From: Pelagibius sp. CAU 1746
GTDB lineage: Bacteria > Pseudomonadota > Alphaproteobacteria > Kiloniellales > Kiloniellaceae
Reading direction: 5' to 3'
DNA: 63,109 nt
Assembly: GCF_039839785.1 (NCBI RefSeq)
Contig: NZ_JBDOQT010000003.1
Location: 1-63,109 of the forward strand
Part shown: piece by piece, positions 1 through 63,109 of the stretch
How the letters are laid out: each line of letters starts with the position of its first letter
How positions within the stretch are numbered: the first letter of the stretch is position 1
Notes under the pieces: generated by a model
The model's input: only the letters and a program-made list of their open reading frames with translations
Told to the model about the DNA's origin: nothing
The model's database searches: none
Position numbers and translations under genes: made by a program

Positions 1-1
1 C

Positions 2-223
<222 letters not shown>

Positions 224-234
224 GTAACTTGAGA

Positions 235-262
235 AACGCCGGCCCAATTCCGGGCCGGCGTT
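235..262 (+). terminator. Hairpin between tuf and rpsJ, probable terminator or attenuator
   Basis: A perfect 11-bp inverted repeat (235-245 with 252-262, six-base loop) made almost wholly of G and C is followed by GAATTTT. It starts 12 bases after the tuf stop and ends just before rpsJ. The U-run is short, so it could be a partial terminator setting the ratio of tuf to ribosomal protein transcripts. Confidence 0.6.
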
Positions 263-283
263 GAATTTTGGATGGCGCTGAAA

Positions 284-598
284 ATGGACAGCCAAGATAT
301 TCGCATTCGCCTGAAGGCTTTCGATCACCGAGTGCTCGACCAGTCGACCTCGGAGATCGTCGGTACGGCGAAGAGAACCGGTGCGCAGGTGCGCGGCCCG
401 ATTCCGCTTCCGACCCGGATCGAGAAGTTCACGGTGCTGCGGTCTCCGCACATCGACAAGAAGAGCCGCGAGCAGTTCGAAATCCGGACGCACAAGCGGC
501 TGCTCGACATCGTCGATCCGACCCCGCAGACGGTGGACGCGCTGATGAAGCTCGACCTCGCCGCCGGCGTCGACGTTGAGATCAAGCTGAAGGGCTAG
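284..598 (+). CDS. rpsJ: 30S ribosomal protein S10
   Basis: S10 binds 16S rRNA in the head of the 30S subunit and, as NusE, also joins antitermination complexes. The protein has the family core [16 protein letters not shown] and [13 protein letters not shown]. The start chosen at 284 gives [11 protein letters not shown], matching usual alphaproteobacterial S10 length (104 aa). An in-frame ATG at 272 would add MALK and cannot be excluded, because no strong ribosome-binding site separates them. First gene of the S10 cluster; four bases before rplC. Confidence 0.96.
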
Positions 599-602
599 GG
601 CA

Positions 603-1376
603 ATGCGGACTGGTCTGATTGCGCAGAAGATGGGCATGACCCGCGTCTTCACGCCGGAAGGCGAGAACGTGCCGGTCACCGTTCTGCAGATGAAGGATTG
701 CCAGGTGGTGGCGGTCCGCACCGCGGAGAAGGACGGCTACGACGCCGTGCAGCTGGGGGCGGCGAAGGCGAAGCCGAACCGCGTCTCCAAGCCGATGCGC
801 GGCCACTTTGCCAAGGCGAAGGTGGAGCCGAAGCGCCGGCTGGTCGAGTTCCGCGTCTCCAACGACGCTCTGCTCGAAGTCGGTCAGGAGCTCTCGGCGG
901 CGCATTTCGTCGCCGGGCAGCGGGTCGACGTGACCGGCACCTCGATCGGTAAGGGTTTCGCCGGCGCCATGAAGCGGCACAATTTCGGCGGCATGCGCGC
1001 CAGCCACGGCGTGTCGATCTCGCACCGTGCACACGGCTCGACCGGTAATAGCCAGGACCCGGGCCGCGTGTTCAAGGGCAAGAAGATGGCCGGCCACATG
1101 GGCGACCGTCGCGTCACCACCCAGAACCTGGAAGTGGTCTCCATCGACGAGGACCGCGGCCTGATTCTGGTGCGCGGTGCGGTGCCGGGCGCCGAGGGAA
1201 GCTGGGTCATGGTGCGCGACGCCGTGAAGCGCAGCCGCCCGGAAGACGTGCCCTATCCGGCCGGCTTGAAGAGCCTGCCGGAGGCGGAGCAGCCGGCGGC
1301 GGCTTCTGATGAGGCGCCGGAAGCGGCGGCCGAGGCGTCTGCCGACGCGCCGGCCGAGGATAAGAAGGATCAGTAG
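603..1376 (+). CDS. rplC: 50S ribosomal protein L3
   Basis: L3 is an early-assembly 23S rRNA-binding protein whose long loop reaches the peptidyl transferase centre. The N-terminus [16 protein letters not shown] and the loop segment [20 protein letters not shown] are diagnostic. At 257 aa it is about 45 residues longer than E. coli L3. The excess is a C-terminal Ala/Glu/Asp-rich tail (about residues 220-257, ending AEDKKDQ), which is common in alphaproteobacteria and probably disordered. It is separated from rplD by two bases. Confidence 0.97.
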
Positions 1377-1378
1377 CC

Positions 1379-1999
1379 ATGAAGTGTCCGGTTACGACAC
1401 TCGACAATAAGAAGGCCGGCGAGATCGATCTCGACGATACCGTCTTCGGGCTTTCGCCGCGGCAGGACATCCTTGCGCGCGTGGTGAACTGGCAGCTCGC
1501 GAAGCGCCGCGCCGGCACGCACAAGGTGAAGACCCGCGGCGAGGTCTCCGGTTCGACCCGTAAGCTCTTTCGTCAGAAGGGCACCGGCAATGCGCGTATG
1601 GGCTCCGCCCGGACCACGCAGCGCCGCGGCGGCGGTACCGTCTTCGGCCCGGTGGTGCGCGACCACAGCCACGAGCTGACCAAGAAGGTCCGCAAGCTGG
1701 GACTCAAGGCCGCGCTCTCCGCCAAGGCCGCGGAAGGCAAGCTGGTGGTGGTCGAGGATCTTGCAGTCAAGGAAGCCAAGACGGGCGATCTGGCGAAGAA
1801 GTTCGCCGCCCTGGGCTGGTCCTCGGCGCTGATCATCGACGGTGCTCAGGTCGACGGCGGTTTCGCCAAGGCGGCGCGTAACCTGCCGCTGGTCGACGTG
1901 CTGCCGCAGCAGGGCGCCAATGTGTACGACATTCTGCGCCGCGATACCCTGGTGCTGACCAAGGGTGCGGTGGAAGCGTTGGAGGCGCGACTGAAATGA
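1379..1999 (+). CDS. rplD: 50S ribosomal protein L4
   Basis: L4 binds 23S rRNA and lines the exit tunnel; in enterobacteria it also represses its own operon, which I cannot judge here. The signature [21 protein letters not shown] is present in slightly variant form around residues 62-85, forming the extended tunnel loop. At 206 aa it is of normal length. The ATG lies two bases after the rplC stop; its own stop overlaps the rplW start in an ATGA arrangement. Confidence 0.97.
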
Positions 2000-2328
2000 G
2001 CCGGGCACGCGCATTCAAGAACCAGACGGCCAAGGTGTCGTCGGAGCGGATGTACGAGGTGGTTCGTCGCCCGGTGGTGACGGAAAAGTCCACCTTGGGC
2101 TCCGAGCACAACCAAATCACCTTCGTGGTGCCGTTGGACGCCACCAAGCCGGAGATCAAGGCCGCGATCGAGGAGATCTTCAAGGTCAAGGTCAAGGCGG
2201 TGAACACCCTGCGCAACAAGGGCAAGGTGAAGCGTTTCCGCGGCCAGACGGGCAAGCGTTCCGACGTGAAGAAGGCATTCGTGACTTTGGCAGAAGGTCA
2301 CAGCATCGACGTGACCACGGGGATCTAA
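1996..2328 (+). CDS. rplW: 50S ribosomal protein L23
   Basis: L23 sits at the polypeptide exit and docks trigger factor and SRP. The core [14 protein letters not shown] and [18 protein letters not shown] are clear. The start at 1996 overlaps the rplD stop (ATGA), implying translational coupling, and gives 110 aa with an N-terminal extension of about 18 residues compared with many homologues. An in-frame ATG at 2050 (MYEVVRR) would give a shorter form, but the overlap favours 1996. Confidence 0.95.
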
Positions 2329-2331
2329 GCG

Positions 2332-3162
2332 ATGGCGCTTAAGAATTTCAATCCGACGACTCCGGGCCGCCGCAATCTCGTGCTGGTGGACCGTGGCGAC
2401 CTGTGGAAGGGCGCGCCGGTCAAGAAGCTGACCGAAGGCCTGACCAAGAAGGGCGGCCGCAACAACACCGGGCGCATCACGGCGCGCCGTCGTGGCGGCG
2501 GCCACAAGCGGCTGTATCGCATTGTCGATTTCAAGCGCCGCAAGTTCGATGTGCCGGCCACGGTGGAGCGCCTGGAATACGATCCGAACCGCAGCGCCTT
2601 CATCGCGCTGGTGAACTACGAGGACGGTGAGCAGAGCTACATCCTGGCGCCGCAGCGCCTGGCGATCGGCGATACCGTGATCTCCGGCGAGAAGGCGGAC
2701 ATCAAGCCGGGCAACGCCATGCCGCTGTCCTCCATTCCGGTCGGCACCATCGTCCACAATGTGGAGATGAAGCCGGGCAAGGGCGGTCAGATCGCGCGTT
2801 CGGCGGGGACCTACGTTCAGCTGGTCGGCCGCGACGCGGGCTACGCGCTGCTGCGTCTCGGCTCCGGCGAAGTGCGTATGGTGCGGGCCGAGTGCATGGC
2901 CTCGATCGGCGCGGTGTCCAATCCGGACAAGGCCAATGCCAAGCTGGGCAAGGCCGGCCGCAAGCGTTGGATCGGCAAGCGCCCCGCGGTGCGCGGCGTC
3001 GCCATGAACCCGGTCGATCACCCGCACGGCGGTGGTGAAGGCCGGACCTCGGGCGGCCGTCATCCGGTCACGCCTTGGGGCAAGCCGACCAAGGGTGCCA
3101 AGACCCGTCGTAACAAGAAGACGAACGCGCTGATCGTGCGTCGTCGTCACAAGAAGCGCTAA
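2332..3162 (+). CDS. rplB: 50S ribosomal protein L2
   Basis: L2 is a primary 23S rRNA-binding protein needed for subunit joining and peptidyl transferase activity. The N-terminus [17 protein letters not shown] and the C-terminal [18 protein letters not shown] contain the universally conserved HPHGGGEG loop with its functionally important histidine. At 276 aa it is of standard length. Three bases follow the rplW stop. Confidence 0.98.
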
Positions 3163-3175
3163 GGGAGCGAAGGCA

Positions 3176-3454
3176 GTGTCACGCTCTGTTTGGAAAGGTC
3201 CGTTCGTCGACAGTTATCTGCTGAAGAAGGCAGAGGCTTCGCGCGGCTCGGGTCGCAACGAGATCATCAAAACCTGGTCCCGTCGTTCGACCATCATGCC
3301 GCAGTTCGTCGGTCTGACGTTCGGTGTGTACAACGGCAAGAAGTTCCTGCCGGTCCTGGTGACGGAGAATATGGTGGGCCACAAGTTCGGCGAGTTCGCG
3401 CCGACGCGCACCTTCTTCGGCCACGCGGCGGACAAGAAGGCCAAGAGGGGCTAA
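3176..3454 (+). CDS. rpsS: 30S ribosomal protein S19
   Basis: S19 binds the head of the 30S subunit next to S13 and contacts the A-site tRNA region. The start is a GTG at 3176, preceded by a GGGAG Shine-Dalgarno at about 3163-3167; no upstream ATG fits. [19 protein letters not shown] and [13 protein letters not shown] are family signatures. At 92 aa it has normal length. Confidence 0.97.
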
Positions 3455-3458
3455 GTCC

Positions 3459-3839
3459 ATGGGTAAGCCGAAACATCCCGGTCAGTTGGCCGAGAACGAA
3501 GCGCGCGCCGTGGTCCGCAATCTGCGCACCAGCGCACAGAAGCTGAACCTCGTGGCGCAGTCGATCCGCGGCAAGAGCGCCGAGCAGGCCCTGGCGGAGT
3601 TGACCTTCTCGAAGCGGCGCATCGCCAACGACGTGAAGAAGGCTCTGCAGTCGGCCATCGCCAACGCGGAGAACAATCACCAGCTCGACGTCGACCGGCT
3701 CTACGTGTCCGAGGCGACCGTCGGCAAGAGCTTTGTCATGAAGCGTTTCCGTGCCCGTGCGCGCGGCCGCGCTGGAAAAATCGTGAAGCCATGGAGCCGC
3801 CTGACCGTGGTGGTTCGTGAGCGCGAGGAAACGGCGTAA
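3459..3839 (+). CDS. rplV: 50S ribosomal protein L22
   Basis: L22 binds 23S rRNA and its beta-hairpin forms part of the exit tunnel constriction, where macrolide-resistance changes occur. The hairpin/C-terminal motif [17 protein letters not shown] is present at about residues 88-104. At 126 aa it is a normal alphaproteobacterial L22. Its TAA shares one base with the rpsC start (TAATG). Confidence 0.97.
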
Positions 3840-4516
3840 TGGGTCAGAAAGTCAATCCGATCGGCCTGCGGCTGGGGATCAACCGTACCTGGGATTCCCG
3901 CTGGTTTGCGGACGATAACTACGCGGACCTGCTGCATGAGGACCTGCGCATCCGCAAGTATCTGCGCAAGCGGTTGCAGCAGGCGGGTGTTTCGCGCATC
4001 GTCATCGAGCGGCCGGCCAAGAAGGCGCGCATCACGATCCACACCGCGCGGCCCGGCGTCGTCATCGGCAAGAAGGGCGCGGACATCGAGAAGCTGCGCT
4101 CGGCCTTGCAGGCCATGACCGGCAGTGAGGTGCACCTGAATATCGTCGAGATCCGCAAGCCGGAGATCGACGCCACGCTGGTGGCCGAGAACATCGCCAA
4201 CCAGTTGGAGCGCCGCGTCGCCTTCCGCCGCGCCATGAAGCGGGCCGTGCAGTCGGCCATGCGTCTGGGCGCCAACGGCATCCGCATCAACTGCGGCGGC
4301 CGTCTGGGTGGTGCCGAGATCGCGCGCACCGAGTGGTATCGCGAAGGCCGGGTGCCGCTGCATACGCTGCGCGCCGACGTCGACTATGGCGAGGCGACGG
4401 CGAAGACCACTTACGGCGCTTGCGGCGTCAAGGTCTGGGTCTTCAAGGGCGAGATCCTGGCCCACGACCCGATGGCGCAGGACAAGCGGGCGCAGGAAGC
4501 CCAAACCGCCAGGTAA
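3839..4516 (+). CDS. rpsC: 30S ribosomal protein S3
   Basis: S3 is in the 30S head at the mRNA entry channel and has helicase-assisting basic residues. [20 protein letters not shown] is the expected N-terminus; a KH domain with [15 protein letters not shown] (the GxxG loop) lies near residues 64-80. The C-terminal domain contains [20 protein letters not shown]. At 225 aa it is of normal length. It overlaps rplV by one base. Confidence 0.98.
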
Positions 4517-4570
4517 GGGGCGGCACGCTAAGGCCGCTTGGGCGACGAGAAGTTTTGAGGAACGACGGTT

Positions 4571-4993
4571 ATGTTGCAGCCGAAACGAACTAAATACCGG
4601 AAGGCCCACAAGGGCCGTATCCACGGCAAGGCTAAGGGCGGTACGCAGCTGAACTTTGGTGCCTACGGCCTGAAGGCGACCAGCCCGGGCCGGGTCTCGG
4701 CGCGGCAGATCGAAGCTGCGCGCCGCACCATCACGCGCCACATGAAGCGCGTCGGCAAGCTGTGGATCCGCATCTTCCCGGACGTGCCGGTTTCCTCCAA
4801 GCCCGCGGAAGTCCGCCAGGGTAAGGGTAAGGGCTCGCCGGAGTGGTGGGCCGCGCGGGTGAAGCCCGGCCGGGTTCTCTTCGAACTCGAGGGCGTTCCG
4901 CAGGATCTGGCACGCGAGGCCTTTACTCTGGCCGCCGCGAAGCTGCCGGTTAACACCAAGTTCATCACCCGCCTCGGCGGTGAGGAGCACTAA
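4571..4993 (+). CDS. rplP: 50S ribosomal protein L16
   Basis: L16 contacts the A-site tRNA elbow and is needed for late 50S maturation. [16 protein letters not shown] is the classical N-terminus, and [18 protein letters not shown] the conserved central segment, including the conserved Arg region hydroxylated in some bacteria. At 140 aa it is of normal length. The 54-base gap before it is the longest in the S10 part and carries no structure I can support. Confidence 0.97.
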
Positions 4994-4996
4994 GTC

Positions 4997-5194
4997 ATGA
5001 AGGCAGAAGACCTGCGGACCAAGTCCGCTGACGAGTTGAAGGAGTCGCTGGTCGGCTTGCGGAAGGAGCAGTTCAACCTGCGCTTCCAGCAGGCGAGCGG
5101 TCAGCTGGAAAATACGGCGCGCGTGCGGCAGGTTCGCCGCGATATCGCGCGAATCAAAACGATCCTGCGCGATAAGCAGCAGGCGGCGTCTTAG
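4997..5194 (+). CDS. rpmC: 50S ribosomal protein L29
   Basis: A small helical hairpin protein beside L23 at the tunnel exit. [18 protein letters not shown] followed by [18 protein letters not shown] matches the L29 family. At 65 aa it has typical length. It follows the rplP stop by three bases and precedes rpsQ by 13. Confidence 0.96.
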
Positions 5195-5207
5195 GAGTGT
5201 AACGGCT

Positions 5208-5450
5208 ATGCCGCGTCGGATCTTGCAAGGTGTGGTGGTGAGCGATAAGGGCGAGAAGACGATTACCGTCTTGGTCGAGCGTCGCGTCATGCACCCGGTT
5301 TATAAGAAATTCATCAAGCTGTCGAAGAAGTACCGTGCCCACGACGAGAGCAATTCTTGCCATGTCGGTGACACTGTGCGGATTCGCGAGTGCCGTCCCA
5401 TTTCCAAGACCAAGACCTGGGAAGTGGTGACCGGCGAGCAGGCGGCTTAG
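5208..5450 (+). CDS. rpsQ: 30S ribosomal protein S17
   Basis: An OB-fold primary 16S rRNA-binding protein of the 30S body. [18 protein letters not shown] and [19 protein letters not shown] are characteristic. At 80 aa it is normal. A GGAG-type ribosome-binding site (TTAGGAGTG) precedes the ATG. Confidence 0.97.
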
Positions 5451-5474
5451 CAGAGCTAGGAAAGGGCAGGACCG

Positions 5475-5843
5475 ATGATCCAGATGCAGACCCAGCTCGA
5501 TGTCGCCGATAACTCGGGTGCGCGCCGCGTGCAGTGCATCAAGGTGCTTGGCGGCTCGAAGCGGAAGACGGCCGGCGTCGGCGACGTGATCGTCGTCTCG
5601 GTGAAGGAAGCCATTCCGCGCGGCCGCGTGAAGAAGGGCGACGTCCACCAGGCTGTGATCGTCCGTACGGCGAAGGAAATCCGCCGTAACGACGGCAGCA
5701 CCATCCGCTTCGACAACAATGCGGCTGTGCTGATCAACAAGCAGGGTGAGCCGATCGGAACCCGTATCTTCGGCCCGGTGACGCGTGAGCTTCGTGCCAA
5801 GAATTTCATGAAGATCATTTCCCTGGCCCCTGAGGTGCTGTGA
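5475..5843 (+). CDS. rplN: 50S ribosomal protein L14
   Basis: L14 forms an intersubunit bridge and is the docking site of the silencing factor Rsf[20 protein letters not shown] is the universal N-terminus and [18 protein letters not shown] the C-terminal signature. At 122 aa it has exactly the usual length. The stop TGA shares its last base with the rplX ATG. Confidence 0.98.
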
Positions 5844-6166
5844 TGGCCAAGAAGTTTAAGATCAAGAAGGGCGACAAGGTGGTTGTGACCACCGGCCGCG
5901 ACAAGGGCAAGGAAGGCGAGGTTCTGCAGGTGCTGCGGGAAGACGATCGCGTCCTGGTCCAGGGCGTCAACATGGTCAAGCGCCACACCGCGCCCTCGCA
6001 GATGTCGCCCGGCGGCATCGTCGAGAAGGAAGCTTCGGTCCACATTTCGAATGTGGCCCTTATCGATCCGAAGTCGAGCAAGCCGACCCGCGTCGGTTAC
6101 AAGTTCGACAAGGACGGTCAAAAGATCCGGGTCGCCAAGCGGTCCGGTGAGACAATCGATCTCTAA
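5843..6166 (+). CDS. rplX: 50S ribosomal protein L24
   Basis: L24 is an assembly initiator that binds the 5' domain of 23S rRNA. A KOW motif ([20 protein letters not shown]) opens the protein. The ATG at 5843 overlaps the rplN stop by one base; a GTG three bases earlier is in frame but gives only one extra residue. At 107 aa it is normal. Confidence 0.97.
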
Positions 6167-6181
6167 GCGAAGGTCAGCGAT

Positions 6182-6724
6182 ATGAAACCGCGCTTGAAAG
6201 AGCACTATGATACTCAGCTGAAGGCTTCCATGATGGAAGAGTTCGGCTACAAGAATGCGATGGAAGTGCCGCGCCTCGAGAAAATCGTCATCAACATGGG
6301 TGTCGGTGAGGCCGTGGCGGATTCCAAGAAGATCAAGTCCGCCGTCAACGAAATGGCGCTGATCTCCGGCCAGCAGCCGGTGGTCACCAAGGCCAAGAAG
6401 TCGGTCGCGACCTTTAAGCTGCGCGAGGGCATGCCGGTAGGCTGTAAAGTTACCCTGCGCCGCGAGCGGATGTATGAGTTCCTCGACCGCCTGATCACCA
6501 TCGCGCTGCCGCGCGTGCGTGACTTCCGTGGCGTGTCGGGCAAGAGCTTCGACGGCCGTGGCAACTATGCCATGGGTCTGAAGGAGCAGATCGTCTTCCC
6601 GGAAATCGACTACGACACCGTCGACGAGATCCGCGGTATGGACATCATCATCTGCACCACCGCGAAGACGGACAAGGAAGCCCATGCCCTGCTCAAGGGT
6701 TTCGACATGCCGTTTCGGGCCTAA
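6182..6724 (+). CDS. rplE: 50S ribosomal protein L5
   Basis: L5 binds 5S rRNA in the central protuberance. The motifs [20 protein letters not shown] and [18 protein letters not shown], plus the C-terminal [16 protein letters not shown], identify it. At 180 aa it has standard length. It is 15 bases after rplX. Confidence 0.98.
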
Positions 6725-6745
6725 GAGGGGCGGAAGGAAAGAGTA

Positions 6746-7051
6746 ATGGCGAAGAAAAGTGCCGTAGAGAAGAACAAGGCCCGCAAGAAGATGGTGGACC
6801 GCTATTCGGCGAAGCGGGCTGCGCTCAAGCAGGTTGCGCGCGACCGCGAGTTGCCGCCGGAAGAGCGCTTCCAGGCCTATCTGAAGCTTGCTGAGCTGCC
6901 GCGCAACTCGACCAAGGGTCGTTTGCGCAACCGCTGCCAGGTGACCGGGCGCCCGCGTGGCGTCTACCGGAAGTTCCAGTTGTCGCGCATTACGCTGCGT
7001 GATCTGGCTTCGGTGGGTCAGATCCCTGGCATGGTTAAGTCGAGCTGGTAG
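6746..7051 (+). CDS. rpsN: 30S ribosomal protein S14 (zinc-free type)
   Basis: S14 is in the 30S head next to S3 and S10. At 101 aa it is the long form; it contains only one cysteine in the segment [19 protein letters not shown], so it lacks the four-cysteine zinc ribbon of the short form. This is the type typical of proteobacteria. An AAGGAAAG ribosome-binding site precedes the ATG. Confidence 0.97.
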
Positions 7052-7065
7052 GAGGAAGTCGGGCG

Positions 7066-7464
7066 ATGGCTATGAGCGATCCCCTCGGTGATATGCTGAC
7101 GCGTATCCGCAATGGACAGCGGACCGGTAAGTCGAAGGTCCGCGCGCCGGCTTCGAAGCTGCGTGCCAATGTCCTTGAGGTGCTGAAGCGAGAGGGTTAC
7201 ATCCGCGACTATCGTACTGAAGCGGGCGATCGGGGACTGAGTGAGGTCGAGATCGAGCTGAAGTACAATGAGGGCGCACCGGTGATCCAGGAGATCGCGC
7301 GGGTTTCGCGTCCGGGTCGCCGGGTCTATTCGAAGATCAAGGAGCTGCCGCGGGTCTACAACGGCCTGGGTATCAGCATCCTGTCCACGCCGCGCGGGGT
7401 CATGTCGGACCAGGAAGCGCGCGCCGCGAACGTGGGTGGTGAAGTGCTCTGTCGCGTCTATTAA
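7066..7464 (+). CDS. rpsH: 30S ribosomal protein S8
   Basis: S8 is a central 16S rRNA-binding protein; in E. coli it is the repressor of the spc operon. [18 protein letters not shown] and the C-terminal [17 protein letters not shown] with GGEVLCRVY are diagnostic. At 132 aa it is normal. Confidence 0.98.
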
Positions 7465-7492
7465 TGACGCTGATGTGTTGAGGAACTGACGG

Positions 7493-8026
7493 ATGTCGCG
7501 TGTAGGAAAGAACCCCGTCGAGGTGCCCGCGGGAGTCGAGGTCGCCATCAAGGGAGGTCTCGTCTCGGCGAAGGGTAAGTTGGGTTCCCTGGATTTCCAG
7601 GCGACCGACGACGTGGAAATCACCCAGGAAGACAGCAAGATCTGGGTGAAGCCGGTCAACGAGTCCAAGAAGGCCCGCGCTATGTGGGGCACGGCCCGCT
7701 CGCGCATCCAGAATATGGTGCAGGGCGTCTCCGAGGGCTTCACCAGGGAGCTGGAGATTAACGGTGTCGGCTATCGCGCCGCGGTTCAGGGACAGTCGTT
7801 GAACCTGCAGCTCGGCTTCAGCCACGATGTTGCCTATCCGATTCCGGAAGGCATCACCATCAAGTGCGAGAAGCCGACGTCGATTACCGTTTCCGGCGCT
7901 GACAAGCAGAAGGTCGGCCAGGTTGCCGCTGAAATCCGCAGCTACCGCCCGCCGGAGCCCTATAAGGGCAAGGGCGTGAAGTACGCGGACGAGGTCATCC
8001 TGCGCAAGGAAGGCAAGAAGAAGTAA
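7493..8026 (+). CDS. rplF: 50S ribosomal protein L6
   Basis: L6 has two related domains that bind 23S rRNA near the GTPase centre. [17 protein letters not shown] and the C-terminal [17 protein letters not shown] are its signatures. At 177 aa it has the expected length. It is five bases ahead of rplR. Confidence 0.98.
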
Positions 8027-8031
8027 GAGCC

Positions 8032-8394
8032 ATGAAGACTTCAAAGCAACTCCACGATCGGCGCAAGATGCGCGTGCGCAGCACGCTTGCGCGCAAAGGC
8101 AGCGGGCGGCCGCGTCTGTCGGTTTTCCGCTCCGGCAAGCACATCTATGCCCAGGTCATCGACGACGGCCAGGGGCGCACTTTGGCCGCGGCCTCCAGCA
8201 TCGACGGCGCGCTGAAGGCGAAGCTGAAGAACGGCTCCGACAAGGCGGCTGCGGCCGAGGTCGGCAAGCTGCTGGCCGAGCGGGCTGTGGCAGCGGGCAT
8301 CAAGGAAGTCCTTTTTGACCGCGGTGGTTACCTCTTTCATGGACGCGTGAAGGCCTTGGCCGACGCGGCTCGTGAAGGCGGTTTGACGTTTTAA
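8032..8394 (+). CDS. rplR: 50S ribosomal protein L18
   Basis: L18 binds 5S rRNA together with L5. [20 protein letters not shown] and the C-terminal [20 protein letters not shown] are characteristic. At 120 aa it is of normal length. Confidence 0.98.
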
Positions 8395-8408
8395 GGGAAG
8401 ATAGATCC

Positions 8409-8984
8409 ATGGCACGAGCTCCCCGCGAAGGGCGGTCCCGCGAAGATCGCCGGCAGCGCGACAACGACGAGCCGGAACTGATTGAGAAGCTGGTCGGCAT
8501 CAACCGCGTGGCCAAGGTGGTCAAGGGCGGTCGCCGTTTCGGCTTTGCCGCGCTGGTGATCGTCGGCGACGGCCGCGGCCGCGTCGGCCACGGCCACGGC
8601 AAGGCGCGCGAAGTACCGGAAGCGATCCGCAAGGCGACCGAGCAGGCCAAGAAGCAGATGGTCCGCGTGCCGCTGCGTGAGGGCCGCACCCTGCACCATG
8701 ACATCAAAGGCCGCTTCGGCGCCGGTCGCGTGCTGCTGCGCGCCGCCGAGGCCGGTACCGGCATCATCGCCGGCGGCCCGATGCGTGCGGTCTTCGAGGC
8801 CCTCGGCGTGCAGGACGTGGTCGCCAAGTCGGTGGGCTCGTCCAACCCCCACAACATGATCCGGGCGACCTTCGAAGCCCTGGAGCGCAGCGCCAGCCCC
8901 CGCATGGTGGCTCAGCGGCGCGGCAAGAAGGTCTCCGACATTCTCGGCAAGCGCGACACCGCCGCCGCCGAGGCGCGGGAGTAA
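8409..8984 (+). CDS. rpsE: 30S ribosomal protein S5
   Basis: S5 contributes to decoding accuracy and mRNA unwinding. The double-stranded-RNA-binding-like segment [20 protein letters not shown] and [19 protein letters not shown] are conserved. At 191 aa it carries an acidic and basic N-terminal extension ([12 protein letters not shown] type) and a short Ala-rich C-terminus, both common in alphaproteobacteria. Confidence 0.98.
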
Positions 8985-8990
8985 GCATCC

Positions 8991-9185
8991 ATGTCTGCAG
9001 CGAAGAAGACCCTGAAGGTCACCCAGATCGGCAGCCCGATCGGCCGCACCAAGGACCAGCGGGCGACCCTGGTCGGGCTCGGCCTCAACAAGATGAACCG
9101 CTCGCGTGAGCTGGAAGACACGCCGGCGGTGCGCGGCATGATCAACAAGGTGAAGCACCTGGTGCGCGTCGAGGGCGAGGCCTGA
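8991..9185 (+). CDS. rpmD: 50S ribosomal protein L30
   Basis: A small peripheral 50S protein present in only part of bacteria. [20 protein letters not shown] followed by [19 protein letters not shown] is typical. At 64 aa it has the usual length. It is six bases after rpsE. Confidence 0.96.
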
Positions 9186-9258
9186 GGCCGCCGGGACATC
9201 CACGGAAATGGCCGGGAAGAGGCGCCCAGATCGGCGCTCCGGTGAAGGATAAAGTGCT

Positions 9259-9753
9259 ATGAAACTCAATGAGTTGAGCGACAATCAGGGCGCCAACAAG
9301 GCCCGCAAGCGCATCGGCCGCGGTATCGGTTCCGGCAAGGGCAAGACCGCCGGCCAAGGCCACAAGGGTCAGAAGGCCCGCTCCGGCGTGTCCATCAAGG
9401 GCTTCGAGGGCGGCCAGATGCCGCTGCACCGCCGCTTGCCGAAGCGCGGCTTCAACAACATCTTCGCCAAGAACTACAAGGTGGTGAACACCGGCCGCCT
9501 GCAGGGCGCGATCGATGCCGGGCGTCTGGACGCCGGCAAGCCGGTCGACACGGCCGCGCTGAAGGAAGCCGGGCTCATCAAGTCGGCGCCGGATGGCATT
9601 CGCCTCCTTGCAAAGGGCGAGTTGAAGGCCAAGATCAACATTACCGTTGCGGGCGCGTCCAAGGCCGCGGTCGAGGCGGTCGAGAAGGCCGGTGGCTCCG
9701 TGACCGTCGTTGCCAAGGCTCCTGCCGGCGAAAGCGCGTCCGCTTCCGAGTAG
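9259..9753 (+). CDS. rplO: 50S ribosomal protein L15
   Basis: L15 is a late-assembling 50S protein. [20 protein letters not shown] and the glycine-rich [20 protein letters not shown] are its signature. At 164 aa the C-terminus ([11 protein letters not shown]) is slightly extended. It lies 73 bases after rpmD with a GGTGAAGGA-like ribosome-binding site. Confidence 0.97.
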
Positions 9754-9795
9754 TCGGGCGCGATCCGCCAACCCGCAGCTGTGAGATAGATCCCT

Positions 9796-11142
9796 ATGGC
9801 CTCTGCCGCCGAGCAACTTGCCGCCAACATCAATTTCAGCGCCTTCGGTAAGGCGCCGGAACTGAAGAAGCGCCTTTGGTTCACGCTCGGCGCCCTGATC
9901 ATCTACCGGCTGGGAACCTGGATTCCCATCCCCGGGGTGGATCCGCAGATTCTGCAGGACGTCTTCTCGCAGCAGGCGGGCGGCATCATCGGCGTTTTCG
10001 ACATGTTCGCCGGTGGCGCGCTCAGCCGCATGACCATCTTCGCCCTCAACATCATGCCGTACATCTCGGCGGCGATCATCATGCAGCTTCTGACGGCGGT
10101 CTCGCCGAGCCTGGAAGCGCTGAAGAAAGAGGGCGAGGCGGGCCGCAAGAAGATCAACCAGTACACCCGTTACGGCACCGTGCTGCTGGCCATGTTCCAG
10201 TCCTACGGCATCGCGGTGGGCCTGGAGAGCACCCAGAGTTCGGCCGGTTCCGCGGTCATCGATCCGGGCATGTTCTTCCGCATCACCACGGTGATCACCC
10301 TGACCGGCGGGACGGTCTTCCTGATGTGGCTGGGCGAGCAGATCACCCAGCGCGGCGTCGGCAACGGCATCTCGCTGATCATTTTCGCCGGCATCGTCGC
10401 CAACCTGCCCTTGGCCCTGGTTGAGGTGCTGGAACTGGGCCGGGTGGGGCAGATCTCACCGATTTTCATCGGCATCCTGTTGATCGGAGCCGCCGCCGTG
10501 GTGGCTCTGATCGTCTACATCGAGCGGGCCCAGCGCCGCATCGTGGTGCAATACCCGAAGCGCCAGGTCGGCAACAAGATGTTCGGCGGCGAGGCCTCGC
10601 ACCTGCCGATGAAGCTCAATCCCTCGGGCGTGATTCCGGTGATCTTCGCTTCCTCGCTGCTGTTGCTGCCGGCGACCGTTTCCGGGTTCTCGGGCGCCGG
10701 CGGGCCGGAATGGCTGAGTTGGGTCGAGATCTACCTGTCGCACGGGACGCCGCTGTTCATGGCGCTCTATGCGGGCCTCATCATCTTCTTCGCCTTCTTC
10801 TACACCGGCATCGTCTTCAATCCCGACGACACGGCCGACAACCTGAAGAAGCACGGCGGCTTCGTTCCGGGTATCCGGCCCGGCAAGAACACGGCCGACT
10901 TCCTGCGCCGCATCCTGACCCGCCTGGGTGCGGTGGGCGCCCTCTACCTGGCGGCGGTCGCGCTGCTGCCCGAGGCCCTGCGCGCGCAATATCCGGAATT
11001 GCCGTTCTATTTCGGCGGCACGTCGCTGCTGATCGTGGTCACCGTGACGATGGATACCGTCGGGCAGATCCACGCACATCTGCTCGCGCACCAGTACGAG
11101 GGGCTCATCAAGAAGTCCAAGCTCAAGGGACGCCGCGGATGA
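9796..11142 (+). CDS. secY: Preprotein translocase subunit SecY
   Basis: The central channel of the Sec translocon in the inner membrane. Ten hydrophobic segments are visible across 448 aa. The amphipathic N-terminus [19 protein letters not shown], the plug region [18 protein letters not shown] and the cytoplasmic loop [16 protein letters not shown], with the conserved Arg before the C-terminal helices, fit SecY. Its stop TGA overlaps the adk start (ATGA), coupling the two genes as in many bacteria. Confidence 0.98.
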
Positions 11143-11789
11143 ACGTGATTCTGCTGGGTCCGCCGGGCGCGGGCAAGGGGACGCAGGCCAAGCGCCTGGA
11201 GAAGAGCCACAATCTCGTGCAGCTGTCGACGGGCGACATGCTGCGGGCCGCCGTTGCCTCGGGCAGCGAGTTGGGCCAGAAGGCCAAGGCCCTGATGGAT
11301 GCCGGGCACCTGGTGCCCGACGACCTGATGATCGCGATGATTTCGGACCGCATCGATCAGCCCGACTGCGCCGGCGGCTTCATTCTGGACGGCTTTCCGC
11401 GCACCACGGCCCAGGCCGAGGCGCTGGACAAGATGCTGGCGGAAAAGGGCCTGAAGCTGAATTCGGTCATCGAGATGAAGGTAAACGACGAGATCCTGGT
11501 GGAACGCATCACCGGGCGTTATACCTGCGCGAAGTGCGGGGCCGGCTACCACGACAAGTTTCAGCGGCCGAAGGTCTCCGGGGTCTGCGACAACTGCGGC
11601 GGCACCGAGTTCAAGCGCCGGGCGGACGATAACGAGGAGACCGTGCGCACCCGTCTGGAGGCCTATCACGCCCAGACCGCGCCGATCCTGCCCTATTACA
11701 GCGGCAAGGGGGTTCTCAAGGCGGTGGACGGCATGGCCGGCATCGACCAGGTGACGGCTCAGATCGAAGATGTTTTGGGGGCGGCATGA
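11139..11789 (+). CDS. adk: Adenylate kinase with zinc-type LID
   Basis: Adenylate kinase interconverts ATP+AMP and 2 ADP in the cytoplasm. The P-loop [15 protein letters not shown] is at residues 7-21, the AMP-binding [11 protein letters not shown] follows, and GFPRT is present. The LID holds two cysteine pairs (CAKC and CDNC), so this is the long zinc-binding form rather than the E. coli zinc-free form. The ATG at 11139 overlaps the secY stop; a much longer open frame upstream overlaps secY and is not the gene. 216 aa. Confidence 0.97.
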
Positions 11790-11792
11790 CGG

Positions 11793-11820
11793 TTGACTCG
11801 CCGCTTTCTCTTTCTATAAT
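11793..11820 (+). promoter_or_regulatory. Probable sigma-70-type promoter for rpsM-rpsK-rpoA-rplQ
   Basis: TTGACT at 11793-11798 and a perfect TATAAT at 11815-11820 are 16 bases apart, directly after the adk stop and about 100 bases ahead of rpsM. This is by far the best -35/-10 pair I see in the ribosomal region, and it suggests the alpha-operon genes get their own transcription start. Confidence 0.7.
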
Positions 11821-11923
11821 CCAGCGTTTCCGGCGCTCCCAGCGACCGGACGATTCTGCTTGTCTAGACATGAACTTCGGGCCCACAGGGGTCCGAGGCC
11901 GCGGCGTTTAAGGAGTTCGCGAA

Positions 11924-12301
11924 GTGGCACGTATTGCGGGCGTCAACATTCCGACGCAGAAACGGGTCGAGATTGCTCTGACCTACATCCACGGGATCGG
12001 CCGGACCATGGCGACCAAGATCTGCCAGCAGGTCGATATCCCCCGGGAGCGGCGGGTCAACGAGCTGACCGACGACGAGGTCGCGCGGATCCGCGAAGCC
12101 ATCGACCGCGACTACGTGGTCGAGGGCGACCTGCGCCGCGAAGTCGCGATGAACATCAAGCGTCTGATGGACCTCGGCTGCTACCGCGGCCTGCGCCACC
12201 GCAAGGGCTTGCCGGTGCGCGGCCAGCGCACCAGCACCAACGCGCGGACCCGCAAGGGCCCGGCGCGGCCGATCGCCGGCAAGAAGAAAGCCGCCAGGTA
12301 A
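11924..12301 (+). CDS. rpsM: 30S ribosomal protein S13
   Basis: S13 spans the head of the 30S and contacts P-site tRNA and the 50S bridge. [20 protein letters not shown] and [20 protein letters not shown] are conserved. The start is GTG at 11924, preceded by AAGGAG at 11910-11915. At 125 aa with a basic tail it is normal. Confidence 0.97.
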
Positions 12302-12345
12302 AGACGCCAGATACGATTTAAGCACCAGGAAACGGGCAACAGGCT

Positions 12346-12735
12346 ATGGCCAAACCTCAAGCGCGTCTGCGCCGCCGCGAGAAGAAGAACATCAGCTCCG
12401 GCATCGCGCATGTGAACGCCACTTTCAACAACACCATGATCACCATCACCGACGTGCAGGGAAACACCATTTCCTGGTCTTCGGCTGGCGGTCAGGGCTT
12501 CAAGGGGTCGCGTAAGTCTACCCCCTATGCCGCGCAGATCGCGGCGGAGGATGCCGGCCGCAAGGCGCAGGAACACGGCATGCGCACGCTTGAGGTCAAC
12601 GTGAAGGGCCCGGGCTCGGGCCGTGAATCGGCGCTGCGGGCGCTGCAGGCGGTCGGCTTCACCATCACGGCGATCCGTGACGTGACCCCGATCCCGCACA
12701 ACGGCTGCCGTCCGCCGAAGCGTCGTCGCGTTTAA
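12346..12735 (+). CDS. rpsK: 30S ribosomal protein S11
   Basis: S11 is on the 30S platform near the mRNA exit and Shine-Dalgarno helix. [20 protein letters not shown] and the C-terminal [18 protein letters not shown] are diagnostic. At 129 aa it is normal. It is separated from rpoA by 146 bases, unusually long for this cluster, containing two hairpins. Confidence 0.98.
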
Positions 12736-12748
12736 GGCGCGGCCCTTT

Positions 12749-12812
12749 CCGGGGTGTTCGACCCCGGGCGGTTGAAAGGCCATGGCGGAGGCTGCCCGCC
12801 AACTGGCCTTTT
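12749..12812 (+). terminator. Two successive hairpins between rpsK and rpoA
   Basis: The first hairpin is a 7-bp stem (12749-12755 with 12761-12767, loop GTTCG). The second pairs 12775-12788 with 12796-12811, a 14-bp stem with a two-base bulge and a seven-base loop, followed by TTTT (12809-12812) that partly overlaps the stem. It looks like an intrinsic terminator or attenuator inside the operon; whether it stops transcription before rpoA is not known. Confidence 0.45.
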
Positions 12813-12881
12813 GGCGTCGCAGGGATAGCCTGTGCCGCCGGATGTGGAATCGAAACAGCCTAGAGTCGTGAGGGCACGAGC

Positions 12882-13898
12882 GTGCTTCAAAAGAACTGGA
12901 CCGAACTGATCAAGCCGACGAAGCTGGATATCCAGCCGGGACCGGACGCCCATCGGGTGGCCAAGGTCGTCGCCGAGCCGCTGGAGCGCGGATTCGGCCT
13001 GACGCTGGGCAATGCCCTGCGTCGCGTGCTGCTGTCGTCGCTGCAGGGTGCGGCGGTGACCTCCATCCAGGTTGATGGTGTTCTGCACGAGTTCTCCTCC
13101 ATTCCGGGCGTCCGCGAGGACGTGACCGACGTGGTGCTCAACGTGAAAGCCATCGCGCTGCGCATGGGCGGCGAGGGGCCGAAGCGGATGCGCTTGCGCG
13201 CCGAGGGCCCGGGCGAGGTGACGGCCGGCCAGATCGAGACCGGGCATGACATCGAGATCATGAACCCGAACCTGGTGCTCTGCACCTTGGACGACGGCGC
13301 CAGCATCGACATGGAACTGACCGTCGACACCGGGAAGGGCTACGTGGCCGCCAGCCAGAACCGCCCCGAGGACGCGCCGATCGGCCTGGTGCCGGTCGAC
13401 TCGATCTTCTCGCCGGTACGCAAGGTTTCCTACAAGGTGGAGAACACCCGTGTCGGCCAGGTCACCGACTACGACAAGCTCACCATGGAACTGGAGACCA
13501 ACGGTGCGGTGACGCCTGAGGACGCGGTCGCCCTGGCGGCGCGCATCCTGCAGGACCAGTTGCAGCTCTTCATCAACTTCGAGGAGCCGCAGGCGCGTCA
13601 CGAGGAAGAGGCCGCTTCCGAGCCGCCGTTCAACCGCAATCTGCTGCGCAAGGTGGAAGAGCTCGAGCTTTCGGTGCGGTCTGCGAACTGCCTGAAGAAC
13701 GACAACATCGTCTACATCGGCGACCTGGTGCAGAAGACCGAGGGCGAGATGCTGCGCACCCCGAACTTCGGCCGCAAATCCTTGAACGAGATCAAGGAAG
13801 TGCTGGCCACCATGGGGCTGCACCTGGGCATGGAAATTCCGAACTGGCCGCCCGAGAACATCGAGGAACTGGCCAAGCGCCTGGAGGAGCCCTACTAA
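12882..13898 (+). CDS. rpoA: DNA-directed RNA polymerase alpha subunit
   Basis: Alpha dimerises to start core polymerase assembly, and its C-terminal domain contacts promoter UP elements and activators. The N-terminal domain has [20 protein letters not shown]; the C-terminal domain (from about residue 250) has [16 protein letters not shown] and [20 protein letters not shown]. The start is GTG at 12882 giving [15 protein letters not shown]. At 338 aa it is normal. Confidence 0.98.
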
Positions 13899-14033
13899 GG
13901 GCCTGCCGGGAAGGTCAGTCTACTGGAGCAGTCCGCTCCCCCCGTTCGTACAGATGACGGCCCGCAGGGCGGATCTGGCGGTCGGCAACACAATCGGTCT
14001 CGCGCGCGAGGCCAGGGATGAAGGGATAGTAAG

Positions 14034-14456
14034 ATGCGTCACGGTCTTCACGGCCGCCGTTTCAACCGGACGGCCAGCCACCGCAAAGCGATGTTCGCCA
14101 ACATGGCGGCTTCCTTGATCAAGCACGAGCAGATCAAGACCACGCTGCCGAAGGCCAAGGATCTGCGGCGCGTCATCGACCGTCTCATCACCCTGGGCAA
14201 GCGCGGCGACCTGCACGCCCGCCGTCAGGCGCTCTCCGTGCTGCGCGACACCGAGATCACGGCGAAGCTCTTCGGCGATCTGGCGGAGCGTTACAAGGAA
14301 CGCAACGGCGGTTATAGCCGCGTGCTGAAGGCCGGCTTCCGTTACGGCGACATGGCGCCGATGGCGGTGATTGAGCTGGTCGACCGCGACCCCGACGCCA
14401 AGGGACAGGACTCCGGTCCGACCCAGGACGCCGTCGAGGAAGAGGACGAGGACTGA
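14034..14456 (+). CDS. rplQ: 50S ribosomal protein L17
   Basis: L17 lies on the solvent side of 50S near the tunnel exit. [20 protein letters not shown] is the family signature. At 140 aa the C-terminus ends in an acidic run (AVEEEDED), a common alphaproteobacterial extension. It is the last gene of the supercluster; a terminator follows. Confidence 0.98.
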
Positions 14457-14493
14457 GTTTGCTGTCCTCCGGCCGGCATGGCGGACGTTTTCG

Positions 14494-14518
14494 AAAGGCA
14501 GCCTCTTGGGCTGCCTTT
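14494..14518 (+). terminator. Intrinsic terminator ending the ribosomal supercluster
   Basis: A perfect 10-bp stem AAAGGCAGCC (14494-14503) with GGCTGCCTTT (14509-14518), five-base loop, followed by CTTGTTT. It is 38 bases after the rplQ stop. Confidence 0.85.
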
Positions 14519-14592
14519 CTTGTTTGACGCTCCCGGCCGCGCGCCCAAAGATGGGCAGGCCTCAATGAGCTGAAGATGCGGGAAGGAAAACT

Positions 14593-16044
14593 GTGACCGA
14601 ACTGCGCGCAAAGCTTGCCATGCCGCGCCGGTCCGCCGCGGCGGTTCTGACGGCGCTCTGTCTCGGCGCCGTGCTGGCCGCCGCGCCCGCCGCCGCCCAG
14701 CAACGCGAGGTGCCGCAGAGCCGCGCCGAGGTCATGCTGTCCTTCGCGCCGGTGGTAAAGAAGGCGGCGCCGGCAGTGGTCAACATCTTCGCCAAGAGGA
14801 AGGTCGAGCAGCGCAGCCCCGTGACCTCGCTGCTGGACGATCCCTTCTTCCGCCGTTTCTTCGGTGACGGCTTCGGTGAGCAGCAGCGCCGCAAGCGCGA
14901 ACAGTCGTCGCTCGGCTCCGGCGTCATCGTGGCCGAAGAGGGCTTCATCGTCACCAACGAGCACGTCATCAAGGGGGCCACCGAAATCAAGGTGGTACTG
15001 AGCGACCGGCGCGAATTCGAGGCCGAGTTGGTCTTGACCGACGAGCGGACCGACCTGGCGGTGCTGCGGGTCGATCCCGGCGGTGAAAGTCTGCCGACCA
15101 TCGAGATGCGCGATTCCGACGAGGTGGAGGTCGGCGATCTGGTCCTGGCGCTGGGCAATCCCTTCGGCGTCGGCCAGACGGTAACCAGCGGCATCGTCTC
15201 GGCCCTGGCGCGTACACAGGTCGGCATCACCGACTTCAGCTTCTTCATTCAGACCGACGCGGCCATCAATCCCGGCAATTCGGGCGGCGCCCTGGTCACC
15301 CTCGATGGCCGCCTCATCGGCATCAACACGGCGATCTATTCGCGCAGCGGCGGGTCGGTCGGCATCGGCTTCGCCATTCCCGCCGATATGGTGCGCACCG
15401 TCGTCGAAAGCGCCCGCGACGGACGCGCCCTGGTGCGGGCCTGGAGCGGCCTGATCGGCCAGGACCTGACCTCCGATCTGGCCGAGGGGCTGCGCCTGGA
15501 ACGCCCGGGCGGAGTGGTCATCAGTGATGTCTATGAGGGCGGCCCGGCCGACCGCGCCGGCATCGATCCGGGCGACGTCATCGTCGCCGTCAACGACCAG
15601 CCAGTGAACGACCTGCAGTCGCTGCGTTACCGCGTGGCGACCGGTGCGCTGGGCGATAGCCTGGAGGTCGAAGTGGTGCGCAAGGGCGAGACGATTACCG
15701 CCGAGCTGCCTCTGGAGGCGCCGCCGGAGAGCCCGCCGCGCAACGTGGTGCGCCTGCTCGGCCACCATCCTCTGGGCGGCGCCTACGTGGCCAGCCTCTC
15801 GCCGGCTCTGGCGGAGGAGCTGGACATGCCGGACAATTGGACGGGCGTGGTCATCACCAAGGTGCAGCGCGGCACCCCCGCCGAGCGGGTCGGCTTCCGC
15901 CCGCGCGACGTCATCCTGTCCCTGAACGGCGAAAGTTATCAGAACTCCGGCGATCTCGCCTCGGCGCTCGACCGGATACAGAGCAAATGGCAGATCACGT
16001 TCAAGCGCGACGGCAAGGTCCGCCGGGTCGAGTTCAGCTCCTGA
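14593..16044 (+). CDS. HtrA/Do-family periplasmic serine protease
   Basis: An envelope quality-control protease that degrades or chaperones misfolded periplasmic proteins. A signal peptide (about residues 1-36, ending AAPAAAQ) precedes a trypsin-like domain with the triad His124 (NEHVIK), Asp154 (RTDLAVL) and Ser230 (NPGNSGGAL). Two PDZ domains follow (about 295-375 and 395-475). The start is GTG at 14593 after GGAAGGA. At 483 aa it fits DegP/DegQ/DegS-like proteins; I cannot say which by sequence alone. It has its own transcription unit after the rplQ terminator and is followed by rarA 22 bases later. Confidence 0.93.
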   Translation: MTELRAKLAMPRRSAAAVLTALCLGAVLAAAPAAAQQREVPQSRAEVMLSFAPVVKKAAPAVVNIFAKRKVEQRSPVTSLLDDPFFRRFFGDGFGEQQRRKREQSSLGSGVIVAEEGFIVTNEHVIKGATEIKVVLSDRREFEAELVLTDERTDLAVLRVDPGGESLPTIEMRDSDEVEVGDLVLALGNPFGVGQTVTSGIVSALARTQVGITDFSFFIQTDAAINPGNSGGALVTLDGRLIGINTAIYSRSGGSVGIGFAIPADMVRTVVESARDGRALVRAWSGLIGQDLTSDLAEGLRLERPGGVVISDVYEGGPADRAGIDPGDVIVAVNDQPVNDLQSLRYRVATGALGDSLEVEVVRKGETITAELPLEAPPESPPRNVVRLLGHHPLGGAYVASLSPALAEELDMPDNWTGVVITKVQRGTPAERVGFRPRDVILSLNGESYQNSGDLASALDRIQSKWQITFKRDGKVRRVEFSS

Positions 16045-16066
16045 GGCCGAGGGGGCGGCGGCGGTC

Positions 16067-17410
16067 ATGACGGGACTCTTCGAAAGCCAAGCGCCGCGGC
16101 CGCTGGCCGACCGCCTGCGCCCCCGAGCGTTGGACGAAGTGGTCGGCCAGGGCCACCTGCTGGCGCCGGAGGGGCCGATTGGCCGCATGGTGCGCTCCGG
16201 GCGGCTGGCCTCGCTGATCCTCTGGGGGCCGCCAGGTTGCGGCAAGACCACCATTGCGCGCCTCTTGGCCGCGGAGACCGACCTGGAGTTCGAACCGCTG
16301 TCGGCGGTCTTCTCCGGCGTCGCCGACCTGCGCAAGGTCTTCGAGCGGGCCAAGCAGCGGCGCCTGGCCGGGCGCGGCACTCTGCTGTTCGTCGACGAGA
16401 TCCACCGCTTCAATCGCGCCCAGCAGGACGGCTTCCTGCCCTTTGTCGAAGACGGCACGGTGGTCCTGGTCGGCGCGACCACGGAGAATCCGTCCTTCGA
16501 GCTCAACCCCGCTTTGCTCTCGCGCAGCCAGGTCATGGTCCTGAAGCGCCTGGACGAGGCCGCTCTGCGCGAGCTGCTGGCCAGGGCCGAGGCGGCGGAA
16601 GGCCGCGACCTTCCGTTGACCGCCGAGGCGCGCCAGGCGTTGATGGCCATGGCCGACGGCGACGGCCGCTACCTCCTGAACCTGGCCGAGGAGGTCTTCG
16701 CGCTGGAAAGCGGCCCGGGGGGCGAGGGGAGCTGGAAGGCCGGGGACAAACTGGACACCGCCGCCCTGGCCGAAGTGGTGCAGAAGCGCGCCCCGGTCTA
16801 CGACAAGGGGCAGGAGAGCCACTACAACCTGATCAGCGCCTTGCACAAGTCGTTGCGCGGCTCCGACTGCGATGCGGCCCTCTACTGGTTCGCGCGTATG
16901 CTGGCGGGCGGCGAGGACCCGCACTATATCGCCCGGCGCCTGGTGCGCTTCGCCGTGGAAGACGTCGGTCTCGCCGACCCCTCCGCCCTGACCCAGGCCG
17001 TGGCGGCCTGGCAGGCCTTCGAGCGCATCGGCAGTCCGGAAGGCGAACTGGCCCTGGCCCAGGCGGTGATCTACCTGGCCACGGCCCCCAAGTCGAACGC
17101 CGCCTACAAGGCTTTCGGGGCGGCACGGCGCGCGGCCCGCGACAGCGGCTCCCTGGCGCCGCCGGCGCACATTCTCAACGCGCCGACCAAGCTGATGAGC
17201 GAACTGGGCTACGGCAAGGGCTACGCCTACGATCACGACACCCCCGAGGGTTTCTCCGGGCAGGACTATTTTCCCGAGGATATGCCCCGGCAATCCTTCT
17301 ACCAGCCGGTCGAGCGCGGCTTCGAAAGGGATGTGCGCAAACGGTTGGAATACTGGGAAAAGCTGCGTTTCCAGGCGTCGGGGGCGGGCAAGGACCGTAT
17401 GGGCCGCTAG
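16067..17410 (+). CDS. rarA: Replication-associated recombination protein A (AAA+ ATPase)
   Basis: RarA (MgsA) is a clamp-loader-like AAA+ ATPase acting at stalled replication forks. Walker A GPPGCGKTT lies near residue 53-61, Walker B LLFVDEIHRF near 107-116, sensor 1 GATTENPSFELN after it. The C-terminal tetramerisation region carries DPHYIARRLVRFAVEDVGLA and the ending PRQSFYQPVERGFE. At 447 aa it is full length. Confidence 0.96.
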   Translation: MTGLFESQAPRPLADRLRPRALDEVVGQGHLLAPEGPIGRMVRSGRLASLILWGPPGCGKTTIARLLAAETDLEFEPLSAVFSGVADLRKVFERAKQRRLAGRGTLLFVDEIHRFNRAQQDGFLPFVEDGTVVLVGATTENPSFELNPALLSRSQVMVLKRLDEAALRELLARAEAAEGRDLPLTAEARQALMAMADGDGRYLLNLAEEVFALESGPGGEGSWKAGDKLDTAALAEVVQKRAPVYDKGQESHYNLISALHKSLRGSDCDAALYWFARMLAGGEDPHYIARRLVRFAVEDVGLADPSALTQAVAAWQAFERIGSPEGELALAQAVIYLATAPKSNAAYKAFGAARRAARDSGSLAPPAHILNAPTKLMSELGYGKGYAYDHDTPEGFSGQDYFPEDMPRQSFYQPVERGFERDVRKRLEYWEKLRFQASGAGKDRMGR

Positions 17411-17540
17411 CTCTGCGCAGAGTGCGAATCTGCCATTCATCCTTGCCGGTTGTGTGGGACTTCAAAGCCCGTAATTTGTCACCAACACAATAATCGCCGG
17501 TTCGCGGAAAGCGCCGGCAGGCAGGCACACGAGGGTCTAT

Positions 17541-18209
17541 ATGGCGAACTACTGCGTGCCCGAGAAGGGCAAAGCAGCTCTCCTCTGCATCTCCGCACAG
17601 CGCGACTTTGTCGTCCCCGGGTCGCCCGTACGGGCCTGTGGAACCCACACCGCGCTGCCCAACCTCGCAGCGTTGCTGGATTGTTTCCGCGCCCATGGAG
17701 CGCCGGTTTACCATTCGGTCCGGCTCTACAAGCCGGATGGCTCCAACGTCGACGCCTGCCGCCGCCAGGCGGTGGAAGAGGGTATGCGCATCCTCATGCC
17801 CGGCACGCTGGGGGCCGAGTTGATCGACGAACTCAAGCCCGCCAAGGACGTGCGCCTGGATCCGGAACTGCTGTTCGCGGGCGACTTCCAGGAGATCGGG
17901 CCCAACGAATTCGTTCATTACCGACCGCGCTGGGGCGCTTTCCACAACACCGGGCTGGAGCAGCGCCTGCGCGACCAGCAGATCACCACGCTGGTGATCT
18001 GCGGTTTCAGCTTTTCGACCGGCGGCCGTGCCTCGGTCTACGAGGCCAGTGCCCGCGACTTCCGCATCGTCCTGGTTCCCGATGCCCTGTGCAACGCCAC
18101 CGAAGAGGCCGTTCAGGAGCTGGGGCGGATCGGTATCTATCTGATGGACACCGCCAACTGCCTCTCCTGGATGTCCAACGGCAACTCCGGCTCCGTCGAG
18201 GCCGCCTGA
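17541..18209 (+). CDS. Isochorismatase-fold protein without an obvious catalytic cysteine
   Basis: The fold of cysteine hydrolases (isochorismatase, nicotinamidase) is recognised from the N-terminal strand ALLCISAQRDFVVPGSPV with Asp22, the segment FVHYRPRWGAFHNTGLE in the position of the usual Lys-x-x-x-GAF, and the later strand LVICGFSFSTGGRASVYEA then ARDFRIVLVPDAL. In most hydrolases of this fold a Cys stands before the ARDA-like motif; here that place is Val/Tyr, and the usual Lys appears to be Arg. So it may be a divergent enzyme or a binding protein. 222 aa. Start ATG at 17541 after GAGGGT; a lone gene between rarA and crcB. Confidence 0.75.
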   Translation: MANYCVPEKGKAALLCISAQRDFVVPGSPVRACGTHTALPNLAALLDCFRAHGAPVYHSVRLYKPDGSNVDACRRQAVEEGMRILMPGTLGAELIDELKPAKDVRLDPELLFAGDFQEIGPNEFVHYRPRWGAFHNTGLEQRLRDQQITTLVICGFSFSTGGRASVYEASARDFRIVLVPDALCNATEEAVQELGRIGIYLMDTANCLSWMSNGNSGSVEAA

Positions 18210-18330
18210 ACGCCGCAGCCGCCGTTTGCACCTTTTCCCGCGCTTTGCTAGCTAGATGAGCCGGGCGGCCTTCGCGGCCGCGGCGCCGTATCGCGGCCGG
18301 AGGACGGGGCCGAGGGAGAGGACCAAGGGC

Positions 18331-18717
18331 ATGCAGCTTCAGATCATCGCCGCAATCGCCGCCGGTGGCGCGTTGGGGGCCGTCGGGCGTCACTTCGTGG
18401 TGGCGCAGGTCACCCATTGGGCCGGCAACGGCTTTCCCCTGGGCGTGCTGGCGGCGAATGTCGCGGGATCCTTCGCCATGGGGCTGCTCGTCGAGCTCGG
18501 GGCTCTGGTGTGGTCTCCTTCGCCGGAATTGCGGGCCTTTATCGCGGTTGGCTTCCTGGGCGCCTTCACCACCTTCTCGACCTTCTCCATGGACACCGTC
18601 CTGCTCTACGAGCGCGGCGCGATCTGGCAGTGCGCGGGCTATATCGTCGCCTCCGTGGTGCTCTCGGTCGGCGCTTTCTTTCTGGCGCTGAGCCTCGTGC
18701 GCGCGGCAGTGACATGA
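18331..18717 (+). CDS. crcB: Fluoride ion channel CrcB/Fluc
   Basis: A four-helix inner-membrane channel exporting fluoride as a double-barrelled dimer. GGALGAVGRHFV, NVAGSFAMGLLVEL and GFLGAFTTFSTFSMDTV are the family motifs. 128 aa with the ATG at 18331; an in-frame upstream ATG at 18256 would add a 25-residue Arg/Ala-rich stretch unlike CrcB and is unlikely. It is followed ten bases later by the pseudouridine synthase gene. I found no fluoride riboswitch-like sequence upstream. Confidence 0.93.
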   Translation: MQLQIIAAIAAGGALGAVGRHFVVAQVTHWAGNGFPLGVLAANVAGSFAMGLLVELGALVWSPSPELRAFIAVGFLGAFTTFSTFSMDTVLLYERGAIWQCAGYIVASVVLSVGAFFLALSLVRAAVT

Positions 18718-18727
18718 GGAGAAATCC

Positions 18728-19789
18728 ATGAGCGGCGTCCAGCAAGTGCCGGTCGAAGCGGCGGCCGACGGCCAGCGCCTGGACCGCTGGTTCAAACAAC
18801 ACTTCCCGCAGGTCCCCCACGGCCGTTTGGAAAAAATGCTGCGCAAGGGGGAGATCCGCGTCGACGGGCGCCGGGTCAAGGCTTCGGCACGCTTGGAGAG
18901 CGGCCAGGTCGTGCGCGTGCCGCCGCTGCCGGCGGCAGCGCCCGAGGCGGGACCTGGGGCGGACGCCAAGGCCCTGACGGTCTCTGCCGCGCAGGCCGAG
19001 GCGCTGCAGGCGGCGGTGCTCTATAAGGACGAGAACGTCATCGCGATCAACAAGCCGGCCGGCCTGGCGGTGCAGGGCGGCAGCGGCCAGCACCGCCATC
19101 TGGACGGCATGCTGGACGCCTTGCGCTTCGGCGCCGGGGAACGGCCGCGCCTGGTGCATCGCCTGGATCGCGACACGGCGGGCGTCCTGCTGCTGGCCCG
19201 CAACGCGCCGGCCGCGCGCAGCCTGACCGCGGCCTTCCGCGGCAAGGACACCCAGAAGATCTATTGGGCGCTGGTGGCCGGAGAGCCGCCGGAGCGCCGC
19301 GGTCTCATCGACCTGCCGCTCGCCAAGCAGATGCAGCGCCGGGGCGAAGCGGTGGCTCCGGACGAAGCCGAGGGCAAGACGGCGCGCACCCTGTTCCAGG
19401 CGGTGGAAAGCCATCGGGACAAACGCAGCAAAGAGACGGTGACCTGGCTGGTCCTGCTGCCGCTGACCGGGCGCACCCACCAGTTGCGCGTCCACTGCGC
19501 GGCCCTGGGCACCCCCATCGTCGGCGACGGCAAGTACGGTGGGCGTGGCGCTTTTCCGGAGGCGCTGGCGAACGCCAAGACGCTGCACCTTGTGGCCCAC
19601 GAGCTCGCCCTGCCGGACCCGGAAGTCGGCACCACGCTGCGGGTGACGGCGCCGTTGCCGCCGCACATGGCGGCGACCTGGCAGGCGCTGGGCTTTACGG
19701 AGGCGAAGGGCGAGGGCGCGCTACAGGCGCTGCTGGCCTATGCCGAAGGTCTCAGCCATTCGCCCGCCAAAGGCCAGCGGCCGCTGTAA
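18728..19789 (+). CDS. RluA-family 23S rRNA pseudouridine synthase (RluC-like)
   Basis: It converts uridine to pseudouridine in structured RNA. An S4 RNA-binding domain is N-terminal (about 15-75, LEKMLRKGEIRVDGRRV), and the catalytic domain contains RLVHRLDRDTAGVLLLARN with the catalytic Asp in HRLDRDT. GRTHQLRVHCAALGTPIVGD is the second family motif. 353 aa. The S4 domain and length suit RluC (positions 955/2504/2580 in E. coli), but the target cannot be proven. Probably co-transcribed with crcB. Confidence 0.9.
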   Translation: MSGVQQVPVEAAADGQRLDRWFKQHFPQVPHGRLEKMLRKGEIRVDGRRVKASARLESGQVVRVPPLPAAAPEAGPGADAKALTVSAAQAEALQAAVLYKDENVIAINKPAGLAVQGGSGQHRHLDGMLDALRFGAGERPRLVHRLDRDTAGVLLLARNAPAARSLTAAFRGKDTQKIYWALVAGEPPERRGLIDLPLAKQMQRRGEAVAPDEAEGKTARTLFQAVESHRDKRSKETVTWLVLLPLTGRTHQLRVHCAALGTPIVGDGKYGGRGAFPEALANAKTLHLVAHELALPDPEVGTTLRVTAPLPPHMAATWQALGFTEAKGEGALQALLAYAEGLSHSPAKGQRPL

Positions 19790-19813
19790 CGCCGCCGGCC
19801 CGGGATCGGTCTA

Positions 19814-20137
19814 GAAACGGAACCGCAGACGCGGGGGCTCCTCGCGGTCGGCCACTTGGTCCGGCGCGTCATTGCGCAGCGAAGCGCCGGGGCGCGGCAG
19901 GGTGCGCAGCATCGAGGCCGTGCGCGCGCGCCAGGCCATGTCGTTGACCACCGTGTCCAGGTCGAAGTCCCACTGGGGATTGTCACCCTTGGGCGTGAAC
20001 TTGGTCGCCTCCGCCGCGGAATAGTGGCGGTCCATGGAGCGCAGCCAGTCCTTGGCCTCCGCCGAGCCGGCGGTGATGGCGAACGCGGCGGCCGCGATCG
20101 CAGCGGCTGAAACGGCTTTGGGAAGCTGGGCGAACAT
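19814..20137 (-). CDS. Small secreted protein of unknown function
   Basis: I do not recognise this family. A signal peptide is clear (VSAAAIAAAAFAITAGSAEA, cleavage before KDWLRS), followed by about 80 polar residues rich in Arg and Asp, ending LRFRF. A good ribosome-binding site (GGGGTAGGT on the minus strand) precedes the ATG at 20137, which supports a real gene. It is convergent with the pseudouridine synthase gene, and the end of that gene is 24 bases away. Confidence 0.65.
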
Positions 20138-20194
20138 ACCTACCCCTTAAGTGCGTGTGGCTTGGCGCCGAATAGTGCAGGGGCAGTTTTCGCG

Positions 20195-20345
20195 AATTCT
20201 CCTTTTAAAGACTTAATGTCAAAGACGTTCTTTGAATTGGTCCTTTTTATGTCACAGCATTCGCTCTATCATCTGAGTATTGAGGAAATTAATACTTCAT
20301 TAATATATAGCTTTTGGTGGAATTGTATTTTCAAGATTAGGCGAA
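20195..20345. other. AT-rich intergenic segment
   Basis: Between two minus-strand genes, a stretch of about 150 bases is far richer in A and T than its surroundings, including ATTAAT-ACTTC-ATTAATATATA at about 20288-20306. It lies upstream of the small secreted protein gene and downstream of the dioxygenase gene, so it may hold the promoter of the former. I see no coding sequence or clear hairpin in it. Confidence 0.5.
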
Positions 20346-20380
20346 TGGTTGCCACGGCGGTACCTCTTCGCCCGCCTGCG

Positions 20381-21235
20381 TCACTGAGGCGGTTCGCCGG
20401 CCAGCGTTACGCGGTGCATCAGGCGGCGGAAGCCGTGGTAGTCGTTGATCGGATTGTGTTGGGAGCAGCGGTTGTCCCAGAAGGCCACCGCGCCTTTCGT
20501 CCAGCGGAAGCGGCAGGTGAATTCGGCCTTCACCTGATGGCGGAAGAGGAAATCCAGGATCGGCCGGCTTTCTTCCTCGGTCATGCCGTCAAAGCGCGTG
20601 GTATGGGCGGTGTTGACGTACAGCGCCTTGCGCCCGGTTTCCGGATGGCTGCGCACCACCGGGTGGCGCGCGGTCAGCTCGTCGCCCTTCAGGCCGGCGG
20701 GGGCCTGCGCCATCATCCCGCTGCGGGTTTTCCGGACCGCCCCCTTGCCGGAGGCCTGTACCGCGGTCAGGCCGTCGAGCACGCGGCGCAGGGACGCCGA
20801 GAGGGTCTCGTAGGCCAGGTACTGGTTGGCGAACTCGGTGTCCCCGCCGTAAGGCGGGATATCGATGCCGTAGAGGATCGTCCCCATGGGGGGCACCTGC
20901 TGGTAGGTGGTGTCGGAGTGCCAGAGTCCGCCGAAGTTGATGCAGTCTTCCTCGCGCTTGAGGATCGGCGTGATTTCCGGAAAGCCGTCCAGGCCCTTCA
21001 CGAAGGGGTAGGCCACGGGCTGGCCGAAGCGGGCGGCAAAGGCCATGAGCTGTGGCGGTGTCAGTTCCTGATCGCGGAAGAACACCACGAGATGGTCGAG
21101 CAGCGCCTGGCGGATCGCCGCGACGGTTTCCGCCGGCAGCTTCGCGGCGAGATCAACGCCGGAGATCTCGGCGCCGATGGCCCCGGCGACGGGAACGACA
21201 TGAAGAGGGGTGGTGGCGTCCCGGGTGCCCGGCAT
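20381..21235 (-). CDS. TauD/TfdA-family 2-oxoglutarate dioxygenase
   Basis: A non-haem Fe(II) enzyme that couples 2-oxoglutarate decarboxylation to hydroxylation of a small substrate. The iron ligands are visible as the WHSDTT motif (His and Asp) and the late His in FRRLMHRVTL, whose nearby Arg would bind 2-oxoglutarate. The N-terminal IGAEISGVDLAAKLP is typical. The chosen ATG at 21235 follows GGAGGG; the frame stays open for 12 more codons upstream. 284 aa. No sulfonate or transporter gene is nearby, so the substrate is unknown; taurine is only one possibility. Confidence 0.9.
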   Translation of the reverse strand: MPGTRDATTPLHVVPVAGAIGAEISGVDLAAKLPAETVAAIRQALLDHLVVFFRDQELTPPQLMAFAARFGQPVAYPFVKGLDGFPEITPILKREEDCINFGGLWHSDTTYQQVPPMGTILYGIDIPPYGGDTEFANQYLAYETLSASLRRVLDGLTAVQASGKGAVRKTRSGMMAQAPAGLKGDELTARHPVVRSHPETGRKALYVNTAHTTRFDGMTEEESRPILDFLFRHQVKAEFTCRFRWTKGAVAFWDNRCSQHNPINDYHGFRRLMHRVTLAGEPPQ

Positions 21236-21298
21236 GATCCCTCCGGAATAGCGCTCTCTGCAGGGCATCATAGCGCAGCCCGAAGAGCCCGCAGCCGG

Positions 21299-21850
21299 TC
21301 AATCGTCGCTGCGGTTGCGCGAAAAGAGGTCGCGCGCCACCTGTCGCATGAGCTGTTCGACCTTCGGGTCGTCCAGCGTCTCGATTTCCTCCGCCCAGCC
21401 GTCCACGGCGGCCAGCAGGTCGTCGCCGCGGCAGAACCCGGCGCGCAGCTCGATCCGCCCGCCGCTGTCCGGCGGTCCGCCGGCCGGCTGCTCCCGGCAG
21501 AAGGCGAAGAGGTCGCCGCCGCCTTGGGCCGGATTGAAGACCAGCACCAGGCGAAAGCGGGGGTCTTCGGCGGCATTCTGGTCGGTGGTCAGTCGCAGTA
21601 CGCGGCTCTGCACCGCCTGCTCCATGACCGTGGCCACCCGGCTTTCCAGGCCCTCGCTCTCGCCGAGCGGCAGGCCGTCGATTTCCAGGTAGAGCGGCCC
21701 CTGGTTTCTGGTCGCGCCGGCCAGAAAGTCGAAGGCGCCGGTGGGGTGCATATAGCGGGTGAGCGTGGAAGGGCCCTCGTCACAGGCGATGGGGCCGAGG
21801 AGGAGGACGCCGACCAGCAGCGGTCCGGCGAGGCGGCGGAGCGGTGGCAT
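21299..21850 (-). CDS. Putative lipoprotein of unknown function
   Basis: The ATG at 21850 gives MPPLRRLAGPLLVGVLLLGP followed by IACDEGPS, a hydrophobic signal with a Cys where a lipobox would end, although Pro three residues before the Cys is unusual. The rest (about 160 aa) includes GPLYLEIDGLPLGESEGLES and ends with RDLFSRNRSDD. I recognise no family. It lies 64 bases upstream of the dioxygenase gene on the same strand, so the two may be co-transcribed. An extended frame upstream overlaps the opposite-strand phosphatase gene and is not credible. Confidence 0.65.
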   Translation of the reverse strand: MPPLRRLAGPLLVGVLLLGPIACDEGPSTLTRYMHPTGAFDFLAGATRNQGPLYLEIDGLPLGESEGLESRVATVMEQAVQSRVLRLTTDQNAAEDPRFRLVLVFNPAQGGGDLFAFCREQPAGGPPDSGGRIELRAGFCRGDDLLAAVDGWAEEIETLDDPKVEQLMRQVARDLFSRNRSDD

Positions 21851-21935
21851 CGCGGCGAAGCTTCCTCCCGGCGGCTGGTCCAAAGGCACGAATCGTCTTA
21901 AGCATGCGGGCCCAACGTGATAGAGACAACGCCCA

Positions 21936-22625
21936 ATGACGGCTCTGCCCTTTTCCCACCGCTTCATCGTCTTCGACGTCGACGGCACCCTGGTCGACAG
22001 CCAGCACACGGTCGTCCACTGCATGGGTATGGCCTTCGCCGGGGACGGCCTGCCGGTACCCGAGCCGGTGGCCATCCGCAACACCATCGGCCTGAAGCTG
22101 GAGGTGGCGATCAACAGCCTGCTGCCGGAGCCCGACGAGGCCCGCGCCTGGCAATTGGTCGAGGGCTACCGCCGGGCCTTCTTCGCCCTGCTGGACGAGC
22201 CGGGCCACGAGGAGCCGCTGTTCCCGGGGACCCTGGAACTGCTGGACGCGCTGGACCACCCGGAGCTCTTCCTGGGCATCGCCACCGGCAAAAACCGCCG
22301 CGGGCTGCGCCGGGTGCTGGAGCGGCACGGGCTGGAGCCGCGCTTCCACAATCTGAAGACCGCCGACGACGGCCCCGGCAAGCCGCACCCCCACCTGCTG
22401 GAAACGGCCATGGCCGAGGTTGGCGCCGAGCCTGGTCAAACCGTTATGATCGGGGATACGACCTTCGACATCGAGATGGCCCGCGCCGCCGGTTGCGCCG
22501 CCGTCGGGGTGAGCTGGGGCAACCATGCGCCCGAACAGCTCCTCGCCGCCGGGGCCGACTGTGTGATTGATCATTTTTCCGATCTGGAACAACATCTTGT
22601 TCGGATGGGCGGAGGCTGTAAATGA
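21936..22625 (+). CDS. HAD-superfamily phosphatase (Gph-like)
   Basis: Motif I is FDVDGTLVDS near residue 12-21, with two aspartates expected for a phosphatase; motif II is GIATGKNRRG, motif III the Lys in GKPHPHLL, and motif IV VMIGDTTFDIEMARAAG. 229 aa with an alpha-helical cap, as in phosphoglycolate phosphatase-like proteins. The substrate is not determined by sequence. Its TGA overlaps the ATG of the AsmA gene. This place, between an RluA-type gene and ATP12, is common in alphaproteobacteria. Confidence 0.9.
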   Translation: MTALPFSHRFIVFDVDGTLVDSQHTVVHCMGMAFAGDGLPVPEPVAIRNTIGLKLEVAINSLLPEPDEARAWQLVEGYRRAFFALLDEPGHEEPLFPGTLELLDALDHPELFLGIATGKNRRGLRRVLERHGLEPRFHNLKTADDGPGKPHPHLLETAMAEVGAEPGQTVMIGDTTFDIEMARAAGCAAVGVSWGNHAPEQLLAAGADCVIDHFSDLEQHLVRMGGGCK

Positions 22626-24760
22626 AGAAAAAGCACGGCAAGTTGCGGCGCATCCTGGCGGGCCTGGTGGCCTTTACGGTGGCGGTCTTGGTCGCGGGCT
22701 ACGCCATCATTGCGTCGCTGGACGTGCAGCAGGTCGCCGACTTCGCCCGGACGGAGGTCAAGGCCGCCACGGGGCGCGATCTGGCTATCGACGGCCCTGT
22801 GGCCCTGCGGGTCTCCCTGGTGCCCTCCATCGACCTGCAGGATGTGCGCTTCGCCAATGCCCCTTGGGGCAGCCGCCCGGACATGGTGACCTTCAAGCGC
22901 CTGGAGATCGAGGTCGAACTGCTGCCTCTGCTGTTCGGCGATGTCGTGGTGACCCGCCTGGTCGCTGTGGCGCCGGACATCCTGCTGGAGACCGACGCCG
23001 AAGGCCGCGGCAACTGGGTCTTCGAGGAAGCGGCCGGAGCGGCCCCGACCGAACCGGCCCCGGCTGAAGCGGCGCCGGAGACGGCGGGCGAGGCGGAAGC
23101 CGTTTCCCTGCCCGACGTGCAGGATTTCCGCATCGAGGGCGGGCAGCTCACCATGACGGAGGCCGGCTCCGGCGAGACCCTGACCTTGGAAGTGACCGAG
23201 GCGGTGGGCGCGGTGCCCTCCGGGGGCGGCGCGCGCAGCCTGCGCCTCGTGGGCGCCTACAACGGCAATCCCTTCACGCTTGAGGGCAGCTATCCCGGGC
23301 TGCCGGCACTGCTCTCCGGCGACGAGGGGCCGCTGGATATGACCCTGACCGCCGGAGGCGTGACGCTGGGGGTGACCGGCCGTGCCGGCGATCTGACCGG
23401 AGACATGGCCGCGGAAGTGGCGGTGACCGCCGAGGGCGAGAGCCTTGCCGGCCTCTCGCCCTTTGTCGGCTCCGACCTGCCGGCCCTAGGCCCCTTCAAG
23501 CTGTCAAGTGACGTAAAGGCAGCGGAACAAAATATTGATTTCAATGGATTTCACTTGACGGTCGGCGATAGCGACCTGGGCGGAAACGTGACTCTGTCGC
23601 TTGCCGGCAAGCGCCCCGCGATGAAGGCGGCGCTGCTGTCCAAGCTGCTCGACCTGGGGGACTTCAGCGGTGCCGGCGCTTCCGAAGGGGCTGCCTCAGG
23701 GGAGGCAGCCGGCGGGAGCGGCCGGGTTTTCCCGGAGACGCCTTTGCCGTTGGAAGGGCTGCGCGCACTCGACGCCCAGGTGAAGCTGGACGTGGAACGG
23801 CTGCGCCTCTCGCAGGGACTGGAACTCGACGAGGTTAAGCTGACGCTGGCGCTCGAGGGCGGCAGTTTGACAGTGGAGCCGCTGGCGGCGCTGCTGGCCG
23901 GAGGCACCCTGGACGGGCGTCTCGCCCTCGATGGGGCCAAGGCGGAGCCGGACCTGGTGCTGGCTCTCACCGGGCGCGATATCGATTTCGGCGAGCTGTT
24001 GAAGCGCGCGGAGGTCAACGAGGGTGTCGGCGGCAGATTGGAGCTTGACGTCGACCTGAAGGGCCGCGGGTCCAGCCCGCACGCCATCGCCGCGGGCCTG
24101 GGCGGGTACGTCCAGGCGGTCTCGGAGGACGGCACCATCGACAACGCCACGCTGCGGGTCTTGAGCGCCGGGCTGAGCGACATCACCGGCCCGCTGTTCG
24201 GCCAATCGGACCAGACCCGCCTGGAGTGTTTCGTCACCCGCTTCGACGTGGAGCAGGGCCAGGCCAGGAGCCGCGCCCTGGTGCTGGACAGCGGCGCTTT
24301 CGCGGTGGCCGGGCGCGGCGGCATCGACCTGGATGCCGAGCAGGTGAACCTGGCTTTCGACACCGAGACCAGCGAACCCAGCCTGGCCAGCCTCGCCGTG
24401 CCCTTCAAGGTTGTCGGGCCCTTGACCGGCCCCAGCGTCGTGCCCGATCCGATCGGCGCGGTGACCGGTGCGGTCGGCACCGTCGGGGACGTGGCGGAGG
24501 CCGGCGGCAATATCGTCGGTGGAGCTGTCAACTCCGTGGGCGGGCTCATCGGCACCGGGCCTGTCGTCGGCCAGATGGGCGACAATCGGACCCTCTGCGG
24601 CGAGGCGCTGGCGGCCATCGGCCGCGGCGGCGGGCAGCCTGCCGCCGATGCATCGTCGTCTCCGCAGTCTTCGGGCGGCATCGTCGACGATGCCGGTGAG
24701 GCGCTGAAGGACGTGGGCGAGGGGATCGAAAAGGGGCTGAAGAGCCTGTTCGGAAACTGA
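22622..24760 (+). CDS. AsmA-family protein
   Basis: AsmA-like proteins bridge or organise the cell envelope and are related to lipid-transport proteins. A single N-terminal membrane anchor (residues about 10-32, ILAGLVAFTVAVLVAGYAII) is followed by the AsmA N-domain (ATGRDLAIDGPVALRVSLVP, VRFANAPWGS) and a long beta-rich periplasmic region. The C-terminal part (FDVEQGQARSRALVLDSG and GGIDLDAEQVNLAFDTET) matches the AsmA C-domain. 712 aa. It overlaps the preceding gene by four bases, implying coupling. Confidence 0.88.
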   Translation: MKKKHGKLRRILAGLVAFTVAVLVAGYAIIASLDVQQVADFARTEVKAATGRDLAIDGPVALRVSLVPSIDLQDVRFANAPWGSRPDMVTFKRLEIEVELLPLLFGDVVVTRLVAVAPDILLETDAEGRGNWVFEEAAGAAPTEPAPAEAAPETAGEAEAVSLPDVQDFRIEGGQLTMTEAGSGETLTLEVTEAVGAVPSGGGARSLRLVGAYNGNPFTLEGSYPGLPALLSGDEGPLDMTLTAGGVTLGVTGRAGDLTGDMAAEVAVTAEGESLAGLSPFVGSDLPALGPFKLSSDVKAAEQNIDFNGFHLTVGDSDLGGNVTLSLAGKRPAMKAALLSKLLDLGDFSGAGASEGAASGEAAGGSGRVFPETPLPLEGLRALDAQVKLDVERLRLSQGLELDEVKLTLALEGGSLTVEPLAALLAGGTLDGRLALDGAKAEPDLVLALTGRDIDFGELLKRAEVNEGVGGRLELDVDLKGRGSSPHAIAAGLGGYVQAVSEDGTIDNATLRVLSAGLSDITGPLFGQSDQTRLECFVTRFDVEQGQARSRALVLDSGAFAVAGRGGIDLDAEQVNLAFDTETSEPSLASLAVPFKVVGPLTGPSVVPDPIGAVTGAVGTVGDVAEAGGNIVGGAVNSVGGLIGTGPVVGQMGDNRTLCGEALAAIGRGGGQPAADASSSPQSSGGIVDDAGEALKDVGEGIEKGLKSLFGN

Positions 24761-24768
24761 GCGGACCC

Positions 24769-25473
24769 ATGCAGCAGAAGATCAAGCGGTTCTACAAACA
24801 GGTTGCCGCCGCGCCGGCGGAAGGCGGCTATGCGGTGGAATTGGACGGCCGCGCGGTGCGGACGCCGGCCAAGGCCCCGCTGGTGGTGCCGTCGCGCGCA
24901 TTGGCGGAAGCGGTGGCCGCCGAGTGGCAGGGCCAGGGGGAGGATGTGCTGCCCCAGGCCATGGCGCTCAACAGCCTGGTCTGCACCGCCATCGATATCG
25001 TCGCGCCGCACCGCCCGGCGATCGTCGAGGAGGTGGCCAGCTACGGCAGCCACGACCTGCTGTGCCACTGGACCGATGAAACCGGAGAACTGCTGCGCCG
25101 CCAGCAGCGGCTTTGGCAGCCGCTGCTGGACTGGGCCGCCGAAGAGCTGCGCGCGCCGCTGAAGAAAACCTGCGGGATCATTTCACAGCCCCAGTCTCCG
25201 GAGAGCCTGGAGGCCCTGAAGCTGGCGGTGGAGGAGCACAGCGACCTGGAACTGACGGGCCTGGCGGCGGCGGTGAAAGCGGCGGGGTCCCTGCTTGTCG
25301 GCCTCGCCCTTTCCAAAGGGCGCATCGACGCCGCCCAGGCGGTGGCCCTGTCGCAACTCGACGAACTGTATCAGGCGGAGAAGTGGGGTACGGACGCCGA
25401 GGCGTCGGAGCAGCGCGCGAACCTGGCACGGGAGCTGGAGGATGCCGCTCTTTTGTTTGATCTTATTAGATAA
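24769..25473 (+). CDS. ATP12-family F1-ATPase assembly chaperone
   Basis: ATP12 binds the F1 alpha subunit before alpha/beta hexamer assembly; bacterial members are nearly limited to alphaproteobacteria. The N-terminus KRFYKQVAAAPAEGGYAVEL and LDGRAVRTPAKAPLVVPSRA are characteristic, as is HDLLCHWTDETGELLRRQ. 234 aa, full length. It is eight bases after the AsmA gene. Confidence 0.92.
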   Translation: MQQKIKRFYKQVAAAPAEGGYAVELDGRAVRTPAKAPLVVPSRALAEAVAAEWQGQGEDVLPQAMALNSLVCTAIDIVAPHRPAIVEEVASYGSHDLLCHWTDETGELLRRQQRLWQPLLDWAAEELRAPLKKTCGIISQPQSPESLEALKLAVEEHSDLELTGLAAAVKAAGSLLVGLALSKGRIDAAQAVALSQLDELYQAEKWGTDAEASEQRANLARELEDAALLFDLIR

Positions 25474-25497
25474 TAATTTCTGACAATATATTGATTA

Positions 25498-26424
25498 TTA
25501 TGATATTTCTTTCGTTGCTAATGGCTCCTGTGAGCCTCGCATCATGACTTCGGCCAAGGTCCCGTAGACCTTGGCCCAGGCCTGCTCCACCTCCGGAGTG
25601 AACGCTTCCTTGAGGCCTTCTTTCAAGGTCCACAACAGGGCCTTGGCGACGCTCTCGTAATGCTTGAACTCGACCCCGTAGGTGAGGTGGCGCTGGCCCA
25701 TGATCTTCAGCACCGGCACCAGCTGATCGAACTTGTCGAGACTGGCGATGGCAGTCTTCAAGACGCTCATCAGCTTGTGGCCCTGATCGGCCATGTCGCC
25801 CTTGAACAGCGTCTGGGTGCTGGGGTCGATCTCGAACAGCTTGTTGTAGAAGAGGCCGGCGGCGGCGTCGGCAATGGGATCGACCAGGGCGAAGCTCTCC
25901 TGCACCAGCGCGATCTCCTTCGCCGAGAGTTGCGGAGCCGCAACCGTTTGCGCCGGAGGGGGCGGTTCGCCGGGAGCGCTTGCTTCGCCGGGAATGCTCG
26001 CCTCGGCCGGCGGTGCGGCGGGGGCGGCTTCGGGGGCACGGGGCGCAGCGAAGGCGCTTGACGGGACCGCGGTCGCGGACAGATCCCTTTCCGTCAGTTC
26101 CGCCAGGCGCTCGATACGGTGGGTCAGGCTGTCGGCGATCTCGGCGATCTCGCCGGTGGTCTTTGCGGTCTGTCCGGCCAGTTGCTTGACCTCACCGGCC
26201 ACAACCGCAAAGCCGCGGCCGGCCTCACCGGCGCGGGCCGCCTCGATGGTGGCGTTGAGAGCCAGCAGGTTGGTCTGCTTGGCGATGGCTTCAATCTGCC
26301 CGGCCATGGCGGCCACGTTCTCCACTTCGCTACGCAAAGCCTGAATTTGCGCCGCGATACCCTCTTCTTCCTGGGCTTCGTCGGTGATCTGCGGCGCTGC
26401 GGCGCGGGTAGGGGCTGCGGGCAT
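25498..26424 (-). CDS. Soluble chemotaxis-signalling hairpin fused to a C-terminal globin
   Basis: Two parts are clear. Residues about 20-115 are the tip of a methyl-accepting chemotaxis protein signalling domain, with [20 protein letters not shown] and [19 protein letters not shown]. After an Ala/Pro-rich linker (about 118-165), residues about 166-297 form a globin with Phe207 in LFKGD (CD1) and His246 in MGQRHLTYG as the likely haem ligand (F8). There is no transmembrane segment or HAMP domain. Known globin-coupled sensors such as HemAT have the globin first; here the order is reversed and the signalling part is much shortened. No che genes are near. 308 aa. It likely senses oxygen or NO, but the output is unknown. 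Confidence 0.88.
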
Positions 26425-26628
26425 GGAGGGTTTTCCTGCTTGGAACTGTGAGTTGGCGAGGCACCTTGTGGGATTCCTTGAGCCTTTGTAAGGAAACGCC
26501 GTTAACGAGTGGCTAATTCCGCGGGTTTCGGCGGCCCCGGCATCCTCCCGGCCGCTGGTGCGGTCGGTTCGCTCGTGCTATCAGCAATCGCAACGATCAG
26601 GCCGGGGACTGAGCAGGGAAGGCGCGCC

Positions 26629-28161
<1,533 letters not shown>

Positions 28162-28169
28162 GGACACCT

Positions 28170-28802
28170 ATGTTGAAACTCCACGACGATCCGGATTCAG
28201 GTAACGGTTATAAGGCTTTGTTAACACTGAATCTTCTGGATGTTTCTTATGAGTTGGTTGAGGTGAACGCCATCCAGGGCGAAACGCGCAAGGCGGCTTT
28301 CCTGGCCAAGAACCCCAACGGGCGCATTCCGCTGCTGGAACTGGAGGACGGAACCTTCCTGGCGGAATCCAACGCCATCATGTTCTACCTGGCCGAGGGC
28401 ACGCCCTACCTGCCGGACGACCGGCTGGGCCGCGCTCGCGCGCTGCAGTGGATGTTCTTCGAACAGTACAGCCACGAGCCCTATATCGCCGTGCTGCGTT
28501 TCTGGAAGCGGCATACCGGCAAGACGCCGGAGAACGAGCCCCAGTGGGCGGCGAAGGAAGCGGGCGGCTACGCCGCGCTGTCGGTGATGGAAAAGCAGCT
28601 CACCGGGCAGGACTGGCTGCTCGGCAAGCAGCCCTCCATCGCCGATATATCGCTTTATGCCTATACCCATGTGGCCGACCAGGGCGGCTTCGACCTGGCG
28701 CGCTTTCCGGGGGTCGGGGCGTGGATCGATCGTTTCCCGGAACTGCCGGGCTATGTACCCTTTGCTGGACGCCTTATGGACAGCGACGACCGCAAGGTGT
28801 GA
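28170..28802 (+). CDS. Glutathione S-transferase family protein
   Basis: An N-terminal thioredoxin-fold domain has the cis-Pro segment NGRIPLLELEDGTFLAESNA, followed by an all-helical domain with LLGKQPSIADISLYAYTHVA, the N-capping-box region of GSTs. 210 aa. The N-terminal KLHDDPDSGNGYKALLTLNL has Ser10 as a candidate catalytic residue instead of Tyr. It is inserted between pccB and pccA, eight bases after pccB, suggesting co-transcription. Function in propionate metabolism is unknown. Confidence 0.88.
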   Translation: MLKLHDDPDSGNGYKALLTLNLLDVSYELVEVNAIQGETRKAAFLAKNPNGRIPLLELEDGTFLAESNAIMFYLAEGTPYLPDDRLGRARALQWMFFEQYSHEPYIAVLRFWKRHTGKTPENEPQWAAKEAGGYAALSVMEKQLTGQDWLLGKQPSIADISLYAYTHVADQGGFDLARFPGVGAWIDRFPELPGYVPFAGRLMDSDDRKV

Positions 28803-28873
28803 ACGTGGGTTCAGGGGGCGACAGTCGGGCCTGAGGATAATTGCGGCCAATAAAAACAGGGCTTTAGGGGCGA

Positions 28874-30883
<2,010 letters not shown>

Positions 30884-30932
30884 GGCAGAGCGTAGAGCTG
30901 GCCGGTCTAGCGAAGGCTATCCACACATTCCA

Positions 30933-30966
30933 CTGTCGTTCCGGGGTTTGACCCCGGGACCCAATG
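30933..30966 (+). repeat. Left arm of the inverted repeat around the GIY-YIG gene
   Basis: The copy begins CTGTCGTTCCGGGGTTTGAC and ends GGGACCCAATG. Its inner part can fold into a hairpin (CCGGGGT with ACCCCGG). It lies 17 bases before the nuclease start. Confidence 0.7.
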
Positions 30967-30982
30967 GCGTTGGCGTTAGGCG

Positions 30983-31270
30983 ATGGCCTACTACGTTTAC
31001 ATCCTCGCCAGCCGCAAGCACGGAACGCTTTACATTGGTGTCACCAACGACGTTGTTCGCCGTGTCTGGGAGCACCGGCAGGGGCGCGGTTCGAAGTTTG
31101 CCCAGAAATACCGGATCACACGTCTGGTATATGTCGAGGCTCACGAGGAGATCGAACCTGCGATTCAGCGCGAGAAGACTCTGAAGGAGTGGCACCGCAC
31201 CTGGAAGATCCAGCTGATCGAGCGCGACAATCCGGAGTGGGAAGACCTCTATGATCGGTTGAACGGTTAG
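30983..31270 (+). CDS. Small GIY-YIG nuclease domain protein
   Basis: The GIY-YIG motif is visible as YYVYILASRK then LYIGVTNDVVRRVWEHRQG, with the conserved Arg (VRRVWEH) and later Glu (IQREKTLKEW). 95 aa, a stand-alone domain with no DNA-binding partner, as in the UPF0213/YhbQ-like family. Members cleave DNA in the same way as the UvrC N-terminal domain. The gene fills the space between the two inverted repeats. Start ATG at 30983 has only a weak ribosome-binding site (TTAGGCG). Confidence 0.92.
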   Translation: MAYYVYILASRKHGTLYIGVTNDVVRRVWEHRQGRGSKFAQKYRITRLVYVEAHEEIEPAIQREKTLKEWHRTWKIQLIERDNPEWEDLYDRLNG

Positions 31271-31272
31271 GG

Positions 31273-31306
31273 CATTGGGTCCCGGGATCAAGTCCTGGGA
31301 CGACAG
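31273..31306 (-). repeat. Right arm of the inverted repeat around the GIY-YIG gene
   Basis: The reverse complement of this copy differs from the left copy at five of 34 positions, mainly in the hairpin stem, where changes keep most pairing (TCCCGGGA / TCCTGGGA). It starts two bases after the nuclease stop. Confidence 0.7.
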
Positions 31307-31348
31307 CCGTAGCTGTGGCGAGGGTAGAGCTCTGCTACAAGTCCAACC

Positions 31349-31789
31349 ATGGAACATCTCGACCGCCCGAGCGAAGAGGTCTGGGACGAACGGCGCCTCT
31401 GGTTCGAAGAGACCCAGGCGCGCCATGCCCGCGCCGGCGCCGCGGCCCCCAGCGAGCAGGCCTGCGCCCTGATGATCGACCTGCAGTCGGTGTTCTGCGC
31501 CGGCGCCTGGGCGGCGACGGTGATGCTGGCCTGCGCCGTCACCGAGGCCCAAGGCGGGTCCAAGAGGGAGAGCCTGCCCGGCGTGTCCGACCGCGACTAT
31601 CGCTGGCTGCGCGCCCTGCGCAACCGCCTCAGCCATGAGAACCGCAACGACCCGGAGCTGACGGTGGAGGACCAGTGGCTGCGCCGCGACCTCTGGGAGG
31701 AGCGCGCCCGCCGCGCGGTGGTCATCGCCTTTTCCGCGCTCTATCCTGCCGCCGGCGGGCGGGCGGCAGAGGCCGAAGAGGAGGCATGA
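31349..31789 (+). CDS. Conserved hypothetical protein
   Basis: I do not recognise the family. The 146-aa product has no signal peptide or clear membrane segment, although AGAWAATVMLACAVTEAQGG is moderately hydrophobic. The part WLRALRNRLSHENRNDPELT recalls a HEPN-like or four-helix protein with an R-x-x-x-S-H-E motif, but this is only a resemblance. Its TGA overlaps the acylphosphatase ATG, so the two are coupled. Confidence 0.6.
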   Translation: MEHLDRPSEEVWDERRLWFEETQARHARAGAAAPSEQACALMIDLQSVFCAGAWAATVMLACAVTEAQGGSKRESLPGVSDRDYRWLRALRNRLSHENRNDPELTVEDQWLRRDLWEERARRAVVIAFSALYPAAGGRAAEAEEEA

Positions 31790-32064
31790 GCATGACCGTG
31801 CGGGTCGTCGTCGCGGGGCGGGTCCAGGGGGTGTGGTACCGCGCCTGGACCGAGCAGCAGGCGCGGGCGCTGGGCCTCGACGGCTGGGTGCGCAACCGCC
31901 GCGACGGCACCGTGGAGGCGGTCCTGGCGGGCGAGCCGGCGGTCGTCGAGGCCATGATCCAGGCGCTTTGGGAGGGTCCGCCGCTGGCCCAGGTGACCGC
32001 CATCGACCGCTTCGAGCACGGTGTGCCGGTTGCAGCAGGGTTCGTCGTCAAGCCAACGGCTTAG
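31786..32064 (+). CDS. acyP: Acylphosphatase
   Basis: A small ferredoxin-like enzyme hydrolysing acyl phosphates. The catalytic Arg is in GRVQGVWYRAWT and the catalytic Asn in GWVRNRRDGTVEAVLAG, both at the expected places. 92 aa with the ATG at 31786, or 90 aa from the ATG at 31792; the four-base overlap with the previous gene favours the first. Confidence 0.93.
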   Translation: MSMTVRVVVAGRVQGVWYRAWTEQQARALGLDGWVRNRRDGTVEAVLAGEPAVVEAMIQALWEGPPLAQVTAIDRFEHGVPVAAGFVVKPTA

Positions 32065-32228
32065 AGGTGCGCGGCCCGGACGGGTGACCCGGCCGCGCCC
32101 CCTCAATCCACCGTCCTGAAAACTCGTGGCGCCGCAGCGGGCGCCGAAAAACGCCTTCGGCGATCTGGCCGTCTTGGCCGTCTGCGGTCCGCGAGGGCGC
32201 TCCACCCGGCACGGGCGCCGGCCAGTAA

Positions 32229-32246
32229 ATGCAATTTATGTTGCAT
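32229..32246. promoter_or_regulatory. Palindrome in the AT-rich region before the RpiR-type regulator
   Basis: ATGCAA-TTTATG-TTGCAT is a perfect 6-6-6 inverted repeat inside an AT-rich stretch (about 32227-32280) that also contains TTTATTGCATAA. It is 70 bases ahead of the regulator start, so it is a candidate autoregulatory operator. The binding protein is inferred from position only. Confidence 0.45.
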
Positions 32247-32315
32247 AAATACGAATTAATGATAGTCTTTATTGCATAACCGATGCCGGGAAAGGCGCCG
32301 GGCGGGAGGCGAAGG

Positions 32316-33182
32316 GTGCAGAGTTTCAAGGAGATCGTGGAAGCTTACGAGGGCCGGCTGACCGAAGCGGACCGGACACTGGTGGGCATCATCCTGGGCG
32401 ATCCCGGCAGCGTGGTTTTTCAGTCGGCCGGCGAATTGGCGGCGCGGGCGGACGTGCATGCGTCCACCGTGGTGCGTCTGGCCCACAAGCTGGGCTTCGA
32501 GGGATACCTCGATCTGCGCAAGGTGTTGCGCCGGGAGAGCAGCATCGTCTCGGGCCAGGACGACCGTATCCGCCGCCGGCTCGACCGCATCGACCGCGGC
32601 TCCAACCTGATCAGGCTGATCGACAGCGAGATCGCGGCGCTGGCCGCCATTCCGGAGAAGCTCTCGCAGGAGGACATTGACGAGGCAGCGGATGTCCTGG
32701 CGGCTGCCGGGACGATCTATCTCGTCGGCCGCGGCAGCGCCGTTCCGCTTGCGACGCATCTGGACCGGCGTCTGCGCCGTGCCGGCTTCCGCACGGCGGT
32801 CGCCGTGAACCTGCAGCAGCGCGACCTGGTCGAGCATCTCATCGGATTGCGCGAAGGGGACGCGGTGATCGGCTTCGCCTTCCAGTCGCTGGCGTCTTTG
32901 CCCGCGGGTTATTCCGCGCTTCTACGGCACATCCGGCGGGTCGGGGCGAAGTCGGTGGTGGTGAGCGATTCCCTGGGGCCGACGCTGCGCCCGCGCCCCG
33001 ACAAGCTGCTGAGCGTCAGCCGCCCCGACGAGGGCGAGATGGCGCTGCGCACCGGCCCGATGCTGGTCTGCGAGGCGCTGGCGATGACGCTGGCGCACAA
33101 GGACCCGGAGCGGGCGGTCGCCGGGCTCGAGTCTCTCGAGCAGCTACGGGCGGAATTCGAGAACGACGAGGGGCAGCCATGA
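32316..33182 (+). CDS. MurR/RpiR-family transcriptional regulator
   Basis: An N-terminal RpiR helix-turn-helix (residues about 1-75; AGELAARADVHASTVVRLAH) is joined to a SIS domain (about 110-250; YLVGRGSAVPLATHLDRRL), which in this family binds phosphorylated sugars. The start chosen is GTG at 32316 (MQSFKEIVEAYEG), preceded by GGGAGG six bases away; an ATG at 32283 would add a Gly/Arg-rich piece with no good ribosome-binding site. 288 aa. It overlaps the permease gene by four bases, so it heads the transport operon. Confidence 0.9.
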   Translation: MQSFKEIVEAYEGRLTEADRTLVGIILGDPGSVVFQSAGELAARADVHASTVVRLAHKLGFEGYLDLRKVLRRESSIVSGQDDRIRRRLDRIDRGSNLIRLIDSEIAALAAIPEKLSQEDIDEAADVLAAAGTIYLVGRGSAVPLATHLDRRLRRAGFRTAVAVNLQQRDLVEHLIGLREGDAVIGFAFQSLASLPAGYSALLRHIRRVGAKSVVVSDSLGPTLRPRPDKLLSVSRPDEGEMALRTGPMLVCEALAMTLAHKDPERAVAGLESLEQLRAEFENDEGQP

Positions 33183-34990
33183 GTATCGCTTTCGCATCGG
33201 ACCGGCCGCTAAAGCGGATGGCGCTGGACCCGGTGAACCTTCTGATGCTGCTCCTCTTGGCGGTGCTGGCCTACCTCGTGGCCTGGCCATTCATAGAACT
33301 GGTGGTGCAGACCCTCACCTGGGGGGCGGGGGACCGCAGGGTTTCACCGGAGGCCGTACCCGGCGAGTTCACGTGGTTCCACTGGCTGCAGGCGACGGCC
33401 GGGCCGATTTCCGGCAAGATGCTCTACGGGCCCCTGGTGAACACCTTGCTGACGGGCGCGATAGCGACGGTGATGGCCTTGCTGGCCGGCGGCGTGCTCG
33501 CGTGGTGCGTGGCCCGCTCCGACATGCCCGGAAAGCACTGGCTGCAGCCGCTGTTGACGCTGCCCTATATCGTACCGTCCTTCGCGATCGCCTTGGCCTG
33601 GGAAGCGGTTTTTCGCAGCCCGCGGGTCGGCGGGCAGCCCGGTCTCTATGAAGCTTTCCTCGGGACGGCGCCGCCGGAGTGGCTGTCCTATGGCATGGTG
33701 CCGATCTCCATTACGCTGGCGATCCATTATTTTCCTTTCGCCTATCTTCTGGTTGCCGGCTCCCTCGCATCCATCGATTCACAGATCGAAGAGAGCGCGC
33801 TCATCTCCGGCGCTTCGCGGCTGACGATCTTGCGCCGCATCACCTTTCCGATGGTGGCGCCGGCTTTTGCCGCCGCCTTCATCCTGACTTTCGGCAAGAC
33901 CATCGGACAGTTCGCGCTGCCCTTCCTGCTGGGCGCGCCGGTGCAGTTCCACACCATCGCGACCATGGTCTACGCCAACCTGGCCCTCGGGCTCGATTCC
34001 ATGGCTTTCGTTCTGGCGATCGTGCTGATCGCCATGTCCCTGGTGGCGATCTGGTTTTCCAACCGCTTCGTCGGCGCCAAGACCCGCCGCTTCGAGACCA
34101 TCAGCGGCAAGGGGTTCCGCAGCCGCCAGATCGGCCTGGGGCCGTGGCGCTGGCCGGTTTTCTGCGCGGTGGCCGCTTTCGCGTTCGTGGTCGGCGTGCT
34201 GCCGTTGATCTTGCTCGGCTTCCAGTCCGTCATGCTGGTCGACGGCTTCTACAGCGGCGAGAACTTCACCTGGCAATTCTGGGTTGGACAGTCCAACCCC
34301 GAGATCGCCTTCGGAGAACCCGGCGTCCTCTACAACGAGAACATCCTGGGCGCTACCTGGAACACTCTGAAGCTGGCCTTTATCTCGGCGGTAATCGCCG
34401 CGGTCATCGGCTTGTTGATCGCCTATATCGTCGTGCGGCGCCGGGAAAACCCGCTGGCGCGCCTGCTCGATCAGATTTCCTTTATTCCCTTCCTGTTTCC
34501 GACCATCGCCTTCGGCGCGATGTATCTGACCATGTTCGCCGAGCCGCGCGGGCCGATACCGGCGCTCTACGGCACCTTCACGCTGCTGATCTTGATTTCC
34601 GTGGTCAACCGCCTGCCGTATTCGGTCAAGACCGGTGTTACGGCGGTGACGCAGATCGGCAAGGAGTTGGAGGAAGCGGCCGAACTGACCGGTGCGAATT
34701 GGGCCCTGCGTTTCCGGCGGATCATCATGCCGCTGGCGAGCTCCGGCGTTCTGTCGGGCATGATGGTCAGCTTCGTCGGGGTGATGCGCGAGCTGTCGCT
34801 CATCATCCTGCTCGTGACCCCGTCGACGCGGGTGCTGATGACCGTCGGCTTCGGATATGCGGAAGAGGGGCTTACCCAGCTATCCAACGCTCTTGTTCTG
34901 ATCGTGGCTGTGCTCACGATCATCGGCGAGCTCCTGCTGTGGGCGTTGGGCAAGAGCAAGCTGACAAGGCTGCACGAAAAACAATCCTGA
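33179..34990 (+). CDS. ABC transporter permease, two permease domains fused (FbpB/AfuB-like)
   Basis: The inner-membrane channel of a binding-protein-dependent importer. There are about twelve hydrophobic segments and two copies of the ATPase-contacting EAA loop: EESALISGASRLTILRRITF (near residue 205) and EEAAELTGANWALRFRRIIM (near 498). 603 aa. This fused form is typical of the family annotated as iron(III) transport, which also includes phosphorylated-solute transporters. It is followed 13 bases later by the ATPase gene. Confidence 0.93.
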   Translation: MSIAFASDRPLKRMALDPVNLLMLLLLAVLAYLVAWPFIELVVQTLTWGAGDRRVSPEAVPGEFTWFHWLQATAGPISGKMLYGPLVNTLLTGAIATVMALLAGGVLAWCVARSDMPGKHWLQPLLTLPYIVPSFAIALAWEAVFRSPRVGGQPGLYEAFLGTAPPEWLSYGMVPISITLAIHYFPFAYLLVAGSLASIDSQIEESALISGASRLTILRRITFPMVAPAFAAAFILTFGKTIGQFALPFLLGAPVQFHTIATMVYANLALGLDSMAFVLAIVLIAMSLVAIWFSNRFVGAKTRRFETISGKGFRSRQIGLGPWRWPVFCAVAAFAFVVGVLPLILLGFQSVMLVDGFYSGENFTWQFWVGQSNPEIAFGEPGVLYNENILGATWNTLKLAFISAVIAAVIGLLIAYIVVRRRENPLARLLDQISFIPFLFPTIAFGAMYLTMFAEPRGPIPALYGTFTLLILISVVNRLPYSVKTGVTAVTQIGKELEEAAELTGANWALRFRRIIMPLASSGVLSGMMVSFVGVMRELSLIILLVTPSTRVLMTVGFGYAEEGLTQLSNALVLIVAVLTIIGELLLWALGKSKLTRLHEKQS

Positions 34991-35003
34991 CAGGGAAGAG
35001 CCG

Positions 35004-36143
35004 ATGGCCACCATTGAAGTTCGGAACCTTACGAAGCGGTACGGCGGCGCCGTCGCACTCGACAACGTCTCCCTGAGTATCGAGGCCGGCGAGTTCCTGG
35101 TTCTGCTGGGCCCGTCCGGCTGTGGAAAGACGACCTTGCTGCGCTGCCTCGCCGGTCTGGAGATCCCCGATGCCGGCGAAATCGCCTTGGGGGAGGACGT
35201 CGTTTTTTCCTCTCAACGGCGGATCGCCATGCCGCCCGGAAAGCGCAACCTGGGCATGGTTTTCCAGAGCTACGCTCTGTGGCCGCACATGACGGTGCAT
35301 GACAACGTGAAGTTCGGCCTCGATGTCCTGAAGATGCCGAAAGCCGACGCCGAAGAGCGGATCGAGCACGTGCTTGACGACCTGGGGATGTCGAGCTACC
35401 GCAACCGCTATCCCTCCGAGCTGTCCGGCGGCCAGCAGCAGCGCGTGGCCCTGGCGCGTCTGCTGGCGACGAAGCCGCCGATCTTCCTGATGGATGAGCC
35501 GCTATCCAATCTCGACGCGCGCTTGCGGATGGACATGCGCGTCGAGCTGAAGCGCTTTCAGGCCGCCGCCGGCGCGACCACGGTCTATGTCACCCACGAT
35601 CAGACCGAAGCGATGACCATGTCGACGCGGGTCGTCGTCATGAAAGACGGACAGATCCAACAGGTCTCGCCCCCGGGCGAACTCTATCGCCGGCCCGCCA
35701 CGACCTTCGTGGCCGACTTCATCGGCATGCCGCGTATCAACCTGATCCCGCTGGAGCAAGGCCGAGGCGGCGGCAGCGAGTACACCAACGGAGACATCAG
35801 CCTGGATCTGCCCTGGTCCCCCGGTGTCGTCAAGGTCATCGTCGGTGCCCGCCCCGAGGACCTCGACCTCTGCCTGGTTCCTCAGGATACCGATGGAAGT
35901 TACGAGGTGACATCGGTGCTGCCCAACGGGCCGGAAACCATCGTTCAGGTGTGCCGCGGGGACACCACGCTGATTGCGCGTGTCGCGCACGATTCCGAGA
36001 TCGAATGCGGCCAGTCCGTCCGGGTCGATTTCAATGCGGCGGCGCTGAATGTCTACGACGCGGGAACTGGACGCGTCATCGATGCGGAGAGGGAAGCGGC
36101 TTCGGGCCGGCCGGTTCGCCTGGCCGCAGGCCAGCAAGTCTAG
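35004..36143 (+). CDS. ABC transporter ATP-binding protein with TOBE domain
   Basis: Walker A is LLGPSGCGKTTLLRCLAGLE, the Q-loop follows in MVFQSYALWPHMTV, the signature is ELSGGQQQRVALARLL, Walker B IFLMDEPLSNLDARLRMDM and the switch His in VYVTHDQTEAMTMS. The C-terminal part (about residue 240-355) is TOBE-like. 379 aa. It powers the adjoining permease; the family is shared by iron, spermidine and phosphorylated-solute systems. Confidence 0.94.
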   Translation: MATIEVRNLTKRYGGAVALDNVSLSIEAGEFLVLLGPSGCGKTTLLRCLAGLEIPDAGEIALGEDVVFSSQRRIAMPPGKRNLGMVFQSYALWPHMTVHDNVKFGLDVLKMPKADAEERIEHVLDDLGMSSYRNRYPSELSGGQQQRVALARLLATKPPIFLMDEPLSNLDARLRMDMRVELKRFQAAAGATTVYVTHDQTEAMTMSTRVVVMKDGQIQQVSPPGELYRRPATTFVADFIGMPRINLIPLEQGRGGGSEYTNGDISLDLPWSPGVVKVIVGARPEDLDLCLVPQDTDGSYEVTSVLPNGPETIVQVCRGDTTLIARVAHDSEIECGQSVRVDFNAAALNVYDAGTGRVIDAEREAASGRPVRLAAGQQV

Positions 36144-36188
36144 GATCGGCCCAACACGTCAACCAACAAAGATAAAGGGAGGAAAGAG

Positions 36189-37382
36189 ATGCGTAGATAC
36201 TCAAGGCGTGGAGCCATCGTTCTCGGGTTGTTGGCGGGGCTTGCCGTGCCGGGTGCCGTTCAGGCTGACGAAGCTTGGCAGAAGGCGGCCGGCGTCGGTC
36301 CCTTCGCCAGCGACCAGCAGGACTGGGATGCCATCGAGGCGGCGGCGCGCAAGGAAGGCAAGGTGGTGATCTATTCCGTCTCGTCGCGCATCGCCAAGCT
36401 GGTGGACGGCTTCAAGGAGAAGTACGGCATCGAACTGGTCGGCTATGACATTCCTTCCGACCTGCAGATCGAAAAATTCCGGCGCGAGCACAAAGCCGGA
36501 GTCTACAGCGTCGATGTCCTGTTCAACGCGGAAGCCCCCTTGCTTCTGAATGAAGCCTTGCCCGACGGGCTGGTATGGAACTTCGTTCCGGCCAATGTCG
36601 CCGGCGAGTTGGAAGACGGGGAAAAGTCGCCGCTCCTGGTTCAGCGGCACAGCAGCAGGATCGTCTATTACAACTCGGCGCTCAATCCGGATGGGCCGCC
36701 GATCGACAATCTGTGGGACCTGACGCGCGAGGAGTGGCATGGCCGCACCTTGATGCCGAGCCCTCTGGAGGACAGCCTTTCGGCCATGTTCATCCAGAGC
36801 ATCCTTCATCATCCTGAGGAGATGGAGGAAGCCTATCGCAAGGAGTTCGGCGAGGACATCAAGTACTCCGAGGCCGTCATCGAAGCGGTCGAGGACAATG
36901 CCACGATCGATGCGCCGACCGCCTCGATGGAGTGGCTGCACCGCTTCCTCGCCAATCAGCCTGTCTTCCAGGGATCGACGACGAAGATCTTCAAGAATGT
37001 CGCCGATGTGAAGCAGGACAATCCGCCGATCGGCATCACCACCTTCTCGAAGATGCGGCTGAATGAAGAGGGGGTCTACTCCGCGGTGCCGGCCTATGAC
37101 CTGGAGCCGGTATTCGGCGTGACCTACCCGACATCTCTTCTGATCGCCGACAGGGCGCCGCATCCCAACGCGGCCAAGCTGTTGGTCCGCTATATGATGG
37201 AAGAGGGGTTCGAGCCCTGGAACGAGCCCGGCGACTATGCCGCACGGTCCAGCGTCGAAGCCAAGCAGCTCAAGGAGTTCGATCTGAAGCCCTTCGACTC
37301 GCTTCGACTCTGGGCGATCGACCCGGAAAAGATCTACGACTCCAAGTACGGTTTTCTCGCGCTTTACCTTGCCCTGAGCTGA
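36189..37382 (+). CDS. Periplasmic solute-binding protein, family 1 type
   Basis: A signal peptide (residues 1-26, ending AVPGAVQA before DEAW) precedes a two-lobed binding protein. VVIYSVSSRIAKLVDGFKEK and IEKFRREHKAGVYSVDVLFN resemble FbpA/AfuA-type proteins. The paired tyrosines that ferric-binding FbpA uses in its C-lobe are not evident; the only YY is in IVYYNSALN at an earlier place. Combined with the RpiR regulator and HAD hydrolase, this favours a phosphorylated organic solute. 397 aa; 45 bases after the ATPase gene. Confidence 0.88.
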   Translation: MRRYSRRGAIVLGLLAGLAVPGAVQADEAWQKAAGVGPFASDQQDWDAIEAAARKEGKVVIYSVSSRIAKLVDGFKEKYGIELVGYDIPSDLQIEKFRREHKAGVYSVDVLFNAEAPLLLNEALPDGLVWNFVPANVAGELEDGEKSPLLVQRHSSRIVYYNSALNPDGPPIDNLWDLTREEWHGRTLMPSPLEDSLSAMFIQSILHHPEEMEEAYRKEFGEDIKYSEAVIEAVEDNATIDAPTASMEWLHRFLANQPVFQGSTTKIFKNVADVKQDNPPIGITTFSKMRLNEEGVYSAVPAYDLEPVFGVTYPTSLLIADRAPHPNAAKLLVRYMMEEGFEPWNEPGDYAARSSVEAKQLKEFDLKPFDSLRLWAIDPEKIYDSKYGFLALYLALS

Positions 37383-37449
37383 CCTTTACGGCGGCCCCGT
37401 CATCGCGGCGGGGCCGCCGGAATTTCATTACAAGACGAAAGGATTCCAA

Positions 37450-38130
37450 GTGACCATCAGCGCCATTCTCTTCGATGCGGGCGATGTGCTTTATTCCAAA
37501 CCGCGGCGCGCGGCGGCCCTTGCGATCTTTCTGGAGGAGCGCGGCATCCCCGCGCCGGTGAATGACGATCCGGCGGTTAAGAAGCTGCGTCTCGACGCCC
37601 ATGCCGGAAAGATGACCGAGCAGGAATTCTTCGAAAGGCTCCTCGCCCATTACGGCGTCACCGATCCCAAGGACGTTGCCGAGGGAATCGAACTGCTCCA
37701 CCGGCAGCAGCGCGATGTCGATTTTTTCGAGGGCGTTCCGGAGACCCTCCACGAGTTGAAGCGCAACGGCTTCAAGCTTGGGATCGTTACCAATACCTAC
37801 AACTCCAAGGCGGAGAAGTTTCGCTGGTTCCGGCCTCTGGGGATCGACACGGTCTGGGACTCCTACGCCAACTCCTGCGACCTCAAGGTCATCAAACCGG
37901 AGCCGGAAATCTATCTGGCGGCGCTGGAGCCTTTGGGGCTGGCGCCGGAGCAGGCGGCTTTCGTCGGCCATGCACAGCGGGAGCTCGACGGAGCGAAAGC
38001 GCTCGGCATGACCACGATCATGTTCAATCCGGATCCAGACTGCGTCGAAGCCGACCACAGTATCGGCAGCTTCAGCGATCTTCTGAATCTTCCCGGACTG
38101 ACCGGCGAGACCGGCGCGCCTGCCGCCTGA
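37450..38130 (+). CDS. HAD-superfamily hydrolase
   Basis: The start is GTG at 37450. Motif I is AILFDAGDVLYS, with Gly two residues after the nucleophilic Asp as in E. coli YihX (a sugar-phosphate phosphatase) rather than the common DxD; motif II is GIVTNTYNS, motif III the Lys in LKVIKPEPEIY, motif IV AFVGHAQRELDGAKALG, with His where Asp is usual. 226 aa. As last gene of the transporter operon it may dephosphorylate the imported compound. The motif changes leave activity unproven. Confidence 0.83.
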   Translation: MTISAILFDAGDVLYSKPRRAAALAIFLEERGIPAPVNDDPAVKKLRLDAHAGKMTEQEFFERLLAHYGVTDPKDVAEGIELLHRQQRDVDFFEGVPETLHELKRNGFKLGIVTNTYNSKAEKFRWFRPLGIDTVWDSYANSCDLKVIKPEPEIYLAALEPLGLAPEQAAFVGHAQRELDGAKALGMTTIMFNPDPDCVEADHSIGSFSDLLNLPGLTGETGAPAA

Positions 38131-38261
38131 GGCGGCGGCCGCCTAGTTCCGGCAGGCTGTGTCTCGGCATCCCGGCGCCGCCGGCCCGGGCCCGTCCTCG
38201 GTGCCCCCTCGGCGTCCCCCCTCGGCGCGGCCTGGGGCTTTGATCGGCTTTTAATTCCATT

Positions 38262-38276
38262 ATTCTAGAAATATAG
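38262..38276. promoter_or_regulatory. Probable ArsR operator, copy 1 (before the regulator)
   Basis: ATTCTAGAAATATAG here and ATCCTAGAAATATAG at 38661-38675 match at 14 of 15 positions; the core TTCTAGAA is palindromic. It lies 37 bases ahead of the ArsR start within AT-rich sequence. Confidence 0.65.
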
Positions 38277-38312
38277 TTGTTTCTCACCGCAGGGTGCTGT
38301 AGGCTGTCCGTT

Positions 38313-38630
38313 ATGAATTTGAATCAAGCCGCACGCTGCCTCGAGAAGCTGGGAAGCCCGACGCGCCTGGAGATCTTCCGCCTGCTGGTGCGTGCCGGCC
38401 GTGACGGGCTGTCGGTGGGGGAGATCCAGGACCACCTGGGCATCCCGGCTTCGACCCTGTCGCACCACATCGGACACCTGGTGAGCGCCGGCCTCGTGGA
38501 GCAGCAGCGCGAGGGGCGCCAGCTGATCTGCAAACCGGACTTCGCCCTGATGGACGGGCTGATCGACTTCCTGACCGCGGAGTGCTGCATGCTGAAGGGC
38601 AAGCCGGAGCCGCGGCGCGACGCCGGGTAG
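38313..38630 (+). CDS. ArsR/SmtB-family transcriptional regulator
   Basis: A winged-helix repressor of metal or metalloid resistance. The recognition region is VGEIQDHLGIPASTLSHHIG followed by the wing (VEQQREGRQLICKPD). A vicinal Cys pair near the C-terminus (AECCMLKG) and one Cys early (ARCLEKLG) are candidate ligands for As(III) or a soft metal. 105 aa from the ATG at 38313; an upstream in-frame ATG at 38277 overlaps the operator and is unlikely. The permease gene follows. Confidence 0.9.
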   Translation: MNLNQAARCLEKLGSPTRLEIFRLLVRAGRDGLSVGEIQDHLGIPASTLSHHIGHLVSAGLVEQQREGRQLICKPDFALMDGLIDFLTAECCMLKGKPEPRRDAG

Positions 38631-38660
38631 CGGCCCCTTTTTTGTCCAAATAGTTCGATG

Positions 38661-38675
38661 ATCCTAGAAATATAG
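38661..38675. promoter_or_regulatory. Probable ArsR operator, copy 2 (before the permease)
   Basis: It differs from copy 1 in one of 15 bases and lies 22 bases ahead of the permease ATG. Two copies around one regulator suggest the permease can be repressed separately from arsR. Confidence 0.65.
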
Positions 38676-38696
38676 AATGACTTCAGGAGCCGAAAG

Positions 38697-39740
38697 ATGA
38701 CCGACCTTACGACTGCCGCGATCCAGGCCGGCGGCCTCCTGCGGTCCCTGGACCGGGTCTGGCTGAGCCTCGGCCTGCTGTTTGCCGGGCTCGCTCTCGT
38801 GGTGCCCGCCCAGGCGGGCGACAGCCTGGTTTTCACCCTCGATGCCTTCCTGCGGCTGCTGCCCTTCCTGCTGCTGTCGGTCCTGTTGGCGGCCTGGCTG
38901 AAGGCGGCCGGCGCCGACGGCCTGGTGGCAGGCATGGTCGACCGCGCGCCGTTCGCCGCGGTAATGATCGCGGCGGCAGCCGGGGCCCTCTCGCCGTTCT
39001 GCTCCTGCGGTGTGGTGCCGCTGATGGCGGCCATGTTGGCCGCCGGGGTGCCGCTGGCGCCGGTGCTGGCCTTCTGCGTCGCCTCGCCGCTGATGGATCC
39101 CGAGCAGTTCGTGCTCATGGCTGCGACCCTGGGGTTGCCTTTCACCCTGGCGAAGACCGTGGCGGCGATCTGCCTCGGCCTGCTGGCCGGCGGCGCGACC
39201 CTGGCCCTGCAGCGCGGCGGCTTCTTCGCCCAGCCGCTGCGCGCGGGCGCCGGCGGCTGCGGCGGCTGCCGCCCCCAGGTCGAGGCGGTGCCGCTGCGCT
39301 GGGCCTTCTGGCATGAAGCGGACCGGCGGCGCGCCTTTACCGGCGAGGCGCGGTCGACCTCCCTGTTTCTCGCGAAGTGGCTGCTTCTCGCCTTCGCGAT
39401 CGAGAGCCTAATGTCGGCCTGGCTGCCCGCCGAGGTGGTCGCCGGCTCCCTGGGCGGCGAGTCCTGGCAGGCGATCCCCCTGGCCGTCGCCGTCGGCGTA
39501 CCGGCCTACCTGAACGGCTTCGCCGCCATTCCGCTGGTCGGCGAGCTGATGGACCTCGGCATGGCCCCCGGCGCCGCTCTGGCCTTCCTCATCGCCGGCG
39601 GCGTCACCAGCTTGCCGGCGGCCATGGCCGTTCACGCCCTGGTGCGGCGCACGGTGTTTCTCTGGTACCTGGCGATTGCCCTGACGGGCTCTCTGCTGGC
39701 CGGCTTTGCGCTTCAGGCGGTCCTGGCGCTGGCCGGCTGA
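38697..39740 (+). CDS. SO_0444/ArsP-type permease
   Basis: A permease with about eight to ten hydrophobic helices. The two-cysteine motif [20 protein letters not shown] in an early helix is the hallmark of the YraQ/ArsP/SO_0444 families, which export Cu/Zn or organoarsenicals. A cytoplasmic Cys-rich [14 protein letters not shown] and [14 protein letters not shown] follow. 347 aa. Regulated most likely by the adjoining ArsR protein. Substrate is undecided between metal and methylarsenite. Its end overlaps the convergent lipB gene by 28 bases. Confidence 0.87.
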
Positions 39741-40444
39741 TCCCCTGGCGCCTGCGCGGTTTCCAGCCAGTCAGTGGCGCCGAAGACGCCGGGGAAGCTG
39801 GCGCGCAGAGCGGCGTCGAGGTCGGCCATCCCCACCGGCAGGCCCAGGTCGACCAGCGAGGTGACGCCGTGCTCGCTGATGCCGCAGGGCACGATGCCGC
39901 TGAAGTGCTCCAGGTCCGGCTCCACGTTGACGGCGATGCCGTGATAGGTGACCCAGCGCCGCACCCGCACGCCGATGGCGGCAATCTTGTCCTCGCGGGC
40001 GCCCCGCAGCGGGTCGTTTCTCTCGACCCAGATGCCGACCCGGCCTTCGCGCCGCTCGCCAGTGACGGAAAAGCTCGCCAGGGCGCGGATGACCCACTCC
40101 TCCAGGTTCTCGACGAAGCGGCGCAGGTCGGGGCCGCGGCGCTTCAGGTCCAGCATCACGTAGACCACCCGCTGGCCGGGCCCGTGGTAGGTGAACTCGC
40201 CGCCGCGCCCGCTGCGGTAGACCGGGAAGCGCTCGGGTTGCAGCAGGTCCTCTTCCTGCGCGGAGGTGCCGGCCGTGTAGAGCGGCGGGTGTTCGACCAG
40301 CCACACCAGCTCCGGCGCCTCTCCGGCGCGGATGGCCGCCACCCGAGCCTCCATCGCGGCGACCGCGGCGGGGTAGGGCGTGAGGCCCGGCGCGATCCGC
40401 CATTCAACGGGATGGCGGTCCTGGGGGGGCGGGTTCTGTTCCAT
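39713..40444 (-). CDS. lipB: Octanoyl-[ACP]:protein octanoyltransferase
   Basis: LipB attaches octanoyl groups to lipoyl domains, the first step of lipoate biosynthesis. The signature is [19 protein letters not shown], the catalytic Lys is in [18 protein letters not shown] and the catalytic Cys in [17 protein letters not shown]. 243 aa with an extended C-terminus. It is the only minus-strand gene between the ArsR-permease pair and maeB. Confidence 0.95.
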
Positions 40445-40613
40445 GACCAGGGAAAATACCTCCTATGCCGAAGATTGCTATCTCTTTCATTTGCTTAGGC
40501 ACTTGCGCTGGGGCACGGTGCGGGTCATTTTCTGAACGCCGCCGGGCGCCGGCAGCTTCGCCGGCCGGGCCGGCCACGGGTAGGAACAAGTTGAGAGAGC
40601 GATGAGGGACGGG

Positions 40614-42893
40614 ATGGCAAAGGATCTTCGCGAGGCCGCCCTGGCGTATCACCGCATGCCGAAACCCGGCAAGCTGGAGATCAGCGCGACGAAACCGCTG
40701 GCAAATCAGCGCGATCTGGCTTTGGCCTATTCGCCTGGCGTGGCCGCGGCCTGTGAAGCCATCGCTGCCGACCCTGCGGAGGCCTCCACGCTGACGGCGC
40801 GCGGCAATCTGGTCGGCGTGGTCACCAACGGCACGGCGGTTCTGGGCCTGGGCTCCATCGGACCGCTGGCCTCCAAGCCGGTGATGGAAGGCAAGGCCGT
40901 CCTCTTCAAAAAATTCGCCGGGGTCGACGTCTTCGACATCGAACTGGACGCCAAGAGCTCGGAGCATCTGATCGAAACCGTGGCGGCGCTGGAGCCGACC
41001 TTCGGCGGCATCAACCTGGAAGACATCAAGGCGCCGGAGTGCTTCGAGATCGAGGCCGCGCTGCGCGAGCGCATGAATATTCCGGTGTTCCACGACGACC
41101 AGCACGGCACGGCGATCATCGTCGGCGCGGCGATCTACAACGGCCTCAGGCTGGTCGGCAAGGAGATCGGCGATGTCAAGCTGGTGACCTCGGGGGCCGG
41201 CGCGGCGGCTCTGGCCTGTCTCGACCTCTTGGTGTCGCTGGGGATCAAGCAGGAGAACATCTGGGTCACCGACATCGCCGGCGTGGTCTACGAGGGCCGC
41301 GAAGAGCTGATGGATCGATGGAAGGCGCGCTTCGCCCAGGCGACCGACAAGCGCACCCTGGCCGAGGTGATCGAAGGCGCCGACGTCTTCCTGGGCCTGT
41401 CGGCGCCGGGCGTGCTGAAGCCGGAGATGGTGCAGGCCATGTCCGACCGGCCGATCATCATGGCGCTGGCCAACCCGGTGCCGGAGATCATGCCCGAGGA
41501 CGCCAAGGAAGCGCGCGCTGACGCCATCATCGCCTCCGGCCGCTCCGACTATCCCAACCAGGTGAACAACGTCCTCTGCTTTCCCTACATCTTCCGCGGC
41601 GCGCTGGACTGCGGCGCCACGGCGATCAACGAGGAAATGAAGCTCGCCTGTCTCAAGGCCATCGCCGACCTGGCGATGAAGGAGCAGAGCGAGGTGGTGC
41701 AGAAGGCGATGGGTGGGGAGGGCCGCAGTTTCGGACCCGACTACATCATCCCCAGCCCCTTCGATCCGCGCCTGGTGCTGGAGATCGCGCCGGCCGTCGC
41801 CAAGGCGGCCATGGACAGCGGTGTGGCCACGCGCCCCATCGAGGACTTCGAGGCCTATCGCAACGACCTGCAGCGTTTTGTTTTCCGCTCCGGCCTGATC
41901 ATGAAGCCGCTGTTCCAGCGCGCCAAGGAAGATCCCAAGCGGGTCATCTACGCCGAGGGCGAGGACGAGCGCGTGCTGCGCGCCGTGCAGGTTGTGGTCG
42001 ACGAGGGTCTGGCCAAGCCGATCCTGGTGGGCCGCCCTGACGTGGTGGCCACTCGCGTCGAGCGCCTGGGCCTGCGCATCCGCCCGGGCGAGGACGTGCC
42101 GCTGATCAACCCGCAAGACGATCCGCGCTTCCGCACCTACTGGCAGACCTACCACGAGCTGATGCAGCGCAAGGGCGTAGCGCCCGAGGCGGCGCGGGAG
42201 ATCGTGCGCACGCGCGGCACCGTCATCGCCGCCCTGGCGGTGCATCTGGGCGACGCCGACGCCATGATCTGCGGCACCACCGGGCGCTACAAGCGCCACC
42301 TGGATCACGTGACCGACGTCATCGGCAAGGAGGCGGGAATTCACGATTGCTCGGCGATCAGTCTTGTCATCCTGCCGACCGGATCTTTCTTCATCGTCGA
42401 CACCTACGTGACGCCGGACCCGACGGCCGAGGAAGTCGCCGAGATGACGCTGCTGGCGGCCAAGCACGTGCGCCGCTTCGGACTGACTCCCAAGGTGGCA
42501 CTGCTGTCGCACTCCAACTTCGGTTCGGCGCTGACGCCTTCTGCATGCAAGATGCGCGAAGCCCTGGCGATGTTGCACAAGCGCGCGCCGGATCTTGAGG
42601 TGGAAGGCGAGATGCACGCCGATGCCGCGCTGAACGAGACGATCCGCGAGAATATCTTTCCGAACTCCAAACTGAAGGGATCGGCCAATCTGCTGGTCAT
42701 GCCGACGCTGGACGCGGCGAATATCTCCTTCAATCTGGTGAAGGCGCTGGGTGAGGGGCTATCGGTGGGGCCGATCCTGCTGGGGGTGGCCGCGCCGGCG
42801 CATATCCTGACGCCTTCGGTGACCGCCCGTGGTATTGTGAATATGAGCGCCGTCGCTGTGGTCGACGCGCAGGATCGCGCCATCGAAGATTGA
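40614..42893 (+). CDS. maeB: NADP-type malic enzyme with C-terminal phosphotransacetylase domain
   Basis: The N-terminal 420 residues are a malic enzyme ([50 protein letters not shown]) oxidising malate to pyruvate. The remaining 330 are a phosphotransacetylase-like domain ([38 protein letters not shown]) usually regulatory. I chose the ATG at 40614 ([17 protein letters not shown]) after GAGGGACGGG; an ATG at 40602 with GAGAG adds four residues. About 760 aa, normal. It overlaps no neighbour except the possible mgtE TTG start at its stop. Confidence 0.95.
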
Positions 42894-42943
42894 ACGCCCC
42901 GGGGGTGCGCCCCCGCGAGGCAAGCAAGGAAAAGCGCCAGGCC

Positions 42944-44347
42944 ATGTCGCAAACCCCGCCCGAGCGAGACGACACGGATGCCTGGCTGCCCGAGGTGCAG
43001 CCGGAGACCTACGGCATCTCTCCCGAGCTGGTGCGCTCGGTTTCCGAGGCGCTGGAATCGGGGCGGCAGGCGGAGGCCCGCGACCTTGCCGCCGAATTGC
43101 ACGAAGCCGACCTTGCCGACCTTCTGGAGAGCCTCGACCGGGATGAGCGGCCGCAACTCATAGAGGCGCTGGGCGGAGACTTCGACCTCGAGGTTCTGAC
43201 CTACCTCGACGATTCGGTGCGCGAGGAGGTCGTCGAGGCGCTGGAGCCGAAGCACATCGCCTCCTCGCTGTCGGACCTGAACAGTGACGACGCCGTCGAC
43301 ATCATCGAGGATCTGGACGAGGAGGCGCAGCAGCGCGTCCTGGCCGCCTTACCCCAGGCGGAACGCATGGTGCTGGAGGAAAGCCTCAGCTTTCCCGAGG
43401 ATTCGGCCGGCCGCATCATGCAGCGCGAGCTGCTGGCGGTGCCGTCGAGCTGGACGGTGGGCGAGACCATCGACTACATGCGCGCCTCCAAGGACCTGCC
43501 CGACGACTTTTACGACCTCTACATCGTCGACCCCAAGCACCAGCCCATCGGCTATGTGCCGCTGAGCCGGGCCATGCGCACCCGGCGGCCCGTACTGCTG
43601 ACTGAAATCATGAACGAAGACATGCGCACGATCCCGATCCACATGGATCAGGAAGAGGTGGCTTATGTCTTTCGCCAGTACGGCCTGGTCTCGGCGCCGG
43701 TCGTAGACGACGCCGGCAGGCTGGTCGGTGCCGTCACCGTCGACGACGTGGTCCACATCATCGACGAAGAGGCCGAGGAGGATCTGCTGAAGCTGGCCGG
43801 TGTGCAGGAGACGGATCTCTACAGCGCCGTGCTGGACACCACCAAGGCCCGCTTCACCTGGCTGCTGGTCAATCTCTTCACCGCAGTGGCGGCTTCGGTC
43901 GTCATCGCCCTTTTCGAGGATACGCTGGAGCGCATCGTGGCTCTGGCGGTGCTGATGCCCATCGTCGCCTCCATGGGCGGCAACGCCGGCACCCAGACCC
44001 TGACGGTGGCGGTTCGCGCCATCGCCATGCGCGACCTCGGCTCCGGCAATGCCCTGCGTTTCGTGGGCAAGGAGATATTGGTCGGCTTGGTCAACGGACT
44101 GATGTTCGCGGTGGTGGCGGGCGTGGTGGCCTGGGCCTGGTTCGACATGCCGTCGATCGGCCTCATCATCGCCGCGGCCATGGTGATCAATCTGGTGGTG
44201 GCGGCGCTGTCGGGAGCGCTGGTGCCCCTGGGCCTGGAGAAGGTCGGCGTCGACCCGGCGGTGGCCTCCAGTGTGGTGTTGACCACGGTCACGGACGTGA
44301 TCGGCTTCTTCGCCTTCCTGGGCTTGGCGACGCTGTTCCTGCTGTAG
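42944..44347 (+). CDS. mgtE: MgtE-type magnesium transporter
   Basis: MgtE is a magnesium-gated channel of the inner membrane. An N-domain of acidic helices (ADLLESLDRDERPQLIEALG), two CBS domains (about 125-250) and a C-terminal five-helix channel with MGGNAGTQTLTVAVRAIAM are all present. With the ATG at 42944 (MSQTPPERDD) it is 467 aa. A TTG at 42890 overlapping the maeB stop would add 18 residues and cannot be ruled out. Confidence 0.94.
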   Translation: MSQTPPERDDTDAWLPEVQPETYGISPELVRSVSEALESGRQAEARDLAAELHEADLADLLESLDRDERPQLIEALGGDFDLEVLTYLDDSVREEVVEALEPKHIASSLSDLNSDDAVDIIEDLDEEAQQRVLAALPQAERMVLEESLSFPEDSAGRIMQRELLAVPSSWTVGETIDYMRASKDLPDDFYDLYIVDPKHQPIGYVPLSRAMRTRRPVLLTEIMNEDMRTIPIHMDQEEVAYVFRQYGLVSAPVVDDAGRLVGAVTVDDVVHIIDEEAEEDLLKLAGVQETDLYSAVLDTTKARFTWLLVNLFTAVAASVVIALFEDTLERIVALAVLMPIVASMGGNAGTQTLTVAVRAIAMRDLGSGNALRFVGKEILVGLVNGLMFAVVAGVVAWAWFDMPSIGLIIAAAMVINLVVAALSGALVPLGLEKVGVDPAVASSVVLTTVTDVIGFFAFLGLATLFLL

Positions 44348-44382
44348 CCGGATGCCGCCGATGCCTGGGACGGCTGGCCCGG

Positions 44383-44616
44383 TCAGTCGTTCTTGAAACG
44401 CCCGATGTTGCGGGTGCCGCTCTTTTCCGGGTCGTAGGGGTCCGGGTTCACCGTATTGACCTGGTTTTCCAGCTCTTCCAACTCGCCGGATTTCTTCAGA
44501 GCTTCGCGCTCCAGGCGCATCTTGCGCTCGATGTCGGACTCGCAGGCGGCCGTCAGGCCGGCGAAGGTCAGCGCCGTCGCGACGAGAATCAGCCGGCTTA
44601 TCTTGGCGTCAAACAT
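44383..44616 (-). CDS. Small lipoprotein of unknown function
   Basis: The ATG at 44616 gives a 77-aa protein whose signal ends in the lipobox LTAAC (ALTFAGLTAACESDIERKM), followed by charged helix residues and NTVNPDPYDPEKSGTRNIGR. No family recognised. A good AGGGAAG ribosome-binding site on the minus strand supports this start over the long upstream frame. It is convergent with mgtE and divergent from the thioesterase gene. Confidence 0.7.
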   Translation of the reverse strand: MFDAKISRLILVATALTFAGLTAACESDIERKMRLEREALKKSGELEELENQVNTVNPDPYDPEKSGTRNIGRFKND

Positions 44617-44761
44617 GCTCACTTCCCTGGCGTAGAGGCTCCCGGCAGGAAGGCTCCCGCCGATGCCGGGCAATATGGCGCGTTCCAGGGGGGCTGTGCA
44701 AGCCGCGAGGCGGCGATATGCTGGCCCTCCCAGCACCCTTTGCCGCGAGAAAGCTCTAGAG

Positions 44762-45238
44762 ATGCCGGTTTTCCAATTCCCTGACGTCCAGGTCCAGGAT
44801 CCCGATTTCGCGCGGCGGGTCCGCGACAGTTTCGACCGCCAGACCATCATGGGGCTGATCGGCGCCCGCCTGACGCGGGTCGAGCCGGGTGAGGTGGAGA
44901 TCGAGTTGCCTTTTCGTGACGACCTTTGCCAGCAGCACGGCTTCTTTCACGCCGGGGTCACCAGCACCATCGCCGATTCCGCGGGCGGCTACGCAGCCTT
45001 CAGCCTCTTTCCGGCCGACGCCTCGGTACTGACGGTGGAGTTCAAGATCAACCTGTTGGCCCCGGCGGACGGCGACCTGCTGCGCGCCGTCGGGCGCGTG
45101 GTGAAGCCGGGGCGCACTCTGACGGTGACGGAAGCGGAGGTTCTGGTCGTCAAGGACGGCAGGGAGAAGGCCTGCGCGCGCATGACCCAGACCCTGATGT
45201 GTCTGACCGGGCGCCCCGACATGCCCCAGGCGGGCTAG
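44762..45238 (+). CDS. PaaI-like hotdog-fold thioesterase
   Basis: The hotdog fold is seen in VEIELPFRDDLCQQHGFFHA and GVTSTIADSAGGYAAFSLF, with His and Asp in positions expected for PaaI-like thioesterases that hydrolyse acyl-CoA. The following INLLAPADGDLLRAVGRVVK is typical. 158 aa from the ATG at 44762; an upstream frame is GC-shadow. Substrate unknown; its neighbours include acyl-CoA dehydrogenases. Confidence 0.85.
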   Translation: MPVFQFPDVQVQDPDFARRVRDSFDRQTIMGLIGARLTRVEPGEVEIELPFRDDLCQQHGFFHAGVTSTIADSAGGYAAFSLFPADASVLTVEFKINLLAPADGDLLRAVGRVVKPGRTLTVTEAEVLVVKDGREKACARMTQTLMCLTGRPDMPQAG

Positions 45239-45242
45239 CCGG

Positions 45243-47333
45243 TCAGGAATCGCCGTTCTTGCCCTGAAGTCCGCGGTAGTAGGTAAAGCCATACCACTCT
45301 GCGAGTTCCTTCAGGTCGCCGGCCTCCAGCATGTCATCGCTTTTCGGGCCGGCAAGAAGCTGGGACAACTGTTTGGCGGCCTCGCCGGGCAGACTGGAGA
45401 CTTCCTCCAGGATGGAGGAAGAGGTGCTTTTTTTGTCAGCATCGGCCAGCCGGCGGCCGAGGGTCTGGGCGCCCAGGCCTTCCCGCAGCATGTAGTCCAC
45501 CAGTGCAGGCCATTTCTCAGCCAGCACCAAGAAGCGGGCCAGACGGTCCAGTTGGGTGGATCGAGAACGCAAGGGGCGCGGCAGGCCTTTGTCGCCGTCG
45601 CTGCGGCGAACCTCGCCTGCCAGGTAGGTTTGCAGCCGAAAACTGTTGATGAAGCGTTTCAGGCGGCGCGGGTTATGAAAGTGCTTGCTGCCGTAGTCCT
45701 CCGCGGTATCTGTCACCGCTTTCGAGTCCTTCGGAATCTCCCGCTTTTCCCGGGTCAGCTCCCGCACCATCCGCAGCGGGCCCTGAAATATTCCGCCTCC
45801 GCCGGTCCCTGCTTTCGTGACGGGAGGGGCTGCCCCGGCCGGGGCAGCGCCTGTTCCCTGCGGTCCTTCGTCCACCTCGCCCAGTCCCACGGCCGAGCGC
45901 ACGAGGGCACGCATGTTCTTGTCGTCGTAGGCCGGCAGGCTCAGCCGGGCCTGAATGATTTTTTCCAGGAACTTGTAGCCGCTGCCGTGTTCCATGCGGG
46001 TTCGGGGGCTGTCTACGGAGAGCGTCAGTTCCTCCCGGTCGCTCTCGACCGCGTTGGCGACCTTCCGCATATCCATGCCTAGAATGAAGACGCAGGAACG
46101 CGAGACGTCGGCAAGCTGCAGGGCCTCGATGATCTCCCCCAGAACCTTGCCCCGGCAGCGGTCGAGGTCATCGATGAACACCACGACCTTGAGGGTGTCG
46201 GGCACGGCCTTGCTCAGCTTCTTCATCTCGTCCTCGAACTGCGACAGCGTGCCGATCTTGTCCTTGAAGTCCGTCTTCTCGACGTATTCCAGAAGGTTCA
46301 GTCCGAGTTTGCCGGTGAAGGTGACGTAGCTGTAGACCAAGGCGAGCACGACGACGAGGCTGGCGGGGGCATACCAGAATATGCCCCCGGATGAAGCGTT
46401 GGCCGCTTCATAGAAGGCCTTCAGGGTTTTCTGGTCGGCGAAGAGCGCGCCGCGAACGCTGCTCCAGTCCATCAGTGCGAGGCTGCCGACGATGAAAAGA
46501 AAGGCGAGGGCCACGAAGATCCGCAACAGAAACGGAAGATCGGCATGCCGGTGCCACTTGGTACCCAGCCGCCTGAGGCGGAACAGCCAGCTCTGTCCCG
46601 GAGTGAGGCCGTCGCGCAGCGCGCGGGTGACGTTGGCCACGAAGGCCGCCCAGACTTGTTCCGGCTCGCTGAACTTCCATGGATTGAACCAGGTGGTGAC
46701 GACCTTCACCGCCGTCTGCTGGGCGTCGCTGTGCAACTGCGCGTCGATCAACTTCATGAAGGAGGTCTTGCCGCGCCCCCAGGGCGCGTCGATCGCGATC
46801 GCCAGGGGCGGACGCGTCTGCTCGGCGAGGATGAATTCCGCCACGGCCTCGACGTAGGGCCGGAAGCCGAGACGGTCCTGGCTGATGTTCTCGATGGCGC
46901 TGTCGCTCAGCGCGACCGGGCGGGCGGAGACGTTGTCGTCGCCGGGCTGCGGCGTGGAAGCCGGCTCCGGTTCGTCGGCTTCTGCCTGCTGTTCCTGGCC
47001 GCCCGCCTTGGTAAAGCCGGAAGCTGGGGCCCTGCGGGCTTGCTCGGCGGAATCTGAGAGTGCTTGCTCTTTGTAAGCCTCTTCCGTGGCCCGTAGTGTC
47101 TGCGGCCCCCAGATGCCGTCCGGGGTGACGGACTTGTCGTTGCTGAGCAGCCACTTCTGGAGGTCTTCGACGCCCGGCTGCGTGCCCGTGGCATTGAGGT
47201 CAAATCCGAAGGTCTTTACCGCCCAATCCAGCGCGTTCGACCCGTGAAGCGGATGCTGAGCCGTGCTCGCCGCGGAGTCGGCATCGGTCGACGTTGCGGC
47301 TGCGGATAGATCGTCGTCGAGTGGCTTGGTCAT
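45243..47333 (-). CDS. KAP-family P-loop NTPase with N-terminal peptidoglycan-binding-like domain
   Basis: KAP NTPases have two membrane helices between Walker A and B; here Walker A is [10 protein letters not shown] (about residue 183-192), membrane helices lie at about 267-288 and 319-339, and Walker B is [13 protein letters not shown] (about 383-395). The C-terminal part has [20 protein letters not shown]. Residues about 52-92 ([25 protein letters not shown]) resemble PG_binding_1. 696 aa from the ATG at 47333, preceded by GGGGGAGAGAAAG. The founder PifA of plasmid F blocks phage T7, so defence is one possibility; otherwise a membrane-linked role. Confidence 0.85.
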
Positions 47334-47573
47334 CTTTCTCTCCCCCGATGCGGCGAAGTTTCGCCCGCACCGTGTAAGACAGCGGAGATTTCCCGGTCCC
47401 AGTATAACCTCGATCGCGGTCCAGGGGTATGGGGCTGCGTCTTCGGCGCGGTGGCGCGTCGCCGGGCATGCTTGCGCCGCTGCCGGGCGGGCCGGGCGTT
47501 TTGCCACTGGTGGGTCTGCGCCCGGGGGCCTAGAGTGCGGCGAAAAGGAAGATCAAGGGAGAGTCGTCAGGAC

Positions 47574-48746
47574 ATGAGCGTCAACCAGCTGCCCAGCCTG
47601 AACTTCGATCTGGGCGAGACCGCCGACATGCTGCGCGATACGGTGATGAGCTTCGCTTCGGAGGAGATCGCGCCGCTGGCCGAGGAGATCGACCGCACGG
47701 ACACCTTTCCGCGACAGCTCTGGCCGAAAATGGGAGCCTTGGGTTTGCATGGCCTGACCGTGGAGGAGGACTACGGCGGCGCCGGTATGGGCTACCTGGA
47801 GCACTGCGTGGCCATGGAGGAGGTGAGCCGCGCCTCGGCCAGTATCGGGCTCAGCTACGGCGCGCATTCCAATCTCTGCGTCAACCAGATTCGCCGTAAC
47901 GGCAGCGACGAGCAGAAGCGCCGCTACTTGCCGGGGCTGATCTCCGGCGAGCAGGTCGGCGCCCTGGCGATGAGCGAGCCGGGCGCCGGCTCCGACGTGG
48001 TCGGCATGCGCACGCGCGCCGACAAGAAGGGCGACCGCTTCGTCCTGAACGGTTCCAAGATGTGGATCACCAACTGCACGGAGGCCGATACCCTAGTGGT
48101 CTATGCCAAGACCGATCCGGCGGCCGGGCCGCGCGGCATCACAGCCTTCATCGTCGAGAAGGACTTCAAGGGATTCTCCGTCGCCCAGAAACTGGACAAG
48201 CTGGGCATGCGCGGCTCGCCCACCGGCGAGCTGGTCTTCGAGGACTGCGAGGTGCCGGAAGAAAACCTGCTGGGCGAACTGAACAAGGGCGTGAAGGTGC
48301 TGATGTCCGGCCTCGACTACGAGCGCCTGGTGCTGGCCGCCGGACCGCTGGGCATCATGCAGGCCTGCATGGACCTGGCGGTGCCCTACATCCACGAGCG
48401 TAAGCAGTTCGGCCAGCCCATCGGCGAATTCCAGCTCATCCAAGGCAAGATGGCCGACATGTACACGACGATGAACGCGAGCAAGGCCTATGTCTACGCC
48501 GTGGCCAAGGCCTGCGACCGCGGCGAGACGACGCGCAAGGACGCGGCGGGGGCGATTCTCTATGCCGCGGAGAAGGCGACCTGGATGGCGCTGGAGACCA
48601 TCCAGACCCTGGGCGGCAACGGCTACATCAACGAATATCCCGCCGGGCGGCTGCTGCGCGATGCGAAACTCTACGAGATCGGCGCCGGCACCAGCGAGAT
48701 CCGCCGCATGCTCATCGGCCGCGAGCTGTTCAACGAAACCAAGTAG
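47574..48746 (+). CDS. ivd: Isovaleryl-CoA dehydrogenase
   Basis: An FAD enzyme of leucine breakdown converting isovaleryl-CoA to 3-methylcrotonyl-CoA. The FAD-binding [17 protein letters not shown] and [18 protein letters not shown] precede [20 protein letters not shown], in which Glu holds the position of the catalytic base specific to isovaleryl-CoA dehydrogenases; the usual site further on is [13 protein letters not shown], with Gly instead of Glu. 390 aa from the ATG at 47574. It stands ahead of several small genes rather than the usual mcc operon. Confidence 0.9.
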
Positions 48747-48950
48747 CGGTGCGGGAATCGTTGACCTGTTCCGCCCTTGCGGTCGAACGGCGCCGCCATC
48801 CGGACACGGGTGGCCGGCAGCCGATTTTCCGCGATTTGTCCGATATTTCTTTGGAATTACAGCCTCTTGCAGAGAGAGGGCATGGGGTGTTGTCTCGACC
48901 GGGCAAGTGATGTTCTCTATGCCGCACAGTTACGGCCCAAGGGAATGCGG

Positions 48951-49142
48951 ATGGCTCTGCAGATGAAAGCCGCCTGTGAGCGCTGCGAGACCGGTCTCGC
49001 TCCGGATGGGGAAGCCTGGATTTGCAGCTTCGAATGCACCTTCTGCACGTCCTGCGCCGAGGCCATGTCGCGCCGCTGTCCAAACTGCGGAGGCGAGTTG
49101 GTTGCCCGGCCGCGGCGCGAGTTGCCGCCCGCCGTCACTTGA
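48951..49142 (+). CDS. DUF1272-family small zinc-ribbon-like protein
   Basis: The 63-aa product has three Cys pairs: ACERCETG, the stretch around ICSFECTFCTSC, and RRCPNCGGELVARPRR, matching the short DUF1272 family of unknown function. The start ATG at 48951 lies seven bases after AAGGGA; an ATG two codons earlier is possible. Between ivd and the SDR gene. Confidence 0.82.
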   Translation: MALQMKAACERCETGLAPDGEAWICSFECTFCTSCAEAMSRRCPNCGGELVARPRRELPPAVT

Positions 49143-49236
49143 CGCCGTTGCTCCGGGTCCGTCGCACCGCTGCGGATTCTTCTTTCGCCGCCGCGGATGC
49201 TCAGGCAAGGCGGCAGCGCCTGTTAGGGAGAAAGTA

Positions 49237-49917
49237 TTGCCGACAGTTTTGATTACCGGCGCCAACCGTGGCATCGGGTTCGAGTTCGTGAAGTCCTTCG
49301 CGGCAGATGGCTGGCGCGTTCACGCCTGCGCCCGCAACGTTGAAAAGTCGAAGGGGGTGCGTGCCCTCGACGGGGATGTGATCTGCCACAAGCTGGATGT
49401 CACCAATGGCCTGAAGGTGGCGAGCCTGGCGCGCGAGCTGGCGGATCAGCCGATCGACCTGTTGATCAACAACGCTGGCGTCTACGGGCCGCGCACCGGG
49501 TTCGGCGAAACCGACTACGATGAATGGCTGAGTGTCTTGCAGGTGAACGCCCTGGCGCCGCTGCGTATGGTCGAGCGCTTCGTCGGCCTGCTCGAACAGG
49601 GCGCGGGCAAGACCGTCGTCAACATCTCCAGCATCATGGGCTCGATCGGCAACAACAGCTCCGGCGGCTCCTATATCTACCGCAGCTCCAAGGCGGCGTT
49701 GAACATGATCACCAAGACGCTGTCGAACGACCTCGGCGAACGCGGCTTCACCGTGGTTTCCTTTCATCCCGGTTGGGTGCAGACCGATATGGGGGGCGAG
49801 AGCGCCGATATCCCGGTGACGCAATCCGTCGCAGGGATGCGCGAGGTCATCGCCGGCCTTTCCGCTGCCGACAACGGCAAGTTCTTTAACTACGACGGCA
49901 CGCCTTTGCCGTGGTAG
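49237..49917 (+). CDS. Short-chain dehydrogenase/reductase
   Basis: A Rossmann NAD(P) oxidoreductase. TVLITGANRGIGFEFVKSFA is the cofactor-binding motif, LLINNAGVYGP the NNAG motif, NISSIMGSIG carries the catalytic Ser, and YIYRSSKAALNMIT has Tyr-xxx-Lys. The start is a TTG at 49237 preceded by AGGGAG; no ATG fits the N-terminus. 226 aa. Similar to C-factor-like/sniffer SDRs; substrate unknown. Confidence 0.88.
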   Translation: MPTVLITGANRGIGFEFVKSFAADGWRVHACARNVEKSKGVRALDGDVICHKLDVTNGLKVASLARELADQPIDLLINNAGVYGPRTGFGETDYDEWLSVLQVNALAPLRMVERFVGLLEQGAGKTVVNISSIMGSIGNNSSGGSYIYRSSKAALNMITKTLSNDLGERGFTVVSFHPGWVQTDMGGESADIPVTQSVAGMREVIAGLSAADNGKFFNYDGTPLPW

Positions 49918-49964
49918 GGAACGGCCTTGACCAAGATGGCGGAAAAGGAAAGGGAAGCAGTGCG

Positions 49965-50462
49965 ATGAGCCGTTATCATCTGGCCCAGATCAACGTGGCG
50001 CGGGCGCTGGCGCCGCTCGATGACCCGAAACTTGCCGGCTTCGTCGAACGTCTCGACGACATCAATGCCCTGGCCGACGTCAGCCCGGGCTTTGTCTGGC
50101 GTCTGCAGAGCGACGGCGGCAACGCCACCGATATCCAGATCTCCAACGATCCGAGACTCGTCGTCAATATGTCCGTCTGGGAAGGGCTCGACGCGCTCTT
50201 CACCTACGTCTACCGCTCCGACCATTTGCAGGTTATGGCGCAGCGCCGTCAGTGGTTCGAGAAGCCCGTCGGCACGTTCATGGCGCTGTGGTGGCACCCG
50301 GCCGGCGATCCGCCAAGCACGGAGGAGGGCCTGCGCCGCCTGGCGATCCTGGAGCGCGAAGGGCCGAGCCCGGAGGCCTTCACCTTCAAGGTTCCCTTCG
50401 ATGCCAGCGGGCGGCCGGTCGACCGCGGGGCCTTGGTGCGTCAATTGGCAACCTGCGCCTGA
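49965..50462 (+). CDS. DUF3291-family protein
   Basis: [20 protein letters not shown] and [20 protein letters not shown] followed by [20 protein letters not shown] are the family signature; the fold is probably a dimeric alpha/beta barrel like antibiotic-biosynthesis monooxygenases. 165 aa from the ATG at 49965. No function is known to me. It ends 17 bases before the next acyl-CoA dehydrogenase gene. Confidence 0.85.
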
Positions 50463-50479
50463 CGCAGGGAGTGCGAAGC

Positions 50480-51619
50480 ATGTTGTTGAGCGAAGAGCAG
50501 AGCCTGATCCGCGATACCGCGCGCCAGTTCGCCCGGGAGCAGCTGGCGCCGAAGGCGGCGGAGTGGGACCGCGAGGCGCGTTTTCCCAAGGAGGCCGTCG
50601 CGGCCATGGGCGAGCTGGGCTTCCTCGGCATGCTGGTGCCGCCGGAGTTCGACGGCGCCGGCGCGGATCATGCGTCCTATGCGCTGGTCTTGATGGAAGT
50701 GGCGGCGGGCGACGGCGCCTGCTCGACCATCATGTCGGTGCACAACTCCGTCGGCTGCCTGCCGATCCTGAAGTTCGGCACGCCGGCGCAGAAGGAGCGT
50801 TTCCTGAAGCCCATGGCGCGCGGCCGGATGCTGGGCGCCTTTTGCCTCACCGAACCGCAGGCCGGGTCCGATGCCGCGGCGATCAAGACGCGCGCCGAGC
50901 GCGACGGCAACCACTATGTGCTGAACGGCGTGAAGCAGTTCATCACCTCCGGGCAGAACGGCGATGTCGCCATCGTCTTCGCGGTGACGGATCCCGAAAA
51001 GGGAAAGCAGGGCATCAGCGCCTTCGTGGTGCCGACCGACACCCCGGGCTACCGCGTCGCCTCGGTGGAGAAGAAGCTCGGCCAGCGCGCATCCGACACC
51101 TGCCAGATCGTCTTCGACGACCTGCGCCTGACTCCGGACCTGCTTTTGGGCGAGGAGGGGCAGGGCTACAAGATCGCGCTGTCCAACCTGGAAGGCGGAC
51201 GCATCGGCATCGCCGCGCAGTCGGTGGGCATGGCACGCGCGGCCTATGAAGCGGCGCTGGCCTATGCGCGCGAGCGGCGCAGCTTCGGCAAGCCGATCCT
51301 GGAACATCAGGCCGTCGCCTTCCGGCTCGCGGACATGGCGACCCGGATTCAAAGCGCCGAACTGATGGTGCTGCACGCCGCAACCCTGCGCGATGCCGGG
51401 CGACCCTGCCTCAAGGAGGCGGCGATGGCCAAGCTGCAGGCTTCCGAGATGGCGGAGAAGGTCTGCTCCGATGCCATCCAGATTCACGGCGGCTACGGTT
51501 ACCTGAGCGACTTTCCGGTGGAGCGCATCTACCGCGACGTCCGCGTCTGCCAGATCTACGAAGGTACCTCCGATATCCAGCGCCTGGTGATCGCGCGCCA
51601 GATCGCCGTCGAGCCGTAA
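50480..51619 (+). CDS. Acyl-CoA dehydrogenase (short or branched chain)
   Basis: 379 aa from the ATG at 50480. [20 protein letters not shown] and [20 protein letters not shown] form the FAD site, [20 protein letters not shown] the middle helix, and [20 protein letters not shown] contains the usual catalytic Glu of short-chain and isobutyryl/2-methylbutyryl-CoA dehydrogenases. Together with ivd it suggests branched-chain amino acid degradation feeding propionyl-CoA. Exact substrate is not assigned. Confidence 0.92.
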
Positions 51620-51660
51620 GGGGGACGAGGTTCAGTGGTACGATGAGGAAGGCCAAGGTG

Positions 51661-52263
51661 ATGACCGCCAAGATCGATTTCTATTTCGACTTCTCCAGCC
51701 CCTATGGCTATCTCGCCGCCGAGCAGATCGAGGACCTAGCGGCGCGGCATGGCCGCGAAGTGTCCTGGCATCCGATCCTGCTTGGTGCGGTTTTTCCCCA
51801 GACCGGCGGTCAGCCGCTCCTTAACGTACCGCTGAAAGGCGACTATGCGCGTCGCGACATGGAGCGCTCGGCCCGCCTGCTGGACCTTCCCTTCCAACTC
51901 CCCGCGACTTTCCCTTTCATGTCGGTGGCGGCCTGCCGGGCCTTCTATTGGCTGCAGGACCAGGATCCGGCGAAGGCGGTGGCCCTGGCCAAGGCCTTGT
52001 ACCGGGAGGCTTTTGCCCAGGGGCGGGCGGTCGACTCCGCCGAATCGGTGGTGGCCGTGGCCCGGTCCCTGAACCTCGACGGCGAAAAACTCACCGCCGC
52101 ACTCAACGATCCCGCGGTCAAGGAGCGCCTGAGGAAAGCGGTGGATGCGGCCATCACCAAAGGTGTTTTCGGCTCCCCCCTAATCGTCGTTGATGGCGAG
52201 CCTTTCTGGGGGCATGACCGGTTGGCGCAGGTCGATCTTTGGTTGCAACGAGGCGGATGGTAA
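51661..52263 (+). CDS. 2-hydroxychromene-2-carboxylate isomerase-like protein (DsbA fold)
   Basis: A kappa-GST/DsbA-fold enzyme. IDFYFDFSSPYGYLAAEQIE has Ser in the active-site position that replaces the CxxC of DsbA, and GVFGSPLIVVDGEPFWGHDR is the second motif. 200 aa from the ATG at 51661, chosen because GAGGAAGG is eight bases before it; an in-frame ATG at 51643 is possible. HCCA isomerases act in naphthalene breakdown, but no such pathway is nearby, so the true substrate is unknown. Confidence 0.87.
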   Translation: MTAKIDFYFDFSSPYGYLAAEQIEDLAARHGREVSWHPILLGAVFPQTGGQPLLNVPLKGDYARRDMERSARLLDLPFQLPATFPFMSVAACRAFYWLQDQDPAKAVALAKALYREAFAQGRAVDSAESVVAVARSLNLDGEKLTAALNDPAVKERLRKAVDAAITKGVFGSPLIVVDGEPFWGHDRLAQVDLWLQRGGW

Positions 52264-52401
52264 CCTCCATGGAGGCATCGCCTGTCGGGCAAGGCCTTGG
52301 GGCGCCGTTAAAAAATGTCCACAGCGCCTGCGTGATTTGATAGATACTGACAGAGACAGCGGCCCTGAGCAGGTCGGATCAATTCCGGTGAAAATGACGC
52401 C

Positions 52402-53295
52402 ATGAGCGAAGGCCCTTTTGACGAGGATGCCAAGGACAGCCAAAACCTAGCCGTGCTTTTTGCCGATATCGACGGCAGCACCAAGTTGTACGAGATTCAC
52501 GGCGATGAGACGGCGCACCGGCTGACCGCGGAGTGCCTGACGATTCTTGATGCCCAGGCCGGCATCGCCGGCGGTCGGACGGTGAAGACCTCCGGCGACG
52601 GAGTGATGTGCGTCTTCGCCACCCCGGACGAGGCCTTCCGCGCGGCGACCCTGATGCGGGACGCGCAGAAGCGCAGCCAGGTATCGATCCACGCCGGTTT
52701 CCACTTTGGCCCGGTGATCGAACACGCCGGCGATTTCTACGGCGACACCGTCAACGTCGCTGCCCGCGTCACCGACCTCGCCAAGGCCGGCGAGATCCTG
52801 GTGACCGAAGACACGGTGGTCCGCCTCTCGCCGGCGCTGCGCGCGGCCACACGCTGGCTCGACAAGGCGTCGATGAAAGGCAAGAAGGAACCGGTCGGCG
52901 TTTACATGATCCTCTCCGAGGACGAAAACGTCACGGTGATCCGCGCGCCGCTGGTTTCGGCGGATAGCGAAGTCCTGCGCCTCGACCTGCGTTACCGCGA
53001 CAGGTCTTTCACCTTGGAAGAGCCGATGCCTGAATTCGTCATCGGGCGCCAGGACATTTGCGATCTGGTGACCGAGAGCTCCTATGCTTCGCGGCGCCAC
53101 GCGACCATTCAGGCTGTGCGCGGCAAGGTCTTCCTGAAGGATCACAGCACCAACGGCACCTACGTCCGCAACGCGGAGGGAGAGGTGGTTTTCGTGAAGC
53201 GGGAGATGGTGCAGCTCGTCGGGAAGGGAACCATTTTCCTGGGCCGCGAGCCGGAGCTGGCCGAGGAAGACGGTATCGCTTTCAAGATGCCATAG
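52402..53295 (+). CDS. Class III nucleotide cyclase fused to an FHA domain
   Basis: Residues about 15-170 are a class III adenylate/guanylate cyclase: AVLFADIDGSTKLYEIHG carries the metal aspartates, TVKTSGDGVMCVFATPDE the Lys and second metal Asp, and GDTVNVAARVTDL the Asn-x-x-x-Arg. All residues for catalysis appear intact. Residues about 205-285 are an FHA phosphothreonine-binding domain (FVIGRQDI, SYASRRHATIQA, LKDHSTNGTYVRN). 297 aa, soluble. It heads a set with a PP2C phosphatase and Ser/Thr kinase, so FHA probably docks a phosphorylated partner. Confidence 0.9.
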   Translation: MSEGPFDEDAKDSQNLAVLFADIDGSTKLYEIHGDETAHRLTAECLTILDAQAGIAGGRTVKTSGDGVMCVFATPDEAFRAATLMRDAQKRSQVSIHAGFHFGPVIEHAGDFYGDTVNVAARVTDLAKAGEILVTEDTVVRLSPALRAATRWLDKASMKGKKEPVGVYMILSEDENVTVIRAPLVSADSEVLRLDLRYRDRSFTLEEPMPEFVIGRQDICDLVTESSYASRRHATIQAVRGKVFLKDHSTNGTYVRNAEGEVVFVKREMVQLVGKGTIFLGREPELAEEDGIAFKMP

Positions 53296-53417
53296 TTGTG
53301 ACGGCGCATCGCGCCTGCGAAGGCGGAGGCTGGGCAGCCAGCGATGCGAGAATGAAAAAAGGCCGATGGCGGGGAAGATAACAAGCGCCAGGGCCGAAGA
53401 AGGGACACGGGGAGTTG

Positions 53418-54203
53418 ATGCTGCGAAAAGGCAATGCCGAAGAAGACGCTGATGAGGCGGTGACTTCGCAGTCCGCCGCGACCCTTGGTCTGCAGAGCAA
53501 TGTCGGACGGGTTCGTCGCCATAACGAGGACAGCTTCGCGGCCCGCGAAGATATCGGTCTTTGGATCGTCGCCGACGGCATGGGCGGCGCCGCGGCGGGC
53601 GAGGTCGCCAGCGCCATCGTTGTCGATGTGGTTCCCCGGGCCGTTGAGCAGGGGGCCGATCTGCCACAGGCCATCGCCGAGGCGAACCGCTCGATCCTCG
53701 ATGCCGCCGCCTCCGGGCGCGGCAAGCCGGGCATGGGCTCTACGGTGGTGGCGGCCCGGCTCGACGGGCGTGACTACACCGTCGCGTGGGTCGGCGATGC
53801 ACGGGCCTATATCTGGGGGGACCGGCTGCAGCGCCTCTCGCGCGACCACTCGCGGGTCCAGGAGCTGTTGGATGCGGGCATGATCGACGAGAGCGAGGCC
53901 CGCAACCATCCCCACCGCAGCGTCATTACCCGGGTTCTGGGCGGTCCCGACGGCACCGCCGCCGACTCCGATCAGGTTTCCGGTTCCCTGGAGCCCGGGC
54001 AGGGGCTGCTGCTGTGCAGCGACGGCCTGACCTCGGAAGTCAGCGACGAGGAAATCGCCGAGATCCTGTCCAGCCGTCCAATGACGAACGGCGAGGGCCA
54101 GGCGGCCGTCGACCGGCTGGTTTCCCTGGCGCTGGACCACGGCGGGAACGACAATGTGACGGTCGTTCTGGTCGGCCTCTCCGATGCCGGGGGCGGCCGT
54201 TGA
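53418..54203 (+). CDS. PP2C-family protein phosphatase
   Basis: A metal-dependent Ser/Thr phosphatase. Motifs in order: NVGRVRRHNEDSFAAR, LWIVADGMGGAAAGEVAS, GSTVVAARL, YTVAWVGDARAYIWGD, LLLCSDGLTSEVSDEEI and HGGNDNVTVVLVG. 261 aa from the ATG at 53418; a TTG three bases earlier is also possible. It stands between the cyclase-FHA and kinase genes, as in type VI and other phospho-switch cassettes, and is expected to reverse the kinase. Confidence 0.93.
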   Translation: MLRKGNAEEDADEAVTSQSAATLGLQSNVGRVRRHNEDSFAAREDIGLWIVADGMGGAAAGEVASAIVVDVVPRAVEQGADLPQAIAEANRSILDAAASGRGKPGMGSTVVAARLDGRDYTVAWVGDARAYIWGDRLQRLSRDHSRVQELLDAGMIDESEARNHPHRSVITRVLGGPDGTAADSDQVSGSLEPGQGLLLCSDGLTSEVSDEEIAEILSSRPMTNGEGQAAVDRLVSLALDHGGNDNVTVVLVGLSDAGGGR

Positions 54204-54363
54204 CCGGGGAGTTCGCCGGCCCCGGCGGCTGGACGCGGCATGAGGCGCTGGCCGCCGGCCGGGCGAAGGTGATAAAGACTGCGCAAGGGGCGTTCGCCGG
54301 TGCCCTGAGGCTGCGTGAGGAAGAGGCGCCGGGCAGGTGCCGGCGCCGTATAGGACAGCAAAG

Positions 54364-56991
54364 ATGAGCGACGAGCCAAACAGCCGTGGCGGATCCACCA
54401 GCCGGTTCGGATCCGGCTCCGGTGGCGACTACGGACAGGGCGGCATTTTCGAGCCCGGCAGCCTGATCAGTTTTACCTACGAGGTAGAGGCGCTGCTGGC
54501 CCGCGGCGGCATGGGCGAGGTCTACCGCACCCGCCACACCGAGATCGGCACCGAGCACGCCATCAAGATCGTGCGGCCCGACCTGGCCAACAACGACAAG
54601 ATCATGGAGCTGTTCCGCCGCGAGGCCTCGGTCCTGCGCACCGTGCGCGATGACGCCATTGTCGGCTACGACGGTGTGCTGCGCGACGAGGAAGGGCGGG
54701 TCTACCTGGTCATGGAATTCGTCGACGGGCCGTCGCTGACCACCTTCATCGAAGACCGGGTGCTGACCCTGGAGGAGGTGCGCCACCTGCGCGACCGCCT
54801 GGCGCGCGGACTGGCCGCCGCCCACGACAAGGGCGTCATCCACCGCGACATGTCGCCGGACAACATCATCCTCGGCAACGGCGACCTGGCGCAGGCCAAG
54901 ATCATCGATTTCGGCATCGCCAAGCTGGCCGACTCCTCGGCCACCACCATCATCGGCGACGACTTCGCGGGACGCTACGCCTATGCCTCGCCCGAGCAGA
55001 TCGGTCTCTACGGCGGCCAGGTCGATGTGCGTTCGGACATCTACAGCCTGGGACTGGTTCTGGCCACGGCGGCGACAGGCAAGGCTCTCAATATGGGAGA
55101 GATCAGCGAGTCCCTGGTCTCGGTGATCGAGGCGCGCAAGCGCGTTCCGGATTTCAGTTCGGTACCGGAGGAACTCCGCCCGGAGCTTGGCTCCATGCTG
55201 GAACCGGATCCCGCGGACCGGCCGCAGTCTATGCGCGACGTCGTCGGCCTGGATCAAAAACTGCGCGAGGCGGAGGAGCGGGCGGTCCTGGAGCGCAAGG
55301 CGGCCGCAGCCGATCAGGCCGCCGCTGCCGCGCCTCAGCCGGCCCTGGCTGCCGAGCCGGCGGCGCGTCCCGCGGCGGCTTCGCAGGGGAAGCGGACGTG
55401 GTTGGTGCCGGCGATGGCCGCGGGCATCGCGGTGGTCGCGGCAGGTGGTTATTTCGCATGGCACCAGAGCGCACAGTCGCCCGAGGCCCCGGTTGCCCAA
55501 GCTCCCGTTGCCCAAGCTCCCGTTGCCCAGGCGCCGGCTTCCCAGGCACCGGCCGAACCGTCTGCGGCACCTGCGGAGCCATCTTCTCAGCCGACGGCCG
55601 TGGCCGAAGCGCCGGCGGCAGCGCCGACGGAAGTGGCTGCGCTGGACAGCGGCGAAGTCGCTCCGGCTTCCGGCCCGGCGCGGACGGAGGAGCAAGAGGC
55701 GGCGGAGCGGGCTGCAGCCGAGGCCCGGCTGGCGGCCGAAGAGGCCCGGCTTGCCGCTGAAGCCAGGGCTGCTGAAGAGGCGGCGGCTGCCGAGGAAGCG
55801 CGGCTTGCCGCCGAGGCGAAGGCCGCGGAGGAAGCGCGCCTCGCTGCTGAGGTGAAGGCCGCGGAGGAGGCCAGACTTGCCGCCGAGGCGGAGGCTGAGG
55901 CCAGGGCCGCGGAAGAGGCGCGGCTTGCCGCCGAAGCGAAGGCTGCAGAAGAAGCCAGGGCAGCCGAAGAGGCCCGGCTAGCCGCCGAGGCTGAGGCCAA
56001 GGCCGCGGAAGAGGCGCGGGAGGCCGAAGAAGCCCGGCTTGCCGCTGCGGCGGCCACGAACGACGTGGCAGCGGCATCCGCTGCGCCGGCGGAGGAACAG
56101 GTCGCGGCCTTGCCCGAGCCTTCGGAAGCCGAGAAGCAGCTAGAGAAGCTGAAGGCGATCGAGGCGGGGCTGTCGGAAGAGGAGCGCCGTGAGGTGCAGC
56201 GCGACCTTCGGGCCTTGGGGCACTACAGCGGCGGCATCGACGGCAGTTTCGGGCCCGGCACCAGAGACGGGATAATTTCCTATCAAAGGGTGGCGGGCGC
56301 CGATCCCACCGGATATCTGCTGCCCGAGACCCGCAGTACCCTTGCTGCCGCGGCCGAGCCGCTGCGCGCCGAGGAGGCCCGGCGGGCCGCTGAAGCCAAG
56401 GCGGAGGAGAAGGCGTCAGCCCAAGCGGCGTCGCTGCAGGCCGCGACGGAACGCGCGGCGGCGGAGAAGGAAGCCGCCGAGCAAGCGGCGGCCCGGGCGC
56501 GGGCGGCGGCGCAGACCCGCGCGGCTCCCGCGGGAACTTCCCTGCAGGCGGCGCTGCCCAACGAGAGCGAGTTCGACCGTGTCATGCGGATGGCGGAAGC
56601 CGGCGATATGCTGGCCCAGGCCAACCTCGGTCAACGCTACTATCGCGGCCGGGGCGTGGGTAAGGATCTCGGGGAGGCGGTCCGCTGGACCCGCAAAGCT
56701 GCCGAACAGGGTGAGCCCCGCGCCCAGTCCAATCTGGGGTTCTACTATATGAACGGTGAGGGGGTCGGCCGGGATCCGGCCGAAGCCGCCCGCTGGTGGC
56801 GGGCCGCGGCCGACCAGGGGCTGGCGCAGGCGCAGTTCAATTTGGGCCTGCTCTACGAACAGGGCCAGGGGGTGGCCGCGGATTACGCCGAGGCGGCCAG
56901 GTGGTACGCCCTGGCGGCGGAGCAGGGCGACCGCAATGCGGCGACCCGTCTGGACGGCCTGAAGCGGCGCAATCTGATCCCCGGCGGTTAA
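54364..56991 (+). CDS. Transmembrane Ser/Thr protein kinase with coiled-coil, PG-binding and Sel1 parts
   Basis: Residues about 38-300 are a eukaryotic-like kinase: GGMGEVYRTRH (P-loop), Lys68 in HAIKIV, HRDMSPDN (160-167, where the usual Lys after HRD is Ser), and DFG at 182-184. A membrane helix lies at about 346-365. Outside are a Pro/Ala linker with AQAPV repeats, an Ala/Glu coiled coil of EEARLAAE repeats (about 440-570), a PG_binding_1-like domain (VQRDLRALGHYSGGIDGSFG) near 620-660, a second coil and three or so Sel1 repeats at about 765-870. 875 aa. Likely senses the envelope and signals inward. The last gene of the trio with FHA-cyclase and PP2C. Confidence 0.92.
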   Translation: MSDEPNSRGGSTSRFGSGSGGDYGQGGIFEPGSLISFTYEVEALLARGGMGEVYRTRHTEIGTEHAIKIVRPDLANNDKIMELFRREASVLRTVRDDAIVGYDGVLRDEEGRVYLVMEFVDGPSLTTFIEDRVLTLEEVRHLRDRLARGLAAAHDKGVIHRDMSPDNIILGNGDLAQAKIIDFGIAKLADSSATTIIGDDFAGRYAYASPEQIGLYGGQVDVRSDIYSLGLVLATAATGKALNMGEISESLVSVIEARKRVPDFSSVPEELRPELGSMLEPDPADRPQSMRDVVGLDQKLREAEERAVLERKAAAADQAAAAAPQPALAAEPAARPAAASQGKRTWLVPAMAAGIAVVAAGGYFAWHQSAQSPEAPVAQAPVAQAPVAQAPASQAPAEPSAAPAEPSSQPTAVAEAPAAAPTEVAALDSGEVAPASGPARTEEQEAAERAAAEARLAAEEARLAAEARAAEEAAAAEEARLAAEAKAAEEARLAAEVKAAEEARLAAEAEAEARAAEEARLAAEAKAAEEARAAEEARLAAEAEAKAAEEAREAEEARLAAAAATNDVAAASAAPAEEQVAALPEPSEAEKQLEKLKAIEAGLSEEERREVQRDLRALGHYSGGIDGSFGPGTRDGIISYQRVAGADPTGYLLPETRSTLAAAAEPLRAEEARRAAEAKAEEKASAQAASLQAATERAAAEKEAAEQAAARARAAAQTRAAPAGTSLQAALPNESEFDRVMRMAEAGDMLAQANLGQRYYRGRGVGKDLGEAVRWTRKAAEQGEPRAQSNLGFYYMNGEGVGRDPAEAARWWRAAADQGLAQAQFNLGLLYEQGQGVAADYAEAARWYALAAEQGDRNAATRLDGLKRRNLIPGG
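55690..56050 (+). repeat. Alanine/glutamate coiled-coil repeat region in the kinase gene
   Basis: The DNA encodes irregular repeats of EEARLAAE and AKAAEE with unit lengths of about 8-11 codons. The GC-rich triplet repeats are imperfect, so they are visible at protein level more than at DNA level. The predicted result is a long helical stalk in the periplasm. Confidence 0.7.
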
Positions 56992-57107
56992 CTTTCCGGA
57001 ACCTTGGGGAGAGCCCCTTCTCGGACTTCGCTTTTTCGGTGTATTGGGCACCCCCAAATTGCACCCTTGCAAAGCCGAAGTAATTCAAACCGTTGCGGTA
57101 GCTTCGC

Positions 57108-57136
57108 TTGCACCTTTCGGAGAATCTGGCTATACC
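57108..57136 (+). promoter_or_regulatory. Candidate promoter for the OmpA-family gene
   Basis: TTGCAC (57108-57113) and TATACC (57131-57136) are 17 bases apart, about 95 bases ahead of the ATG at 57230. The spacing and position fit a sigma-70 promoter giving a leader of about 85 bases. Confidence 0.5.
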
Positions 57137-57229
57137 GCTCTTCGATGTGTTAATCATGTAATCTGTCGGGTGTTGTGCAGGGCCTGCACGATGTCCAGCG
57201 CAGGGGAATTATCAAAGGGGAAAGCCGAT

Positions 57230-58180
57230 ATGAAGGCGAAAGGAATTATCGTTGGCGCCGGCTTGGCTGTTGCGGTCTCGATGGCTGCGCCGGCCAATGC
57301 GATTACGCCGTTCAACGTTCCCGGCACCGATTTTTGGGACCATCCCTTCGGGAGCGTTTTCGACACGCGCAGCGGGTTGGACCTGGAGGCCAACGGCATC
57401 GCTTTCAACCAGGGCCTCTATGCCGGCTATGTCGAGCTGTCGGAAGATCGTTCCGACGCATGGCTCGAGGCGGATTGGGACTTCGTCGATGGCGAATTGT
57501 TCAACCATAAGGCCCGCACTGCCTATAAGAACTCCGTGGTGCTGCCGGATGCGCCCATGGACCGTGAGCTGACGGAAGAGCAGGCGGCCACTTTCCAGGC
57601 GGCGCTGGAGCGTCTGCGCACCGGTTTCGATCGCGGCGGCCGCTATCTGGCCCCGCAGGACGCGGCCTTCGCCCAGGTCAAGTACGACTGCTGGATCGAA
57701 GCGACCGAGGACGGCCGCGCCGGCGACGCCGAGGGTTGCCGTGCGGAGTTTGAATCGGCGATGGCGGCGGTGGAGGCCCAGGCCAACTACGCCCTGACCG
57801 AGATCGACTACACCACGCCGGCGCCGGCCATGGCCGCCGCGACGCCGTCGCAGATGCAGTTCATCGCGCTGTTCAACTTCGACAGCACCAACTACGCCCC
57901 GGGCAACGAGACCATCGTCCGTGAGGCCTTGGACGCCGCCCTGGCGAACCCGGACACCTCGCTGAACATCGTTGGCCACGCCGACCGCTCCGGTCCGGTT
58001 GCCTACAACCAGACCCTTTCCGAGCGTCGCGCCAACCGCGTGATCGAGGAACTGGTGAGCGGCGGTGTCGATCCGGTCCGCATCAGCGGTGAGGCGGTGG
58101 GTGAAACCCAGCCGCTGGTCCCGACTGCGGATGGCGTGCGTGAAGAAGGCAATCGCGCGGTCGTCATCAACTTGCAGTAA
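57230..58180 (+). CDS. OmpA-family outer-membrane/periplasmic protein
   Basis: A signal peptide (IIVGAGLAVAVSMAAPANA, about residues 5-23) is followed by about 180 residues without a visible beta-barrel, then a C-terminal OmpA domain: FNFDSTNYAPGNETIVREAL, NIVGHADRSGPVAYNQTLSE and RRANRVIEELVSGGVDP, with the peptidoglycan-binding Asp and Arg. 316 aa from the ATG at 57230. It has its own terminator and probable promoter, and lies between the kinase and the giant protein. Confidence 0.9.
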   Translation: MKAKGIIVGAGLAVAVSMAAPANAITPFNVPGTDFWDHPFGSVFDTRSGLDLEANGIAFNQGLYAGYVELSEDRSDAWLEADWDFVDGELFNHKARTAYKNSVVLPDAPMDRELTEEQAATFQAALERLRTGFDRGGRYLAPQDAAFAQVKYDCWIEATEDGRAGDAEGCRAEFESAMAAVEAQANYALTEIDYTTPAPAMAAATPSQMQFIALFNFDSTNYAPGNETIVREALDAALANPDTSLNIVGHADRSGPVAYNQTLSERRANRVIEELVSGGVDPVRISGEAVGETQPLVPTADGVREEGNRAVVINLQ

Positions 58181-58260
58181 GCTGCGGTCCAGCGCCGGGA
58201 GGCCTCTAAAAGAGAGAGGCGCAATTCCCCGGCGAAGCGCCCAGACGCTTAACGAAAGAG

Positions 58261-58291
58261 CCCCCATGGCTTAACGCCATGGGGGTTTTTT
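58261..58291 (+). terminator. Strong intrinsic terminator after the OmpA-family gene
   Basis: A perfect 10-bp stem CCCCCATGGC (58261-58270) with GCCATGGGGG (58276-58285), loop TTAAC, followed by six T (58286-58291). It is 80 bases after the stop. Confidence 0.93.
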
Positions 58292-58762
58292 CTTTACGAA
58301 TTTCGGGGACCGCGTCCGCGGCCGGTCTGTGGCCGGGATTTTTCTTGTCCGAAGCCACAACCTTAGCAAGAAAAACTAAAATACAAGACGCTGCCTGGTC
58401 TGCCTCTTTCAGCCTATGGGTCAGCTCTGGGACACCACTACCGATCTCCGGTCGATCACAGGAGTGTCACAACACCGTTAACGGGTTTGGCCGTTGAATT
58501 TAATATTTCCTAATAAAATCCACCGTTTCAAGCCATCAATCCTTACTTGGCCCTCCTGCCTGTTAACCATAAGAGTATCAAACCTCATACATAATAGCAT
58601 GTGATTTAATCGAACCTTTCTTGTAAATGCCACACGATTCCCACAGACTGCCGACGCCTTGAATAAGGCGTTCGCGTACAGCGCGAAACTGGGGTCAATT
58701 AGGACCGTGTTCCTTGCGGTCAGCGTCTGCAATGGGGGCAAGGCGCCAAACGGAGATGGGTA
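58292..58762. other. Non-coding leader of the giant protein gene
   Basis: About 470 bases without a gene. It contains the palindrome CCGTTAACGG (58475-58484), an AT-rich patch (58491-58520), TTAACCAT (58563-58570, identical to the CtrA half-site), and two adjacent hairpins: ACGCCTT-GAAT-AAGGCGT (58654-58671) and TTCGCG-TACAG-CGCGAA (58671-58687), which share one base, about 75-110 bases before the start codon. No promoter elements could be fixed. Confidence 0.55.
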
Positions 58763-61700
58763 ATGACGGACGATCTGCAGCGCGGCAACGAACAGGTCCA
58801 GAGCGAGAACGACCAGGCGACCGAAGGCGGCTCCCCCGAGACCAGCTATGGGCGCGGTGACTCGATGGTGGCCCTCGGCCAGGCCGAACCTGCGCTGGTG
58901 GTGGCGCGGCCGGCGGCCGGTCAGACCGTGGTGCTGGACACTGCGCCGAACCAGACCGTTGTGCTGAATTTCGACCCCGCTTCGGCTCAGGTTCAGGTGG
59001 AAGAGGGCAATCTGGTCCTCGGGTTCGACGATGACGGCGATGGCAGCGTCGACAGCCGTATCGTGTTCTTGGACCTGGCCGCGCAAGACGGCGAGACAGC
59101 TACCTTCCAGATCGGCGGCGCCGAGATCGATTCCACCCTCCTGGTCAATCAGGCCCTGGCTCTTGCCGGCCAGCAGGAGGCGCCGCTCGATGAGGTCGCC
59201 GCCGGCCCCGGTGCGACCGGTGGCGGCGCCAGCGCCTATGACGACAATCTCGGCAGCATCCTGGATCTGCTGGTTGCCCAGGGCGTGATTCCGCCGACCG
59301 CGCTGCAATTTCGCCTGGTCGAACTCGAAGACGATCCGACCGCCTTCGACGACGCCGATGGCGTGATCGCGCTGACCTTCGAGACCGTCACCGAGGGTGG
59401 CGAGGGCTTGGTCGGCACCTTCGGCGGCGGCTTCGAGGACTGGCGGCCCAACCAGGACGACTGCGACGGCCCGACCGCGCCGATGCAGATTTTCGTGGGC
59501 TTCACGCCCGCCGATAACGAGGAACTCGTCTCTCTGACGCTGTCCGGTATTCCGGCGGGCGCCGTCCTCTATGTCGGCGGCACCGGTCCGGCCAACATCG
59601 TCGACACCAGTGGCGGTACCTCGCCGCTGTTGACCCCGGCGGACCTGGCCTCGGGCCTCTATCTGCTGCCCCCCGCGGACAGTGGCGACGACATTCCCCT
59701 GACGGTAACGGCGACCATTTCCGATCCGGACAGCGGCGACACCGCCGTCATTTCCGGTTCCGCCACCGCGATCATCGATTCCGTCGCCGACAACCCCTTT
59801 GCCCAGTTCGACGGTGCGGTCGAAGGCGGCGAGGGCTGCGAGGGCGGCGAGGGAAGCACCGGCGCCAGCGACGCCGAGATTGAGGCTTTCCTCGGCCTGA
59901 CCAGCGGCGCTCTGGATGATGCCGCCAATGACGGCTATGGCGGCAATGGCGAGGAAAACGCCACTGACGGTTCGGCCATCAAGACCTCCCTGGAACTCCA
60001 GGAAGGCGACCACGTCGAGATGACCTTCAATTTCCTTGATGCGGAGGGCAGCGGCACCGGCGCCAACTTCCAGGACTTTGCCTTTATCACAGTGAACGGC
60101 GAAGTTTTCCGGATCGCCAACGTCGGCGATTCCAACGATTCGACATCGGCGGCCTACATCGCCCCCGGAATTTCCCTGTCCTGGGACCAGGAGTCCGGCT
60201 ACTTCACCCTCTCGGTGGACGTTGAAACTGCCGGCACCTACGAACTCGGCATCGGTGTGATGAACGAGGGCGACACCAGCGTCGATTCCGCTCTGCTGGT
60301 TGACAACCTGATCGTGACCCGCGGCGAAGACACCATCTTCGAGGACGATTTCACCTCTTTCGGCAATTGGGAAGTCGTCGGCGGCGGCTTCGTCGCCATT
60401 GTCGGTGATGTGAACACTAACGAGGACATGCCGGGCGCCCCCAGTCAGGGTTTGCTGGTCGCCACTGGTGATTTCGATCCCTCGGCCTGTGGCTGCGAGA
60501 TCATCACCTCCTATCTGAGCTACAACGAAGACAACGGTGCGCCGCTGGGCGATGGCCCGGTCAGCGTTGCGGTGCAGCTGCCCAACGATAGCCAGGGTGG
60601 CGGCGACTACGACGACTGTCCGGTCGACCGGGAGCCGATTTTCGGCGCCGGTTTCGTTGCCGGCGTGACCGACAGCGACGGCTCCGAGAGCCTCACCAAG
60701 ATCGTCATTTCGACCTACGCAGAGGCGGAGCCCGGCGGTAACGATCCGCAGGGCCTGGAAGTCGCGCTGTCGGGCGTCGACGATCCGGCTGCCACCAACT
60801 TCATGGTCGGCGAGCAGGTGCTGGTCGACGGCGACACAGTTCAGGTGGTCGCCACCTTCGCCGACGGCTCCACCGGTCTGGCCACGGCCACGATCGAAAT
60901 CGCCGACGGTGATCTCACCCTGGTCTTCGATGCCGCCGACCGCGTGCAGTCGGTCGACCTCTCCGGTGACTCCGACACGCCCTTCCAGGTGCGTCTGCCG
61001 CAGCACAGCGACGACGACTTCCAGCTGAACCTGGAGGTGACGGCCACCGAATTCGATATCGACGGCGAACTGGCTCTCGAGAACAACCAGGCGACCCACC
61101 AGGCGGTGTTGAATGTCGAGGTCAAGGCCGTGGCCGACGGCGCCGGCCTGAACGTCGACGGCGCGACGATCGACTTCGTCGAGGACGGGCAGGCTGATCC
61201 GGCGCTGCACGGCGACGATGCCGGCGAGAGCAATCTGATTATCCCTCTCGACATGCTGCAGGCCGATCTGATCGACCAGGACGGCTCCGAAGGCATCACC
61301 CAGTTGAAGATCGATCTTCAGGGGGCGGATGCCGGCGCCATGTTCGTCGATGCCGGGGGTAACCCCCTGGGCGCCGAGCTGGAGGTTCCGGTCGAGGGCG
61401 GCACGGTGACCGCCCAGGTTCAGGTCGTCGGCGACAGCCTGATCCTGACCTTCGACGGCAACGAAACCGCCGGACTGGACATCGATGTTTCCGGCCTGAT
61501 CGGCGTCAAGCTGCCGATCGACGATTCCGACGACTTCACGGTGAAGTTCCAGGCGACCACCACCGAAGTGCATCCCGAAGGCGATGTCGCTTGCGAGTCC
61601 AAGACCACGGAGACCAGCTACGACGTGCACGTCGGCGGTGTCGCGGGCCCGGCGGCCGTTACCTTTGGCTCCTACGACAACTTCCCGGGCTGCGACGAGC

Positions 61701-63109
61701 CGCAGTTGGACGGCAACACCCTGACCCTGTCCCTTTTCGAGGACGGTCAGGCCGCGGTCGTTGACCAGGGCGGCGAGGGCGGCGATGCCGGCCCGCAGAT
61801 CGTGCCGATCTTCTTCTCCGCGGCGCCCCAGGATGCCGACGGCTCCGAGAAGATCACCCAGGTGAAGCTCAGCCTCGAAGGTGCGCCGGAAGGCACGGCC
61901 TTCGTGTCCGGCGGCCTGCCGTTGGAAGCGGGCGACGAGGTTGCCGGCGGCACGGTCTCCTTCGAGGACGGCGCCTTGGTGCTGACCTTCGGCGCTCCGG
62001 GCCTGGACTCCGTCGATCTTTCGGCCATCGGCGTTGAGGTGCCGCAGCACTCGGACGACGATTTCTCGATCCAGATCAAGACTACGACCACTGAATACGA
62101 CGATGACGGCGTCAACCCGGCGGTCGCGACCCACGACACGGACGCCACCATCAACGTGAAGCTTGACGCGGTCGCCGACCCGGTGACGGTCTCGATCGAC
62201 GCGGTCAGCAGCAACGGAGGCGACGAGGCCTTTGCGCCGGGCGAGGCCGGCACGGTGACGGTCGATGCGACCTTCGGCGACTTCGAGGATGGCTCCGAAC
62301 TCCATACGGTGACGGTGGATATCCCCGAGGGCTTCACGGTGACCGACCTGGCCGGCGGTACGCCGGACGGTGTCGCGGGCACCGTGACCTGGACCGTGAC
62401 CGGCAGTAGCTTCCAGGCTGTGCTCGGCGTTCAGGCCAACGAAGGCCTGACCGAAGACGAGACGGTGATTTGGGAGGCCGAGGCCAAGGCCGTCGAGCAG
62501 AACGAAAACACCGGCGGCGGTGAAGGCGACGCGGAGTGCACCACCGGGAACAACGTGGCCACGGCGACCGCCGAGGATGACGTGACGCTGGATCCGGCGC
62601 TTCCGCCGACGATTGACGTCGACCTTGAGGGCAACGAGGCCTGCGTCAAGGAAGACGGCACGCTTGAGTTCGACATCACGGTGGCCGCCGAGGCGGGCAG
62701 CGACGACGTGCTCGACTCGGTGACCTTCGGCCAATTCCAGGCCCTGCAGGCCGCGGGCTGGACCGTGGACGTGGACGACAACGGCGCGGGCGGCAGCTTC
62801 GATGCCAACTTCCTCTACACGGCCGACGGTACGGACCAGTCGGTGGTGTTCACGGTGACCCTGACGCCGCCGGCGAACAGCGACGTCGACGTGTTCGGCG
62901 AGCTGGGCGCGGACCTCTCGGTCTCGGCGACGGTGGCCGATCCGCACAGCGGCGACACCGCCTCCAGCGGCCCGGTCGTCATCGATGTGAACGTCGATGC
63001 GGTTGTTGACGGCTCGGAGGTGACGCAGACGGGCGCGGCCTCGGGCGACGAGGACACGGCGATCGACCTGAACCTGGCGATTGCGCTGGGCGGCGACAGC
63101 ACGACGGGC
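58763..63109 (+). CDS. Giant acidic repeat protein, probable type I-secreted adhesin (partial)
   Basis: From the ATG at 58763 (MTDDLQRGNEQVQSENDQAT, after CGGAG) the frame is open for 1,449 codons and leaves the window. There is no signal peptide. The N-terminal part (VVLDTAPNQTVVLNFDPASA, DDNLGSILDLLVAQGVIPPT) resembles the start of BapA/LapA-like proteins. Then come Ca-binding-style, Asp/Gly-rich units of about 172-176 aa. SDDDF-type motifs begin at 60995, 61511 and 62039, and DxDGSE-IT-type motifs occur between them, as in cadherin-like repeats. The end, where a type I secretion signal would be, is not visible. Confidence 0.82.
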   Translation, partial: MTDDLQRGNEQVQSENDQATEGGSPETSYGRGDSMVALGQAEPALVVARPAAGQTVVLDTAPNQTVVLNFDPASAQVQVEEGNLVLGFDDDGDGSVDSRIVFLDLAAQDGETATFQIGGAEIDSTLLVNQALALAGQQEAPLDEVAAGPGATGGGASAYDDNLGSILDLLVAQGVIPPTALQFRLVELEDDPTAFDDADGVIALTFETVTEGGEGLVGTFGGGFEDWRPNQDDCDGPTAPMQIFVGFTPADNEELVSLTLSGIPAGAVLYVGGTGPANIVDTSGGTSPLLTPADLASGLYLLPPADSGDDIPLTVTATISDPDSGDTAVISGSATAIIDSVADNPFAQFDGAVEGGEGCEGGEGSTGASDAEIEAFLGLTSGALDDAANDGYGGNGEENATDGSAIKTSLELQEGDHVEMTFNFLDAEGSGTGANFQDFAFITVNGEVFRIANVGDSNDSTSAAYIAPGISLSWDQESGYFTLSVDVETAGTYELGIGVMNEGDTSVDSALLVDNLIVTRGEDTIFEDDFTSFGNWEVVGGGFVAIVGDVNTNEDMPGAPSQGLLVATGDFDPSACGCEIITSYLSYNEDNGAPLGDGPVSVAVQLPNDSQGGGDYDDCPVDREPIFGAGFVAGVTDSDGSESLTKIVISTYAEAEPGGNDPQGLEVALSGVDDPAATNFMVGEQVLVDGDTVQVVATFADGSTGLATATIEIADGDLTLVFDAADRVQSVDLSGDSDTPFQVRLPQHSDDDFQLNLEVTATEFDIDGELALENNQATHQAVLNVEVKAVADGAGLNVDGATIDFVEDGQADPALHGDDAGESNLIIPLDMLQADLIDQDGSEGITQLKIDLQGADAGAMFVDAGGNPLGAELEVPVEGGTVTAQVQVVGDSLILTFDGNETAGLDIDVSGLIGVKLPIDDSDDFTVKFQATTTEVHPEGDVACESKTTETSYDVHVGGVAGPAAVTFGSYDNFPGCDEPQLDGNTLTLSLFEDGQAAVVDQGGEGGDAGPQIVPIFFSAAPQDADGSEKITQVKLSLEGAPEGTAFVSGGLPLEAGDEVAGGTVSFEDGALVLTFGAPGLDSVDLSAIGVEVPQHSDDDFSIQIKTTTTEYDDDGVNPAVATHDTDATINVKLDAVADPVTVSIDAVSSNGGDEAFAPGEAGTVTVDATFGDFEDGSELHTVTVDIPEGFTVTDLAGGTPDGVAGTVTWTVTGSSFQAVLGVQANEGLTEDETVIWEAEAKAVEQNENTGGGEGDAECTTGNNVATATAEDDVTLDPALPPTIDVDLEGNEACVKEDGTLEFDITVAAEAGSDDVLDSVTFGQFQALQAAGWTVDVDDNGAGGSFDANFLYTADGTDQSVVFTVTLTPPANSDVDVFGELGADLSVSATVADPHSGDTASSGPVVIDVNVDAVVDGSEVTQTGAASGDEDTAIDLNLAIALGGDSTTG

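Follow-up and report, generated by a model that had tools for sequence, protein, structure and literature searches.

The usual account of chemoreceptor signalling is a conformational path that runs from the sensor through the HAMP domain and the methylation helices to the tip. Among soluble receptors, TlpD of Helicobacter pylori has its hairpin first and its sensor last, and the globin of HemAT belongs to the Protoglobin family. Trimer contacts and the determinants of CheA and CheW binding are located close to the hairpin tip (PMC4692393), and for TlpD a long coiled coil, a zinc-binding sensor and a kinase interface more than 140 Å from the ligand site are reported (PMC12871147). Globin-coupled sensors are presented in a 2026 review as proteins with an N-terminal globin and a C-terminal output, with HemAT of B. 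subtilis and of H. salinarum, GCSBh and Atu1027 as validated aerotaxis members (PMC13401364). In the HemAT type, a globin of the protoglobin type comes first and the signalling domain lies behind it (PMC13401364, PMC8466855). A different class of globins is represented by HGbI and HGbRL of Methylacidiphilum infernorum. In HGbI, Tyr B10 and Gln E7 lie at the ligand and the affinity for O2 is very high; the Lys E10 of HGbRL is able to coordinate haem, and HGbRL is reported from Methylacidiphilum alone (PMC4476040).

The protein analysed here combines features of these systems in a different layout. Like HemAT of B. subtilis and MCP514 of A. fabrum, it is a soluble protein that joins a haem globin to an MCP region and is probably O2-responsive, but its hairpin comes first, its globin scores below the Protoglobin cut-off and it has no adaptation helices; the N-terminal globin and C-terminal output of a globin-coupled sensor are not found in it. 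It shares with TlpD an N-terminal hairpin, a C-terminal sensor and the lack of a membrane helix, but has only about six heptads and a floppy linker. HGbRL is likewise a two-domain globin protein, but with the globin first and a Roadblock/LC7 domain attached (PMC4476040).

Results and Discussion

The window, by which we mean the whole stretch of 63,109 nucleotides analysed (Pelagibius sp. CAU 1746, contig NZ_JBDOQT010000003.1), carries the fusion gene between what we take to be an ATP12-like chaperone gene and a gene for an acyl-CoA carboxylase subunit (Table 1). An NCBIfam scan of the former returned no match. The latter matched TIGR01117 below the cut-off of that model and, as the family match starts only at residue 45, its true start may be further in. 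Among the neighbours scanned, no che gene was recognised adjoining the fusion gene in the window. Elsewhere in the window we noted a protein kinase of 884 residues with Sel1 repeats and a peptidoglycan-binding domain (54337-56991, plus strand), and an open frame of 1489 residues without a Pfam match at 1e-5 (58478-62947, minus strand), which may be spurious and arise in GC-rich DNA.

Table 1. Location of the fusion gene, its parts and neighbours, and of related loci in other contigs and genomes.
Feature	Position	Strand	Remarks
Fusion gene, 308-aa hairpin-linker-globin protein	25498..26424	minus	ATG start
Antiparallel helical hairpin, residues 23-118	26071..26358	minus	helices 23-64 and 66-118 in the AlphaFold2 model
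Hairpin tip motif of 17 residues, residues 50-66	26227..26277	minus	
Flexible Ala/Pro-rich linker, residues 119-167	25924..26070	minus	pLDDT <50 at 123-137 and 139-150
Globin, single-domain flavohaemoglobin type, residues 168-299	25528..25923	minus	block-mean pLDDT 94-98
Haem-pocket residues			Tyr193 (B10), Phe207 (CD1), Gln214 (E7), Lys217 (E10), His246 (F8)
Intergenic stretch toward pccB, divergent	26425..26508		AGGA 9 bases ahead of the ATG
ATP12-like chaperone gene (presumed), flanking	24769..25473	plus	convergent with the fusion gene
Acyl-CoA carboxylase carboxyltransferase subunit (pccB/mmdA-like)	26509..28161	plus	divergent from the fusion gene
Opposite-order gene, G252	L154 2977-3756 (= L237 7977-8756)		
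Opposite-order gene, G344	L123 1531-2238		
m1-type MCP of the window genome	L004 1021-2580 (G000 C1:1554414)		relatives L252-L263
Standalone globin and two MCP genes, window genome	L074 5598-12544 (G000 C1:2169000-2183000)		
G172 loci	L227, L228, L229, L145		

Pfam placed MCPsignal at residues 12-113 (E 7.3e-26, 91.5 bits, cut-off 34.6) and Globin PF00042 at residues 192-294 (E 1.5e-15, 58.1 bits, cut-off 22). An earlier note on this DNA, made from the sequence alone, had read an MCP hairpin followed by a globin; the profile search bears out both this order and the globin nature of the C-terminal part, and the tip motif, Phe207 and His246 are located where the note had them. The absence of a membrane helix, a HAMP domain and full methylation helices, also claimed there, agrees with the analysis. 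The highest 19-residue Kyte-Doolittle mean is 1.17 and falls within the globin, which makes a membrane helix unlikely, and Pfam gave no HAMP match up to E 1. The MCPsignal profile is covered only at positions 10-111 of 172, and the hairpin arms, with about six heptads in the N arm and 7.5 in the C arm, end at residues 23 and 118; judged by length and profile coverage, methylation (adaptation) helices are not accommodated. To our knowledge, arms of about six heptads are shorter than those of any other receptor, and they may pair weakly.

The protein has a conserved hairpin tip as in other MCPs. All 17 positions of the tip motif are invariant across an alignment of ten of the twelve fusions of the order (two double-globin fusions being excluded), and the motif deviates in some fusions beyond this alignment (G338, G126). 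The 90-residue receptor chain 4jpb_B matched the protein at residues 30-106 and the 85-residue chain 3ur1_C covered the same tip stretch; both are presumably T. maritima receptor fragments made for receptor-CheA-CheW crystals. The linker that follows is, as described before, rich in Ala and Pro (59%). Across the 18 hairpin-first fusions, linkers contain 30 to 73% Ala+Pro and are about 20-70 residues long, the lengths being approximate owing to a fixed rule applied to motif positions; this range, together with the varied layouts described below, is as expected of a tether. In the AlphaFold2 model, built from a 32-sequence alignment, the linker has no structure, and the continuous coiled coil that connects sensor and tip in a TlpD-like receptor is missing. 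The pTM of 0.53 leaves the relative placement of hairpin and globin undefined in this model.

The globin was assigned by several comparisons. It reached 13.4 bits with Protoglobin, under the cut-off of 25, and thus falls outside the globin family of HemAT. The best PDB sequence matches were HGbRL (3wfw) and Hell's Gate globin I (HGbI; 3s1i, 3ubc), followed by neuroglobins and flavohaemoglobins, with matches of the MCP half interspersed. The top PDB match in Foldseek was O2-bound Hell's Gate globin I (TM 0.93 by target length, 1.1 Å), and the site-swapped fold of HGbRL fitted the model poorly (TM 0.46, rank 29). The features of the HGbI/HGbRL group, i.e. a 3/3 globin with Tyr B10, Gln E7 and His F8, are present, and Lys E10 is shared with these closest globins as well, the helix labels being assigned by comparison with HGbI (PMC4476040). 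The NCBIfam model of NO-inducible flavohemoproteins matched over the globin with 71.9 bits, far under its cut-off of 432. The designation as a reversed globin-coupled sensor, proposed in the earlier note, therefore does not apply to a globin that is below the Protoglobin cut-off and closest to the Hell's Gate globins.

Tyr193, Phe207, Gln214, Leu218 and His246 are invariant in all 21 fused globin domains (from 18 fusions, three of them with two globins), and Lys217 is found in 20 of them. Since these pocket residues are also present in most of 44 other such globins, they mark the globin type and not the fusion. Shared pocket residues and the properties of HGbI and HGbRL together suggest that the fused globin is likely to bind haem and O2.

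The hairpin-first fusion was found in at least 18 genomes. A search at the level of the order (61 genomes) yielded 12 bearers, namely seven members of the genus of the window, G011 and all four genomes of a genus of another family, two of them with tandem globins. The eighth genome of the window's genus (G004; 91% complete, 320 contigs) has CheA, and the fusion was not found in it. At least seven bearers were present in a class sample of 385 genomes that included the one of the window, which added G242 (tip-globin-globin), G172, G338 (tip-tip-globin), G145, G126 and G103. In this sample, the best six candidates per genome were scored and the fusions of G103 and G126 were recognised on reading the loci; a 262-residue frame in G175 was left out, and all fusion counts are lower bounds. 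Among the 18 loci listed from a phylum sample of 398 genomes, for which the best five candidates per genome were scored, the window's own was the sole hairpin-first fusion. A scan of genome contigs with one protein as the query gave nine loci, of which the one fused locus belongs to Pelagibius marinus, already counted within the genus. No fused copy was seen on plasmids: the 19 plasmid records with a match all covered less than 80% of the query, and the 19 listed places fall on the globin half.

The relatives of the two domains occur in five layouts: tip alone, tip-globin, tip-globin-globin, tip-tip-globin and globin-tip. G252 and G344 carry the opposite order, in which a globin is followed by a linker of about 37 residues and the same minimal tip (235-259 aa, the frame of G344 terminating early). 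In the window's family, two sister genera encode standalone tips of 112-195 aa (13 genomes, L039-L051), and two more were found in other families (L266, L267), which brings the overall size range to 111-195 residues. The same globin type is also joined to an MCP region in globin-PAS-MCP proteins (L052, L053, L054; PAS by Pfam) and in globin-MCP proteins from genomes outside the class (L151, L152). Unlike the fusion, these five proteins have the canonical order and a full MCP region, with 796-1058 aa.

A frameshift or an assembly artefact was ruled out as the source of the fusion, given that the same architecture recurs at the same place in six other genomes of the genus and also in eight other genera. 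The ATP12-like gene and pccB flank the fusion in all seven bearers of the genus, so that the six other orthologues have the identical pair of neighbours. Within the genus, tip and globin are under purifying selection (dN/dS 0.03-0.42 and 0.02-0.35, respectively, in all 21 pairs of the seven members), and the linker diverges fast (0.14-1.02 in the 15 computable pairs, six being saturated). The missing adaptation helices, and the fact that no adjoining gene in the window was recognised as a che gene, would fit a degenerate relic of a soluble chemoreceptor that is currently functionless. Purifying selection on both domains, the position kept in seven of eight genus genomes and the retained tip and pocket residues speak against such a relic, which we consider very improbable.

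In a tree of the hairpin, 67 tip regions were compared over 86 columns. They included 33 minimal tips (19 from the 18 fusions, 13 standalone and one of opposite order, G344 being excluded) and, from the window genome, eight of its 17 other MCP matches plus a soluble receptor that we call the m1 type. One branch with 97/86 support set the 33 minimal tips apart, the bootstrap being not fully settled. The minimal tips together with 13 m1-type soluble receptors were split from 21 other MCPs with 100/100 support, a separation of full MCPs from the rest for which the program warns that long branches meet; several fused tips also sit on long branches. The m1-type MCPs of the window genome and 12 relatives are hence the nearest kin of the minimal tips in this tree. 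In the 13 genomes read, they are 463-529 aa long and have the hairpin ahead of a strongly conserved C-terminal domain of about 150-190 residues, to which Pfam gave no name in the one copy scanned. They share with the fusion the hairpin-first order and a C-terminal domain, but possess longer MCP arms. As the order is already present in the m1-type proteins, the hairpin-first arrangement probably pre-dates the arrival of the globin.

The earlier note had further regarded the protein as truncated. This description fits the layout only, because the tip groups with standalone tips and with the m1-type hairpin-first receptor. Derivation from a truncated HemAT was ruled out by the globin family and the tip phylogeny, and neither half looks to be derived from a HemAT-type protein. 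For the fused globins, a single origin was not rejected (p-AU 0.228) in a poorly resolved globin tree, from which G046 (no match) is omitted.

The genome of the window contains CheW, CheR and a CheA (C1:2346774) whose domains are Hpt, dimerisation, ATPase, CheW and receiver; it also has six matches to flagellin and 17 further MCP matches to the fusion protein. The argument for another signalling partner that the earlier note drew from a window free of che genes therefore carries little weight. A second, standalone globin gene of this genome lies within about 1.5 kb of two tandem MCP genes (Table 1). CheA and CheW were detected in 15 of the 18 hairpin-first bearers and in both opposite-order genomes, and CheA in all four standalone-tip genomes tested. 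The bearers represent the genus plus eight other genera.

In the three remaining bearers, G172, G103 and G011, neither CheA (PF02895) nor CheW (PF01584) was found, and a CheA-free mode is therefore possible. G172 is 98% complete in 20 contigs and lacks a CheR or flagellin match as well; CheW is without a match in nine of the eleven genomes of its family. Taken together, these results make the absence look real. The fusion was not found in the other ten genomes of this family. The fusion of G172 has an intact tip, and three further loci carry MCP matches, one of which is broken up into two adjacent frames, so that either a recent loss of chemotaxis or another partner for the tip can be the cause. 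G103 is a draft genome with flagellins and without CheR, and G011 a draft of 87% completeness with flagellins and a CheR-like match; in both, a che operon may lie on one missing contig. As G003 and G126 likewise gave no flagellin match despite the presence of CheA and CheW, a flagellin miss alone is a weak sign.

These genomes raise the question of CheA-independent signalling, in which the tip would be a dimerising or partner-binding coiled coil that addresses another kinase or regulator. Some gene neighbourhoods, which vary outside the genus, would be compatible with it. A HisKA gene, which also has a CxxCH motif and whose frame halts inside the ATPase part, begins 5 bases past the tip-globin gene of G126 (L148 2746-4847). 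All nine genomes of one sister genus have the standalone tip divergent to the same neighbour gene, which in the single copy scanned (L047 6625-8517) encodes a PAS histidine kinase, and the gene that follows the globin-tip gene in G252 (L237 8846-9640) has a weak receiver-domain match below the Pfam cut-off. Other neighbours are a nucleoside 'Gate' transporter gene (Pfam, one copy each), divergent to the fusion of G028 and likewise to the standalone tips in 4/4 genomes of one genus, and, at the fusion of G172, an acyl-CoA dehydrogenase gene upstream and a standalone protoglobin gene 86 bases downstream. No che gene was recognised among those neighbours of fusions and tips that were scanned. Together with the intact tip in G172, these kinase and receiver genes favour an alternative partner; the retention of CheA and CheW in most bearers, the remaining MCPs of G172, which fit a recent loss of chemotaxis, and the draft state of G103 and G011 argue against it. 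We hold CheA-independent signalling to be rather unlikely.

The reading that we prefer, and to which we give about an even chance, is that of a soluble gas-sensing accessory of the chemoreceptor array, which would act on CheA and CheW through its tip. It agrees with the suggestion in the earlier note of a soluble protein that may modulate arrays, which is plausible in view of the recurring domain order and the frequent presence of CheA and CheW. Two hairpins would pair to form the usual four-helix bundle, and the paired hairpins would dock by their tip on CheA/CheW or among receptor dimers. The globin would bind O2, and possibly NO, through its Tyr B10/Gln E7 pocket. Since a flexible linker cannot transmit a rigid signal, the ligand should act through the self-association or crowding of the globins, either of which would be altered by the ligand state. 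This would change the number of hairpins in the array, or their pairing, and the kinase activity would shift without methylation adaptation. The conserved tip, the conserved pocket, the loose tether and the swappable order point to docking plus local action and not to rigid transmission. Points against this reading are the three bearers in which CheA and CheW were not detected, which fit it worst, the failure to recognise a che gene among the scanned neighbours, the short arms, and G004, in which CheA occurs but no fusion was seen.

A label with a cargo would also fit the flexible linker and the independence of domain order. The hairpin might merely be an address by which a globin that binds O2 or detoxifies NO is stationed at the array, where this globin would buffer or remove the gas locally and send no signal. 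The nearest globins, those of the flavohaemoglobin/Hell's Gate group, are in line with this idea, as is a putative link to a FAD-dependent gene of the DAO family 0.5 kb downstream of the fusion in G242. On the other hand, Pfam found no reductase domain in the fusion protein, no reductase gene was recognised adjoining its gene in the window, and standalone tips without any globin are kept in 13 genomes of two sister genera. Because such globin-free tips are conserved, the tip apparently serves some purpose by itself, and we regard a parked globin without signalling function as improbable.

Conclusions

Soluble receptors with the sensor last, such as TlpD, and globin-MCP sensors are already known. 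What appears to be new is the layout, the globin class, which is not that of HemAT, and the minimal signalling part, with a putative function. In the literature search, from which subscription journals were mostly outside, no title or abstract opening named a hairpin-first globin protein. The differing orders and copy numbers among the relatives suggest a plug-in gas-sensing accessory. More broadly, and only tentatively, the hairpin tip may be a freestanding plug-in module of the Alphaproteobacteria that is used alone, doubled or tied to a globin in either order, that docks gas sensors by a tether and that in some lineages has a partner other than CheA.

A natural protein with no more of a receptor than the tip, joined to a haem globin by a disordered linker, and with relatives of varying order and copy number, makes it testable whether docking alone tunes a receptor array. 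If the proposed function is true, an O2 or NO input would be added to the array without built-in adaptation. What a receptor tip contributes when it lacks its sensor or its kinase is a further question, prompted by the standalone tips and by the bearers in which CheA and CheW were not detected, and the fusion itself offers a minimal natural scaffold for studies of CheA/CheW binding.
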